From Atribacterota bacterium (GTDB lineage Bacteria; Atribacterota; Phoenicimicrobiia; Phoenicimicrobiales; Stramentimicrobiaceae), in NCBI GenBank assembly GCA_028717805.1, contig JAQUNC010000010.1, positions 1-54,554 on the forward strand: 54,554 bases of DNA. Direction: 5' to 3'. Position 1 is the stretch's first letter. Every line of letters starts with the position of its first letter. A model generated the notes under the pieces. It was not told where the DNA came from. It made no database searches and saw only the letters and a program-made list of their open reading frames with translations. Position numbers and translations under genes: made by a program. Below, piece by piece: positions 1 through 54,554 of the stretch.

Positions 1-321
1 TAATGGATGTCCCTCTTCAACACAGTTGCTCCGAAATTTGGCCAGCAGCCGGATAAACAGTTTCAATCCTTGTTTTAATGGATGTCCCTCTTCAACCATA
101 TCATCTCAAAAAAATACCTATATATAGTAGAGGGGTTTCAATCCTTGTTTTAATGGATGTCCCTCTTCAACATTTGATTTTGAAAGTATAGCAAAGGAAT
201 TATATCGAAGTTTCAATCCTTGTTTTAATGGATGTCCCTCTTCAACAATAATCAGGTACAGGGTAATTAGTGTTAAATATTTTGGTTTCAATCCTTGTTT
301 TAATGGATGTCCCTCTTCAAC
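1..321 (-). CRISPR. CRISPR array, type I-B repeats, truncated by window edge
   Basis: Four complete 37-bp repeats lie at 60-96, 135-171, 210-246 and 285-321, with the last 21 bp of a fifth at 1-21. On the plus strand the repeat begins GTTTCAATCC and ends CCTCTTCAAC; all copies are identical over the visible part. The four spacers (22-59, 97-134, 172-209, 247-284) are all exactly 38 bp and unrelated to each other. On the minus strand the repeat ends in GGATTGAAAC, the usual 3' end (crRNA 5' tag ATTGAAAC) of type I-B repeats. Transcription is therefore inferred to run right to left, co-directional with the cas genes, making 247-284 the leader-proximal and probably newest spacer. The array continues beyond base 1. 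Spacer targets cannot be determined here. Confidence 0.97.
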
Positions 322-488
322 GGTAATTATTAAAAAAATATATATTTATAAGGTTTCGGTAATTTTTTTGTAGGAATATTTTTTGAAAAATTAGCCTCAT
401 TTTTCAGTAAATATTGAAGATTTTCAATTTTTTTACATATTTTTTCCATTGTCAAACCTTTACAAAAAAAGGATTTCATAACTATACT
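322..488 (-). promoter_or_regulatory. CRISPR leader
   Basis: This very AT-rich 167-bp gap separates the cas4 stop from the first repeat and lies upstream of the array in the inferred transcription direction, so it is the leader. On the minus strand a TATAAA element (346-351) sits about 25 bp before the first repeat, but its -35 partner is poor. A perfect TTGACA (450-455) has no good -10 at 16-18 bp. The promoter is therefore not fixed. CGGTAATT occurs twice (321-328 and 357-364), the first copy directly at the repeat boundary. No gene is visible here. Confidence 0.7.
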
Positions 489-1103
489 CTATTTCAAACA
501 GATATTTTTATAACAACAATCAATACATCTCACTTTATAGGCAGTTGCCTTGGGGAAATATCCATTTTGAATGATAAATATCATCTCTTTTATTATATCA
601 CTTATTTTCTCAAAATCTTTATCTTTAAAGGTAATTTCTTTAAGCAGATTCTTACTTCTAACATAACAAAGGAAACCCTTTTTCACTTGACAAGCATAAT
701 TATCCATAATTAAGAGTCCATAAAGTATCGATTGTATTCTATGAGTTCTATACAATCGTTCCTGATACTCAGTAAATTTATAATCTAAAGGTGCCATTGT
801 GTCATCTTCCAGAAATAACACTTCATCTATTTCACCTTTAAGGTGATATCTTTCTGAAACTAGATATACCAGGTTTTCCCTTTTCACACACCCAATTTTT
901 CTTCTTAGATAATCTCTATTTATCTTAGCCTTTTTCTCATGTATTTTCCTACCCATCAAAACTTTAAATCTTTTCTCCTCATGTTGGAGTATATTCAAAC
1001 AATGCATAAAATAAATGAAACGTGGGCAAAACAAATATTCAATTATCTCAGAAGGAGTAAGAAAAATTTGTTCTTTAGTTTCTAAAGATATCTTTTCTTC
1101 CAT
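489..1103 (-). CDS. cas4: CRISPR-associated exonuclease Cas4
   Basis: Cas4 is a RecB-family nuclease with a 4Fe-4S cluster that trims prespacers and helps select the PAM side during spacer acquisition with Cas1-Cas2. The 204-aa protein has the N-terminal cluster cysteine in CPRF (C26) and a C-terminal cysteine group (C193, C196, C197, C202). RecB nuclease residues are visible as H55, D93 in GEIDEV, D107 and K109 in LDYK, and Q124. The ATG is preceded by AGGTGAT at good spacing. It follows cas2 after 75 bp and is the last cas gene before the leader; in many I-B loci cas4 instead precedes cas1, so the position is a little unusual. Confidence 0.93.
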   Translation of the reverse strand: MEEKISLETKEQIFLTPSEIIEYLFCPRFIYFMHCLNILQHEEKRFKVLMGRKIHEKKAKINRDYLRRKIGCVKRENLVYLVSERYHLKGEIDEVLFLEDDTMAPLDYKFTEYQERLYRTHRIQSILYGLLIMDNYACQVKKGFLCYVRSKNLLKEITFKDKDFEKISDIIKEMIFIIQNGYFPKATAYKVRCIDCCYKNICLK

Positions 1104-1178
1104 TCTGATTTATCACCTGCTAAACAAGCAATTTTACTTTATCACATCATCACATTAAGATTAAGATATATTGAGATA

Positions 1179-2449
<1,271 letters not shown>

Positions 2450-2462
2450 AACCACTGCCTTC

Positions 2463-3131
2463 TTATTCTTTTAATTGCTTGATTGTGCCAAAACCACGGG
2501 AGACAGATTTGCCCAGACCAATATAATCCGGAAGATGAAAATTTACCTGAAATGTACCTAAAAATCCAATAATCGATTTACCTTTAAAGTCAATTGTAGT
2601 CTCCATTAGATTAACCTCCGCTAAAATTCTTTTTTCAACAAAATAATTAAAAGTTTTTGCAATTGACAAAATATTTTGAATTAGGATACTTTTTAACTGA
2701 TCATCTCTCTCATGGAAAGAATATTCTTTATATCTTCTGTAATTTTCTTCATTTAAGGCAAACCATGGATTAAGAAATTCATATTTTAAATATTCACCAA
2801 TTTCATTGGTAATTTCAAACAATTCTTCTTTAATGAAAATCTCTTTACTGTAAATCTGGTATTTATTATCATCTAAATTAATCCAATCGTATTGATTATA
2901 AATACTCTGTAATACTTCTACTCCTTCTGCTAAACCTAAAATCATCTTTCTTCCATTAATTTCCTTATATTGTATTCGGGGATATTGATATAAAATTTTA
3001 TTGTTTCCTAAATGATGGTGTAACAAAAGGTAACTATTAAATTTACGGGCAAAGAATCCTCTTAATTTCTCTGCCTCCCCCATTATAGGTTTATCTGATT
3101 CCATGATTAATTTCATTGTTTTTATAAGCAT
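2463..3131 (-). CDS. cas6: CRISPR repeat endoribonuclease Cas6
   Basis: Cas6 cuts the pre-crRNA within each repeat and leaves the 8-nt ATTGAAAC-type tag. The 222-aa protein has the family's C-terminal glycine-rich loop (IGLGKSVSRGFGTIK, residues 204-218) and an N-terminal histidine cluster (H38-H40) where Cas6 enzymes often carry their catalytic histidine. The catalytic assignment is inference. It sits between cas3 (12-bp gap) and cas1 (13-bp gap to the preferred ATG), whereas many I-B loci have cas6 first. No strong ribosome-binding site precedes the first Met, and Met6 is an alternative start. Confidence 0.88.
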   Translation of the reverse strand: MLIKTMKLIMESDKPIMGEAEKLRGFFARKFNSYLLLHHHLGNNKILYQYPRIQYKEINGRKMILGLAEGVEVLQSIYNQYDWINLDDNKYQIYSKEIFIKEELFEITNEIGEYLKYEFLNPWFALNEENYRRYKEYSFHERDDQLKSILIQNILSIAKTFNYFVEKRILAEVNLMETTIDFKGKSIIGFLGTFQVNFHLPDYIGLGKSVSRGFGTIKQLKE

Positions 3132-3143
3132 GTGGTTTCCAGG

Positions 3144-5705
3144 CTAAAGAATTAGCGAGCCTCCTTCAGATACCTCTTTATTTCTTTTAAAGCCAGTTTC
3201 TGGGTTGTAGTAATTTTCCTGTATAATGTCTTCTTTGGAAATTTTAGGAATATAACTAATACCTTTATTATCTATGAAATCACCTGCATATTGATAGGGT
3301 ATAGAAATTACATAATCATAAAAATCTTTTCTTATTTTTAAGAACTCGTTCTTTCTTTCCCATAGATTCTTAATTTCTTTTATTTCTTGATATCTTGTGT
3401 ATATCCTTTGAGCTTCATCGTCCAATTCCACAAAAATATCAACATTATTCCAGTCTTTCTCTTCAATAAGTTTAAACTCAGAGATTGGCTTCCTTCTTTT
3501 ATTATCTGGATTCTTATCATAAAAATATAAACTATAAAGCGACTTAGTTAAATTAGTTTCTATATTTGATTTTTCTTTTGCCTTCATAAAATAATCATTT
3601 ATTAAATCTAAAAAATCTTTTTCATATATAATTTTCTTACCATTTAATATTTCTGTCACTATATTTAATAAAACTTTATCGTAAATATTAGCATACCAAT
3701 ATTCTGAACCGCTATCTCTCATTTTCATTAAATTCACCAAATAAGTATTACCTTTGTGCAATTTTTTATTCCTATTACACCTGCCAGCTACCTGAATGAT
3801 AGAATCTAATGGTCCCAGATCCCTATAAACACATTCACAATCTATATCAACACCTGCTTCAATTAATTGTGTTGAAATTATTATAGCTTTATGATTATTT
3901 TCAAGTCTTTTTTTTATTAATTCTATTCTTTCTCTTCTTATTTTTGGAATGACATTGGACGAGAGATAATATAAATCATATTTGTAATTTCCCTTAATAA
4001 TTTTATTTATTATCAATTTCTTTTTCTCTTCTTTGTAAATAATTATTTCATTTTCTTTAAATTTGTCTCTTGAAAGAAGAGAATAAAATTCCAACGAAGA
4101 TCCTATTGTATTAAACACAAACAAATATGAATTTTGAGACCAATTAACTAGACTATTGTAAAAATTTAATACATATCGTTTATTAAGATTTACTTCTAAA
4201 CAAACACGGTTTAATTCAGGCTTACTAAAATATTTTTCATAATCTTCAACTAATTCAATGTATTCTCCATCTTGAAATATCAATGGTTTTGTAGCAGTAA
4301 TCAGAATAACCCTACAGTTATAGTATTTAGTCATTCCAATTAGAACTTCTCGAACTAGATTCCAGTATTTGACAGGTATGTTTTGGATCTCATCTAAAAG
4401 AATTATTGAATTAACTATATTGTGAAATTTTTTTAAACTACAGTTTTTATGACCTATTAATGTGTAAAATAGTTGAATGAAAGTGGTAACAATTATTTCA
4501 GATTCCCAAGATTCAATTAGTGCCAAACTTTCTTCAACATCTCTTTCTCTATCTACTCCTTCTGTTTTATAGAAAATCTCCGAAAGGTGGTGATGTTTTA
4601 ATAAATATTCATTTTCATATGCTCTAAAATCCTCAATTTGATTTAATACTTTATCAAATACAGTATAATTCTGATCAATAATACTGGTAAAAGGTAAAGA
4701 ATATATTATTCGTGGTTCATTTTTTAAATTGAGATATTTTTTTAATTTATTTCTTAGTAATAAAGCAGCTGAAAGAGAGGCCAAAGTCTTTCCAGTTCCA
4801 GTAGGTGCAGTCAAGGTATAAATTTTTTGATGTTTATTTTTAGGATCTCCTATATTTCTCAAAACTGACTTTCGAATTTCATTCCTTATGCAGTTAATAT
4901 TATTTTCGCCTTCTTCTTTAAATTCATCTTTGTTCAAATAATTTTCTACCAGATTTTCAGGAAATATTTTTCGCTCAATCTCCTTAACGCCACCTGCATA
5001 CTTTTTATCTGAATCAATCAAGACAGAATACAGTAGTAATATTATAAAATAATATTGCAATGTTTTCACATTAGCCATTCTAAAAGAATAAAAAGAAATA
5101 TCTAATTCTTTTAAAATTTCCTCAATGTCAGAAGAGTATTTTATATTTTTTTTATATTTTTCTAGATTATTAAAAATTATTTCTGAAGAAATAGGGTAAT
5201 TTATAAATAATGCATTGTATTCTTTTTTTATTTGCTTTTTATTCTGCCAGATATCTTCAAACTGTTTGCTTATATATCTAAAATCAGAGTCAAAAAGTTT
5301 CTCTACTGAAATATCATCTTCAATATCACCCAAATCCAAATGGTGCCTTTTAACTACAAAATAAGAAAATAGTGGTAAGAATTCATATGGAATAATGTTT
5401 TTTAGATTCTTAGTCCTGACATATTCATAGGCAACCTCAAACATAAATAAAGCAGAAATTAATCCATGGCGTGCTAAAAAATCATTCTTATCGCACATTC
5501 CTTTTAGTTTTTTTTGGAAAAAAGTAGTATATTTACCAAAGTCATGGGATATACCAATAAGATATGAAATATCAGCAAGAATTAACTCATCTATCTCATC
5601 TAACCTTTTTGCTTGAATAATTCTCTTGCTTCTACTCCCTACATCCTTTAAATGATCTTTCAATAATATTTTATTGGGTTCTAGATGCGAATAAAACTCT
5701 ATCAT
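3144..5705 (-). CDS. cas3: CRISPR-associated nuclease-helicase Cas3 (HD + SF2 helicase)
   Basis: Cas3 is recruited by target-bound Cascade to nick, unwind and degrade DNA. The 853-aa protein fuses both parts. The N-terminal HD nuclease shows H54-D55 in ISHDFGK, H80, the RHH at 120-122 and D231/D233. The superfamily 2 helicase has Walker A APTGTGKT (300-307), motif II DEIQ (438-441) rather than DEVH, motif III TATKP, and C-terminal motifs STQLIEAGVD and QVAGRCNR. HD and helicase motifs are all intact, so the effector looks functional. It lies 20 bp after cas5 and 12 bp before cas6. The ribosome-binding site is weak (AAGAGAAA). Confidence 0.95.
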   Translation of the reverse strand: MIEFYSHLEPNKILLKDHLKDVGSRSKRIIQAKRLDEIDELILADISYLIGISHDFGKYTTFFQKKLKGMCDKNDFLARHGLISALFMFEVAYEYVRTKNLKNIIPYEFLPLFSYFVVKRHHLDLGDIEDDISVEKLFDSDFRYISKQFEDIWQNKKQIKKEYNALFINYPISSEIIFNNLEKYKKNIKYSSDIEEILKELDISFYSFRMANVKTLQYYFIILLLYSVLIDSDKKYAGGVKEIERKIFPENLVENYLNKDEFKEEGENNINCIRNEIRKSVLRNIGDPKNKHQKIYTLTAPTGTGKTLASLSAALLLRNKLKKYLNLKNEPRIIYSLPFTSIIDQNYTVFDKVLNQIEDFRAYENEYLLKHHHLSEIFYKTEGVDRERDVEESLALIESWESEIIVTTFIQLFYTLIGHKNCSLKKFHNIVNSIILLDEIQNIPVKYWNLVREVLIGMTKYYNCRVILITATKPLIFQDGEYIELVEDYEKYFSKPELNRVCLEVNLNKRYVLNFYNSLVNWSQNSYLFVFNTIGSSLEFYSLLSRDKFKENEIIIYKEEKKKLIINKIIKGNYKYDLYYLSSNVIPKIRRERIELIKKRLENNHKAIIISTQLIEAGVDIDCECVYRDLGPLDSIIQVAGRCNRNKKLHKGNTYLVNLMKMRDSGSEYWYANIYDKVLLNIVTEILNGKKIIYEKDFLDLINDYFMKAKEKSNIETNLTKSLYSLYFYDKNPDNKRRKPISEFKLIEEKDWNNVDIFVELDDEAQRIYTRYQEIKEIKNLWERKNEFLKIRKDFYDYVISIPYQYAGDFIDNKGISYIPKISKEDIIQENYYNPETGFKRNKEVSEGGSLIL

Positions 5706-5725
5706 TTTCTCTTTTTAAACATTTC

Positions 5726-6550
5726 TTACATAAACATTATATTTTCACTTAAGTGTCTACCTTTTTCTAAATAAGTTACAGAATAACATGAAAAACCATA
5801 CTTTAGTTTGATATTGAATGGTTTACAATTAACTTCACATAAATAAACACAGGGTTCCTTAGGTATTCTACCATTATAAAAAACTGTAGGCATCTTCTCA
5901 GTTAGATATTGAAAATTATTTCCATTAAAATTTAATTCAATTTCTTTTAGTTTGCAAACGCTGTTTAACTCTATTTCTTTACTTAAACTTCTAGTTACTT
6001 TACCTTCGTCAACATACTTAATAGAAGCCAACAACTCTGATATACCAAAATAGGGAGGAAATACATAGTGATTATTTTCTAATCGTCTTTTTAAGTCAGT
6101 ATATATTCTGCTATCTGTATGGTAAAAATATATTCTATATATTATATTGTTAGTAGTATCAGGAAGTAATAATTCAATAGGGATTTGGGTACTACCTATT
6201 TTCCCTGTCATCATTTTCAAGAATAAATCATATGTTTTTCTTGGAAAGTCATCTGTAGCAAGATAGTTTACGGTTTGCATCATTTTTCTAATCTTAGATC
6301 TCATTGAAACAGTTACAAAACATTTCTTTTCATCAAATTTTTCATAATAAGTATCCTCTATAATATTTGTATGTTTTTCACTTGGGATTCCTAAAAGTCC
6401 TGCTATTAGCCCAACAATGACTGTTCTAGGAGGAAATAAATAACTTAAAGAAGAAGAATTTGTATAGTATTTTCTAAAATGTGCTATTGGACCTTTTATA
6501 TCAAAAATTAATATCCTATCTCTATCAAAAGGAAAACTACTAATTGGCAT
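5726..6550 (-). CDS. cas5: Cascade subunit Cas5 (type I-B)
   Basis: Cas5 is a RAMP-fold Cascade subunit that caps the 5' tag of the crRNA next to Cas8. The 274-aa protein has the Cas5 N-terminal pattern: an early beta strand (ILIFDIKGPIAHFRK) followed by the glycine-rich stretch around VIVGLIAGLLGIP, where Cas5 proteins typically read P-P-R-T-x-x-x-G. The ATG has AAGGGA upstream. The gene follows cas7 after 58 bp and precedes cas3 by 20 bp, the standard cas8-cas7-cas5-cas3 order of I-B effector modules. Confidence 0.92.
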   Translation of the reverse strand: MPISSFPFDRDRILIFDIKGPIAHFRKYYTNSSSLSYLFPPRTVIVGLIAGLLGIPSEKHTNIIEDTYYEKFDEKKCFVTVSMRSKIRKMMQTVNYLATDDFPRKTYDLFLKMMTGKIGSTQIPIELLLPDTTNNIIYRIYFYHTDSRIYTDLKRRLENNHYVFPPYFGISELLASIKYVDEGKVTRSLSKEIELNSVCKLKEIELNFNGNNFQYLTEKMPTVFYNGRIPKEPCVYLCEVNCKPFNIKLKYGFSCYSVTYLEKGRHLSENIMFM

Positions 6551-6608
6551 TTCTATTCCCTTCTTAATATTTTTAATTATTTAATATTCTTAACCAATTA
6601 ATAACCTT

Positions 6609-7598
6609 TTATGGATTGAGTACCATTAATTTATCTTCATTAACATTCCATCCAGTAATGCAAAAATCTCTATGTTTCCAAAAATGTATTTTATCTATCT
6701 TATAGTCATGGCCCATTATTTTTTTTGTTAAATCTGATAAATCTAATTTGTAATCATTACAAGACTTAAAATTTGCTGTATCTTCAAATTTTATTTCCTC
6801 ATTATCTATATTTACAATTTTTAAATCATCTCTTAGATCTCCTAAGAAAAACTCAGAGTTATTATATTCTATTCGAATATATAATCGTGGACATTGCCCC
6901 ATTTTACTACGTGTTGTTGCCTCCAAAGGTATGGCATTAATCATTGCCTCATCGAAAAGCTTTATATCATCATCCGTAAGATTAGTTTGAACTCCTCTTC
7001 CGGAACTGACTATTCCATGGAATGCAATTAAAGAATAACTTAAACGATAATCTTTACCCATTGCCCCTGCACTTTTTGCTGATTCTTTTTCTTCTGTTAT
7101 TTCGCCCGTTTGAAAATGTGAGGTTATTCCACTTGATTCCATAGGACCCATAACCTTATTTAAAGAATATCCCCAATTAAATTGGATAGGTCCTGTAAAC
7201 GTTACATTTCCTTTCCCTTCTTTATATCTAACATCTGGAATTATGGCTCCAAACATTCTTACATCTATAGCTTGTTCTATAAAATCTATTATTTCTTTAT
7301 CAGTAACATCTATTTTAGCTTTGTTCTCTTTTCCTAATATGATAGCAAAACTCGTTTTTGCATTGATTGGACTTCCTTTCTTGCCTTTAGGAACAAAAAT
7401 CTTTTTATTTTTATAATCAACAAAATAATCTCTTATATATCTCTTTAACCTTACATCTGAAACAAGATTAATATTTCGATTGTAATCCATTCTAGGTTTG
7501 TTCTCATCGTCTGGATCACCATTTGGATTAGATATTTTTGCATCATAAATAAAAAGTATATCACTATTGTTTTTAATAGTTTCAATTTGATTATTCAT
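6609..7598 (-). CDS. cas7: Cascade backbone subunit Cas7 (Csh2 family)
   Basis: Cas7 polymerises along the crRNA spacer to form the Cascade backbone. The 329-aa protein begins with the diagnostic Csh2/Csd2-type motif NPNGDPD (residues 24-30) followed by a region rich in charged residues and SDVRLKRYIRD. GIVSSGRG in the middle is another family hallmark. The start has GAGGAGG 10 nt upstream, located inside the end of cas8b, and the two genes are separated by only 2 bp. Translation is probably coupled. Confidence 0.95.
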   Translation of the reverse strand: MNNQIETIKNNSDILFIYDAKISNPNGDPDDENKPRMDYNRNINLVSDVRLKRYIRDYFVDYKNKKIFVPKGKKGSPINAKTSFAIILGKENKAKIDVTDKEIIDFIEQAIDVRMFGAIIPDVRYKEGKGNVTFTGPIQFNWGYSLNKVMGPMESSGITSHFQTGEITEEKESAKSAGAMGKDYRLSYSLIAFHGIVSSGRGVQTNLTDDDIKLFDEAMINAIPLEATTRSKMGQCPRLYIRIEYNNSEFFLGDLRDDLKIVNIDNEEIKFEDTANFKSCNDYKLDLSDLTKKIMGHDYKIDKIHFWKHRDFCITGWNVNEDKLMVLNP

Positions 7599-7600
7599 TT

Positions 7601-8212
7601 TTATTTATCCTCCTCATTCTTATCTAATTTAATTTTTTCTAAATGTTTTCTAGCTTCTGAATATTTATTATTTTCTGCAAAATTTTTTGCTTTATTAATT
7701 TCTATTTCTACTTCTTCCATATTCTCCCCTCTTTCTTTTTTTTGTTCAATAAGTTCTAATATTTCCCCCAATTTTTTGTAATATTTCTCTTTGCTTCTCT
7801 TCTTGATCAGATAATTTAAGAAGGCGTAACCTGACAATATATAAAACACATTTTCCTGAATAGATAATTCATAATTCTTTATACTATTATCCATTAATAA
7901 TTTAATAGCAGAATAAATTTCTTCATCATAATGTAATCTATTATATTGTTTTAATTTTTCAAGAATATCGTTTGTCAAACTATACAATTTTTCTTTCCCC
8001 ATTCCTTGAAAGTTAATTTTATTCAAAATTGGTTTATTTTTTATATCTTTTCCGCTTTGAGCATTTCCAATTTCTCCAACAAGAAAACCAATTAAAAATA
8101 AAGCTTTCTTAAATTCATTATTATATATTTCTACACTATCCCAATAATTCAGAATATCTTTTGGAATCAATCCTTCAATTTCGCGAGTGTTAACTTTATT
8201 TCTACTATGCAT
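7601..8212 (-). CDS. probable internally translated Cas11b small subunit (within cas8b)
   Basis: Inside cas8b an ATG at 8212-8210 is exactly in frame (codon 522) and is preceded by AGGAGG (8225-8220) with a 7-nt spacer, as strong as any start signal in the operon. It would give a 203-aa, helix-rich protein identical to the Cas8b C-terminus. Independent translation of Cas11 from within cas8/cas10 genes has been shown for types I-B, I-C and I-D, where it supplies the Cascade inner-belt subunit. The ribosome-binding site is seen in the sequence; the product is inference from those families. The Gly-Gly codons spelling AGGAGG could be coincidental, but the spacing argues otherwise. Confidence 0.7.
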   Translation of the reverse strand: MHSRNKVNTREIEGLIPKDILNYWDSVEIYNNEFKKALFLIGFLVGEIGNAQSGKDIKNKPILNKINFQGMGKEKLYSLTNDILEKLKQYNRLHYDEEIYSAIKLLMDNSIKNYELSIQENVFYILSGYAFLNYLIKKRSKEKYYKKLGEILELIEQKKERGENMEEVEIEINKAKNFAENNKYSEARKHLEKIKLDKNEEDK

Positions 8213-9775
8213 ATTTATACCTCCTAGTATTTTTAACTTATTAAAGAATAACAATAAAAAGTTAAATACGAGAACTTTGTTAACGAAATCTTGTTTTGTC
8301 CAGATATTATAGCCCTCTCTTTCAAATTTAATAATCCTGAGGGTTTCTAAAAATTGATCAATTAAAAAATTATATTTAATTCTTTTGTTAGAAAATATTG
8401 CGTCAATAATATGAAGATATTTTGAATAGCCAGAATAATTGCCTTTCTCTTCTCTTTTAACAGGGATGCAACTCCATATTTGTCCTAAATCTATTTTAAA
8501 TGAGTTATCGCTTTCATGATACTCATTTACTGAAATAAATAGTTCTTCTTCTACTCTTCTAATAAAATCTAATCTACTTGGGGGAATATCTTTAATTAAA
8601 TTCAATATTTTAAACTCATTACTTCCGGTAGGTTTATAATAAAATAAATAGTTTATTATAAAAGCATTTTTCTTTAAATCTCTAAATTTTAACAAATTTT
8701 TCCTAAATTCTGCAATAGAATTTATATTAGTTATAGAGTTACTTGAGAATTCAATAAATTTTGAAAATTCTTCTATATCCAAATTATCTATTTTAAAGAA
8801 AAAATTTGGAATAATATATACACTTAATCCACCTATTTTTGAATTAAGATTACTGTTAATAAAATTCTCTCCAATCATTAGATATTGATAACATTCCTTA
8901 CAAATATTATAGTTCTTTTTGAATCGACCATCTAAATTAGAAGAAAAACCAATTTTATCAGTCATATAGAACTTAAAATTCAAATTTGTGGCATTACTTG
9001 TCGTTGGTGTATTTTTATTATTACAAATAGAACAAATGCCTTTTTGATAATTATCTTTATAATCACTATGTTCATCAAAAAGTAACCCCACCTTTAATTT
9101 GTAAATTAAATCAATATAATCTTTCATTTTGCAAACAAAATTATTACCTATTTTAATTGTATAAAGAGAGACTTCATTACTATTTAAATTTATCCTATAA
9201 AGTAGATTTTTTATTATCTCTTTAGTAAAAACATCAATATGTTTTTTAATCTCTTTTTTTTCATTTGATGTTTGTATTTCATTCTCTATTTCTTTTAACT
9301 TACTGAAAGTTTCATTAGAAAAGTTTAATCTATCTGGATTAAGATAATAAAATATTTCTTTCTTGTTTTTATTTATGAATTCCTTTGTAATAAAAAAATC
9401 ATCAACAATTTTATTCAATAAATCTTTTAACTCACTATTATTTATTTTATCTCTCATCATTGGTAATGATTTTGTTAAAATATTATCTGCTCTATTACTT
9501 GTTATATTAATTGGAGGTTTATTACCTTTAAAATTATCAACCCATAAATATTCTATTCCAGAATCTTTACCCCCTGCATTCACTTGTTCAATTTCAATAT
9601 CTATTTTCTTATTCTTTGTATTGAAATTAAAAAAAACAATATACTGCTTAATTTTTCCATCTTTTTTATTATTCTTCTCTTCTAAAACTCTTAAACAAAT
9701 GCCTTTAAGGAATGTATCAAGATTTAAATCATCTTCAAGAGCATATTCCCCAATATTTCTAATTGCCTCTATCAT
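7601..9775 (-). CDS. cas8b: Cascade large subunit Cas8b (Csh1/TM1802 family)
   Basis: Cas8b is the large Cascade subunit that recognises the PAM and recruits Cas3. The 724-aa length, its place directly before csh2-type cas7, and a four-cysteine zinc-finger pattern (C248, C251, C292, C295 in CSIC and CKEC) identify the TM1802/Csh1 family. A strong GGAGGTC lies 4 nt before the ATG. The C-terminal third is helical and Lys/Glu-rich. It contains an in-frame ATG at codon 522 with its own perfect Shine-Dalgarno, listed separately as a probable Cas11. Sequence similarity in this family is low, so the assignment rests on context plus the zinc finger. Confidence 0.9.
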   Translation of the reverse strand: MIEAIRNIGEYALEDDLNLDTFLKGICLRVLEEKNNKKDGKIKQYIVFFNFNTKNKKIDIEIEQVNAGGKDSGIEYLWVDNFKGNKPPINITSNRADNILTKSLPMMRDKINNSELKDLLNKIVDDFFITKEFINKNKKEIFYYLNPDRLNFSNETFSKLKEIENEIQTSNEKKEIKKHIDVFTKEIIKNLLYRINLNSNEVSLYTIKIGNNFVCKMKDYIDLIYKLKVGLLFDEHSDYKDNYQKGICSICNNKNTPTTSNATNLNFKFYMTDKIGFSSNLDGRFKKNYNICKECYQYLMIGENFINSNLNSKIGGLSVYIIPNFFFKIDNLDIEEFSKFIEFSSNSITNINSIAEFRKNLLKFRDLKKNAFIINYLFYYKPTGSNEFKILNLIKDIPPSRLDFIRRVEEELFISVNEYHESDNSFKIDLGQIWSCIPVKREEKGNYSGYSKYLHIIDAIFSNKRIKYNFLIDQFLETLRIIKFEREGYNIWTKQDFVNKVLVFNFLLLFFNKLKILGGINMHSRNKVNTREIEGLIPKDILNYWDSVEIYNNEFKKALFLIGFLVGEIGNAQSGKDIKNKPILNKINFQGMGKEKLYSLTNDILEKLKQYNRLHYDEEIYSAIKLLMDNSIKNYELSIQENVFYILSGYAFLNYLIKKRSKEKYYKKLGEILELIEQKKERGENMEEVEIEINKAKNFAENNKYSEARKHLEKIKLDKNEEDK

Positions 9776-9852
9776 TTAAGACCTCCGTTAAAAACAAAAT
9801 ACTTCAAAAATCTGTGTTGATTTAAAGTTGAGTCCAATAAATTTTTAACAAA

Positions 9853-10830
9853 TTATTCCTTATACCTCTCTCTCATACCTTCAATCTCTTCTATTATTTC
9901 CTTCTTCAGTTCCTCAGGCTTTATCACTTGGGCACAGCTGCCCATTTCCAGAATCCATTTTTTAATCTCAATAAAGCTGGTTACTTCTGCCTGGAAAAGA
10001 ATTGCTTCATTTTCCAGAGGGATAATTTCCTGAGTAGGGTGGCGCATCTCCTCCCTCACCCAGCGGGAAGCGGGGGGAAAGACTTTTATTTCAATCTTAT
10101 TTGGTTTACCATCTCCACGAACCACCTGCCAGCTTTTACCCATATAGGAAGAGAGTGAAAAATCAAAAGGGATCTGGAAAGTTATATCAGAGAGAGTAAT
10201 GCTATGAATACGGTCAATGCGAAATATTTTTATTTCATTACGCCAGTGACAAAAGGCAATAAGATACCAGAATCCCCCCCTAAACATAAGATGGAAGGGA
10301 TCTACAGTGCGTTTATTCAATTTATTGCGAGTAATAGTATAGTAGGAAATTTCAATCTGTCTTTTTTCTAGGATAGCCTGGTTTAATTTGCGGAAGGTGT
10401 CTCTATGCTCCTGGTATTCTTTTAGTTTGCCTAAAGAGACAGAGATCTTTTTATCAATCTTTTGCATATATTGTTTATTCTCGTTTTCCAGAATTCCCTC
10501 TATCTTGGCTAAAGCTAATTGTATATACTCCTGAAAGGGAAAGCCTTTCTGTTTTAAGAAGACCTTGGCAGCAATGAGGATAGAGGCAGCTTCTTCACAA
10601 GTAAATCGCAAGGGAGGCAGGAAGCAGTCCTTATTAATAAAATAACCTCCTCTCTTTCCGGGCATTGAGAACACCGGGAAACCAGCCAGAGCAAGGGTTT
10701 TAAAATCACGATAGATAGTACGTGTACAGACTTCAAAGATATGAGTTATATCCTGGACTTTTATTCCCGGTCGATTCCTAATCAGTAAAACCAAGTTCAT
10801 AAGTCTTTCAATCTTATGAATTTCAGACAC
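9853..10830 (-). CDS. WYL-domain transcriptional regulator
   Basis: This 325-aa protein has an N-terminal DeoR/HTH_11 helix-turn-helix (about residues 7-58, with TRTIYRDFKTL as recognition helix), a central WYL domain (about 140-215, with the FHLMFRGGFWYLIAF strand pattern) and a C-terminal WCX-like extension. WYL regulators often control CRISPR-Cas and other defence genes and sense nucleic-acid ligands. Here the gene ends 77 bp before cas8b on the same strand, so it is likely the locus regulator, either upstream in the same transcript or acting on the 77-bp gap. The start is uncertain: the GTG at 10830 overlaps its own AAAGGAGGTG, whereas an ATT three codons later would have ideal spacing. 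Confidence 0.88.
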   Translation of the reverse strand: MSEIHKIERLMNLVLLIRNRPGIKVQDITHIFEVCTRTIYRDFKTLALAGFPVFSMPGKRGGYFINKDCFLPPLRFTCEEAASILIAAKVFLKQKGFPFQEYIQLALAKIEGILENENKQYMQKIDKKISVSLGKLKEYQEHRDTFRKLNQAILEKRQIEISYYTITRNKLNKRTVDPFHLMFRGGFWYLIAFCHWRNEIKIFRIDRIHSITLSDITFQIPFDFSLSSYMGKSWQVVRGDGKPNKIEIKVFPPASRWVREEMRHPTQEIIPLENEAILFQAEVTSFIEIKKWILEMGSCAQVIKPEELKKEIIEEIEGMRERYKE

Positions 10831-10908
10831 CTCCTTTATAATAATAAGTGTGTCTTATCCATAAGCTGTAAAATTATTTAAGCAGTTAACCGGTAGCAGT
10901 TTGTATAT

Positions 10909-10937
10909 ATTATAACATATGTTTGTGACTACATATG
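10909..10937 (-). promoter_or_regulatory. Candidate extended -10 promoter of the WYL regulator with paired CATATG
   Basis: On the minus strand TGTTATAAT (10917-10909) is an extended -10 element about 80 bp before the WYL gene; the -35 position is poor. Two CATATG hexamers (10916-10921 and 10932-10937) lie 16 bp apart over the -10/-35 interval. A regulator site, perhaps for autoregulation, is possible but untested. No such pair is seen before cas8b. Confidence 0.35.
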
Positions 10938-11052
10938 GTCAGGAATGGAAAAATAATTTTTAATATTTAAAAATTTTTCAATTTTATTATTCCCCATTTT
11001 AGATGATTTTAGTAAAAAATGTAGTATTTGGTATAATTTTACTTCATAACTG

Positions 11053-11086
11053 GATGAGATTGCTTCACTTTGTTCGCAATGACAAA
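11053..11086. repeat. Short dispersed repeat-like element with ATTGC/GCAAT arms
   Basis: The stretch contains ATTGC (11059-11063) and GCAAT (11076-11080) around TTCACTTTGTTC. It closely resembles the widely scattered bacterial intergenic repeat usually seen as CATTGCGAGCGAAGCGAAGC, followed by AATCTC, in the opposite orientation. Only one copy was noticed in this window, so calling it a repeat relies on recall of that family rather than on internal copies. Confidence 0.45.
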
Positions 11087-11522
11087 ATCAGAGAAGGTTC
11101 TTCCTAGGGACAGAGATGTGCGGGAAAGGAGAGATTAGTTATGAGTTTAAGTATTGTATTTTTGTGAGAATAGGGTGATGATAGCAGAAAACTCATAATG
11201 ACATGTTAGTTACAAGTAATGTGTATTGAACTTTTTTGTAGATTAGTTGGTTGAAATGCGTTTTTAACTATGGTATTTATAGTGGCAAAAAAGATAAAGG
11301 GTTAAAATAAAAGGGTATATAATAAATGTAGTATAAAATAGATGCAAAATATTTCAGAATATGTTATCTTTTTTTTGTTTAATCATGATAAAATACCTTC
11401 TTAGAAGGTAACGATGGTTAAATAAAATATTTTTCCATTAAAGATAAAAGTAGCAATTTGAATTGATTAGGAATATTCAGCTAAAATATTGTTAAATAAT
11501 AAAAAGAAAAGAGTATATAAAA

Positions 11523-13418
11523 TTGTTAATTTCACATTTTCAATATGATGTCATTGTTGTTGGAGCCGGGCATGCCGGATGTGAAGCAGCTCTGGCCGTA
11601 GCACGCCGTGGTACCAAAACATTGCTGCTTACTTCAAATATAGATAATATTGCTCTTCTGCCCTGTAATCCTTCCATTGGTGGTCCGGGGAAGGGGCATG
11701 TAGCCAGGGAAATTGATGCTCTGGGTGGAGAGTTAGCTAAGAATACTGATAGGTCTACTCTTCATATTCGCATGCTCAATACCAGCAAAGGTCCAGCCAT
11801 GTGGGCTTTGAGAGCCCAGGTGGATAAGAATAGATACAAAGAAGAGATGATAAAGACTATTCAAAATGAACCAAACTTAACTCTAATTCAGGAAATGGTC
11901 TGTCAGTTATTGATTAAAGAGAATAAGGTTGAAGGAGTAGTAGTTCAGTCTGGTGTGCAATTTTATGCCCCTGTTGTTATTTTGACTGCTGGAACATTCT
12001 TAAACGGCAAGATATATATTGGGAAAATATGTTTTAGTGCTGGACGAGCAGGAGAATTAGCCTCTATTGATTTGGCTTATCAGCTAAAAGCCTTAGATTT
12101 TAAAACCACCCGTTTTAACACCTGTACTCCACCTCGCCTCCATAGAAGAAGTGTTAATTTTTCTGAATTAAGTGAACAGAAAAGTGCCAGTGAGCCGCTA
12201 GCTTTCTCTTATGAATCAGAAAAGAAAACATACCATGAACATAGTGTTTATATTACTCGAACCAATCTTATGACTCAACAGGTAATTGAAAAGTATCTCC
12301 ATCAGGTTCCCCTGGTTAATGGAACAATAGAAAGTTCTACCGCCAGATATTGTCCCTCTATTGAGGATAAAGTTATCCGTTTTCCCCATCATAATTCTCA
12401 TCAGCTATTTCTGGAACCGGAGAGTATTGCCAATGAAGAGATTTATGTCCAGGGATTCTTTACCAGTCTACCCCCTGCTGCCCAGCTGGAGGCTTTACAT
12501 ACCGTTAAGGGATTAGAAAATTGTGAAATAATTCGCTACGGTTATGCTATTGAATATGAAATAATCCTGCCCTTCCAGCTCAAATATTCCCTGGAAACAA
12601 AAAAAATTAAAGGTCTATTTTTAGCAGGGCAGATAAACGGAACATCCGGTTATGAAGAAGCTGCCGAACAGGGACTTATCGCAGGCATTAATGCTGTACA
12701 GCTGTTAAACAAAGAGGAGCCCTTTATTCTGGATCGCTCACAAGCCTATATTGCTGTAGAAATAGATGATCTGGTTACCAAAGGGGTCACGGAACCATAT
12801 CGCTTAAGGACCGGTTTGGCAGAATATCGACTGTTATTACGTCAGGATAATGCTGATTTAAGATTAACACCTTATGGTTATAAATATGGTTTAATTCCAG
12901 AGATGAGATATCAAAAATTTTTAGCCAAAAAAGAGGACATAGAAAGAGAAATAGAAAGGCTTGCTAACCTAAAGATATATCCCAATGAAGATACCAATAA
13001 ACAGCTTGAACTGCTAAATACTCCTCCTATTCAAAAGCAGGTAACTTTAGCAGATTTACTCACTCGCCCTAATTTAAATTATAATAAGACAGCTGTTCTT
13101 GATCCGGAAAGACCACCATTAGATTCAGAGGTAATTAACCAGGTAGAGATTCAGGTAAAATATTCTGGTTATATAAAAAGACAGGAAGAGGAAGTAAGGA
13201 GATTTAAAAAGAGTGAAAACTACAAAATACCTGTAGATATTGATTTCTCCCAACTATATGGAATCTCTCGCGAGGGCAGGCAAAGATTCAGCGAAATAAA
13301 GCCAGTATCTCTGGGTCAAGCTAAAAGAATCCCAGGGATAACCCCTTCTGATATTACCGCTCTAATGATTAATCTGGAAAAATTAAGAAGAAACAGAAAA
13401 GATAATATCAGCCAATAG
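11523..13418 (+). CDS. mnmG: tRNA uridine-5-carboxymethylaminomethyl modification enzyme MnmG
   Basis: MnmG (GidA) acts with MnmE to install the carboxymethylaminomethyl group on U34 of certain tRNAs, using FAD, NADH and methylene-tetrahydrofolate. The 631-aa protein has the N-terminal dinucleotide-binding motif GAGHAGCEAA, the family signature PCNPSIGGPGKGH, the second signature GTSGYEEAAEQG, and the C-terminal helical domain ending SLGQAKRIPGITPSDI. This is full MnmG length rather than the shorter TrmFO. The start is a TTG at 11523; no ATG or GTG lies upstream in frame after a stop at 11493. The ribosome-binding site is weak. mnmE is not in the window. folD converges on it, a pairing that links two folate-related functions. 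Confidence 0.96.
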   Translation: MLISHFQYDVIVVGAGHAGCEAALAVARRGTKTLLLTSNIDNIALLPCNPSIGGPGKGHVAREIDALGGELAKNTDRSTLHIRMLNTSKGPAMWALRAQVDKNRYKEEMIKTIQNEPNLTLIQEMVCQLLIKENKVEGVVVQSGVQFYAPVVILTAGTFLNGKIYIGKICFSAGRAGELASIDLAYQLKALDFKTTRFNTCTPPRLHRRSVNFSELSEQKSASEPLAFSYESEKKTYHEHSVYITRTNLMTQQVIEKYLHQVPLVNGTIESSTARYCPSIEDKVIRFPHHNSHQLFLEPESIANEEIYVQGFFTSLPPAAQLEALHTVKGLENCEIIRYGYAIEYEIILPFQLKYSLETKKIKGLFLAGQINGTSGYEEAAEQGLIAGINAVQLLNKEEPFILDRSQAYIAVEIDDLVTKGVTEPYRLRTGLAEYRLLLRQDNADLRLTPYGYKYGLIPEMRYQKFLAKKEDIEREIERLANLKIYPNEDTNKQLELLNTPPIQKQVTLADLLTRPNLNYNKTAVLDPERPPLDSEVINQVEIQVKYSGYIKRQEEEVRRFKKSENYKIPVDIDFSQLYGISREGRQRFSEIKPVSLGQAKRIPGITPSDITALMINLEKLRRNRKDNISQ

Positions 13419-13457
13419 TTGCTTATATAATTATAGAAAAAGATATTTTTTATGTTC

Positions 13458-14333
13458 TTATTTGAGTAATTGTCTCTCTGCAGCCTGTAAGGTATTTTTC
13501 ATCAGCATCATATTGGTTACCGGCCCTACTCCTCCGGGAACGGGAGTAATTTTAGAGGCGACCGGAGAAACCTCTTCAAAATCAACATCTCCCACCAATT
13601 TCCCATCTACTTCATTAGTACCAACATCAATCACTATGGTGCCTTCTCTTATCATATTTCCCTTAATCAATCGGGCTGCTCCAGCTGCTGCCACTACAAT
13701 ATCTCCCTTCTGGGTAAAAGAAGACAGGTTCTTTGTTCGGGAATGACAGATGGTTACCGTGGCATTGGCATGGGGGTTTTTTAAGAGCAGGATAAGGGCT
13801 AAGGGTTTTCCTACCACACTGCTTCTGCCTACAATAACAACATGCTTTCCTTCCACTTTAATCTCTTCTCTTTTTAGTATCTCAAAAACAGCATTGGGAG
13901 TGCAGGGTAAAAAATCAGGATTCCCCATGGCTAATTTACCCATATTGACCGGATTAAAACAATCTACATCCTTTGCTGGAGGTAATGTTTCACGTATTTT
14001 ATCCTCATTGATATGTTTGGGTAAAGGGGTTTGTACAATTATGCCATGAACCGATTTATTGTCATTCAACTGCTGCAGTAAAGACAATAATTCTTGTTCT
14101 GTTGTCTTTTCAGGAAGAGCATGTTTTTCGAAGTCAAAATCGACCCGTTGACAGCTTTTTTCAATCATTCGAACATAAAATAAGGAAGCTGGATCATCGC
14201 CTACAATTACTACCGCTAGCCTGGGCTTCATATTTATTTTCTGGAAAAATTGAGCAGATGCCAAATTTAATTCCTGAGCAATTGCCTCGGCAATATTCTT
14301 CCCTTTTATTAGATGATTACTTTCCTTAGTCAT
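13458..14333 (-). CDS. folD: Bifunctional methylenetetrahydrofolate dehydrogenase/cyclohydrolase FolD
   Basis: FolD interconverts 5,10-methylene-, methenyl- and 10-formyl-tetrahydrofolate in the cytosol. The frame is open for 23 more codons upstream, but AAGGAG lies 6 nt before the ATG at 14333. That gives 291 aa, the usual family length, so I use that start. Visible signatures are the catalytic YVRMIEKSC (Tyr and Lys), VQTPLPKHI, the NADP site VVGRSSVVGKP and the C-terminal PVPGGVGPVT. It converges with mnmG, with about 40 bp between the two stops and no clear terminator. Confidence 0.96.
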   Translation of the reverse strand: MTKESNHLIKGKNIAEAIAQELNLASAQFFQKINMKPRLAVVIVGDDPASLFYVRMIEKSCQRVDFDFEKHALPEKTTEQELLSLLQQLNDNKSVHGIIVQTPLPKHINEDKIRETLPPAKDVDCFNPVNMGKLAMGNPDFLPCTPNAVFEILKREEIKVEGKHVVIVGRSSVVGKPLALILLLKNPHANATVTICHSRTKNLSSFTQKGDIVVAAAGAARLIKGNMIREGTIVIDVGTNEVDGKLVGDVDFEEVSPVASKITPVPGGVGPVTNMMLMKNTLQAAERQLLK

Positions 14334-14466
14334 TTTCTTCTCCTTACTTAGTTCTTTATTAAGGAAATTTAATTTATTTTTGAAAAATTTCCCACTAAAC
14401 AAGTTTCATTTCAAATAGATGGGGAGGGAATGTCTGATTTTAACCAAAAAAAATGACCTTAACAAA

Positions 14467-16419
14467 TTACGGTAAATAATTTAGCGGGTTAACCGGTTTG
14501 CTATTTACCCTAATTTCAAAATGAAGATGAGAACCTGTAGCATTACCAGTAGCTCCAAGCCGGGCAATAATATCTCCCCTCTTAACACTCTGCCCTTTTT
14601 GAACTAAATTAGCTGAATTGTGAGCATAGACAGTTGAATATCCGCCTTGATGATCAATAATGATAACATTGCCATATCCATTAATATAACCATTATAGCT
14701 TACCTTGCCGCTTTCAGCAGCTCTAATCGAGGCACCAGTTCGACCATCAATATCAATACCGGTATGATAATCGCTTCTTCCACCCAGAGTTCTCACGCCA
14801 TAATGTGAGGTAATCAAACCATTTATAGGCCAGACAAAAGAAAGGGAAGATCTTGGAGCACTGCGGGCATTGGGTATAACCAGTTTCTGTCCAACAAATA
14901 TTCTACTATTTTCAGAAATACGATTGGCACCAGCAATGGATTGCACGCTAACCTGATATTGCTGGGAAATCTGCCAGAGAGTTTCTCCTTTTTGCACATA
15001 GTGCACAACATCTTTTCTTTGAGTATCCTGTACTGCAGTTGAGTTGCTATTAGAACTCTGTTCAGCAGCCAAGGCAGAAGAAGGTATATTTAACTTCTGA
15101 CCGACGGAAAGCCGGTTCACATTTTGTAATTGATTTAAATTTATAATATCATACATCTTTACATTATACTTTTGAGCAATATTCCATAAGGTATCACCCT
15201 TAGCTACTGTATATTCCACGATTGCTGTTTTTATATTCTCTCCGCCAATAGCAGGTATTTTCAATTTTTGGCCTACTGATAATATATCTTTATTGGTTAA
15301 ATAATTAACGGCTACAATTCCTTCTAACGCTACACTATGTCGTTGAGCAATGCTCCATAAAGTATCACCTGGTTTAACAGTATAATAAACCGTCTCTGAT
15401 TCTACTTTCTTATTATCAGCTGGAGTATTTTTTTTGTTCTGTTCTCCTTCTTGAACTAAGACTATTTCGGAGGGAATCTGTTCATTAATTTTTATTTTCA
15501 GTCTTTGTCCGGGATAAATATAATCATTGGGAGTAATCTTATTTAGTTGACAGATTGTTTCTATAGGGATATGATATTTCTGGGCAATAGTAGAGATGCT
15601 TTCTCCTTGCAGTACTATATGTTCTATCGAACTACCCTCAGGTTCTTGACCATCATCATCACGAATTGTTTGTTCCTTATTATCTGTTTGTTTATCTCCC
15701 AAAGGTATTTTAATAATTTGACCAATAGATAATCTTTCGGCATTTTCTAAACCATTGACCTGAGAAAGATCTTTTAGGGAAATTTGATAATTTTGTGCAA
15801 TGGTCCATAAATTCTCACCCGGTTTTACCACATAATTAATTTCCTTGACCGATTCTCTGAACTCCTGGTTTAAACTACTGGTTATTTCTTTTAAATTAGA
15901 TTTTTCCTCCTGGAAAGATAGTGGTGTCTTTTCATCAGATTTATTATTGTTTTCTCTATTTATTTCATTACTACTATTTATGAGAACGGGAACTTTTATC
16001 TCCTGACCAATGAATAATGTATCTGGTTGTTGCAATTCATTCACTTGGGAGAGATGCTCTAATGATAAACGGTAGTGTTGAGCAATATCCCAGAGGCTTT
16101 CTCCTTTTTGAACGGTATGAATTACTACCGAAGAAGGTTCTTCTGAAATAATATTATCAGATTCATTTTGAGGAATTTTTAATAGAAAGCCGGGTTGTAA
16201 GGTCTGTTCAATATTTAGATTATTGGTGTTAGCAATTTCTTGTATTGATAATTGAAACTGCCGGGCAATAGACCATAAGCTATCACCTTTTTGTATTTCA
16301 TAATCTATATAATCCTGGGCTAAAACAGTAAAAGTAATATTTGTTAGAAAAAGAATGATTAGTAAGAAAATTTTTATTAGCCAGGCTTTATAGATAAAAG
16401 TGCTTTTTTGGCAATTCAT
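14467..16419 (-). CDS. Secreted LysM-repeat M23 family peptidoglycan endopeptidase
   Basis: This 650-aa exported murein hydrolase or hydrolase activator has a hydrophobic signal segment at about residues 12-34. Seven LysM modules follow, recognisable by repeats of the type V-x-K-G-D/E-x-L-W-x-I-A, separated by Ser/Asn/Glu-rich linkers. A C-terminal M23 (LytM) domain carries the zinc motifs HTGIDID and HLHFE and ends PVNPLNYLP. Both histidine motifs are present, so it could be catalytically active rather than a degenerate EnvC/NlpD type. Seven LysM repeats is a high number and suggests firm peptidoglycan anchoring. A TATAAT-rich region lies upstream. Confidence 0.93.
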   Translation of the reverse strand: MNCQKSTFIYKAWLIKIFLLIILFLTNITFTVLAQDYIDYEIQKGDSLWSIARQFQLSIQEIANTNNLNIEQTLQPGFLLKIPQNESDNIISEEPSSVVIHTVQKGESLWDIAQHYRLSLEHLSQVNELQQPDTLFIGQEIKVPVLINSSNEINRENNNKSDEKTPLSFQEEKSNLKEITSSLNQEFRESVKEINYVVKPGENLWTIAQNYQISLKDLSQVNGLENAERLSIGQIIKIPLGDKQTDNKEQTIRDDDGQEPEGSSIEHIVLQGESISTIAQKYHIPIETICQLNKITPNDYIYPGQRLKIKINEQIPSEIVLVQEGEQNKKNTPADNKKVESETVYYTVKPGDTLWSIAQRHSVALEGIVAVNYLTNKDILSVGQKLKIPAIGGENIKTAIVEYTVAKGDTLWNIAQKYNVKMYDIINLNQLQNVNRLSVGQKLNIPSSALAAEQSSNSNSTAVQDTQRKDVVHYVQKGETLWQISQQYQVSVQSIAGANRISENSRIFVGQKLVIPNARSAPRSSLSFVWPINGLITSHYGVRTLGGRSDYHTGIDIDGRTGASIRAAESGKVSYNGYINGYGNVIIIDHQGGYSTVYAHNSANLVQKGQSVKRGDIIARLGATGNATGSHLHFEIRVNSKPVNPLNYLP

Positions 16420-16558
16420 TCTTCTATAACACCTAATAAATTTTATTTAATTTTTAGCATCACCAGCTGGTTTAAAAGAAGGGATATTTTAATTTGTTTT
16501 GGATAAGACGAAACAAGGAATGATTTTATTTATTTTCCATTATATTATATTTTTAAAT

Positions 16559-16595
16559 AAAAATGCAAGGAATTAAAAAAATTATCCAATTCCTT
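16559..16595 (-). terminator. Candidate rho-independent terminator after the excisionase-type gene
   Basis: On the minus strand an 8-bp perfect stem (AAGGAATT/AATTCCTT, arms 16588-16595 and 16567-16574, 13-nt loop) is followed by GCATTTTTATTT. It lies 55 bp after the stop of the small HTH gene and before the LysM gene. The stem is AT-rich, so termination may be weak. Confidence 0.42.
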
Positions 16596-16649
16596 TTATT
16601 AATGTTATGTTAGTAGCTATAAATATTATAGAAAGGCCATCTTGTTAAT

Positions 16650-16835
16650 CTATTTTTTATTAACTTTTCTGCGCAGTTGTTCCTCTAAAAAGGCATCAAT
16701 GGCTTCTTTTTTAAAGCGCCATATTCTTCCTATTTTTATAGCTGGTATCTTGTCCTCTCTTGCCCATTGATAGATGGTTAGGGGTTTAACCTGCAAATAT
16801 TCTGCTACCTGTTTTGCAGTCAGATATTCTTCCAT
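16650..16835 (-). CDS. Excisionase-family (MerR-type) helix-turn-helix DNA-binding protein
   Basis: This 61-aa protein consists of one winged helix-turn-helix of the HTH_17/excisionase type: LTAKQVAEYLQVKPLTIYQW as the first helices and IPAIKIGRIWRFKKEAIDAF as wing and last helix. Despite the family name such stand-alone proteins are often chromosomal regulators. No integrase, attachment site or phage gene is nearby, so a role in excision is not supported. A GGAG-type ribosome-binding site precedes the ATG. It lies alone between two cell-wall hydrolase genes, with 187-bp and 230-bp gaps. Confidence 0.85.
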   Translation of the reverse strand: MEEYLTAKQVAEYLQVKPLTIYQWAREDKIPAIKIGRIWRFKKEAIDAFLEEQLRRKVNKK

Positions 16836-17022
16836 TACTTTCTCCTCCTTACCTTACTAGATAAGTAATTGTGTTACCTTTAATATATCTTTCTGAAGCT
16901 AATTTTCATATGCTCCTTAGAAAAGCAAAAATGGCAAAAGCATTTATTTAAGAATCATAATCTATTTTATTGTTTTTTTATTATATTGTCAATTTTATTG
17001 TCTATCTTTAAATATGCTTCAG

Positions 17023-19299
17023 TTAATTTTTATAAATAATTTGATAGATAAGATAAGAGCGGATAACCTTTTTAATATGTTCGGTGGTCTCTTGATAAGG
17101 AATATTTTCCACAAAAACATCTATATCACTAATATCGAAAGTCTCAATCCATTGATCAGTAATCCCAGGTCCTGCATTATAGCCAGAAATTATCAGAAAA
17201 TTATTTTTATTAAACCTTTCCTGTAGATATTGCATATACCAGCAACCAAAGCTAATATTAATCTCTGGTGTAAAGAGTAAATCATAATTAAATTCTTTAT
17301 GATTAAGCTTTTGGGCAATCCATTCCCCGGTAGAAAAGATAATCTGCATTAGCCCTCTAGCCCCAGCCCTTGATTCAGCATAAGGATTAAAATGGCTCTC
17401 TTCTCTCATAATAGACCAAACTAGAAAAGGATCCAGATGGTAAGAGATTGCTGTTTGTTCCACTAGGTCAGCAAAATAAAGAGGAAAGGCATATTCCCAT
17501 ATTAATGAAGGAATTTCTTTATTATTAATTAAAAAATAATTAAGCAATGCCTGGGCATAGCTATTTGATCGGTAATATTCTTCAGCTTTGGCATATCCCT
17601 GGGTAAGCAAAAGCTGCAAGTAAACATTATCCGGTTCTTGCTGGAGGGCATAACTTAACTCCAGAATAGATTCTTGATAAAGTTTAAGAAACATTAGTAT
17701 TTCTGCTCTATAAGCAGACAACTGAGCAAGCGTCCCCCGGGGGGAATAGTTTTTCTTAAATTGTTCCAGGGAGACTTCCTTACTGTGAGTAATAAGATCT
17801 TTCAGCTTACCATTAATACCTCCTACCTCAGCAGGAACACGGAAAGAGTAGTAACTATCGGGAAATTGGGACAACAATTCCTTGAATACCTTAATCCCTT
17901 CCTCGCTGTCTCCCAAATATAACAGTTTTCCCATCCAGTATAATGCATCATCAGCTTGACTGCTGAGGGGAAAATGCTCATAAATAAATTTATAATAGGG
18001 TAATGCCTCACTAATTAAGTTCTGGTTAGTATAATAGCGTGCTAATTTCCAAGCGGCCTCCTGCGCCGGTGATGATTCGGGATATTCTGAGAGCAATTGC
18101 TTCAGGAAATTGATTCCTTCTTCTTTTCTATCCTGTAAAAACTCAATTTCTGATAAACGCAAATAAGACACCTGGGCAAAATAATTTTCGGGAAACCTTT
18201 CTATGATCTGGTGATATTTTTCACTGGCCTGACTGCGATTCCCGGTGGATAGTAAAGCGCCGGCATACAGATATAAGGTTCTTATGGTTATTTCTTCCTG
18301 GTCAAAATTATCTAATATATAAAGACACTGATTAATCGCTCTTTCATAATCTCCCTGATAATAAATAGCTCTGGCTTTATTGTACTGTATCTGCACTAAA
18401 TCAATCTGCTCAGCATATTTCTCAATTATTTCCTCATATACCATCTCCGCTATTTTATACCGGTGATAGTTAAATAGAAGATCGGTAAAAAATAACGACA
18501 GATTCGGTGGAATCTCCAGTTGCCCATTCTGTTGTACCGTCTGAAATCTATTTAGATACAAATTTTCCTGGAATGAGATTTTTTCTCGTTCATAGCGGTT
18601 TTCTATGATTTCTTTCAGATATTTCAGAGAATCAATAAATTTTCCATCTTCCCATAAAATATCGCTCATTTTAGCTAATATTTTTGCTTTAAACTTTTCT
18701 TCCGGTGCAGCCTCCAGCGCTAAACTACATCCCTGCCAGAATTGTTCCCATTGATTGTCCTCCAGGTAGAGCAATGCTGATTGATAGTGAACCAGCGCAG
18801 TTAATCCGCTGGGAGGGTATTCTTTAATTACCTGTAAATAGGCTTTTCTGGCATTGCTGGCCTCATTGATATTCTGATAAGCCCTGCCTAATAAATAAAG
18901 GACATATTCCTGCATAACCGGTACTTGAATTAGAAGATCCTGATAGACTCCTATCGCTGACTCCCAGCGCTGGACTTTTTCATAACATTGGGCTCTTAAA
19001 AATTGGCTTTTTAAATAGAGAGGAATATATAGGCTGTTATATTCAATCTTTTCTAATTCTCCTATAGCCAGGCTGAAATGTTCATTTTCCAGGTAAGCAA
19101 AAGCATTGTTAAAATAAGCATTCTCCCGGGGAAAACCATCTCCTTCTTCTAAAAAATAAGATAGTTGAAAAATCTTTAACTGTTTTTCTACTCTCTCATC
19201 CGGTTGCTGAGCATCTAAAGTTACTGAAAATATTAATATACTAAGCCAGAAAAATAGTATAAATAAACTTTTTTTCAGTTGATATCTAAAATATTCCAA
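17023..19299 (-). CDS. TPR-repeat lytic transglycosylase (SLT family)
   Basis: This 758-aa exported peptidoglycan-cleaving enzyme has an N-terminal signal segment (about residues 9-30) and a long helical array of TPR-like repeats (about 50-590, with many A-x2-Y-x3-L patterns). A C-terminal Slt70-type lysozyme-like domain carries the catalytic Glu in IMREESHFNP, followed by SRAGARGLMQI and SGYNAGPG. These motifs define family 1 lytic transglycosylases. The start is a TTG with AGGAGG 11 nt upstream. The gene lies 37 bp after the HisC-like aminotransferase, so it may share its transcript, although the functions appear unrelated. Confidence 0.92.
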   Translation of the reverse strand: MEYFRYQLKKSLFILFFWLSILIFSVTLDAQQPDERVEKQLKIFQLSYFLEEGDGFPRENAYFNNAFAYLENEHFSLAIGELEKIEYNSLYIPLYLKSQFLRAQCYEKVQRWESAIGVYQDLLIQVPVMQEYVLYLLGRAYQNINEASNARKAYLQVIKEYPPSGLTALVHYQSALLYLEDNQWEQFWQGCSLALEAAPEEKFKAKILAKMSDILWEDGKFIDSLKYLKEIIENRYEREKISFQENLYLNRFQTVQQNGQLEIPPNLSLFFTDLLFNYHRYKIAEMVYEEIIEKYAEQIDLVQIQYNKARAIYYQGDYERAINQCLYILDNFDQEEITIRTLYLYAGALLSTGNRSQASEKYHQIIERFPENYFAQVSYLRLSEIEFLQDRKEEGINFLKQLLSEYPESSPAQEAAWKLARYYTNQNLISEALPYYKFIYEHFPLSSQADDALYWMGKLLYLGDSEEGIKVFKELLSQFPDSYYSFRVPAEVGGINGKLKDLITHSKEVSLEQFKKNYSPRGTLAQLSAYRAEILMFLKLYQESILELSYALQQEPDNVYLQLLLTQGYAKAEEYYRSNSYAQALLNYFLINNKEIPSLIWEYAFPLYFADLVEQTAISYHLDPFLVWSIMREESHFNPYAESRAGARGLMQIIFSTGEWIAQKLNHKEFNYDLLFTPEINISFGCWYMQYLQERFNKNNFLIISGYNAGPGITDQWIETFDISDIDVFVENIPYQETTEHIKKVIRSYLIYQIIYKN

Positions 19300-19336
19300 A
19301 GACTAAAAGCCCTCCTAAATAATTAAAAAATCATGA

Positions 19337-20359
19337 TTATGAAATATTTTTTAAAAATCTGTCCAGCAGCTCTAACACATAAGCCATCTCTTCCCGGTTG
19401 CTTATAGTAAAACGAATGTAATGTTTATCAAGACCGGAAAACTCTTCTTCCCAGGCAGCAAAGGTATAAACCTTCTCTTTTCTTAAATATTGCCATACTT
19501 TCCTGGTTTTTTCTTCAGAGATAAAATCAGCTAAGACAAAATTGGTGTGCGAGGGGAAGGATATGATGTCTTTCTCCCTTAAGCCAGCAATAAAAAAGTT
19601 TCTTATCTGAGCTATTTCCTGCCATATTTTTTGAAAATAATCTAAATAGTTCAATACCTTAATACCTGCTATCTCTGCCATCTTGTTGACTCTAAAGTGC
19701 TGACAATAATGGGCAATTCCCCTGATATTATTTTTTGCCGAAATAACAAAACCTAACCTTAATCCTGCCAGACCAAAATTTTTAGAAAAACTTCGGGAAA
19801 TAACAAGATTGGGATATTGTTCAATTAAATCTACTACCGATTCACCAAGATATTCATAGTTGCACTCATCGACTGCTACTATTCCGGGAGTAATAGCTAA
19901 TATTCTTATAATTTCCTCTCGCGGAATAGATGTCCCGGTTGGATTGTTAGGATTGCAAATCCAGACCAGACTGGCTTCTTTTAAATCATCTGCACAGTAT
20001 TCCAAACTGTACTGATGATCATGCAAACAGGGAACCAATTTTTTATTAAATCCGTTTCGTTCGGCACTGACCTCATATTGAGAAAAGGTAGGAATAGGAA
20101 TGAGGATTAATTTCTTACCAAAAGCTCTGGTAACCGATTCAATTACTTCATCTGAACCATTGGTGGGCAAAATACTTTCCGGAATAGTACCGGTATATTC
20201 TGCTAATTTGGTTGATAGGAGCCTATAATAACCACCACTGGGATATTCATTCACGGAGCACAATTCTTCAGATAATTCCTTTAAGAATAATTCAGGCAAA
20301 GGATATTTTAAGCTGGAATGCTCTAAATGTATTGATTTTTTCGTCCTGTCTGTACTCAT
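19337..20359 (-). CDS. HisC-like class I/II pyridoxal-phosphate aminotransferase
   Basis: This 340-aa fold-type I PLP enzyme is related to histidinol-phosphate aminotransferase and CobD. Visible motifs are NGSDEVIE (phosphate-binding region), CNPNNPTGT, DECNYEYL (the Asp that contacts the PLP nitrogen) and SRSFSKNFGLAGLRLGF with the Schiff-base lysine. Its start codon overlaps the stop of the decayed permease as TAATG, so it once was, or still is, translated as the last gene of the amino-acid uptake operon. An aromatic or branched amino acid substrate would fit the TrpR-like regulator upstream, but true HisC activity cannot be excluded; no other his gene is present. Confidence 0.85.
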   Translation of the reverse strand: MSTDRTKKSIHLEHSSLKYPLPELFLKELSEELCSVNEYPSGGYYRLLSTKLAEYTGTIPESILPTNGSDEVIESVTRAFGKKLILIPIPTFSQYEVSAERNGFNKKLVPCLHDHQYSLEYCADDLKEASLVWICNPNNPTGTSIPREEIIRILAITPGIVAVDECNYEYLGESVVDLIEQYPNLVISRSFSKNFGLAGLRLGFVISAKNNIRGIAHYCQHFRVNKMAEIAGIKVLNYLDYFQKIWQEIAQIRNFFIAGLREKDIISFPSHTNFVLADFISEEKTRKVWQYLRKEKVYTFAAWEEEFSGLDKHYIRFTISNREEMAYVLELLDRFLKNIS

Positions 20360-20566
20360 TATTTTTTATTCTCCCATCCCGGAAAAGCTAATTTTCCCTC
20401 CAGTATATTTAAGATTTTAGTTACTATAGAGACAATGGTCAAATAGATTATTCCGATTACTAAAAAAACTTCGGTATAAACAAATATCTGGATATCACAA
20501 TCTTACCTACTCTGGTTAGCTCAATACAGGTTACTATAAAAGCCAGGGAAGAATAATTTTAAGCAA
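20359..20566 (-). pseudogene. Remnant of an amino-acid ABC transporter permease (HisM/GlnP type)
   Basis: On the minus strand this gap still encodes the C-terminal part of a polar amino-acid ABC permease, broken by frame changes. One frame gives LKIILPWLL and then a stop. A second gives SSLAFIVTCIELTRVGKIVI before a stop at about 20461. The third picks up as TEVFLVIGIIYLTIVSIVTK and runs to FPGWENKK and a TAA overlapping the aminotransferase ATG. SLAF...ELTR is the hallmark of this permease family. At least two lesions and loss of the N-terminal two thirds mean it is not functional. Confidence 0.75.
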
Positions 20567-20710
20567 TCTTTTTCACTTCAGGATATTCTATATTGTAACA
20601 TTAAACTGGGGATATAAGATAGAAATATCTTATATCCCCAACATAATCTATTATTATTCTAATATAGATATAGATTATTTATAGTGTAATATTTTTTACT
20701 AATTCAATTT
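20567..20710. other. Degraded spacer between binding protein and permease remnant
   Basis: Together with the permease remnant this forms a gap of about 350 bp without an intact gene. It is AT-rich and holds one clear structure, the 15-bp perfect hairpin listed separately. No sequence resembling the missing N-terminal part of the permease is recognisable, so that part appears deleted. Confidence 0.55.
20607..20640 (-). promoter_or_regulatory. Perfect 15-bp hairpin after the ABC binding-protein gene
   Basis: Arms 20607-20621 and 20626-20640 (TGGGGATATAAGATA and its exact complement) enclose a 4-nt loop. It lies 70 bp after the binding-protein stop and before the permease remnant. No U-tract follows on either strand, so it reads better as an mRNA 3'-end stabiliser or attenuator than as a full terminator. 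Similar hairpins follow both dctP genes. Confidence 0.7.
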
Positions 20711-21487
20711 TTATTCAGACTGGAAATATTTAGCCTTTAACTCTTCCCATTTTGGTGAACGCATAATCCGTTTTAGACCCTCATTAATCAGATCTAATAA
20801 TTCATTATCATCTTTTCTGATAGCCACACCATATTCCTCACCAGTTTTAATGGTGCCCACTATTTTTATAACCATACCTTTGCGAATGGCATCCTCCACC
20901 ATTACATCATCCATCATAGCAGCATCAATCCTCTTATTCAGGAGATCTTGTACCGCTAAAGAAAAGCCTTCATACAATTTCAGTCTCTCTTTTGGGAATA
21001 ATCCGGTGGCAATCAGATTATCTTCAATCCATATGGCAGCAGTACATCCGCGCTGAGTACCTACCAGATAATCACCCATAAAGGCAGCAATGGCACTCAG
21101 GTCTGAATCTATTGTTACACAGATTGCCTGATCTATCGACCAGTAAGGAAGGGAAAAATTAACTTTCTCTTTTCTCTCTTCAGTAATACTCATGCCTGAG
21201 AATATCAAATCGATCTTTTTAGCTAACAGGCTGGAGACAATACCATCCCAGGCGGTAGGTTGATGTACAACCTCAAAATCCATCTCCTGAGCAATCCAAT
21301 CTAAAGCCTCTACATCAAAACCTGTTGGATTGCCTTTTTCATCCACATAGGCATGGGGAGGGTAATCAGCATCAATTCCATTGATATAAATTATTTTCTT
21401 TTCTGCACTTATACCCGTTACCATACATATCATTACTAAGACTACCGAACAAGCTACAGTTAAAATGATTCTTTTGCATTTATTCAT
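20711..21487 (-). CDS. Amino-acid ABC transporter substrate-binding protein (PBPb/SBP_bac_3)
   Basis: This 258-aa extracytoplasmic binding protein of family 3 has a signal segment (about residues 7-28 ending VTGISA), then the family pattern DADYPPHAYVDEKGNPTGFDVEAL. This is followed by SGMSITEERKEKVNFS and GTQRGCTA. These features mark polar amino-acid binding proteins. I use the ATG at 21487 because GGAGG lies 7 nt upstream; a GTG two codons earlier is possible. It follows the TrpR-like gene closely. Its permease is a pseudogene and no ATPase gene is adjacent, so it either works with a transporter elsewhere or is a relic. Confidence 0.9.
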   Translation of the reverse strand: MNKCKRIILTVACSVVLVMICMVTGISAEKKIIYINGIDADYPPHAYVDEKGNPTGFDVEALDWIAQEMDFEVVHQPTAWDGIVSSLLAKKIDLIFSGMSITEERKEKVNFSLPYWSIDQAICVTIDSDLSAIAAFMGDYLVGTQRGCTAAIWIEDNLIATGLFPKERLKLYEGFSLAVQDLLNKRIDAAMMDDVMVEDAIRKGMVIKIVGTIKTGEEYGVAIRKDDNELLDLINEGLKRIMRSPKWEELKAKYFQSE

Positions 21488-21505
21488 CAACACTCCTCCA
21501 TTATT

Positions 21506-21805
21506 TTATTTATTTTTCTTTAGCTTTGGTAATACAATCTGATAACCATCAGCACCATAATTGAGACATTTTTTTACTCTGCTAATAGTAGCAGAACTGG
21601 CACCAGTCTTCTGGGCAATATCTTCATAAATAAAGCCTTCCTTTAACATTCGCGCAACTTCTAAACGTTGACTTAATTCTTGTATCTCATTTATGGTTGC
21701 TACATCCTCAAAAAACCTATAGCATTCATCAACATTTTCTAATAGCAGAATGGCTTGAAATAACTGGTCAGTTGTTTCATTTCTCCATCGTGGACGGTAA
21801 GTCAT
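21506..21805 (-). CDS. TrpR-like transcriptional regulator (YerC/YecD family)
   Basis: This 99-aa protein belongs to the YerC/YecD branch of the TrpR superfamily. It is all-helical, with INEIQELSQRLEVARML as the family signature and a helix-turn-helix of the form YEDIAQKTGASSATISRVKK. TrpR itself binds tryptophan; the ligand of YerC-type proteins is less clear. It is the first gene of a transcript that includes the binding protein (18-bp gap), the permease remnant and the aminotransferase. It may therefore regulate amino-acid uptake. The ATG has GGGAGGT upstream. Confidence 0.9.
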   Translation of the reverse strand: MTYRPRWRNETTDQLFQAILLLENVDECYRFFEDVATINEIQELSQRLEVARMLKEGFIYEDIAQKTGASSATISRVKKCLNYGADGYQIVLPKLKKNK

Positions 21806-21901
21806 AATAATTTACCTCCCTACTTTTTATAAAACATTCCTGAAAGGTTTGTTAATTTCTAATGTTTTTTGTTTTAGTAAAATCTTAAATAATGTTTTAA
21901 G

Positions 21902-21918
21902 GTATTAGATTCTGATAC
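21902..21918. promoter_or_regulatory. Imperfect palindrome, candidate operator in the yerC-type leader
   Basis: GTATTAGATTCTGATAC is a 17-bp palindrome with one mismatched pair. It lies in the 5' leader, about 85 bp after the -10 box and about 100 bp before the regulator's ATG. A TrpR-family operator is possible, but the sequence does not match a known consensus. Confidence 0.3.
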
Positions 21919-22001
21919 TTTTTTATCAATTTTATCTTTTACAACAAGGCTTACTAAATTCTTTAATGTATTAAATTATTACCTATTTAATTATGTAGCT
22001 G

Positions 22002-22030
22002 ATTGTATCATTAGTTAATTAAATTGTCAA
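22002..22030 (-). promoter_or_regulatory. Sigma-70-type promoter of the TrpR-like/ABC operon
   Basis: On the minus strand a perfect TTGACA (22030-22025) is separated by exactly 17 bp from TACAAT (22007-22002). This is one of the two best promoter matches in the window. It would give a leader of about 190 nt before the TrpR-like gene. Confidence 0.72.
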
Positions 22031-22081
22031 TATAATAAAATATTTATTAAGGAATTAGATATTAATAAGGTCACTGAGCTA

Positions 22082-23308
22082 CTATTTCATCTCTTTTTTC
22101 AGAAAAAAGAATAATTGTATTGAGGCTATCTCAACCAAAAATACAAAGAGGACAATATACACTGTAGAAATATCATATAAAATACCTACCAGTAAACTGC
22201 CTAAAAATCCGGCAATCCCATATACTGTGTTAAATAAACCATAAGCAAATCCCCTCTGATTAATACTGGTTATTTCAGCAATAGCAGCCCGCATGATTGT
22301 TTCATGAATTCCCAAAACCGCTCCCCAGAGCAGGACCCCTATCAAAGCTAAATAATATCCCTTTGAAAATATAAAAAGAGGAAGCGGAATTGTGATGATG
22401 GGTATAATAATGAGAATAATTAGACCAATCCTGTCATATGTCTTGCCAATAAACAAAGCCAACAGGGCATCAACTCCCATTGCCAAGGCATAAAATATCG
22501 GGATTTGAACATCAGAAACTACAGATTGCATTTTAAAATGATAAGCAATTAAAGGGAAGTGAGCAAAACCAACCACACTGAAAAAGGTAAATAGGGTATA
22601 TAACCAAAATATCCTGGGAAGTTTTTTGGTATTATCAGTATTGTTTATAGCTTTTTGGTCAGAAATTTCGAGTTGTTCTGGTAAGGGAACTTTGGATCTT
22701 GCTATAGTAAGAATAGTTAAGGTTAAGAAAGTTGGAATCCATAAAATACTAAATCCTTCTCGATAGCTACCGCGGAAAAGAAATACTAAGGAAAAGATTA
22801 ATGGACCAATAAAAGCTCCAATCTGATCTAATGCTTCATGAATACCAAAACCCCATCCTCTTCCAATCTGCTTGGTAGAATGAGAAAGAATAGCATCCCT
22901 GGAAGGAGACCTAATTGCTTTACCAATACGTTCTAAAACAAGCAGGAAAACTGCCAGCTGCCAATTTCTAGTAAAGGCTAATAGGGGAATAGATACCAGT
23001 AATCCATAACCAATAACAGTAAAAAACCAATATGATTTAGTGCGATCAGCCAGGTATCCAAAAATCAAGCGTAATCCATAACCTAAAAATTCACCCAGAC
23101 CTGAAAACAAGCCTACGATACCAGCACTAGCTCCCAGAATGGCTAAATAAGGACCGCTTATACTTCGTGCTCCTTCATAAACTATATCACCAAAAAGACT
23201 GACCATTCCCATTAGAAGGATAAATTTGAAAGCTAACTTTTTACTATTATCTATTTCCCTTATCATTTTTTTTCTTCTACTATTAATATTAAATAACTCA
23301 TCATGCAT
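22082..23308 (-). CDS. Major facilitator superfamily transporter
   Basis: This 408-aa protein has about 12 hydrophobic segments and the MFS loop 2-3 pattern LRLIFGYLADRTKSYW, plus ERIGKAIRSPSRDAIL after helix 4. That second motif resembles drug or metabolite efflux carriers whose annotation is usually just MFS. The substrate cannot be told. The start is uncertain: the ATG at 23308 has no ribosome-binding site, while Met15 has AGAAG upstream. It is flanked by gaps and probably transcribed alone. Confidence 0.85.
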   Translation of the reverse strand: MHDELFNINSRRKKMIREIDNSKKLAFKFILLMGMVSLFGDIVYEGARSISGPYLAILGASAGIVGLFSGLGEFLGYGLRLIFGYLADRTKSYWFFTVIGYGLLVSIPLLAFTRNWQLAVFLLVLERIGKAIRSPSRDAILSHSTKQIGRGWGFGIHEALDQIGAFIGPLIFSLVFLFRGSYREGFSILWIPTFLTLTILTIARSKVPLPEQLEISDQKAINNTDNTKKLPRIFWLYTLFTFFSVVGFAHFPLIAYHFKMQSVVSDVQIPIFYALAMGVDALLALFIGKTYDRIGLIILIIIPIITIPLPLFIFSKGYYLALIGVLLWGAVLGIHETIMRAAIAEITSINQRGFAYGLFNTVYGIAGFLGSLLVGILYDISTVYIVLFVFLVEIASIQLFFFLKKEMK

Positions 23309-23373
23309 GGAAAACCATTAGGGAATCACTAAAAGAAAATAAACTTTTTCTTTGCTGCTGTTTTTTAACAGAT

Positions 23374-24504
23374 TTACTGATGGAATAGATTCAGATATTG
23401 TCCGTATCCCTCTTTTTCTAAATCTTCTTTAGGTATAAAACGTAATGCTGCCGAATTAATACAATACCGTTGATTAGTTGGAGGAGGGCCATCATCAAAA
23501 AGATGCCCCAGGTGAGAATCCGCGTATCTACTTCTAACTTCTATTCTTGCCATCATAAAACTTCTGTCTTCCTTTTTCACAATAAAGTGTTCATCAATTG
23601 GTTTAGTAAAACTAGGCCAGCCTGTTCCTGACTCAAATTTATCAGTGGAGCTAAAAAGTGGCTCTCTGGAAACAATGTCTACATATATCCCCTCTTGTTT
23701 ATTATCCCAGTACTCATTTTGAAATGGTCTTTCTGTGCCGTTTTCTTGAGTAACATAATGTTGTAATGGCGTTAAGATGTCCTTTAATTCTTCTTTCGAT
23801 GGTTTTTGATAATTATCATCCCATTTTTTTACCATAATTTCTCCTGACCATTTTGTTTTAATATAATCTGCTCTACCAGAACCTGTGTGATACAATTCGT
23901 ATCCTATAAGATTTTTTTGGTAATAATCTTGATGATATTCTTCTGCTGGATAAAATTCTGTTTGAGGCAATATTTTGGTTACAATCTTCTGGTCAAACTT
24001 ACCTGAATTTTGTAATTCTTCCTTTGACTGTTCAGCTATAATTTTTTGCTCATCGTTATGGTAGAAAATTGCAGTCTGATACTGACTCCCTCGATCAGCA
24101 AATTGTCCACTGCTATCAGTCGGATCAATATTTCTCCAAAAGATAGCTAACAATTCAGCATAAGAAATGACGTTGGGATCAAACACTACTTCCACTGCCT
24201 CATAGTGACCTGTTCTTCCGGTAGAGACTTCCTCGTAGGTGGGATTGACCGTGTCGCCTCCAGTATAGCCAGATATTGCCTCTAACACTCCTTCAACTTT
24301 TTCAAATGCTGCTTCTATGCACCAGAAACAACCACCAGCGAAGGTAGCCCTCTCGGTTGTTGATTGACTGAAAGCAGTACTATGAGCAGAAAACATTAGC
24401 AAAAACATTAGCCCTATTATAATTAGTGTTTTCAGTACCCAGGTAACCTTAAGGCCAGTAATTATGCTATCCCTATAAATATTTCCTTTATCTTGTTTTT
24501 TCAT
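23374..24504 (-). CDS. msrAB: Bifunctional peptide methionine sulfoxide reductase MsrA/MsrB, exported
   Basis: The protein repairs both S- and R-methionine sulfoxide. Its 376 aa comprise an N-terminal membrane or signal segment (about 24-47), an MsrA domain with catalytic Cys in GGCFWC (C59), and an MsrB domain with [15 protein letters not shown] and the catalytic Cys in [11 protein letters not shown]. The MsrB part lacks the two CxxC zinc pairs of the E. coli enzyme, as in PilB-like MsrAB fusions. Export suggests it protects envelope proteins. Unlike Neisseria PilB there is no thioredoxin domain. A GAGGATG precedes the ATG. It is an oxidative-stress gene in an otherwise anaerobic-looking gene set. 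Confidence 0.93.
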
Positions 24505-24623
24505 ATTTTGCTCATCCTCATTTTTTTTACATTATAGCATAAAGAGAAAAAATGAATTATTCTTCATCATTTACATTGAATGGAAGCAAGTTTTGAAGCA
24601 AGAAGAGATGAGATAGTTTTTTA

Positions 24624-25781
24624 CTATTTACCTAACATTAGCCTATTATAAAGATCAAGTACTTGATCAGCAACGGTATCAGTGCTGTAGTGCTGCACAT
24701 TCTGTAAAGCATTTAGAGATAATTTTTGCCTTAACTCTTTATTCTGGATAAGATTCCTCAGTTGTTCAGCAAACTGAGAAACATCATCTTCAACTAAGAT
24801 ACCATTAAATCCATTCCTGATAATATCTACAGCACCAGGAGCCTTTACCGCTAGAACTGGCAGCCCGGAGGCTAAGGCTTCAATAATAACCATACCAAAG
24901 GTTTCCGAAGTGGAACTAAAAGCAAATACATCAGCAATCTGATAATAATCTATAACCATTTCTCTATTAATGGCACCAACAAATTTAATCCTCTCAGTTA
25001 GTTTTAAGGAATCTGCTAAATTCTTAAGTTGCTTTACTGCTGTTCCTTCTCCCACTACAATAAATTGGAAATTATCAATTTTCTTATCTCGAGTAATGGC
25101 TAGTGCTTTAATTATCTTATCTATATTCTTCTCCAGAGATACTCTTCCCACATATAGAATCACTATATCACCCTGAGTTAATTGTAACTCTTTCTTTAGC
25201 AATCCAACTTTTTGCTCATTTTTTTTACGAAAGACATTAATATCTATGGCATTGGGTATAACCACAATTTCTTTTTTGATTCTGTAATTGCTAATCATTT
25301 CTTTCATAGATTGTGATGGCGTCGTGATAACATCTACCTTATCTGCCAGGTTAAAAATAATCCTTCTAATAGCTTCGTGGGTAATAAGCTGAGGAATGGG
25401 AGATACATAATAAGCATATCGTTCATATTGGGTATGGATAGTTAATACTTTAGGAATCTTCAACCTTGCAGCATACATAATTGCTGGCATACTGAGAACA
25501 AAGGGGTGATGAAGATGGATAATATCCGGTTTAAATCTGGTAATAACTTGACCTGCTTTCAAAGATAAAGGAATGGCTATGGGGTACTTAACCTTATGGG
25601 TTAAGTTAATAGAATGGTATCTGAATATATTTTCTTCTTCATCCTTAAAATCTTCCACTCTCGGAGCAAAAACATAAGTTTCATGACCTTTCTTCTTAAA
25701 TGCTTCCTTTAAAGATACAATACTACTTACTACCCCGTTAATTAATGGCTTATAGCAATTGGTAAAAAAAGCAATTTTCAT
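24624..25781 (-). CDS. GT4-family glycosyltransferase
   Basis: This 385-aa GT-B fold enzyme probably transfers a sugar from a nucleotide donor to a lipid or envelope acceptor. The N-terminal domain starts FFTNCYKPLINGVVSSI with IHLHHPF further on; this start pattern is shared with diacylglycerol glucosyltransferases and the PimB/MgtA group. The C-terminal donor domain has ILYVGRVSLEKNID and the E-x7-E type motif SETFGMVIIEALASGLPV. The acceptor is not predictable, though glycolipid synthesis is a reasonable guess. It lies 37 bp after glnS and could be co-transcribed. Confidence 0.88.
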   Translation of the reverse strand: MKIAFFTNCYKPLINGVVSSIVSLKEAFKKKGHETYVFAPRVEDFKDEEENIFRYHSINLTHKVKYPIAIPLSLKAGQVITRFKPDIIHLHHPFVLSMPAIMYAARLKIPKVLTIHTQYERYAYYVSPIPQLITHEAIRRIIFNLADKVDVITTPSQSMKEMISNYRIKKEIVVIPNAIDINVFRKKNEQKVGLLKKELQLTQGDIVILYVGRVSLEKNIDKIIKALAITRDKKIDNFQFIVVGEGTAVKQLKNLADSLKLTERIKFVGAINREMVIDYYQIADVFAFSSTSETFGMVIIEALASGLPVLAVKAPGAVDIIRNGFNGILVEDDVSQFAEQLRNLIQNKELRQKLSLNALQNVQHYSTDTVADQVLDLYNRLMLGK

Positions 25782-25818
25782 ATATTCACCAATGATTTTA
25801 ATATCAAGCTACTCACAA

Positions 25819-27537
25819 CTAATTAGAAGTTTTCTCGCTGCTCTTCATTATTTTTTCCCAGCTATCCCGTAAGGAAACAATTCTGTTAAAAACCAGCTTT
25901 TCAGGTGTGGAATCAGGATCTACACAGAAATACCCTTTACGCATAAACTGAAATTTTTCACCAGATAATGTATTTTTTAAACCAGGTTCTACTATGCTGT
26001 CTTTTAAGATTTCTATTGATTTAGGATTAAGCAGTTTAATAAAATCTTTATCGCTCTCCTCTTCAGCTTGTTCTTCAATATTATCAAGTAGCAGGTAATC
26101 ATATAAGCGCATCTCAGCCTTCAGAGCAAATCTGGCAGAAACCCAATGCAAGGTGCTTTTCACCTTACGTTGTGCACCTGGTCGTCCACTCCTGGTTTCC
26201 GGATCATAAGTACAGTGCACCTCCTGGATATTGCCGGTTTTTTTATCATGCAGGTAATCGGTACATTTAATGATATAGGCATTCTTTAATCTGACCTCAC
26301 GTCCCGGTGCCAAGCGATAATATTTAGGAGGAGGATTATCATGAAAATCTTCTCTTTCCATATATAGTACTTTAGAAAAAGGAACTTTTCTGGTGCCAGC
26401 AGCAGGATCCTCAGGATTATTTTCGCAATCCATTTCCTCTATCAGGTCTTCCGGATAATTATCAATAATCAATTTTAAAGGATTTAAAACAGCCATCACT
26501 CTGGGGGCTTTCTTATTTAAATCTTCCCTGATACAATGTTCTAAAAAGCGAATATCTACCACACTATTAGTCTTTGCAACTCCGATACGATCACAAAAAT
26601 TACTGATAGCTTCCGGCGTGTAACCCTTTCTTCGTAAACCAGAAATAGTGGGCAGACGAGGATCATCCCAACCTGAAACATAACCATTCTCTACCAGAAA
26701 TCTCAGCTTTCGTTTACTCATAACCGTGTTACTAAGATTTAAACGAGCGAATTCAATCTGCTGGGGTAGTTCTGTTTTATATAAATTATTTAAAACCCAT
26801 TCATACAGAGGTCGGTGGTCTTCAAATTCTAAAGTACAAACAGAATGGGTAATCCCTTCATAATAGTCTTCCAGAGGATGAGCATAGTCATACATGGGAT
26901 AAATACACCATTTGTCACCAGTCCGATGATGAGATTTTTTTATAATGCGATAAAGAACCGGATCACGCATATTTAAATTAGGAGAATTCATATCAATTTT
27001 TGCCCTGAGAACTCGAGAGCCATCTTCAAATTTGCCTTCTTTCATCTGTTGAAACAAAGAGAGGTTCTCTTCAACAGAACGATTGCGATAAGGGCTTTCT
27101 TTTCCCGGTTCGGTAAAGTTTCCCCGGTACTCTCTAATTCGTTCCGGACTTAAATCGCATACATAGGCTTTCCCTTCTTTAATTAAAGTCAGGGCATCCT
27201 GATACATTCTGTCAAAATAATCAGAAGCATAATAGAGACGATTTTCCCAATCAAAACCCAACCAACGTACATCCCTGATAATTGAATCTATATATTCAAT
27301 ATCCTCTTTGGAAGGATTAGTATCATCAAAACGAAGGTTACATAAGCCATTATTTTTTTCCGCCAGACCAAAATTTAAACAAATAGACTTGGCATGACCA
27401 ATATGTAAATACCCATTAGGCTCGGGTGGAAAACGAAGATGTGCTCTGCCACCATATTTATTATTTTTTTTATCCTTATCAATAATTGCCTGAATAAAAT
27501 TTACTGTTTCTTGACTACTTATTTCGTTTGAATTCAT
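25819..27537 (-). CDS. glnS: Glutamine--tRNA ligase
   Basis: GlnRS charges tRNA-Gln directly. The 572-aa class Ic synthetase has [17 protein letters not shown] with the HIGH motif, the KMSKS equivalent VMSKRKL, and the anticodon-binding beta-barrel region near the C-terminus. The length matches bacterial GlnRS without a YqeY extension. Its presence suggests glutaminylation here does not depend solely on the GatCAB route. AAGGGA precedes the ATG. The upstream 250-bp gap has no good promoter match by eye. Confidence 0.97.
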
Positions 27538-27787
27538 TTATTTATTCCCTTCTCCTGCTTACCTTTGTTATCTTCATATTTTTCATTTCAATCCAAATAG
27601 AAATTCAGTTAAATGAATATTTATCTATAGTGTTCTTTATATTACAACATTTGGGGTAAAAAATCCATGCCCGAATATAATTAATGACAAGCAATATTAC
27701 AAGTGGTAAAAAGAGGTTTTCTGAGATAGTAAAAAATCAAATAGGGTATTTTACTCTAATTTAGCATGAAATAACCACTGGTCAATA

Positions 27788-28873
27788 TTATAATCTAACA
27801 CTTTTTCTACTTTCTGAAGACCTTTTAATAGCATCTATTGCCCTGAGCGTCTCCAGGGCGTCAGAGGCAGATATTTTAGCTTTTGCTTTCCCTGCTATTA
27901 GCTCACAGAAATGCTTTAATTCTTCCTCCAGAACATCAAAACGTTCAACTAAAAGGGTCTGTTTTTTTAATGGTCTATGCCATCCTTCTCCAAATTCTTT
28001 TTGGTAAGAGAATAGGGTCAGAGAGGGAAAGGCAAGGCTAGCCTTCTTACCAAAGAATAAGTAACAATCATAAAGACTCGGATAGAAGAAGGAATATTCC
28101 TGAGTACAGGCTTCGTAAAACCAGGGAGAGGGACAGGTATCTGTTAAAAACACATTTGCCAGGGCACCATTTTTAAATTTGATATTTATCACGCCCGTAT
28201 CTTCAACCTCATTGCCCCGGTACTTATTGGTGATATAGGCTTGAATTTCCTCAATATCTCCAATGATGTATCGAAGGTCATCTATATCATGAATGGTATT
28301 GATTAACAGCGGGCCACCATATTTTCTATCTATTCGCCAGGAACTTTCAAAATAATGGTCAGGTTTTTTCGCTACCCAGAGCATATTAGCACCAACAATC
28401 TCTCCTAATTCTCCTTGTTGCACTGCCTCTCTAGTTCGCTGGATAATTTTAGAAAATCTTCTATGATGAGCAACCATAAATTTAATTTGAGAATCCTCTA
28501 CCATTCCCGTTATCTCCTCCCCTTCCGGGAGAGTACTGGCTATAGGCTTTTCCAACAGCAAAGGAATCCCATATTTAGCTGCTTCCCGGGTAACCTCTAC
28601 ATGTAAGTCATTAGGTAAAGCAGCAATTATCCCATCTAATTCCTTTCCCATCTTCTTTAACAGATCTTTGTATTCTTTAAAGATTTTAATATCTGAATTT
28701 AATAATTTAGACTTCTCATTTACTTCTGATTGGTCTACACTATATGATTTTAAGGCTTTCTCCACATTTAAATCAGCCACTGCAACGAGTTTAGCAAAAT
28801 TACAATTCATCAATCTATGTACAAACTTAAATCCATGAGAAAGCCCCAGCACTGCTAATCTTGGTATGGACAT
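27788..28873 (-). CDS. Gfo/Idh/MocA family oxidoreductase
   Basis: This 361-aa NAD(P)-dependent sugar or polyol dehydrogenase has an N-terminal Rossmann fold and the family motif LLLEKPIAS, whose lysine is catalytic. The C-terminal part has the conserved SWRIDRKYGGPLLINTIHDID, including the Asp and His expected near the active site. The glycine-rich loop reads GLSHGF, slightly atypical. It is the last gene of the catabolic island, 11 bp after the MDR dehydrogenase, with GAGGAGG before the ATG. The family includes inositol 2-dehydrogenase, but the substrate is not defined by sequence. Confidence 0.9.
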   Translation of the reverse strand: MSIPRLAVLGLSHGFKFVHRLMNCNFAKLVAVADLNVEKALKSYSVDQSEVNEKSKLLNSDIKIFKEYKDLLKKMGKELDGIIAALPNDLHVEVTREAAKYGIPLLLEKPIASTLPEGEEITGMVEDSQIKFMVAHHRRFSKIIQRTREAVQQGELGEIVGANMLWVAKKPDHYFESSWRIDRKYGGPLLINTIHDIDDLRYIIGDIEEIQAYITNKYRGNEVEDTGVINIKFKNGALANVFLTDTCPSPWFYEACTQEYSFFYPSLYDCYLFFGKKASLAFPSLTLFSYQKEFGEGWHRPLKKQTLLVERFDVLEEELKHFCELIAGKAKAKISASDALETLRAIDAIKRSSESRKSVRL

Positions 28874-28884
28874 AAAGCCCTCCT

Positions 28885-29916
28885 CTAGTTTTCTAAGATA
28901 ACTGCACCTTCAGTACCTTTCTTGAATACTCTAATTGCTTCTTCGGCCTCTTCTAAAGGAAAACTTCGAGTAATAACCGGCTCAGCTAACACCTTGCCTA
29001 TTTCTACCCAGCGAATTGCTCTAATAAAATGTTTGGTTAAAAGTGCCACGTCCCCACAAATAGTTAATCCTTTTCGGATTACCTGAATGGGAGCAATAGT
29101 TGCTTCCAGGTAAAGACCGAAAGTTGAAACTCGAGCTTTAGGAGCAGCTAATTCTATGGCCAGAGAAAAACATTGCGGAGAATGAGCAGTTTCAATGACC
29201 ATATCTGCTCCTCTTCCTCTGGTTAAATCCATTACCTTTTTCAAAGGATCTTCCTTATCTGCATTGATAATAAAGTTTGCTCCTAATCTTTTGGCAATTT
29301 CAAATCTTTTTTTATCTCTATCCAATCCGATCACATATACCTCTGTGACTCCAGATGCTTTTAAAGCCTGTAAATGGAAAAGCCCTATTTTCCCAGGTCC
29401 GATAATAGCTGCGGTATCACCCAGCACAGGCTTAACATTTGCTAACGACCTTACTGTTAATCCCATGGGTGCCAGACAAGAGGAATTCTTAAAGGATATA
29501 TTATCAGGTAGTTTATGGACTAATTCACTGGGAACTAGAATGTATTCAGCAAAGGTACCATTACAGGTAAGACCTAAATGTTCCCAATACTGACACATAT
29601 TTTTATTTCCTAATTTACAATCAGGACATTGGCCACAACCTTGGAGAGCTTCAAAGGCTACCCTATCACCTGCTTGAAAATTCTTTACTCCCTTACCAGT
29701 CTCGGTAATAATCCCTACTCCTTCATGCCCCGGAATTATTGGTATAGGAACAGGTTTCTTCCCCTTATACTTATTCTCCAGAAGCGAAAGATCAGTACCA
29801 CAAATAGCTGTCGCTTTCATCTGAACCAAGACATCGTTACTACCAACTTTGGGTTTATCTACGTCTCTTACCTCATAAGCGTTAGCTTCTTCACTGTATT
29901 TCACTAATGCCTTCAT
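28885..29916 (-). CDS. Zinc-dependent medium-chain (MDR) alcohol/polyol dehydrogenase
   Basis: This 343-aa enzyme is of the threonine/sorbitol dehydrogenase type. It has the catalytic zinc site (Cys in ATAICGTDLS, GHEGVG with His-Glu), the structural zinc cysteines in CGQCPDCKLGNKNMC, and the Rossmann motif IGPGKIGLF. It probably oxidises a sugar or polyol hydroxyl with NAD. It lies 80 bp after the URO-D-like gene and 11 bp before the Gfo/Idh/MocA gene, so the three are likely co-transcribed. IolM of Thermotoga belongs to this superfamily, which is one possible analogue. Confidence 0.92.
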   Translation of the reverse strand: MKALVKYSEEANAYEVRDVDKPKVGSNDVLVQMKATAICGTDLSLLENKYKGKKPVPIPIIPGHEGVGIITETGKGVKNFQAGDRVAFEALQGCGQCPDCKLGNKNMCQYWEHLGLTCNGTFAEYILVPSELVHKLPDNISFKNSSCLAPMGLTVRSLANVKPVLGDTAAIIGPGKIGLFHLQALKASGVTEVYVIGLDRDKKRFEIAKRLGANFIINADKEDPLKKVMDLTRGRGADMVIETAHSPQCFSLAIELAAPKARVSTFGLYLEATIAPIQVIRKGLTICGDVALLTKHFIRAIRWVEIGKVLAEPVITRSFPLEEAEEAIRVFKKGTEGAVILEN

Positions 29917-29996
29917 ATTAGTTTCGTCTCCTTCTATAGAGGATAATTTTAAATTATTTAAATTAATCTATTTCTATCTATATTGTCAGATAATTA

Positions 29997-31175
29997 TTAT
30001 ATTTTTTCATGAAATAGATCTAAATACTTTCCGAGAATACGTTTTCCCTCTTCAATGTCTTTTACTTTACAAGCCAGTGTTATTCCAGTATTTATTTCCT
30101 CATCTTTTAAAATTTTTTCAAGATAAGACCAATCCTGATTCCATCCCCAGGTATAAATAGCTCTTTTTTTATCTTTATTTTTTTTATAGATATCCCTAAT
30201 ATTATGCTTTTCCGGATTGCCATAATTTATTCCTTTGACATTTTCATTTTGATCCAGAAGTTTATAGATATGGTCATTGATCCTACCACAACAGTGGTAG
30301 GTCCCTTTAAACTCATCAAAAATTTTATTGTTATAATACCAACTGAATTCTTCGTACATCGTCGGAGATAAAGAAATCTGTGGCGTATCATCTTTGATAA
30401 CGACCTTACCATAGCAGATATCTCCATGAATATAAATCATCTCTTGATCTGCTTTATCATTCAAGTGATAATTATCTTCTATAAATTTACGATATTGAAT
30501 ATATGTTTGGGTAATTAATTCCAATAATTCATGAATTAAATCCCTTTGATCGTATAACATGAGAAATATATCTGATCCAATAATTTGGTGAGCAATATCA
30601 AAAGGCCCCTGCATATCAGGATGGGTAATCTTAATTCCCTTGGCACATTTAGGATACTCCTTTAATTTTTCATGATAAAACTGGTGGGTATCATAGACTC
30701 TTTGTCCCAAACCTGCTTTAAAATCAGGAATACCACGCTTAATGATTATTTTCAGTTCATCTTCATCTTGAATGGGTATGACAAAGGGTAACATATCATT
30801 CAGAATCTTGGTTTCCATACCAAACAGGGAAGCAAGAATGCCTATTCCGTAATTGCTTCTAATCTGCAGAGGAAAATAATCCTTAATCTGAACACTGCCA
30901 TAGATGCTACCAGCAAAGACAGTTTTTTTCAGTTCGTTATACATCATTTTTGCTGGATTATGAAAAGCTTCCTGGTAGGGATATAGATTGCTTGCTTCAT
31001 CATAGTGAAAAAAATCTCCTCCTTCAGGCAATATGGAAAGAGGCAAAAAAGGAACTGGTTTAAATTTATTAACTTTTACGTGCAATATCTCTACTTCTAG
31101 CTGATGTTCAAGATCAATATATTCTTCAATAAAAGATAGTAATTCATCTAAATTCTTATCCTCTCCCAACCGCAT
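29997..31175 (-). CDS. Uroporphyrinogen decarboxylase (URO-D)-like protein
   Basis: This 392-aa protein resembles the URO-D/MtaA/MtbA (beta-alpha)8 superfamily in its C-terminal half (HGDICYGKVVI, then YHCCGRINDHIYKLLD and a GINYGNPEKHN strand), as in corrinoid methyltransferases. It lacks heme-pathway neighbours. Such divergent URO-D-like genes often sit in sugar catabolic clusters, where their reaction is unknown. No corrinoid-binding partner gene is adjacent. GAGGTGAT precedes the ATG. It starts a three-gene unit with the MDR and Gfo/Idh/MocA genes, probably separated from the TRAP genes by a terminator. Confidence 0.75.
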   Translation of the reverse strand: MRLGEDKNLDELLSFIEEYIDLEHQLEVEILHVKVNKFKPVPFLPLSILPEGGDFFHYDEASNLYPYQEAFHNPAKMMYNELKKTVFAGSIYGSVQIKDYFPLQIRSNYGIGILASLFGMETKILNDMLPFVIPIQDEDELKIIIKRGIPDFKAGLGQRVYDTHQFYHEKLKEYPKCAKGIKITHPDMQGPFDIAHQIIGSDIFLMLYDQRDLIHELLELITQTYIQYRKFIEDNYHLNDKADQEMIYIHGDICYGKVVIKDDTPQISLSPTMYEEFSWYYNNKIFDEFKGTYHCCGRINDHIYKLLDQNENVKGINYGNPEKHNIRDIYKKNKDKKRAIYTWGWNQDWSYLEKILKDEEINTGITLACKVKDIEEGKRILGKYLDLFHEKI

Positions 31176-31229
31176 CTACAATATCACCTCAACTTTTCGT
31201 ATTCTCAAAACTGTTATACTTTAAATTAT

Positions 31230-31254
31230 AAAAAAGGCTAATTTAAAAATAGCC
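31230..31254 (-). terminator. Candidate rho-independent terminator after the first TRAP operon
   Basis: On the minus strand GGCTA (31254-31250), a 9-nt loop and TAGCC (31240-31236) are followed directly by six T. It lies about 95 bp after the dctM stop and 55 bp before the URO-D-like start. The stem is only 5 bp, so it is a moderate call. Confidence 0.5.
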
Positions 31255-31347
31255 AAAAGCAATTATGTACTAAATTATCATCTAAAATGACCTTAGTAAA
31301 AAGTATCTTGCGACCTTATTTAATAAGTTTTACAAGTATTTCTTGTG

Positions 31348-32631
31348 CTATCTTACCAAATTTGTCAGGAGCAATACTGTTTGGGGAATATAGGTAATAA
31401 TTGTCAGTGCTACAAGTAATACTGCTATAAGCGGCATTGTTTCTCGTATCAAATCTCTCATAGATACCTTACCTATACCAGCTGTTATAAACAACAACAT
31501 GCCAAATGGTGGTGTTAAAAGTCCAATCATCATGTTCAGACAAATCATTACACCAAAATGAACTAAATCGATGTTAAAGTGTTTCACCAGCGGTAAAATA
31601 ATCGGGATAAATACGAGTTCAGAAACATTCACATCTACCAAGGCACCAAGTATCAAGAATAAGATATTCACTGAAAATAAAAAAACAAGAGGGCTGCTTA
31701 CGAAACTGCTCATTACTTGCACTACTGTCCTTGAAACCTGCTCGGCTGTAACAATAAAGGAAAATCCGAATGCCCCCGCGATAACTAAAAAAATAGTTCC
31801 TGTTGTTCGTATTGTGTTCACTAATATCTTCACAAGATCTTTCAAACCAAGGGTTCGGTATACACAAAAAGCAATAACTAATGTATAGGCAGCAGCAACT
31901 GCCCCGGCTTCTGTCGGAGTCATAATGCCCGTATATATTCCCATTAAAAGAACAACCGGTGTCATCAGTGCGGGTATAGCCTGTATTGTGCTGCTTAAAA
32001 AATGTCTAAAGGTAACCTTGGCTCCGATAGGATAATTGCGCTTCTTAGAAATAAAATACACATAGATTCCCATAACGATACAGAGAATAATTGCCGGAAT
32101 CATTCCGCCCATAAACAGCTTGCCTACCGAGGCTCCAGAAAGCATAGCATATATAACAAATGGGATAGAGGGTGGGAAGATAGGACCGATAACTGCAGTA
32201 GCAGCTGTTATGGCACAGGAGAAAGGCATATCGTATCCTTCTTTTTTCATCTGTGCAATTTCCAATGTTCCCAGTCCGGATGCATCTGCTACTGCACTTC
32301 CAGTCATCCCGGCAAAGATCAGAGACGCCAGTATATTAACATAACCAGTTGCACCGTGTTTACGCCCTATAACCGATCTGGCAAAATCAAATATCTTATC
32401 AGTTACCTCACTGGCATTCATTACATTGGCAGTAAATACAAAAAGCGGGATGGCAATTAGAATGTATGAATTTGTTAATCCATAACACACTGTATTAACA
32501 AATGAACCAATACTGATCCCCTTAGCTAAATAATATGCGATTGACCCAACAAACATACCTAAACCAATAGGCATACGAATGATAAAGGCAATGATTAAAA
32601 AGCCAAAAGGTATTAAAAGATACCAGCTCAT
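31348..32631 (-). CDS. TRAP transporter large permease DctM (first system)
   Basis: DctM is the 12-helix, sodium-driven membrane subunit of a TRAP transporter. The 427-aa protein has the family N-terminus GLGMFVGSIAYYL, the conserved GSAVADASGLGT motif, then GPIFPPSIPFVIY and LTPPFGMLLF. Its ATG overlaps the DctQ stop by 4 bp (ATGA), so expression is coupled. This TRAP set is the downstream of two sets in the island. The substrate follows its DctP and is probably an organic or sugar acid. Confidence 0.95.
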   Translation of the reverse strand: MSWYLLIPFGFLIIAFIIRMPIGLGMFVGSIAYYLAKGISIGSFVNTVCYGLTNSYILIAIPLFVFTANVMNASEVTDKIFDFARSVIGRKHGATGYVNILASLIFAGMTGSAVADASGLGTLEIAQMKKEGYDMPFSCAITAATAVIGPIFPPSIPFVIYAMLSGASVGKLFMGGMIPAIILCIVMGIYVYFISKKRNYPIGAKVTFRHFLSSTIQAIPALMTPVVLLMGIYTGIMTPTEAGAVAAAYTLVIAFCVYRTLGLKDLVKILVNTIRTTGTIFLVIAGAFGFSFIVTAEQVSRTVVQVMSSFVSSPLVFLFSVNILFLILGALVDVNVSELVFIPIILPLVKHFNIDLVHFGVMICLNMMIGLLTPPFGMLLFITAGIGKVSMRDLIRETMPLIAVLLVALTIITYIPQTVLLLTNLVR

Positions 32632-33155
32632 ATCATCTTCTCCTCTTCGTTATTGTTGTACAGCTGAACATAAGTCTTGTTCTTAAACGACTTAATATCC
32701 ATTACTAAGCGGTATGCTGATCGTAAGACAGTAGAAATCAGGAGAATCGGAAATGATGAAAAAATAATCTTAAGAGGTATCTTCATAATTGAGGTAACTG
32801 CCCGGAGTTTAATCAGGTACCTGATAGACCCCGGAATAGCTATAGAGAAAAATATAATTATAAAAACATAGGAAATGATCCGAAAAATATTCTTACCTTT
32901 CTCGCTTATCTTAGTGTACAGTAAATCAAAAACTACATGATCCTCTTTTCTATAGGCAGTACATGCTCCTAAAAGACCAACTATTACAAATGAATTAACA
33001 GAAAATTCAAAAGTCCAGTTTTGAGGATTCCTGATAACATACCGAAAAAGAACATTAATCAAAAAAACAATAAATAACATAACAAATACAGCGATAGGTA
33101 TATGCACCTCAAAAAGATCTATAATCCAACGAATGGTTTTCTTTAGTCCCCTCAT
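32628..33155 (-). CDS. TRAP transporter small permease DctQ (first system)
   Basis: DctQ is the four-helix membrane subunit that pairs with DctM. The 175-aa protein shows four hydrophobic segments and the family pattern NVLFRYVIRNPQNWTFE near the end of helix 1, then YRKEDHVVFDLLYTKI. AGAGGA precedes the ATG. A 13-bp perfect hairpin lies in the 87-bp gap from dctP. The C-terminus overlaps dctM by 4 bp. Confidence 0.93.
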   Translation of the reverse strand: MRGLKKTIRWIIDLFEVHIPIAVFVMLFIVFLINVLFRYVIRNPQNWTFEFSVNSFVIVGLLGACTAYRKEDHVVFDLLYTKISEKGKNIFRIISYVFIIIFFSIAIPGSIRYLIKLRAVTSIMKIPLKIIFSSFPILLISTVLRSAYRLVMDIKSFKNKTYVQLYNNNEEEKMI

Positions 33156-33192
33156 CGCTAATTCCTCTCATAAAAAATGCTGATATCATCCC

Positions 33193-33221
33193 AGACAGGC
33201 GCTTTTTAAAAGCGCCTGTCT
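33193..33221 (-). promoter_or_regulatory. Perfect 13-bp hairpin between dctP and dctQ (first TRAP)
   Basis: Arms 33193-33205 (AGACAGGCGCTTT) and 33209-33221 pair perfectly around a 3-nt loop. It starts 21 bp after the dctP stop. On the minus strand it is not followed by a T-run. A role in protecting the dctP message and lowering dctQM expression is inferred. Confidence 0.72.
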
Positions 33222-33242
33222 ATTAAAAAATATCTTTATATG

Positions 33243-34238
33243 TTACTTCATAGCTTGAACACGATTGTACAGATCCATGTTCCAGCTCTCAGTAAGGCCA
33301 TTTTCTACATAGTAGTCATAAGAATATTTTTGAAATGCTTCTATATCTGGATAGGTAATAATCATCCCGTAATCTTCCATGAAGCCTAACAATTCTGCTT
33401 CCTGTGCGTAGGTAGTTTTACTACCTTCTGTACAGGCATAATGTGCCGCTTCACGCATCGCTAGTTGCTGCACCTCTGACATCTGGTTCCAAACATCATT
33501 ATTTATGACCAGTAATTTTACATCAATAATGTGTTTGGTGAGAACAATCTGCTTGGTCACTTCATAAAACTTCATGGCATATGTTCCTGGTAATGGATTA
33601 TCCTGGGCCTCAACCGTCCCTGTTTGTAAGGCTGTATAGACTTCAGAATAGGCAATTGGAGTTACACTTGCACCTAGAGAAGTACCTGCATGAATCCAAT
33701 CCGGGGCATTGGGCATCCTCAAAATCATTCCCTTCATGTCCTCTGGTTTCATGATCGGTTTCTCCCACTTCGTATTGATGCACCTTGAACCCTGAGTCAT
33801 TGCTGCTAAGGGTGTATATCCACAGGCATCAGATACCATCTGGTAAAAGTCTTTGGCAACTTCTGAATCTAACGAGAAAACTTTCTCCATGTGCTCATAG
33901 CTGGTAAAAATGTATGGGGCAGCAAACATACTGGCGGCTGGGAGATAGGGACCCATGTCCTGGAATGCCAGGGTTGACATATCCAGATCACCCGCCATCA
34001 ATGCAGTTACTTCACCTTCCTGAGTGAACAGAGAGCCGCTGTAATAGGCATTTATTTTAATTGTACCCCCGGAAAGTTCTTCAATTTTTTCTTTAAACTT
34101 TGTTAAAGTAACTCCCTGTGGATGCTCTTCAGGTTCCAGCTGGTTATAATCCAAAACAAAGTTTTTTGCTTCTCCTACAGCCATTAGAACCATCATCATC
34201 ATTAAAATAACAAATATTGAGACTATCAGTTTTTTCAT
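33243..34238 (-). CDS. TRAP transporter substrate-binding protein DctP (first system)
   Basis: This 331-aa periplasmic or extracytoplasmic binding protein has a signal segment at about residues 4-24. The family features are visible: MILRMPNA with the arginine that binds the ligand carboxylate, TPIAYSEVYTALQTGTVEAQDNP further on, and the closing helix. Carboxylate binding makes a sugar acid or other organic acid the likely ligand. GGAGGATAG precedes the ATG. A second, orphan AGGAGG lies exactly 80 nt upstream. The sequence is clearly diverged from the second DctP in this island, so the two systems probably have different ligands. Confidence 0.94.
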   Translation of the reverse strand: MKKLIVSIFVILMMMMVLMAVGEAKNFVLDYNQLEPEEHPQGVTLTKFKEKIEELSGGTIKINAYYSGSLFTQEGEVTALMAGDLDMSTLAFQDMGPYLPAASMFAAPYIFTSYEHMEKVFSLDSEVAKDFYQMVSDACGYTPLAAMTQGSRCINTKWEKPIMKPEDMKGMILRMPNAPDWIHAGTSLGASVTPIAYSEVYTALQTGTVEAQDNPLPGTYAMKFYEVTKQIVLTKHIIDVKLLVINNDVWNQMSEVQQLAMREAAHYACTEGSKTTYAQEAELLGFMEDYGMIITYPDIEAFQKYSYDYYVENGLTESWNMDLYNRVQAMK

Positions 34239-34302
34239 TTGACTATCCTCCTTAATTTATTTACCATAAATTGAAATGCTCCCAAAACAATTTATTAGTA
34301 TA

Positions 34303-34323
34303 TTAGAACATCAATCACCTCCT
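34303..34323 (-). promoter_or_regulatory. Orphan perfect Shine-Dalgarno with a two-residue mini-ORF in the dctP leader
   Basis: On the minus strand AGGAGGTGAT (34323-34314) lies 2 nt before ATG-TTC-TAA (34311-34303), an ideally spaced start followed by an immediate stop. It sits 80 nt before the dctP ATG. It could be a leader minigene or a gene-start relic. A possible -10 (TATAAT, 34361-34356) lies just upstream, with a weak -35. Confidence 0.4.
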
Positions 34324-34513
34324 CTTTATTTAGTCTTGTTTACAAAGAATTACTTATTATATTATCTAAGTACTAAGCAGAAAGAAGGTATTCTTTTAAA
34401 TTAAAATTAGTATATCAAATAACAAAATGGATTTACTTTTTATAATCATACTCTATTTTACCTTATACTAATTTAATATTTTATGATTAACATATTTCAA
34501 AAATTATATTTCA

Positions 34514-35797
34514 TCAATTTCCATAGATTAAAGATGGTAAATAAGTTGAAATGGACGGAATGTAAGTAGTCAAGATTAATACTATGATATTTACTACCAG
34601 ATATGGTAATATTGCTTTTACCATTCTTGATATGTCTACCTTGGCAATGGAACAACCTAGAAAAAGACAGTTACCAACTGGGGGAGTTACCAGTCCGATA
34701 CCTAGATTAACAACCATAATAACACCAAACTGAATCGGAGTAATTCCTATTTCTAATGCTAATGGTAAGAGAATAGGTGCAAACAAAATTAGAGCAGGTA
34801 TGAGGTCCATAAACATGCCAATAATTAATAAAAAAATATTTATTGCTATCATTAGAATGATAGGATGTAAATTTAAACTAGTTAGACTATTTACTAACAT
34901 ATTAGGCACTCTCTCTATTGAAATCAGCCATGCAGTTACTGAAGCAGTCGAAACCAAAAATAATGGTATGGCAGTGTTAATTGCAGACTCAATGAGCATT
35001 TGAAATAATTCCTTAAAACTAAGTTCTTTATATATTAAACCACATAAGAATAAAATATATACGACTCCGATAACACCAGCTTCAGTTGCTGTAGTAATTC
35101 CAAAAGAAATAGATGCTAATAAAAACAATGGTAATAATAAAGATAAAAAACTTTGTTTAAAGCTTAACCATAACTCGCTGAAACTTGCTCTTTTTTGTCT
35201 TGATACATAGTTTTTCTTTTTAGATACTAGATAAACTGAAACCATTTGTAATAATCCAACTAAAATACCGGGTATTAAACCTCCAATAAATAATTTTCCA
35301 ATTGATACTCCTATAGTAACTCCATAAATCACCATTGGTATGCTGGGGGGGATTAGAATACCTATTGTAGAGGAACATACTGTCACTGCAGCTGCATCCT
35401 CCGGTGAGTAGCCTTCTTTTTCCATAGAAGGGATTAACAATGAACCGATAGATGCAGTATCAGCTACAGCAGCCCCGGAAATTCCTCCAAAAAACATTGA
35501 TGCTAGAACATTAACATGTCCTAATCCTCCTCTAATATGTCCAACCAAGGCATTAGAGAGCTTCACCAAACGATCAGCAATGCTAGTTTTGGATGCTAAT
35601 GAGCCAACTAGTATAAATAATGGAACTGCAACTAATGGAAATGAATTAATGCCATTAACCATCTTGTGAGCAATCATCTCTAATGGATAGCTGCCGTCAA
35701 TTACTAAAGAAATCCAAGAGGCAATTCCAAGGCTTAAGGCAATAGGTATCCCTGAAAATATTAAAATTATAAAGCTAATGGCTAGTATTATAATCAT
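34514..35797 (-). CDS. TRAP transporter large permease DctM (second system)
   Basis: This 12-helix TRAP membrane subunit shows GIPIALSLGIASWI, GGISGAAVADTASIGS, GILIPPSIPMVIYG and GLVTPPVGNCLFLG. I start it at the ATG at 35797 (427 aa), with GGAGGAG 11 nt upstream. The open frame extends 7 codons further to a TTG that overlaps the ribosome-binding site itself. With the ATG start it overlaps dctQ by 23 bp. It belongs with the DctQ and DctP just upstream. Similarity to the first DctM is evident but distant. Confidence 0.94.
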   Translation of the reverse strand: MIIILAISFIILIFSGIPIALSLGIASWISLVIDGSYPLEMIAHKMVNGINSFPLVAVPLFILVGSLASKTSIADRLVKLSNALVGHIRGGLGHVNVLASMFFGGISGAAVADTASIGSLLIPSMEKEGYSPEDAAAVTVCSSTIGILIPPSIPMVIYGVTIGVSIGKLFIGGLIPGILVGLLQMVSVYLVSKKKNYVSRQKRASFSELWLSFKQSFLSLLLPLFLLASISFGITTATEAGVIGVVYILFLCGLIYKELSFKELFQMLIESAINTAIPLFLVSTASVTAWLISIERVPNMLVNSLTSLNLHPIILMIAINIFLLIIGMFMDLIPALILFAPILLPLALEIGITPIQFGVIMVVNLGIGLVTPPVGNCLFLGCSIAKVDISRMVKAILPYLVVNIIVLILTTYIPSISTYLPSLIYGN

Positions 35798-36266
35798 TAA
35801 TAATGTTACTCCTCCCAATAAATAAGTTATACAAATTCAACAATGTCTGTATAAGCATTATAAAACTAGAAAATGGAACACATATATATACTAAACCATA
35901 TGGTATTTTTAGAGCTTCAGATAATGAAGTCATATTGATTCTCACTATACTTATACCCTTTATGAATAGTAATATAAAAAAAGACATTATAATAAGATTA
36001 CATATAAATTCCAAAACTATTCTATGCTTATATCTCAATGCTTTAGTAAAAACATCTATTGAAATATGGGATTTTTCACAAAAAGCTATACTTGCTCCAA
36101 TAAATACTACCCATATTTGCAAAAATATAGAAACCTCAGTACTCCAGAATAAAGCTTTCTGAAGCACATATCTGTAAAAAACGCCTACAAATACTACAAT
36201 TACTAAAAAAACCATCAAAAATGCAATAGTGCATTTTAATATCTGTAAAAAGGTTTTCATTTTCAT
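35775..36266 (-). CDS. TRAP transporter small permease DctQ (second system)
   Basis: This 163-aa protein has four hydrophobic helices and the DctQ pattern GVFYRYVLQKALFWSTEVS with CEKSHISIDVFTKAL after helix 2. It forms the membrane complex with DctM, whose gene it overlaps. It follows dctP after a 194-bp gap that holds an 18-bp perfect hairpin, so its expression may be set below that of the binding protein. Confidence 0.92.
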   Translation of the reverse strand: MKMKTFLQILKCTIAFLMVFLVIVVFVGVFYRYVLQKALFWSTEVSIFLQIWVVFIGASIAFCEKSHISIDVFTKALRYKHRIVLEFICNLIIMSFFILLFIKGISIVRINMTSLSEALKIPYGLVYICVPFSSFIMLIQTLLNLYNLFIGRSNIINDYNTSH

Positions 36267-36407
36267 TTGCCTAAACCATTTAATTCATAAGTTATTTAAT
36301 ATACGAAAAAATTATTTTATTTATTTAAATTTAATAGTGTATTTTATTTCCTTTTGGATAATTGTAAAATTTATAAAAAATATCCTTATTTATTAAAGAT
36401 ATAAATT

Positions 36408-36448
36408 CAGTAGGTAGATGATAGGTATTCCCTATCATCTACCTACTG
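36408..36448 (-). promoter_or_regulatory. Perfect 18-bp hairpin between dctP and dctQ (second TRAP)
   Basis: Arms 36408-36425 and 36431-36448 (CAGTAGGTAGATGATAGG and its exact complement) enclose a 5-nt loop. It starts 12 bp after the dctP stop and is the longest perfect inverted repeat noticed here. Only weakly T-rich sequence (GAATTTATATCTTT) follows on the minus strand, so partial termination or message stabilisation are both possible. Confidence 0.75.
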
Positions 36449-36460
36449 TTTATTGATAGA

Positions 36461-37453
36461 CTATTCAGCAAGAGCTCGAATATCATTTATAAGTTCAGCG
36501 CCACTATTAGCTATATAAGCATCATATGCTTTCTGCCCGCCTTCATAAAATGACTCTCTATCTACATCTCTTATAATGGTCATTCCCTGCTTTTCGAGTT
36601 CATCAACTAAATTAGCGTTAGCTTCTCTAGCTAATTTTACATGATAATCTCTAGCAACAATTGCAGCTTCTTCTATTGATTTTTTTAGATCTTCTGGTAA
36701 CTTATTCCAGAAATTTACAGATACTAAAAATTGACTTGGTATGTTTGCGTGGCTTGTTAAATTAAGATATTTTTGGACTTCATAAAATTTGGAATTATAT
36801 ATAATTTCAGGTGGATTTTCTTGCGCATCAATTACTCCTTGTTGCAAGGCAGAATATAATTCCGAGAAATCTAATGGAGTTGGACTTGCTCCCCAAGCTT
36901 GGAATGCAGGAATCCAAAGAGGATTATTTGGTATTCTAATGCTTATCCCTTTAAGATCATCAGCTTTTCTAATTGCCCTATCCTTAGTAGTTATATGACG
37001 AAATCCTAATACCCCCCATCCAAGACAAACATATCCATGTTCTAAAAAAATATTATTAAGTTTATGTTCAATTTCATTTCCGCTTCTTAAAACTAAATCT
37101 TCATGCTCATCGTCATCTAAGACAAAGGGAAGATTAACAACTTCTAATCTTATGTCTATTTGTGCATGCCTACCTAAAATAGTACCTTCAATGGAACCAA
37201 TTTTCATTTGTTCTAAATATTCAGTTTCAGTACCTAGCTGTGCACTTGGGTATATCTGTATTTCAATCTTATCTCCTACTCTAGCATATACCTCTTCTTT
37301 AAACTTTTCAGCCCAAATATTATAACCATGGGTTACTGGCATTGCATGCGCTATTCTCATCTTTATCTGCTCTTCAGCAGCTTGAACAAAAAATACTAAA
37401 AAACTAAATAATATGAAAATAACCATAATTACTAATGTAGTTCTTTTAAACAT
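36461..37453 (-). CDS. TRAP transporter substrate-binding protein DctP (second system)
   Basis: This 330-aa secreted binding protein has a signal segment at about residues 6-25 ending VQAAEE. SIRIPNN carries the ligand-binding arginine, followed by TPLDFSELYSALQQGVIDAQENP, and ASQ-type SAQLGTE at the N-terminus. It should bind a carboxylate solute for the DctQ/DctM pair downstream. GGAGGTAAAATAG precedes the ATG and an orphan GGAGGAGG lies 80 nt upstream of the start codon, as for the other dctP. Confidence 0.94.
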   Translation of the reverse strand: MFKRTTLVIMVIFILFSFLVFFVQAAEEQIKMRIAHAMPVTHGYNIWAEKFKEEVYARVGDKIEIQIYPSAQLGTETEYLEQMKIGSIEGTILGRHAQIDIRLEVVNLPFVLDDDEHEDLVLRSGNEIEHKLNNIFLEHGYVCLGWGVLGFRHITTKDRAIRKADDLKGISIRIPNNPLWIPAFQAWGASPTPLDFSELYSALQQGVIDAQENPPEIIYNSKFYEVQKYLNLTSHANIPSQFLVSVNFWNKLPEDLKKSIEEAAIVARDYHVKLAREANANLVDELEKQGMTIIRDVDRESFYEGGQKAYDAYIANSGAELINDIRALAE

Positions 37454-37591
37454 CTATTTTACCTCCATTATTCTTTGATTTTATCTATCTTACTTCTACA
37501 TTAATTACCACTATTGTTCTCTTAATTAACTACCTCCTCCCAATTAGTAAATATACTAAGAAAAAATAATAATAGTTTTAAAATAAAATGA

Positions 37592-38092
37592 TTAGTTTGC
37601 ACAACTTATTTTTTCAGTAGCCATCTCTTCATAAGTACAATTTAGAATTTCAAATACATTACCAAAGGGGTCCTGGCAATAAGCCGTCTGACATCCTGGA
37701 AAAAGTTCCCAAACTTTACTGATCATCTTGCCTTTATGTTTAATAATCTTTTGGATTGTCTCATCTAAATCTGAGACATTAAAGGAAATATGAAAAATAC
37801 CCGATTTCCAATATTCAAAATTTCTTTTTCTTATAGTTGATTTTGGTTCTATGAATTCAAATAATTCCAATCCAACGCCATTATTAGTTATTAGATGGGC
37901 AACCTTTACTTCCATCATTTTACTACCAAATATATCCTTTCTTCTTTCTTTTTTCTTCTCTTCGCTACAATAACTCTTTTTAGGCATGCTCAATTCCTTT
38001 AAGCCAAATACTTTTTTATAAAAGTTCACTGCAAGCTTTAAATTTGTGACTGATAGTCCAACATGCTGGAAAGAAATTACTTTTTCAGACAT
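37592..38092 (-). CDS. VOC-superfamily (glyoxalase/dioxygenase-like) protein
   Basis: This 166-aa vicinal-oxygen-chelate protein has the paired beta-alpha-beta-beta-beta pattern. Metal-ligand candidates are the His in ISFQHVGLSV, a Glu in GVGLELFEF, the His in GIFHISFNV and the Glu in DPFGNVFEIL. I use the ATG at 38092 because AAAGGTGG lies about 10 nt upstream; a GTG five codons earlier overlaps that site. VOC proteins in sugar-acid clusters may act as isomerases or lactone or dioxygenase enzymes. The reaction here is unknown. It sits between TRAP and SDR genes of the island. Confidence 0.85.
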   Translation of the reverse strand: MSEKVISFQHVGLSVTNLKLAVNFYKKVFGLKELSMPKKSYCSEEKKKERRKDIFGSKMMEVKVAHLITNNGVGLELFEFIEPKSTIRKRNFEYWKSGIFHISFNVSDLDETIQKIIKHKGKMISKVWELFPGCQTAYCQDPFGNVFEILNCTYEEMATEKISCAN

Positions 38093-38183
38093 TTTTTGAA
38101 GTACCACCTTTAATTATTATTCTTCAATTTTCAAATTAATTTAACTGCTAAATTCTACCTATAATAATTATTCTTATAACAAT

Positions 38184-38951
38184 TTAACTTACAGTAAATC
38201 CACCATCGACAATAATAGTTTCCCCATTAATGTAGCTTGATGAATCGGATACCAAAAATAAAACAGCTTCTGCAACCTCTTCAGGTAATCCAAATCTTTT
38301 CATTGGAATTCTCTTAAGAATATCATTATTAATATCTTTACTGGTTTTTCCAGTCATTTCAGTTTTTATAAATCCTGGAGCAACACAATTGACACGAATA
38401 CCAGATTCAGCTAAATCAAAAGCAAGACTTTTGGTAAGAGAAATTACACCAGCCTTTGATGATCTATAATGATTCCCTGCGGGACCAAAACCACCAAAGT
38501 TTGCAGCAGTAGAAGCTATGTTAACTATCCTGCCATATTTTTGTTTTATCATCAATTTAGCAACTTTCTGAGAACATAAGAACATACCTTTTAAATTAAC
38601 TGTTAGGACATTATCCCACTGGTCTTCAGGAATTTCTTGGAAAGGAATCTTAAAGCCGTCTAAAGTTTTATAGGAAATGCCGGCATTATTAACAAGAATA
38701 TCAATTCTTCCAAATCTTTTAATAGCTTTTCCAATCATATTGTCAACATGTAATTTATCAGATACATCACCAATTACTGGTATTGAAATAAATCCTAAAT
38801 CTTCTAAATAATTTGAAAACTTCGTAGCTCTTTCTTTTTCTATATCATTAATAACTAATTTAGCGCCTTCTTCTGCTAATTTTTTGGCAATAGAAGCTCC
38901 AATCCCTTGGCCTGAACCTGTTATAAAAGCTACTTTATCTTTTAACTCCAT
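38184..38951 (-). CDS. Short-chain dehydrogenase/reductase (SDR), first copy
   Basis: This 255-aa classical SDR has the cofactor motif [16 protein letters not shown] after the second strand (suggesting NAD preference through the acidic residue), NNAG, and the catalytic Tyr and Lys in YRSSK. The C-terminal [18 protein letters not shown] is typical of FabG and sugar dehydrogenases. The start at 38951 has AAGGTGA upstream; a GTG four codons earlier is possible. In this island it most likely oxidises a sugar-acid or polyol intermediate rather than acting in fatty-acid synthesis, since no fab gene is near. Confidence 0.9.
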
Positions 38952-39049
38952 TTGTTGAATCACCTTGTTATTTATTAAGTTATTTAAAATTATAATAATT
39001 CGTAATTAATTAAGTAAAATTATTCAGTGAATTATATTAAATATAATAA

Positions 39050-39979
39050 TCAGCATGGCCAGGCAACGGTATAGATGTGCTTACCTCCGTCAGAAGGCCC
39101 TTTAAGTAATTTATCTATCTCTTCTTTATCGCGCTGGGTCATATATTTTGCATCCGGTAAAACTCCTGGTGGAAACTTTCCCAGGATATCATTGTGCAGT
39201 TTAACAACATAATCCAGATATGTTTCAATGGCTTTAAAGGCTTTTTCCGCTTTAGCCAGTGAGGGCTTTCCTAAAACTCCTTCCGGATATATGACACATT
39301 CAATTCCACCACCACCAATATGGCTCTGACCGGGTATAGGACAACCGTAAATATCTCCACCCTTATCAATATGCCCTTCCGGTAAAAATCCCCAGGTTTT
39401 GGTATCCATGACATTTTCCATCTGGATGAATTCCGGGAATAAGGCCAGACAGATGGAATTTTCTGCCTCATCTCCATGCCGAAATACAGTTTCAAATTCT
39501 CCACCATGAGCTTTATCCATCAAGCCAACCCCCATAATTTTGGGCACATCCAGGAAGATAATGACTGCTGGCACCTGATATCTCTTCCCCCACTCCTGAA
39601 TAGCAGATGGGATTATGTATTCTTGACCGTGACTGCTCATAATAATTTGTTTCCGAAAACCTGCATTCCAAAAACCAGTAATAATTGCTCTCATATAGGC
39701 AGCATTCACCTCATCGGGAATAGGAACAGTTCCTTTCTGCCCTAAATGGGAAAAGGGATGAGAAGCAAACCAGACCGGCTCGCTTACTGTACACCCAGTT
39801 TTCTGAGCAATCAGTTCACATATACGGGTAACAATAAAGGTATCCTCACCGTAAGGTTGGGCATCTCCATGATTTTCTGTAGATCCCAAAGGGATAAGAA
39901 GTATATCATTTTTTTTGAGTCTTTCCTCCACATCCTTTTTAGTCATAGTCTGAAAATAAATCTTATCCGGTTTTTCCAT
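39050..39979 (-). CDS. Creatininase-family metal-dependent hydrolase
   Basis: This 309-aa protein belongs to the creatininase/formamide-hydrolase family. The metal-binding motif is IPLGSTENHGDAQPYGEDT, with SSHGQEYI and an acidic AHGGEFETV further on. I use the ATG at 39979 (GGGAGGT 4 nt upstream) instead of the upstream ATG at 40015. In sugar catabolism this family includes 3-dehydro-scyllo-inosose hydrolase (IolN of Thermotoga), and here MDR and Gfo/Idh/MocA dehydrogenases are present as well. A ring-opening hydrolase or lactonase role is thus inferred. Its ribosome-binding site lies in a perfect inverted repeat. Confidence 0.85.
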   Translation of the reverse strand: MEKPDKIYFQTMTKKDVEERLKKNDILLIPLGSTENHGDAQPYGEDTFIVTRICELIAQKTGCTVSEPVWFASHPFSHLGQKGTVPIPDEVNAAYMRAIITGFWNAGFRKQIIMSSHGQEYIIPSAIQEWGKRYQVPAVIIFLDVPKIMGVGLMDKAHGGEFETVFRHGDEAENSICLALFPEFIQMENVMDTKTWGFLPEGHIDKGGDIYGCPIPGQSHIGGGGIECVIYPEGVLGKPSLAKAEKAFKAIETYLDYVVKLHNDILGKFPPGVLPDAKYMTQRDKEEIDKLLKGPSDGGKHIYTVAWPC

Positions 39980-39982
39980 ATG

Positions 39983-39998
39983 ACCTCCCTTGGGAGGT
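39983..39998 (-). promoter_or_regulatory. Inverted repeat that can sequester the creatininase-gene ribosome-binding site
   Basis: In the mRNA the sequence ACCTCCCAAGGGAGGT folds into a 6-7 bp GC-rich stem with a tiny loop. The 3' arm GGGAGGT is the Shine-Dalgarno of the gene, 4 nt before the ATG. Folding would block initiation unless opened, for example by a ribosome on the upstream in-frame ATG (40015). Confidence 0.6.
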
Positions 39999-40105
39999 AA
40001 ATTCCATTTACTCATTCTCTATTTACTCCTTCTTTTAATTTCAGCATAATGATATAGATTTTATTATATTTTATTTATTTTATATTAATATTTATATCTT
40101 TAATT

Positions 40106-40465
40106 CTATTTTTTATGACTCGGCAGCTGGGGAGAATAAATCCAGACAAATCGCAAGACCTCATCTCCGGTGTTTAGAATTTTATGTGATTTACCGGGAG
40201 GATTATATATGACAGTCCCAGGGTATAAATCAATTTCCTCATCTTCAGTAACAAATTTTCCATTCCCTGACATAAAGTACATTACTTCTTCTTCAAGATC
40301 ATGCTTGTGTTCCGGAACCATCCCACCGGGATAGGTTTCGTTAATACCCATAGCAATATTCTTTGCTCCTACAGTTTTTTCAGATACTAATATCCATGAC
40401 GTTCTTGGGGGATCCCTCCTTATTCCCTTTATATCCTTAATACGAACAACTTTCACCTGTGACAT
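40106..40465 (-). CDS. Cupin-domain protein
   Basis: This 119-aa single-domain cupin has both conserved motifs: motif 1 around PGGMVPEHKHDLEEEVMYF (two His and a Glu as metal ligands) and motif 2 around PGTVIYNPPGKSHKILN. Small cupins in sugar-acid operons act as isomerases or are of unknown role. GGAGG lies 7 nt before the ATG. It is preceded by the second SDR (20-bp gap) and followed by the creatininase gene after 126 bp. Confidence 0.88.
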   Translation of the reverse strand: MSQVKVVRIKDIKGIRRDPPRTSWILVSEKTVGAKNIAMGINETYPGGMVPEHKHDLEEEVMYFMSGNGKFVTEDEEIDLYPGTVIYNPPGKSHKILNTGDEVLRFVWIYSPQLPSHKK

Positions 40466-40485
40466 ATTGTTTCCTCCATTTAAAA

Positions 40486-41232
40486 TTATCGTATTAATAT
40501 TCCACCATTTACATCAAGCGAGACACCGGTAATCCAGTCCGATTTATTAGAAGATAAAAATACTGCAGCATCAGCAATATCCTCTGGTAAACCATCCTTT
40601 TGGATGGCTCGGCCTACATTCCAGCTGGTAAAAACCTCTGCCGGATACTGTTTGGTTTGTTCGGTTAAAATGGGACCGGGGCAAATTGAGTTTACATAAA
40701 TCCCACTTGGACCAAGCTCTCGCGCTAAGGTCTGGGTTAAACCAATAATACCCGCTTTGGAAGCAGCATAGTTTACACCTACTCCCGGACGCCCAGTTCT
40801 CCCTCCTAAAGAAGCTATGTTTACAATCTTACCTCTTTTTTGTTTTTCCATATAAGGGATGACACTCTTGCTACAGATAAAGGTACCATTCAAATTTACC
40901 TTGATTACCAGATTAAAATCTTCTAGTGACATTTCTTTTATTGGTCTATGTAAAGAAATTCCAGCATTGTTCACCAGGATGTCAATCCTGCCAAACTTTT
41001 CATAAACTATTTGCATAGCCTTTTTAATGATATTTTCATCAGTCACATCAGCTTTAATAGCGATAACTTTTTCTCCGGAGGAATCTAATTCCCGAGCCAG
41101 GTGATCAATCAAATCATATTGGATATCAAATAAAGCCAGCAAGGCACCTTCCTGAAAAAACTTCTCTGCAATGGATTTACCCAATCCCTTTCCTGCTCCG
41201 GTAACAATTGCCACACAGTCTTTAATTTGCAT
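40486..41232 (-). CDS. Short-chain dehydrogenase/reductase (SDR), second copy
   Basis: This 248-aa classical SDR has TGAGKGLGKS, LFDIQYD (Asp after strand 2, favouring NAD), VNNAGIS and the catalytic YAASK. The C-terminal WITGVSLDVNGGI is family-typical. It resembles gluconate 5-dehydrogenase and FabG-like sugar dehydrogenases, and differs clearly from the other SDR in this island. It follows the Ldh_2 gene by 27 bp and precedes the cupin by 20 bp. AAGGGAG is upstream of the ATG. Confidence 0.9.
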   Translation of the reverse strand: MQIKDCVAIVTGAGKGLGKSIAEKFFQEGALLALFDIQYDLIDHLARELDSSGEKVIAIKADVTDENIIKKAMQIVYEKFGRIDILVNNAGISLHRPIKEMSLEDFNLVIKVNLNGTFICSKSVIPYMEKQKRGKIVNIASLGGRTGRPGVGVNYAASKAGIIGLTQTLARELGPSGIYVNSICPGPILTEQTKQYPAEVFTSWNVGRAIQKDGLPEDIADAAVFLSSNKSDWITGVSLDVNGGILIR

Positions 41233-41259
41233 AAATACAAACTCCCTTCCTGTTAAATT

Positions 41260-42294
41260 CTATAACCTCAGCTTACTACCTATCTGAGATAAAATATCAT
41301 TCAACTTTTCTACAGTGGATAAGGCAAGTTCGATACCTTCATTTTTTGCTTTTTCTTCTTTTAGGAATTCTATCTCACCAGGTAAATATATCTCTGAAAC
41401 ATCTTTTACCTTTTTTAAATTTTTCACAGAATCAATATAGTGATCCACCTGAGAAATAAACTCTTCTAAATTAAGAAAGTATTCAATATTGATTGCCACG
41501 CAAAACATACCCACCCCGGTTTCCCCTTCTAATTTGTGAAAGGTTTTTACCTCAGTCCCGTATTTAGAACCAGAAAGCATTCCAGCTAAAATATCAATAA
41601 TGATAGCCAAACCAGACCCTTTAGGACCCGCAATAGGAAGTAAAGTACCCTTTAGTGCCTCCTCAGGATTGGTTGTTGGATTTCCTTCCGTATCTAAAGC
41701 CCAATTTAAGGGAATGGATTTCTTGTTTCTAGAAGCTTGTCGGATTTTCCCTCGCGCCACAAGACTGGATGACATATCTAAAAGAATTGTTCTTCTATTT
41801 TTTGCTGGAATGGATATAGAAAAAGGATTGGTACCAATAAAAGCTTCCCTGCTTCCCCAGGGAGCTATGGCAGGAGCGGCATTACTGGCAGCTATACCTA
41901 TCATTCCAGCTTTGGAAGCTATTTCGGTATAATATCCTAAGAAACTAATATTATTGGTATTTTTAACAGATGTGATGGCATTACCAAAATCCTTTGCCTT
42001 CTCAACACTTATTTCCATTGCTCTTCTTGCTGCTAATTGACCTAAGCCATTTCCTCCGTCCATTATAGTAACTGCGCCCATTTCTTTAATAACATCAATT
42101 TTAGTAGGAATACTTATCATGCCGGCTTGAATACGATCAAAAATGGGAATTAATAAGTAGGTTCCATGGGTAGAAATGCCTCTCAAATCTGCCTTTACCA
42201 GACAGTCAGCAGCTAATGAAGCATTTGTTTCACCCTCTCCGTAAGCCTTTAATATTTCAGTAGCAATCTTTTTGAGCTGTTCTTCTTTAATCAT
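41260..42294 (-). CDS. Malate/L-lactate dehydrogenase (Ldh_2) family oxidoreductase
   Basis: This 344-aa enzyme is of the Ldh_2 family, which includes L-sulfolactate, ureidoglycolate and 2,3-diketo-L-gulonate (YiaK) dehydrogenases. Visible features are GISTHGTYLL with the active-site His, GIAASNAAPAIAPWG, the GTNPFSISIPA motif and GPKGSGLAIIIDILAG. It would interconvert a 2-keto and a 2-hydroxy acid with NAD(P)H. Its ATG lies inside the rraA-like gene (8-bp overlap). YiaK pairs with a TRAP transporter (YiaMNO) in E. coli, which parallels the context here. Confidence 0.92.
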   Translation of the reverse strand: MIKEEQLKKIATEILKAYGEGETNASLAADCLVKADLRGISTHGTYLLIPIFDRIQAGMISIPTKIDVIKEMGAVTIMDGGNGLGQLAARRAMEISVEKAKDFGNAITSVKNTNNISFLGYYTEIASKAGMIGIAASNAAPAIAPWGSREAFIGTNPFSISIPAKNRRTILLDMSSSLVARGKIRQASRNKKSIPLNWALDTEGNPTTNPEEALKGTLLPIAGPKGSGLAIIIDILAGMLSGSKYGTEVKTFHKLEGETGVGMFCVAINIEYFLNLEEFISQVDHYIDSVKNLKKVKDVSEIYLPGEIEFLKEEKAKNEGIELALSTVEKLNDILSQIGSKLRL

Positions 42295-42970
42295 TAGGAT
42301 CTTCCTCTATTAAACCTAAAGATTTAAACACTTCATCCAATTTGTTATATTCCACACTGGTCACTCCTGACTTCAGGGCTTGTGCCTTTACCTTTTCTTT
42401 TTGTACTCTCTCCAAAGATTTAGCTAATACTTCTTCGCACTCTTCGTGTTTTACGATAACCATTCCATCATCATCTCCCAAGATAAGGTCCCCGGGATTA
42501 ACAGTTACTCCGCCAAAATTAATAGGATAATTTATCAAACCGAGTGTTTTCTTGACTGTACCCTTGATACAGGTTCCTCTACAATAAACTTTGTATCCCT
42601 GGTTGATGATATCTTCCGAATCTCTCACACATCCATCAATGGCTAATCCTTCTAATCCTTTCACTCGAGCCTGGGTAGCCATTAAATCGCCCCAATAGCC
42701 ATAGTCATATTCATTTCCTACAGTAGCAACTATCACATCGCCCGAACAGGATATGGCTAACGCCTTATGTAACATAAGATTATCACCTGGACTACATTGA
42801 ACAGTAAAAGCTGGGCCACATATCTTTATTCCTTTAGCTAATGGCTTTATCCTGGAATCAACGAAACCCTTTTTTCCTGAAGCTTCGTAAACAGTAGCTA
42901 CAGAAACTCTTCTAAACTTTTCAACTATTTCCTTTGATGCTCTTGGTATGCTGGTAATAACATGTATCAT
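42287..42970 (-). CDS. RraA-family aldolase/decarboxylase-like protein
   Basis: This 227-aa protein is of the RraA/HMG-aldolase family. It contains a D-X20-R-D pattern (from GDLMAT to DGCVRD), the metal and substrate motif of class II pyruvate aldolases such as 4-hydroxy-4-methyl-2-oxoglutarate aldolase. GGVTVNPGDLILGDDDGMVIV is also typical. It could cleave a 4-hydroxy-2-oxo acid to pyruvate or decarboxylate oxaloacetate. A role as RNase E inhibitor is unlikely in this setting. It is the first structural gene after the GntR regulator, with AAAGGTGAG before the ATG. Confidence 0.88.
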   Translation of the reverse strand: MIHVITSIPRASKEIVEKFRRVSVATVYEASGKKGFVDSRIKPLAKGIKICGPAFTVQCSPGDNLMLHKALAISCSGDVIVATVGNEYDYGYWGDLMATQARVKGLEGLAIDGCVRDSEDIINQGYKVYCRGTCIKGTVKKTLGLINYPINFGGVTVNPGDLILGDDDGMVIVKHEECEEVLAKSLERVQKEKVKAQALKSGVTSVEYNKLDEVFKSLGLIEEDPND

Positions 42971-43025
42971 CTAAGGCTCACCTTTCTTTTTTATATTGTT
43001 GGTATCTTTAAATTCTTTTACTTTG

Positions 43026-43685
43026 TTAGATAAGTAAACTCTTTTCCAGCCTATTAATATATCCCTCTTTTATTCTCGCTTCATTATTATCCATATGTTC
43101 TATATATTTTCTAATTGCCATTTCTTTATCATGTAGGACAATATATTTAATAATCTCTTTGTGCTCTTCAATAGCATTTATATTCTTATTCTTATCCACA
43201 CTATCTACGGTTTTATAGGAACAATAGTAACTTCTATCCATAATATTGTTCATCTGATTGATGAAAATGGAATTATTGTAGAGGTGAAAAAACAGCAGGT
43301 GGAATTTCTTATCATATTTGTGGAAATTTTGAATATCTTTCTTTTTCAAATACTTAATCATATTTTCATTATATTCTGAAAGTATATCTACATGTTCCTT
43401 GGTTAAGGAAGAAAATATCTGTTCAAAGACATAGCAACCAACAAGTCTTCGATATTCAAATACCTCTGTGAAATATTTTTCTTTCACTTTAGGTACGTAA
43501 TATCCGATGCCAGGTAATTGCTTGATAAGCCCTTCCTGACTCAAGCGATTACAGGCTTCTCTTACCGGGCTATAGCCTATATTTATTTCCTTGGATAATT
43601 TTCTTACACTTAGATACTGACCATCGCACTGATTAATCTTCTTTTTGATTATAGAATAAGCTTTGTCACTTAATAGCATACTCAT
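43026..43685 (-). CDS. GntR-family transcriptional regulator (FadR/FCD subgroup)
   Basis: This 219-aa regulator has an N-terminal winged helix-turn-helix (about 1-70, SVRKLSKEINIGYSPVREACNRLSQEG) and a helical FCD ligand domain. The FCD metal ligands are candidates Asp/His in KYDKKFH, His in EEHKEI and His in EHMDNN. Regulators of this subgroup typically sense sugar acids or organic acids and repress the adjacent catabolic genes. It lies upstream of all 15 structural genes on the same strand, 55 bp before the rraA-like gene. Its own promoter overlaps a 21-bp inverted repeat, suggesting autoregulation. Confidence 0.93.
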   Translation of the reverse strand: MSMLLSDKAYSIIKKKINQCDGQYLSVRKLSKEINIGYSPVREACNRLSQEGLIKQLPGIGYYVPKVKEKYFTEVFEYRRLVGCYVFEQIFSSLTKEHVDILSEYNENMIKYLKKKDIQNFHKYDKKFHLLFFHLYNNSIFINQMNNIMDRSYYCSYKTVDSVDKNKNINAIEEHKEIIKYIVLHDKEMAIRKYIEHMDNNEARIKEGYINRLEKSLLI

Positions 43686-44052
43686 AACCAGATGGCTCCT
43701 TTTTATTTTTCAAGATATTCAAGGGAAACCCTCCCCCTTAAGAATCCCTTAAATAACCTCAGACTAAATAAACTATTAATCCTTTTCGTTGGTAGAACAA
43801 GAGAAAAATTTCTTCAAATTCTGGTACTATAAAATAGTTATTTATATAAATATGATATATCAGTTTTATATCAATGTCAAAAATTTAACAAACAATATTT
43901 CCTGATTAAGAAAACCATAACATACAAATCTTTATTAAAGATTGTCTTTACGATTCGTCCGAGACAGTGGTAAAATAAATTAATAATGCCTCTAAAAATT
44001 GTTATTAGAAAGCATTAGCCTTATATGATCACTGGGATTACTGGATAGAAAG
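43686..44052. other. Divergent intergenic region between gntR and hlyIII
   Basis: This 367-bp AT-rich region contains a strong promoter for gntR with an overlapping inverted repeat and a short AGGGAAACCCT-like palindromic patch near 43720. The rest shows nothing I recognise: no tRNA, no riboswitch, and no convincing promoter for hlyIII. Confidence 0.55.
43852..43880 (-). promoter_or_regulatory. gntR promoter with overlapping 21-bp inverted-repeat operator candidate
   Basis: On the minus strand TTGACA (43880-43875), 17 bp, then TATCAT (43857-43852) form a near-consensus promoter. The inverted repeat TGATATA-N7-TATATCA (43853-43873) covers the -10 and the spacer, an ideal repressor position. 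The family half-site TGGT/ACCA is absent, so binding by this GntR protein is inference. Confidence 0.68.
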
Positions 44053-44718
44053 TTGAGGAGAAGAGTCATTCTAAAAAAATTACTATCTCACCAGACAAAT
44101 GAACAATACCAAGAAATAGCTAATAGCATTACCCATGGTATTGGATCTATATTAAGCATTATCGGTTTTATTATCCTAATCTTCATAGTAATCAACAAGG
44201 GAGATGTCTGGTATATAATTAGTTTTACTATCTATGGCACAACACTGGTTTTTCTTTATCTGTGCTCTACCATATACCATGGTTTATCTGATAAAAAAAG
44301 AAAATATTTATTCCAAGTTCTGGACCATATTGCCATTTATCTTCTTATTGCCGGTTCTTATACCCCATTAACTCTAATATCGCTGAGGGGACCATGGGGC
44401 TGGACTATTTTGGGAATAATATGGCTCATTGCTCTTATCGGTATATTAATGAAAGTATTCTTTTTTACAAAAACACAGGTTATTTCGACAATTCTATATA
44501 TAATAATGGGATGGCTTATTGTGGTAGCGGCAAAACCTCTAATCGCTACTATCCCTGCAGGAATGCTACACTTAATAATTGCTGGCGGTTTATGCTATTC
44601 ATCGGGCATTATCTTCTTTATAACACCCAGAATACCATATAATCACACTATCTGGCACCTCTTTGTCTTAGCAGGAAGCTTTATCCATTTTTGGGGATAT
44701 TACTTGTTCCTGGCCTAA
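44053..44718 (+). CDS. Hemolysin III / PAQR-family membrane protein
   Basis: This roughly 220-aa protein has seven hydrophobic helices of the HlyIII/YqfA/PAQR type. The conserved residues are the HGIGS motif after SITHGIG, the SxxxH of CSTIYHGL, the Asp of LDHIAIYLLIAGSYTP and the HxxxH of IWHLFVLAGSFIHFWG, which bind zinc. The function is unclear in bacteria; hemolysis is not established for most members. The start is ambiguous: a TTG at 44053 has a poor ribosome-binding site, whereas an ATT at 44068 has AGGAG 7 nt upstream. No ATG or GTG exists before the HGIGS motif. Confidence 0.9.
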   Translation: MRRRVILKKLLSHQTNEQYQEIANSITHGIGSILSIIGFIILIFIVINKGDVWYIISFTIYGTTLVFLYLCSTIYHGLSDKKRKYLFQVLDHIAIYLLIAGSYTPLTLISLRGPWGWTILGIIWLIALIGILMKVFFFTKTQVISTILYIIMGWLIVVAAKPLIATIPAGMLHLIIAGGLCYSSGIIFFITPRIPYNHTIWHLFVLAGSFIHFWGYYLFLA

Positions 44719-44747
44719 CATAAATTATTTTAAAATGTGATTTTTAA

Positions 44748-44766
44748 TTATGTTATAATCTACACT
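44748..44766 (+). promoter_or_regulatory. Extended -10 promoter before lspA
   Basis: TGTTATAAT (TATAAT at 44754-44759 with an upstream TG) lies 38 bp before the lspA ATG. The -35 region is poor (TAAAAT), as is usual for extended -10 promoters. Confidence 0.45.
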
Positions 44767-44797
44767 GTTATAAGTAAAAATTTAATGTCGAGAAAAT

Positions 44798-45322
44798 ATG
44801 AAGAAAAAATGGTTTAATTTTCTTATTAATATGCCTAAGGCATCATTACTTTTGTTGGTATCCCTTTTTTGTGTGGGTTGTGATCAAACCACTAAGTTTA
44901 CTGCTCAGAGAGTACTGGAACCTGATTCGGTTACTAAACTATTAGGTGGCATCATTAGAATACAATTGGCTCAAAATGAAGGTTCCTTTTTGGGTTTAGG
45001 CTCTTCTCTATCAGCTGAATGGAGACTCTGGATTTTTATTATTCTGGTCGCAATTATATTAGTTATTCTGCTAATTTATTATTTCCATTTCGAAGCCGGT
45101 AACAAATTATCGACTCTGGCCTTATCCTTAATAATTAGCGGTGGATTCAGTAATTTAATTGATCGCATTATCCATGACGGTATTGTTATTGATTTTCTTA
45201 ATATAGGAATAGGAAATTTAAGAACCGGAATATTAAACATAGCTGATGTGTCTATCACATCAGGAATGGTATTATTATTGGTTTCTTATTTCATAAAAAA
45301 GAGTCAGGGATATTTTCAATAA
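44798..45322 (+). CDS. lspA: Lipoprotein signal peptidase (signal peptidase II)
   Basis: LspA is the membrane aspartic protease that removes the signal peptide from diacylglyceryl-modified prolipoproteins. The 174-aa protein has four membrane helices and the conserved boxes CDQTTKF, QNEGSFLG, SGGFSNLIDR with the first catalytic Asp, DFLNI, and LNIADVSIT with the second. All essential residues are visible. An extended -10 promoter lies just upstream and the gene converges on the ribonucleotide reductase gene. Confidence 0.96.
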   Translation: MKKKWFNFLINMPKASLLLLVSLFCVGCDQTTKFTAQRVLEPDSVTKLLGGIIRIQLAQNEGSFLGLGSSLSAEWRLWIFIILVAIILVILLIYYFHFEAGNKLSTLALSLIISGGFSNLIDRIIHDGIVIDFLNIGIGNLRTGILNIADVSITSGMVLLLVSYFIKKSQGYFQ

Positions 45323-45350
45323 ATTTCTATAGATTAATAATTATCTTCGC

Positions 45351-47690
45351 TTACCTAATAGGACAAATACCATTTTCACAAGACTCATCACCAGCATCAA
45401 TTATTACCTCATCTTTCTCATATTTAGAAATAAGGGAAGGAATAAAATGAACCATATTCTTAACTCTCTTGTCATATTCTTCCTTACTTATTTCTTCATA
45501 GGGCATCTGAGCATAAAAACTATCATCCAGAGATACGAAACTGACTGCTACTACATCATCCCAGTTATTCCATAGCCATTCTTCCACCTCTTCCCATTCA
45601 TTATTTCTAACATGTATAGTAATAGAAGTATTATGATCAGAATATTCCTTCTGAAAAGCTCTATAATTCTCTAATTGCTCAATAGCGGAGATATCATTTT
45701 TTGTTTTTCCTGGTGGTGCACTACAGGGAAAAGAGATTACCTTTGTGCGACAGTTGTCCTCAGCCTGCCCATTTTCTGGTTTTATGTCATAACCAAGTTC
45801 TTCACAAACTTTAAGCAATGGATCAGAAGCATTGATACGCACTCTTCTGATATAAAAGGGAGCATGGGAATAATGGATACCACTGGAAACCGTAGGTAGC
45901 TGGGTAACTGTACCCTCTGGTTTAATAGTAGTAACCAGAAGAGGTGGATTGACTCCTAATTTTTTGGCATAAGATTCGGCTTCTTGATGGGCAACTTCTC
46001 GAAGTTTTTTACGCAAATGTGATTGTTCTTCAGAAGGCATATTAGTAGCATTCACCATATCCTGCCATCCTGTTAGACTACAACCAACTAATCTATCTCT
46101 TTTCTGTTTGATATCCCAATTGTCTAATTCCAGATCTAAAAAAGTCATTCTGAATGCAGCTCGAACTGAAAGACGCTGGGCTTCCAATAGCTTCTTTTCA
46201 TCCACTTTTCCCTCTCTCACAAATCCCATTACATTTACTGTAGTTAGATTACACATCTGTTCCCTATCCAACAATACTTCCATACAGGGATTTGCTCCTT
46301 CTAGATTTGGTCTTCTCCGAGCCGCTGCTTCCGCATTCATAAAACCTGGTTCACCGCTATATCGCATCTGTTTGATATGCCAGGATAGCTTTTCACGAGA
46401 AGGCTTAACAGTATAAAAAATACTATTATTACTCATTTCTCGATAATCAATCTCTTCATTTTTTATCCATTTACCATCAATCTGCTCATAAAGATTGTTT
46501 TTGGCATTTAAGATATCTTGATCATCAGAGTCAAATAGTATTACTTCGCTGGTCCGCCTTACTCCACCAACCACTACGTTCTGACCAATGATATTGGCAA
46601 TATCCATACAATCGACTGGTTTTAACTTTTTCAGCTGCCCAAAACAATTATTCTTGATAATTCTATCTATTTTAAAAAACATCCTCTCTAAGCTCTCATA
46701 GCCAGAGGCAGTCCCCCCAAAAGTCTTTAATTTTTCGCCCTTAGGCCTTACCTGATCATAATTAAAAATAATGGTATTAATCTGTCGATATTCTTTGCGA
46801 GATAATATATTTAGATATATCTCTAAAGCCTGCACCCATCCTTCCTTGCTATCGCCAATAATAATATGTGCAGTATCTTTTTGAAATGCAACACTGGTTA
46901 GATCTTCTCTTTCTTCTTTGGGAACCGGTGAATAGGATTCATGAATTATTTTAATATTTGTCCTTACTTTCGGTAATTTCTGGATATCTGATTTTAGAAC
47001 CCTAACTCCCACTCCCGTACCAATCATTAATAGATAAAACAAATCCCGAAAAGCACTGAACTTGTCTAACACCGTAAAGCTACAATTGAAATTAGACATA
47101 GGATATTTTAAGCTAACTTCCGTACCGCCAGTCCACAATGTTCGTCCGGCTAAAAATTGCCTTAGATGATAGATATTATCATAGAGGACTTCAGCTTCTT
47201 GTTGAGTAGTTTTAACCAGATTACAATTGAATTCCACTGCTCTTCTCGCTGCTTCCCACCAGTACTCTCTTCTCTTTTCTAAGGATAGCCATCTGGAGTA
47301 AGTACGATAATAAACAAATTGTCCTAATTGAGTGGGAAAAGGATTGGGAAGATGCTTATATTTACTTATGAATTCATCAGTTAATAATTTATGATTTTCT
47401 TTAGTTATTTCCCTTAACTTATCCCGTTGTTCCCGGTATAAAATATATACTTTGGCCACATCTTTTCGCTCACTGTTCATTAATTCCGTCTCTACCCTCT
47501 CCTGAATATCGGCAACTGTTACGTTTTCTATACTCCCTTTCAGGTCCTGTTCAATTTTTTGAGCAATATTAATACAGAGCTGTTCGTCTACTCCCTTGAT
47601 TGTTTCCCTCATAGCCTGGGTAATAGCATTAATAATTTTTTTCTGGTCAAAATATTGTACTGTATTATTACGTTTAATAACCTTTAGCAT
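45351..47690 (-). CDS. nrdJ: Adenosylcobalamin-dependent ribonucleoside-triphosphate reductase (class II)
   Basis: This enzyme reduces ribonucleotides to deoxyribonucleotides with a B12-generated thiyl radical, without oxygen. The 779-aa monomeric protein has an N-terminal ATP-cone (about 1-95, VIKRNNTVQYFDQKKI). It also has PMSNFNCSF with the first redox Cys, GTGVGVRV, the radical site NPCMEVLLDREQMCNLTTVN with Cys and Glu, and a C-terminal redox pair C771/C776 in CENGICPIR. This matches the Lactobacillus RTPR type. No B12 riboswitch was recognised in the 255-bp upstream gap. No class I or III genes are near. Confidence 0.93.
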   Translation of the reverse strand: MLKVIKRNNTVQYFDQKKIINAITQAMRETIKGVDEQLCINIAQKIEQDLKGSIENVTVADIQERVETELMNSERKDVAKVYILYREQRDKLREITKENHKLLTDEFISKYKHLPNPFPTQLGQFVYYRTYSRWLSLEKRREYWWEAARRAVEFNCNLVKTTQQEAEVLYDNIYHLRQFLAGRTLWTGGTEVSLKYPMSNFNCSFTVLDKFSAFRDLFYLLMIGTGVGVRVLKSDIQKLPKVRTNIKIIHESYSPVPKEEREDLTSVAFQKDTAHIIIGDSKEGWVQALEIYLNILSRKEYRQINTIIFNYDQVRPKGEKLKTFGGTASGYESLERMFFKIDRIIKNNCFGQLKKLKPVDCMDIANIIGQNVVVGGVRRTSEVILFDSDDQDILNAKNNLYEQIDGKWIKNEEIDYREMSNNSIFYTVKPSREKLSWHIKQMRYSGEPGFMNAEAAARRRPNLEGANPCMEVLLDREQMCNLTTVNVMGFVREGKVDEKKLLEAQRLSVRAAFRMTFLDLELDNWDIKQKRDRLVGCSLTGWQDMVNATNMPSEEQSHLRKKLREVAHQEAESYAKKLGVNPPLLVTTIKPEGTVTQLPTVSSGIHYSHAPFYIRRVRINASDPLLKVCEELGYDIKPENGQAEDNCRTKVISFPCSAPPGKTKNDISAIEQLENYRAFQKEYSDHNTSITIHVRNNEWEEVEEWLWNNWDDVVAVSFVSLDDSFYAQMPYEEISKEEYDKRVKNMVHFIPSLISKYEKDEVIIDAGDESCENGICPIR

Positions 47691-47945
47691 GAAAATCCTC
47701 TCTATTTCTTTTAAATTATTATTTATAGGATATTCAAAGTATTTCTTCCCACTTGAATACCCTTTAACCCCACCTTAGTATATTTTAATTTTCTAACAAA
47801 ATCTGCTGGACTAACTTGTTAGCATCTATTGTGTTTTAAAAAATATTTCTTCTCTGGTATTTTCACCTAAAATCATTCACACACAATCTTATTTGATTCT
47901 ACTATAAATGGTTTTGAAGTAAAGTAGAAATTTATATTTATCTGC

Positions 47946-48629
47946 TCACCTTCTATTGAGCATAGCCAGAATTAATAGAATAAACAGGAAGGTGCCTATT
48001 CTTTGAGCAGCTCCAATAAAATAGGTAAAAGCAGCATGTCGCAAGACAATGGCTACCATCTTAATCTCTTCCTGATCAGCCAGACCAATCTCCTGTAAGG
48101 AATTTAAGGCACGATTACTGGCATTTAATTCCACCGGCAAAGATACCAGAGCGAAGACAACCATACCAAACAGAAGAAATAATCCGGTATAGATTAAGAA
48201 TATATTTCTAAAAAAAATACCCCATACAAAAACCAGAGGACTTAATTGGCCCATTATAGCTAAAATTCTGGCCATTCTATTTCTTAAATTCATAAGTTGG
48301 AATCCCTGGTGTTCCTGTACAACGTGTTCTACCTCATGAGCAACAATACCCAAGGAGGTAACCGAAGATGTTTCGGCAATTTTTCTACAGAAATTAAGCG
48401 TTCTGTTTTGGGGATTGTAATAATTTACCATCTGCTTATTGGTCTGTAAAATTGGGATGTTTAGCCTATAAAAAGATAATAAATTCTGGGCAACTTCAAT
48501 TCCTTTCTTTCCTTTTTTATTAGGTATTTGTAGATAATAATAATAGACTCGTCTAAGTCGCCACTGAGCAAACCATCCTAAAAGTACAGGCACAATAAGG
48601 AGTAAATAGATTGGTTTAAAAGTCAGCAT
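47946..48629 (-). CDS. YugP-type membrane zinc metallopeptidase
   Basis: This 227-aa membrane protease (Peptidase_membr_4 family) has a first hydrophobic segment at about residues 5-20. The zinc motif HEVEH lies in VAHEVEHVVQEH, and three further membrane helices follow. The N-terminal YNPQNRTLNFC region is family-typical. Its substrates are not known. It is flanked by gaps of 146 and 316 bp (the latter up to the RNR start) and is probably monocistronic. Confidence 0.9.
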   Translation of the reverse strand: MLTFKPIYLLLIVPVLLGWFAQWRLRRVYYYYLQIPNKKGKKGIEVAQNLLSFYRLNIPILQTNKQMVNYYNPQNRTLNFCRKIAETSSVTSLGIVAHEVEHVVQEHQGFQLMNLRNRMARILAIMGQLSPLVFVWGIFFRNIFLIYTGLFLLFGMVVFALVSLPVELNASNRALNSLQEIGLADQEEIKMVAIVLRHAAFTYFIGAAQRIGTFLFILLILAMLNRR

Positions 48630-48775
48630 CGGTTATCCTCACTTCTATTGCTATATTTTAGGGCAAATATTTCAGAATATTTATCTAGTGCTTTCCCAAG
48701 ATAATTAGAAATCAACTGTTCTTACTATTTTATGGTTATCGCTAATCTGTAATCTTAAGGATACAAGCAGTTTAT

Positions 48776-49393
48776 TTAGGCATTTTTCATATTTTGATAT
48801 CTCTTATAGAAAAAGATTATGCTAACCACAGAAATCATAGCAATGAACAGAAAATACATTATTGAATTATCTAAATCACTTCCTGATAAGATACCATGAA
48901 TTGCTGCCAGGAGAAAAGCAGGATAAAGCAAGCTGTGTATATATTTCCAGTATTTTGCTATATTTTTTCTCAAGAGGGCAGCAATAACTGCCATATAAAT
49001 CAAGTATAAGGCAGGGCGACCGGCATTGGTTAAAAAACCATTCCAGGAATTAAAATGGGGAATAAATATGCTGGTAGTTCCAAAATCTATAGCCATAATC
49101 ACGGGATGTAAGCTAATTAATATCAGTCCAACAATAGAAAAAAAGTGATGTATTCTTAAATAGTATACCCCAAAAATCTTTTTGCTTTCTTTCACCAGTA
49201 AACTTAGGAGAATAGCTATAAAAAGAGAGGTTAGCCCTGTCAAGCCGGCTATGCGGCGAATAAAGTGAAAAACATTAGCAAATCCATTGCTAAAAACAAT
49301 AGTAATAGGAATGAGATAAAGAATTATAAATAAAAGATAGAAAAAAGAACGAATTCTAATCCATTGCTTAATCTTTTTTTCATTGTCTATCAT
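48776..49393 (-). CDS. Ferric reductase-like transmembrane protein
   Basis: This 205-aa protein has about six membrane helices and histidines placed for two b-type hemes: the HHFF pair in YYLRIHHFF, the His in LISLHPV, the His in WKYIHSLLY and that in AAIHGILSG. These fit the ferric-reductase-like transmembrane domain shared by YedZ/MsrQ and NOX-type proteins. No FAD/NAD domain is fused. MsrQ partners MsrP; here msrAB lies about 24 kb away and no msrP is visible, so an electron-transfer role is the most that can be said. Confidence 0.82.
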   Translation of the reverse strand: MIDNEKKIKQWIRIRSFFYLLFIILYLIPITIVFSNGFANVFHFIRRIAGLTGLTSLFIAILLSLLVKESKKIFGVYYLRIHHFFSIVGLILISLHPVIMAIDFGTTSIFIPHFNSWNGFLTNAGRPALYLIYMAVIAALLRKNIAKYWKYIHSLLYPAFLLAAIHGILSGSDLDNSIMYFLFIAMISVVSIIFFYKRYQNMKNA

Positions 49394-49490
49394 GTTCTGC
49401 TCCTTTCAATTATTAGGATGGAAAACAAGATAATACTATTACCATTTTAGATTTTCTAACATATTAGCAAATAAAGTGCAAATATAAAAT

Positions 49491-49505
49491 AACAACCAGG
49501 TTGTT
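49491..49505 (-). terminator. Candidate weak terminator or operator-like palindrome after dacB
   Basis: The 15-bp inverted repeat AACAACC-A-GGTTGTT can fold into a 6-bp stem with a 3-nt loop. On the minus strand ATTTTATATTT follows. It lies 76 bp after the dacB stop and about 100 bp before the ferric-reductase-like gene. It could instead be a regulatory palindrome for that gene. Confidence 0.35.
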
Positions 49506-49580
49506 TGATATTGCTATGGGCAACTTTATAGCTTTATTATAAGTAAGTATTTTCCCAGGCAATGCTTGAGATTTTAAAAT

Positions 49581-50777
49581 CTAATACTTTTCATAGATGT
49601 AGTTAATAATCTGGTCTTCCCACAATTTTGGATTATTCTTTTCGCCACGAAAATTATTCTCCATCAAACAAAAAACAATATTCCGGCCACTTTTAGTCTG
49701 AAATATTCCGGCTAATCCAGAAGCAGAAGGTAAACTGCCTGTTTTAGCCCAGAGAGGAAAGGAAAATCTATTTTTAATGGTCCCTCTTTCTTCTGTACTG
49801 GCAAAAAAGTTTAGAATCTCTCGACCATATTTTTGATAAAGATAAGAAATAAATCCAACTATCTGAGCAGGTGTCAGTAGATTGTATTCAGAGAGACCAC
49901 AGCCATCAACTATCAGGTAATCTTCACCCCATTGCATGCCAAACAGCTCATAGAATAGTTCTGAAAGCACTGTGATGGATTGTTCTATAGTAAAAGCCTG
50001 ATCAGAATTAACCATTAATGGTAGAGTACGAAAAATAATTTCTGAGCTTTGATTATCACTCATTTTCATCATTTGCACTAAAATATTATCTAGGGTATCA
50101 GAATAGTGAATAGCCTTAATGCTAACATCCTCTTTAACCTGGTCAATCTTAATTCCTCCCTTAATCTGTATCCCCAATCGTAATAATTCACTGCAGAATA
50201 TTTCTCCCCAGTTCATGGTCATGGTATCATAATAGGAAATATATTTTTCTTTGGCACTGTATCCTTTAATAGCCAAGGCACCTATCAGGGGATTCTGATC
50301 ATCCCACATCCACCCCCTGCCTAAAAATTCTTCTTTCTGAAAGAAAAAATCATCCAGAATTAAATCACCATTAATCTGACCAATACGGTATTTATTTACA
50401 AAATTTTGGGCAATTTCCCTTATCATTTCCGGAGAATTGGTCGGATCTCCGCTCCCCTTAATATAGAGGTTACTCTGTATTTCACCGGGATTTGTACTGG
50501 AAAAATAAAAAAATGTAGGAAAACGATATTCCTCTCCTATAACTTCTAATGCCGCCAGTAAAGTCAATATTTTTACTAAAGAAGCCGGGGTAAAAAGCTT
50601 ATCCTGGTTATGGGATAGCAGTATTTGCCCGCTGTAAAGGTCTTGAATTAGAATTCCTGCAAAAGCATTGAATTGCTCAATATCCTGTTCTATTACCGAC
50701 TGACCTGATATCATAGGAGATACCAGACTAAAAACTATAACAATGGTAATAATAAATAATATGGTTCTCTTTATCAA
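49581..50777 (-). CDS. dacB: D-alanyl-D-alanine carboxypeptidase/endopeptidase (PBP4 family, peptidase S13)
   Basis: This is an exported penicillin-binding protein that trims or cleaves peptidoglycan cross-links. I use the TTG at 50777 (398 aa): AGGAGGAG is upstream and the TTGA overlaps the flavoprotein stop by 4 bp. The frame is open for 19 more codons upstream. The motifs are a signal segment (about 3-23), S66-x-x-K69 in PASLVKI, SDN in KMSDNQSSE, and KTG in AKTGSLPSASG. It lacks the large insert of E. coli PBP4, as in the shorter members. It is the last gene of a natA-natB-flavoprotein-dacB unit. Confidence 0.92.
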   Translation of the reverse strand: MIKRTILFIITIVIVFSLVSPMISGQSVIEQDIEQFNAFAGILIQDLYSGQILLSHNQDKLFTPASLVKILTLLAALEVIGEEYRFPTFFYFSSTNPGEIQSNLYIKGSGDPTNSPEMIREIAQNFVNKYRIGQINGDLILDDFFFQKEEFLGRGWMWDDQNPLIGALAIKGYSAKEKYISYYDTMTMNWGEIFCSELLRLGIQIKGGIKIDQVKEDVSIKAIHYSDTLDNILVQMMKMSDNQSSEIIFRTLPLMVNSDQAFTIEQSITVLSELFYELFGMQWGEDYLIVDGCGLSEYNLLTPAQIVGFISYLYQKYGREILNFFASTEERGTIKNRFSFPLWAKTGSLPSASGLAGIFQTKSGRNIVFCLMENNFRGEKNNPKLWEDQIINYIYEKY

Positions 50778-52069
50778 TTTGCTTTGCTCCTCCTGGCTGC
50801 ACTTTCTCCTGCTAAAAAGCCAGTACTCCAGCATTCCTGCAGGTTATATCCTCCTGAAGGTCCATCTAAATCCAGAATTTCCCCTGCAAAATAGAGATTT
50901 TTAACCTTTTTAGAAACCATGGTACCAGGATCAACTTCTCTTAAAGAAACTCCTCCACAGGTAATCATAGCCCAGGGAAATCCCAGTAACTCAGTAGGTG
51001 TCAATTCCAGCTCTTTTAACAAATGCACTAATCGTTTTCTTTCTGATTTAGTAATATAATCCACTCTCTTGTCTTCTTCTATGTTAGATAATTGAATTAT
51101 TACTGGTATTAAAGAAGCAGGAAGTAGCTTAGGCAACGAATTTTTAAACATACGACCTTTAAATTCCTGAAAATCCCTTTGTATCCTTTCTTCTAATTTT
51201 TTAAAATCCAGAGCAGGCTTTAAATCCAGCAAAAGTTTGACTTCCCCCTTTCTTAAATGCTGTTCAATATTATTGCTCATATCCATCACTATTGGTCCAC
51301 TGATACCAAAGTGAGTGAATAGCAATTCGCCAAAGCGTTCATCATGTTTCTTTCCATCCTGGTATAATTGCAGAGAGATATTCTTTAAGGTTAACCCCTG
51401 TACCTCTTTTACCCATATTTCGGAAGTCTTCACTGGATTTAATGCTGGTAAGGGTTTAACTATGGTATGTCCCAACTTTTCTGCCCAACCATAACCATCA
51501 CCAGTAGAACCGGTTTGGGGATAGGATTTACCACCGGTACAAAGAATAATCTTTTCTGAAAATATTTCTCCTCCCGTAAAGATTATTTTACATATCCCTG
51601 TACTATCCTGGGCTACCTCAATGGCACTAATCCTGGTATTATAATAAATCTTTACTCTTCCCTCTGATAAATACCCCGTTAAAATCTTTAATACATCTTG
51701 AGCATCTCCCTCTTTGGGAAAAATACGATTACCGCGTTCTACCTGCCAGATTAATCCCCGGGATTGAAAAAAATTTAATACCTCGCTTACTCCAAAACGT
51801 TCCAGTGCACTATATAAAAACCGACCATTTTTTCCAAATTTTTCAGCTAATTTCACCTTATCAAATTCATAATGAGTAAAATTACAACGACCTTTACCGG
51901 TAAGTAACAATTTCTTCCCTAAAGAGTCATTTCTTTCCAGCAGGACTACTCTGATTCCCAGTTCAGCCGCCCGACCAGCAGCTATCATACCTGCAGGGCC
52001 ACCACCTAATACTGCTATATCAAAGTAGTTCTCCTTTTTATTCTTTATATTCTGCTCGGAATATTCCAT
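50774..52069 (-). CDS. HI0933/YtfP-family NAD(P)/FAD-dependent oxidoreductase
   Basis: This 431-aa flavoprotein has the N-terminal FAD motif VLGGGPAGMIAAGRA, the family signature GKKLLLTGKGRCNFTH, ILCTGGKSYPQTGSTGDGY in the middle and the closing AGEILDLDGPSGGYNLQ. Family members include BaiN and proteins of unknown reaction; the exact substrate is not known. It lies 14 bp after natB and overlaps dacB by 4 bp with the chosen start. The combination with an ABC exporter and a PBP does not itself point to a pathway. Confidence 0.92.
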   Translation of the reverse strand: MEYSEQNIKNKKENYFDIAVLGGGPAGMIAAGRAAELGIRVVLLERNDSLGKKLLLTGKGRCNFTHYEFDKVKLAEKFGKNGRFLYSALERFGVSEVLNFFQSRGLIWQVERGNRIFPKEGDAQDVLKILTGYLSEGRVKIYYNTRISAIEVAQDSTGICKIIFTGGEIFSEKIILCTGGKSYPQTGSTGDGYGWAEKLGHTIVKPLPALNPVKTSEIWVKEVQGLTLKNISLQLYQDGKKHDERFGELLFTHFGISGPIVMDMSNNIEQHLRKGEVKLLLDLKPALDFKKLEERIQRDFQEFKGRMFKNSLPKLLPASLIPVIIQLSNIEEDKRVDYITKSERKRLVHLLKELELTPTELLGFPWAMITCGGVSLREVDPGTMVSKKVKNLYFAGEILDLDGPSGGYNLQECWSTGFLAGESAARRSKAN

Positions 52070-52083
52070 TACTCTATACTTCT

Positions 52084-53286
52084 TTAACTTCGAAATAAAA
52101 CGTTTTCCCTATGAAACATATTTGTTGCTGCTGCCAGGGCAAGCAAAGCAATACTAATGTTGCTTATCAGGGTAGCTGATATATGAGTCCAATTAACAGT
52201 ACCCATTAATAATTCCTTAAAGACAAAACTATTGTTCAAAATGGGAATGAAAAATAGTTGTTTAGCTAATTCTATCCCCTGGCTTAAAGAAATCATGCCC
52301 AAAAAAATTGCTATCATATAAATCGGAGTTACATAAGTAGAAGCCTCTCTACTATTTCGGGCAAATATACCAATCAATATGAGTATGGCACTCGCTAATC
52401 CTACCAGGGGAGTTAAAATAAGCAAAAAAAGGAAAAACAAGGAAAAAGAAAAAGGTACCCTTATTATTGAAACTTCTCCTAGCATATAAGCTGGAGTTAG
52501 AAAAGCAATACTGAGCCCTGTTAATCCCAGAATCATACTTACTGCTGAAATAGACATGACAGTAAAATATTTTCCTAATACAATTTCCAAACGGCTGATT
52601 TGGCTCACCAGTAAAGTTGCCAGAGTCCCTCTTTCTTTCTCACCGGCAGTAATATCTACAGCTGAATGCATAGCTCCAATAAAAATAAGTATGATAATAA
52701 TATAAGGTAGTATTGATCCCAGCATAGAGCCAACTTTTCTTTCCTCTGGAGCCAAATCCAGCCATTGTTCCTGAAATGGCTGTAGAAAATCAGCATCAAA
52801 ACCAATTTGCTTCAATCTTGCTTGCATAATTTGCTGCCGATAGTAATCAATTAGAACGGTTACTCTCTTTCTTGCTAACTGGGAACGCTGTGTTGTAGAA
52901 TCATACTTCATTATAATAGAGATTGAGTTAATACTATCTTTCTCCGAATAATCTGTTTCAATAACTTCAGGAATATGTATTGTTAAGTGAACCTTGCCTC
53001 CCAGTAGCTCGTTCTCTGGATTTTCCTCAGACTGAATTATCTTTATATTCTTATCTTTCTGTAATATCTCTACCAGTTGCGGCGAATTCCCCGCTCCTGT
53101 TATGTTAATTTGGGAAGGCAAATTTTCCGTACTTTTCTGTCCTATTACTGTAAAATAACCAATTCCCAGGAAAAGAAGAGGATAAAAGATAAGAGGTATA
53201 ACTATCATACTGATTAAAGTTCTGCGGTCACGGATGGCACCCTGTATTTCTTTTTTATAAACTAAATGAACATTCTTCCAGTTCAT
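52084..53286 (-). CDS. ABC-2 type transporter permease, NatB family
   Basis: This 400-aa membrane subunit has one N-terminal helix (about 28-50), a large outside domain (about 55-190) and five or six C-terminal helices. The motif ITAGEKERGTLATLLVSQISR is diagnostic of NatB/CcmB-like ABC-2 permeases. It should pair with the ATPase encoded just upstream, whose stop it overlaps by 4 bp. NatAB of Bacillus exports sodium, but many homologues have unknown substrates. Confidence 0.92.
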   Translation of the reverse strand: MNWKNVHLVYKKEIQGAIRDRRTLISMIVIPLIFYPLLFLGIGYFTVIGQKSTENLPSQINITGAGNSPQLVEILQKDKNIKIIQSEENPENELLGGKVHLTIHIPEVIETDYSEKDSINSISIIMKYDSTTQRSQLARKRVTVLIDYYRQQIMQARLKQIGFDADFLQPFQEQWLDLAPEERKVGSMLGSILPYIIIILIFIGAMHSAVDITAGEKERGTLATLLVSQISRLEIVLGKYFTVMSISAVSMILGLTGLSIAFLTPAYMLGEVSIIRVPFSFSLFFLFLLILTPLVGLASAILILIGIFARNSREASTYVTPIYMIAIFLGMISLSQGIELAKQLFFIPILNNSFVFKELLMGTVNWTHISATLISNISIALLALAAATNMFHRENVLFRS

Positions 53287-54062
53287 GCACTTTCCTCTAT
53301 CTTAACTTTCACCAATTTAAAAAATATCTCTTCCAAATCCTTTTCCCGAAACTTTTGTTGTAAATCTGCTAAGGTACCTGCAGAAAGGATTTCTCCTTTA
53401 TGAATAATGGCAATTTCATCACATAATTTCTCTGCCTCTGGCATTTGATGAGTCGAAAAGATAATACACTTGCCCTGATTTCTAAATTCTTTGATATAAT
53501 TTATAACTACCCTGGCTGTTATTACATCCAGACCTACTGTGGGCTCATCAAAAATTAAAACCGGGGGATTATGAATAATAGCACGGGCAATTGATAGCTT
53601 CTGCTTCATACCTGTTGATAGTTTATCAACCCTGACATCCTGAAAACTTTTCATATCCAGAATTTGAAATATTTCATTCATGCTGGTCCTAATTTCCTGT
53701 TCTGCCAAACCATTAATTCTACCAAAAAACAGGATGGTCTCCCAGGGTGTAAAACGATCATATAATCCGGTTTCCCCGGAAAGAAAACCAATACTCTGTC
53801 TAACTTGGTGAGCTTCCTTCACCACATGATAGCCATTAACTAGAACCTCTCCAGCGGTTGGCTTCATCATAGTAGCCAGAATACGCAATGTGGTAGTCTT
53901 ACCCGCTCCATTTGGTCCTAACAACCCGAATATTTGACCCCTACGGCAATGAAAATTGACATTATTGACTGCCGTAATTTTGCCTCTTTTTTTATCAAAA
54001 AATACCTTTTTTAAATGGGTAACCTTAATCACTGAACATGGCCTTTCCTGCATAATTGCCAT
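53283..54062 (-). CDS. ABC transporter ATP-binding protein, NatA family
   Basis: This 259-aa ATPase has Walker A GLLGPNGAGKTT, the Q-loop region QSIGFLSGE, the ABC signature LSTGMKQKLSIARA, Walker B VLIFDEPTVGLD and the H-switch IIFSTHQM. It drives the NatB-type permease downstream. The start may be Met1 (54062) or Met4 (54053); neither has a good ribosome-binding site. The region directly upstream is a degenerate 7-bp repeat that reaches the start codon, which is unusual. Confidence 0.94.
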   Translation of the reverse strand: MAIMQERPCSVIKVTHLKKVFFDKKRGKITAVNNVNFHCRRGQIFGLLGPNGAGKTTTLRILATMMKPTAGEVLVNGYHVVKEAHQVRQSIGFLSGETGLYDRFTPWETILFFGRINGLAEQEIRTSMNEIFQILDMKSFQDVRVDKLSTGMKQKLSIARAIIHNPPVLIFDEPTVGLDVITARVVINYIKEFRNQGKCIIFSTHQMPEAEKLCDEIAIIHKGEILSAGTLADLQQKFREKDLEEIFFKLVKVKIEESA

Positions 54063-54123
54063 TTAGTAGTTATTAGTTAGTATTTAGTATATGGTATATA
54101 GTTTTTGGTTTTTAGTATGATGT
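54061..54123. repeat. Degenerate heptanucleotide tandem repeat abutting natA
   Basis: Read on the plus strand in blocks of seven, the sequence gives ATTTAGT, AGTTATT, AGTTAGT, ATTTAGT, ATATGGT, ATATAGT, TTTTGGT, TTTTAGT and ATGATGT. Eight of nine end in GT and all are in strict 7-bp phase. The phase blurs after 54123. The array spans the natA start and its upstream leader. Confidence 0.6.
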
Positions 54124-54300
54124 ATACCCTATACCATGTATTATCGTATAGTGTAGTTATTGGGCTCAAGGTATATAATTTTATCCTTTATGAGCTTATT
54201 ATTAAAAATATATATCCTTCTCACAGTACACTCTTTTAGAAAGAAACAACTAAATTATTATTGGTATTGACCGAAAATACTGGTAATAACACCAGGTTTG

Positions 54301-54554
54301 CTATAACTTATAATTAATGGTTCTTAAAAATATTTTTCTTTTTTCTACATCTTCCCCTTTTTCAATTCCCTTAGGGGCAAAACCATCAATAACTCCCAGG
54401 ATACCCCGCCCAAGCTCTGTTTCCACAACTATAACCTCTACAGGATTGGCTGTAGCACAGAATATATTACAGACTTCTGGACATTGTTTGATAGCATTTA
54501 GAACATTAATAGGAAATGCATTTCCCATGATGATAATAAAAGCATGGCCTGCCC
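54301..54554 (-). CDS. Adenosine-specific kinase family protein (PF04008), 5' part outside window
   Basis: The reading frame runs off the right edge without a start: codons upstream of the first in-window Met (54528) continue as AGHAFIII, matching the family's GHAF-x-x-x-MGNAFP segment. The visible part includes [37 protein letters not shown] and [16 protein letters not shown], all strongly conserved in this family, and ends FLRTINYKL. Thus the internal Met is not the true start. Members bind adenosine or AMP; the physiological role is poorly known. About 240 bp of AT-rich sequence separate it from natA. Confidence 0.85.

Follow-up and report, generated by a model that had tools for sequence, protein, structure and literature searches.

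An internal start in a type I-B cas8b gene is likely to make a separate Cas11b subunit

The cas8b gene of a type I-B CRISPR-Cas locus from an Atribacterota bacterium raises the question of whether one gene makes one Cascade protein or two. The window is the whole stretch of DNA analyzed, 54,554 nucleotides of contig JAQUNC010000010.1. The locus at its start is a complete type I-B system composed of cas8b, cas7/Csh2, cas5b, cas3, cas6b, cas1, cas2, and cas4 with an adjacent array, and a WYL-domain regulator lies upstream. The features are listed below, with anti-Shine-Dalgarno (anti-SD) duplex energies for the starts where given.

1..321, no strand assigned: end of a CRISPR array that runs off the contig, with the 37-nt repeat GTTTCAATCCTTGTTTTAATGGATGTCCCTCTTCAAC and a 75-nt period
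489..2455, minus strand: cas1, cas2, and cas4 (TIGR00287, TIGR01573, TIGR00372)
2463..3131, minus strand: cas6b (PF17955, PF17262)
3144..5705, minus strand: cas3, HD and helicase (TIGR01587, TIGR01596)
5726..6550, minus strand: cas5b (TIGR02592)
6609..7598, minus strand: cas7 (Csh2; TIGR02590), energy -12.0 kcal/mol
7601..9775, minus strand: cas8b, the Csh1/TM1802 large subunit, 724 aa (PF09484, TIGR02556, TIGR02591)
7601..8212, minus strand: putative internal in-frame cas11b, 203 aa, ATG at 8212 (from the sequence, the homologue alignment, and an all-helical model)
8220..8225, minus strand: Shine-Dalgarno (SD) AGGAGG, 7 nt 5' of ATG522 (from the sequence; energy -11.5 kcal/mol)
7601..7807, minus strand: C-terminal helical extension past the part covered by the Pfam family, about Cas8b residues 657-724 and Cas11b residues 136-203

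Cas8b matches the Cas8b/Csh1/TM1802 profiles of the type I-B large subunit along their full length. Scores are 358 bits for PF09484 (Cas_TM1802), 186 for TIGR02556, and 184 for TIGR02591, all above the curated cut-offs. The internal ATG is at 8212-8210 on the minus strand and is codon 522 of the 724-codon ORF 9775..7601. Its frame ends at the cas8b stop. The minus-strand sequence around it reads ...AAATACTAGGAGGTATAAATATGCATAGT..., where AGGAGG is separated from the ATG by the 7-nt spacer TATAAAT. The codon, SD, spacing, and 203-aa product given in an earlier note on this DNA are exactly those of the sequence.

The earlier note also ranked the internal signal level with the strongest starts of the operon. 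At -11.5 kcal/mol it does exceed the start of cas8b itself (-10.2), but it falls slightly below cas7 (-12.0), whose SD GAGGAGG overlaps the final codons of cas8b/cas11b. The start of cas5 is at -5.7 and those of the other cas genes are at -4.2 or weaker. The SD of ATG522 ranks first among 301 internal in-frame ATGs from the 44 window ORFs of at least 150 aa. Predicted RNA folding at the internal ribosome-binding site is unremarkable, with accessibility in the 36th percentile among cas8b codons, and lends the start no support.

A further internal ATG at 7720, within the C-terminal extension, has an SD-like GAGGGGAG (-8.2 kcal/mol) and would give a 39-aa product. It was rejected as an internal start because the relatives with the extension have a residue other than Met at the aligned position. 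Second in SD strength among the internal ATGs of the window is the one at 28504 (GGGGAGGAGATAACGGGAATG), in a 361-aa minus-strand ORF and 238 aa before its end. It could be where that ORF truly starts, or another internal start.

The position of ATG522 coincides with a predicted domain boundary. The AlphaFold model of full-length Cas8b has a mean pLDDT of 85.7, with confidence falling at residues 521-530 and helices from 531. The internal start thus sits in a low-confidence loop that precedes a confident all-helical domain. The Cas11b model has a mean pLDDT of 90.7 and is all-helical with no strand, which bears out the helical protein proposed in the earlier note. The best nine PDB matches of the full-length model are type I-C Cascade chains, the best of them Cas8c (E 3e-7). 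For the Cas11b model alone, the top four fold matches are also type I-C Cascade chains, although non-significant, with a best E of 0.73 (range 0.7-2.8). In a sequence search of solved structures, Cas8b had no match and a profile of the Cas11 domain returned only leucine-rich and other unrelated proteins.

A separate cas11 elsewhere would count against an internal start that supplies this subunit. ORF inspection found no small ORF for a stand-alone cas11 between the operon genes. Of the Cas11 families, Csm2 (PF03750) and Cse2 (PF09485) were the two searched for in the 97%-complete assembly, and neither was found. A paralogue of the Cas8b C terminus was likewise absent from this assembly. Neither the operon nor, as far as Csm2, Cse2, and C-terminal paralogues are concerned, the assembly showed the separate cas11 that the earlier note named as evidence against its claim.

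Cas8b homologues were gathered from whole genomes, and 57 non-redundant sequences were used. Relatives with more than 60% protein identity, close at the nucleotide level, were not found, so the homologues used are more distant. The scan zone was the inter-domain linker aligned to Met522, in which in-frame ATG, GTG, or TTG codons with an SD were scored at a threshold of -6 kcal/mol. The best linker start has a median anti-SD energy of -10.6, compared with -1.0 for the remaining in-frame ATGs of these genes. At the linker, 49/57 homologues (86%) have a strong SD and start, versus 5.6% of zones of equal size taken from other parts of these genes. One homologue (L051) has ATG495 with AGGAGGTGA just beyond the first aligned zone, and its inclusion gives 50/57 versus about 6-8% in control zones. 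The best start was picked in signal and control zones alike, which puts the two on an equal footing. After the zone was widened and the sequences were clustered, 47/53 clusters pass at 90% identity, 36/39 at 60%, and 22/24 at 45%, where 7-9% is expected, with shared ancestry persisting between clusters.

Most sub-threshold homologues retain a 4-5-nt SD match at the correct spacing, e.g., GGTGA in L071. L030 is the only one of the 57 scanned without any SD, and in its genome a strong SD is found at just one ORF start within the fetched stretch. The nearest relatives (54-56% identity) retain the ATG and have weaker SDs (-2.8 to -7.0), a point against the internal start.

Two distant Cas8b relatives are on plasmids, and no relative was found on viral contigs. 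One homologous cas8b (L070, G432:C26) is apparently broken by a TAA within the Cas11 part. In another (L007/L065, G029:C60), frame breaks lie in the 5' half, and the intact 3' part keeps the Cas11 start.

The SD and ATG could be incidental, reflecting a Gly-Gly linker and a Met that the protein needs, with Cas8b purely a large-small subunit fusion of the kind seen in types I-F and I-G. The Gly and Met are indeed conserved as residues among the nearest relatives, and synonymous shuffles of some sequences often reach comparable energies. Across the family, however, the SD encodes differing residues in differing frames. The AGGAGG core is read as x-GG-x in 15 sequences, as EE or EV in 27, and in the third frame in one; it is therefore kept as nucleotide sequence. 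The internal start codon is mostly ATG and otherwise GTG or TTG. The last two are read as Val or Leu in the full-length protein, and a start codon is thus kept even where the residue in Cas8b differs. The residues directly after the Met form a variable linker, and the enrichment over zones of the same genes holds after clustering. When upstream codons were recoded synonymously, -6 kcal/mol was reached in 51% of shuffles versus 89% observed (Fisher P about 4e-9, indicative only as the sequences are related). On the window's own sequence the same test gives P 0.08. It is weak in single sequences because the encoded residues already favor purines, and its strength lies in the family. An incidental signal is accordingly judged very improbable. 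The check proposed in the earlier note, whether the SD and ATG are conserved beyond what the protein needs, thus comes out in favor in 50/57 homologues and in differing codon frames. On this alignment, the SD and start are conserved at the DNA level across nearly all Csh1/TM1802 cas8b genes sampled, both bacterial and archaeal.

The product predicted for the window is longer than its counterparts. Other homologues have Cas11 products of typically 130-160 aa; a C-terminal extension of about 68 aa, predicted by AlphaFold to be helical, brings the window Cas11b to 203 aa. The PF09484 match stops at Cas8b residue 652, and a profile search with the extension gave no family match below E 0.05. Among the full-length homologues aligned, only two archaeal relatives (L069 and L071) have the extension. 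In this lineage, the bacterium and its relatives found in the Methanoperedens order, Cas8b and all Cas11b copies alike would carry it, and it might give the Cascade belly a function that other type I-B complexes lack, a tentative and rather unlikely suggestion. Such a function may be, e.g., to add contacts to DNA, to Cas3, or to an anti-CRISPR.

This length bears on whether the internal ribosome-binding site is real while its product is something other than a stoichiometric Cas11, e.g., a regulator of Cascade assembly or a protein with a role tied to the extension. A product of 203 aa with about 68 extra residues would fit such a role better than the usual 130-160 aa. The core domain (residues 27-131) is nevertheless the same as in all relatives, and the type I-B systems tested use this core domain as a Cascade subunit (PMC11096372, PMC11899642). 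This explanation is considered even less probable than an incidental signal.

The preferred reading, at a probability of roughly 0.93, is that cas8b is a two-product gene whose internal start separately makes the Cascade subunit Cas11b. The support found here is the signal itself, its position at a domain boundary, its nucleotide conservation, the predicted fold, and a search that found no other cas11. Initiation at 9775 would give full-length Cas8b, the large subunit. Independent initiation at the internal SD/ATG at 8212 would give the 203-aa Cas11b, whose sequence is that of the C-terminal domain of Cas8b. Several copies of Cas11b and the Cas8b C-terminal domain would then align as the belly of Cascade, and this belly would hold the non-target DNA strand in R-loop formation. 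Translation in this organism, the copy number, and the R-loop role are carried over from published systems by analogy. The central claim of the earlier note, a separately made Cas11b, thus appears well supported at the sequence level by the conserved SD and start and by the lack of a separate cas11 in the searches made.

Internal translation of Cas11 is reported to be conserved in types I-B, I-C, and I-D (PMC10212523, citing McBride et al. 2020), in agreement with the earlier note, which calls it established for these types. In Haloferax volcanii, Cas11b is made from internal Met545 of Cas8b, as demonstrated by tagging, mass spectrometry, and mutation (PMC11899642). The window resembles this system in having a cas8b large-subunit gene with an in-frame ATG in its 3' third and no separate cas11 found, and in a control search H. 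volcanii likewise gave a match to the Cas_TM1802 family. The H. volcanii SD is weak (GGATG) in contrast to the strong AGGAGG of the window. Its short product has been shown experimentally, whereas that of the window is predicted from DNA.

The type I-B system of Synechocystis sp. PCC 6714 has an internal ribosome-binding site in cas8b and a structure with three Cas11b (PMC11096372). The window shares the internal site and, as predicted, a Cas11b with the sequence of the C-terminal domain of Cas8b. The Synechocystis Cas8b belongs to another branch (Cmx8/Myxan), and its Cas11b is smaller than 15 kDa. In type I-C, Cas11c is also reported to come from an internal start (PMC11899642, PMC10212523). 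Type I-C Cas8c/Cas11c (PDB 8dfs, 8dex, 8g9t) is the best fold match of the full-length window model, but Cas8c is of a different subtype and has about 10% sequence identity to the window Cas8b.

In Thermotoga maritima I-B1, whose TM1802 gives the family its name, an internal Cas11 start is predicted in cas8b1 as it is here, and no product was made in E. coli (PMC13199841). This silent start counts against the reading that cas11b is expressed. The authors attribute it to a suboptimal ribosome-binding site or start codon, and Cas8b co-purified only when a stand-alone Cas11 was given (PMC13199841). The T. maritima Cas11 is 15 kDa, compared with 24 kDa for the window Cas11b, and the window has a strong SD. 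Given the H. volcanii, Synechocystis, and T. maritima precedents, such a signal within a Csh1/TM1802-type gene is not new in kind. The novelty stressed in the earlier note was overstated, as this branch already has a published case (PMC11899642) and the prediction in T. maritima (PMC13199841).

The whole type I-B operon (window 1-9775) is syntenic with three loci in genomes of the Methanoperedens order (L085, L086, and L087) at about 42-65% identity, and the CRISPR repeat of L085 is 97% identical to that of the window over 32 nt. The two carriers of the extension are among these relatives from genomes of the Candidatus Methanoperedens order. Within the phylum of the window, the closest Cas8b relative is only ~31% identical, and a genome of the window's own genus (G001) carries a different cas8b lineage. 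This pattern suggests that the locus moved horizontally between archaea and bacteria, or else that contigs were misbinned or are contaminants.

The analysis turns a guess from a single genome into a family-wide, DNA-level result on the Cas11b ribosome-binding site. Annotation by the longest ORF overlooks cas11b, and the Cas11 start positions obtained for each homologue are directly usable. Rebuilding such systems in a foreign host would call for Cas11 to be supplied separately or for the internal start to be retained.
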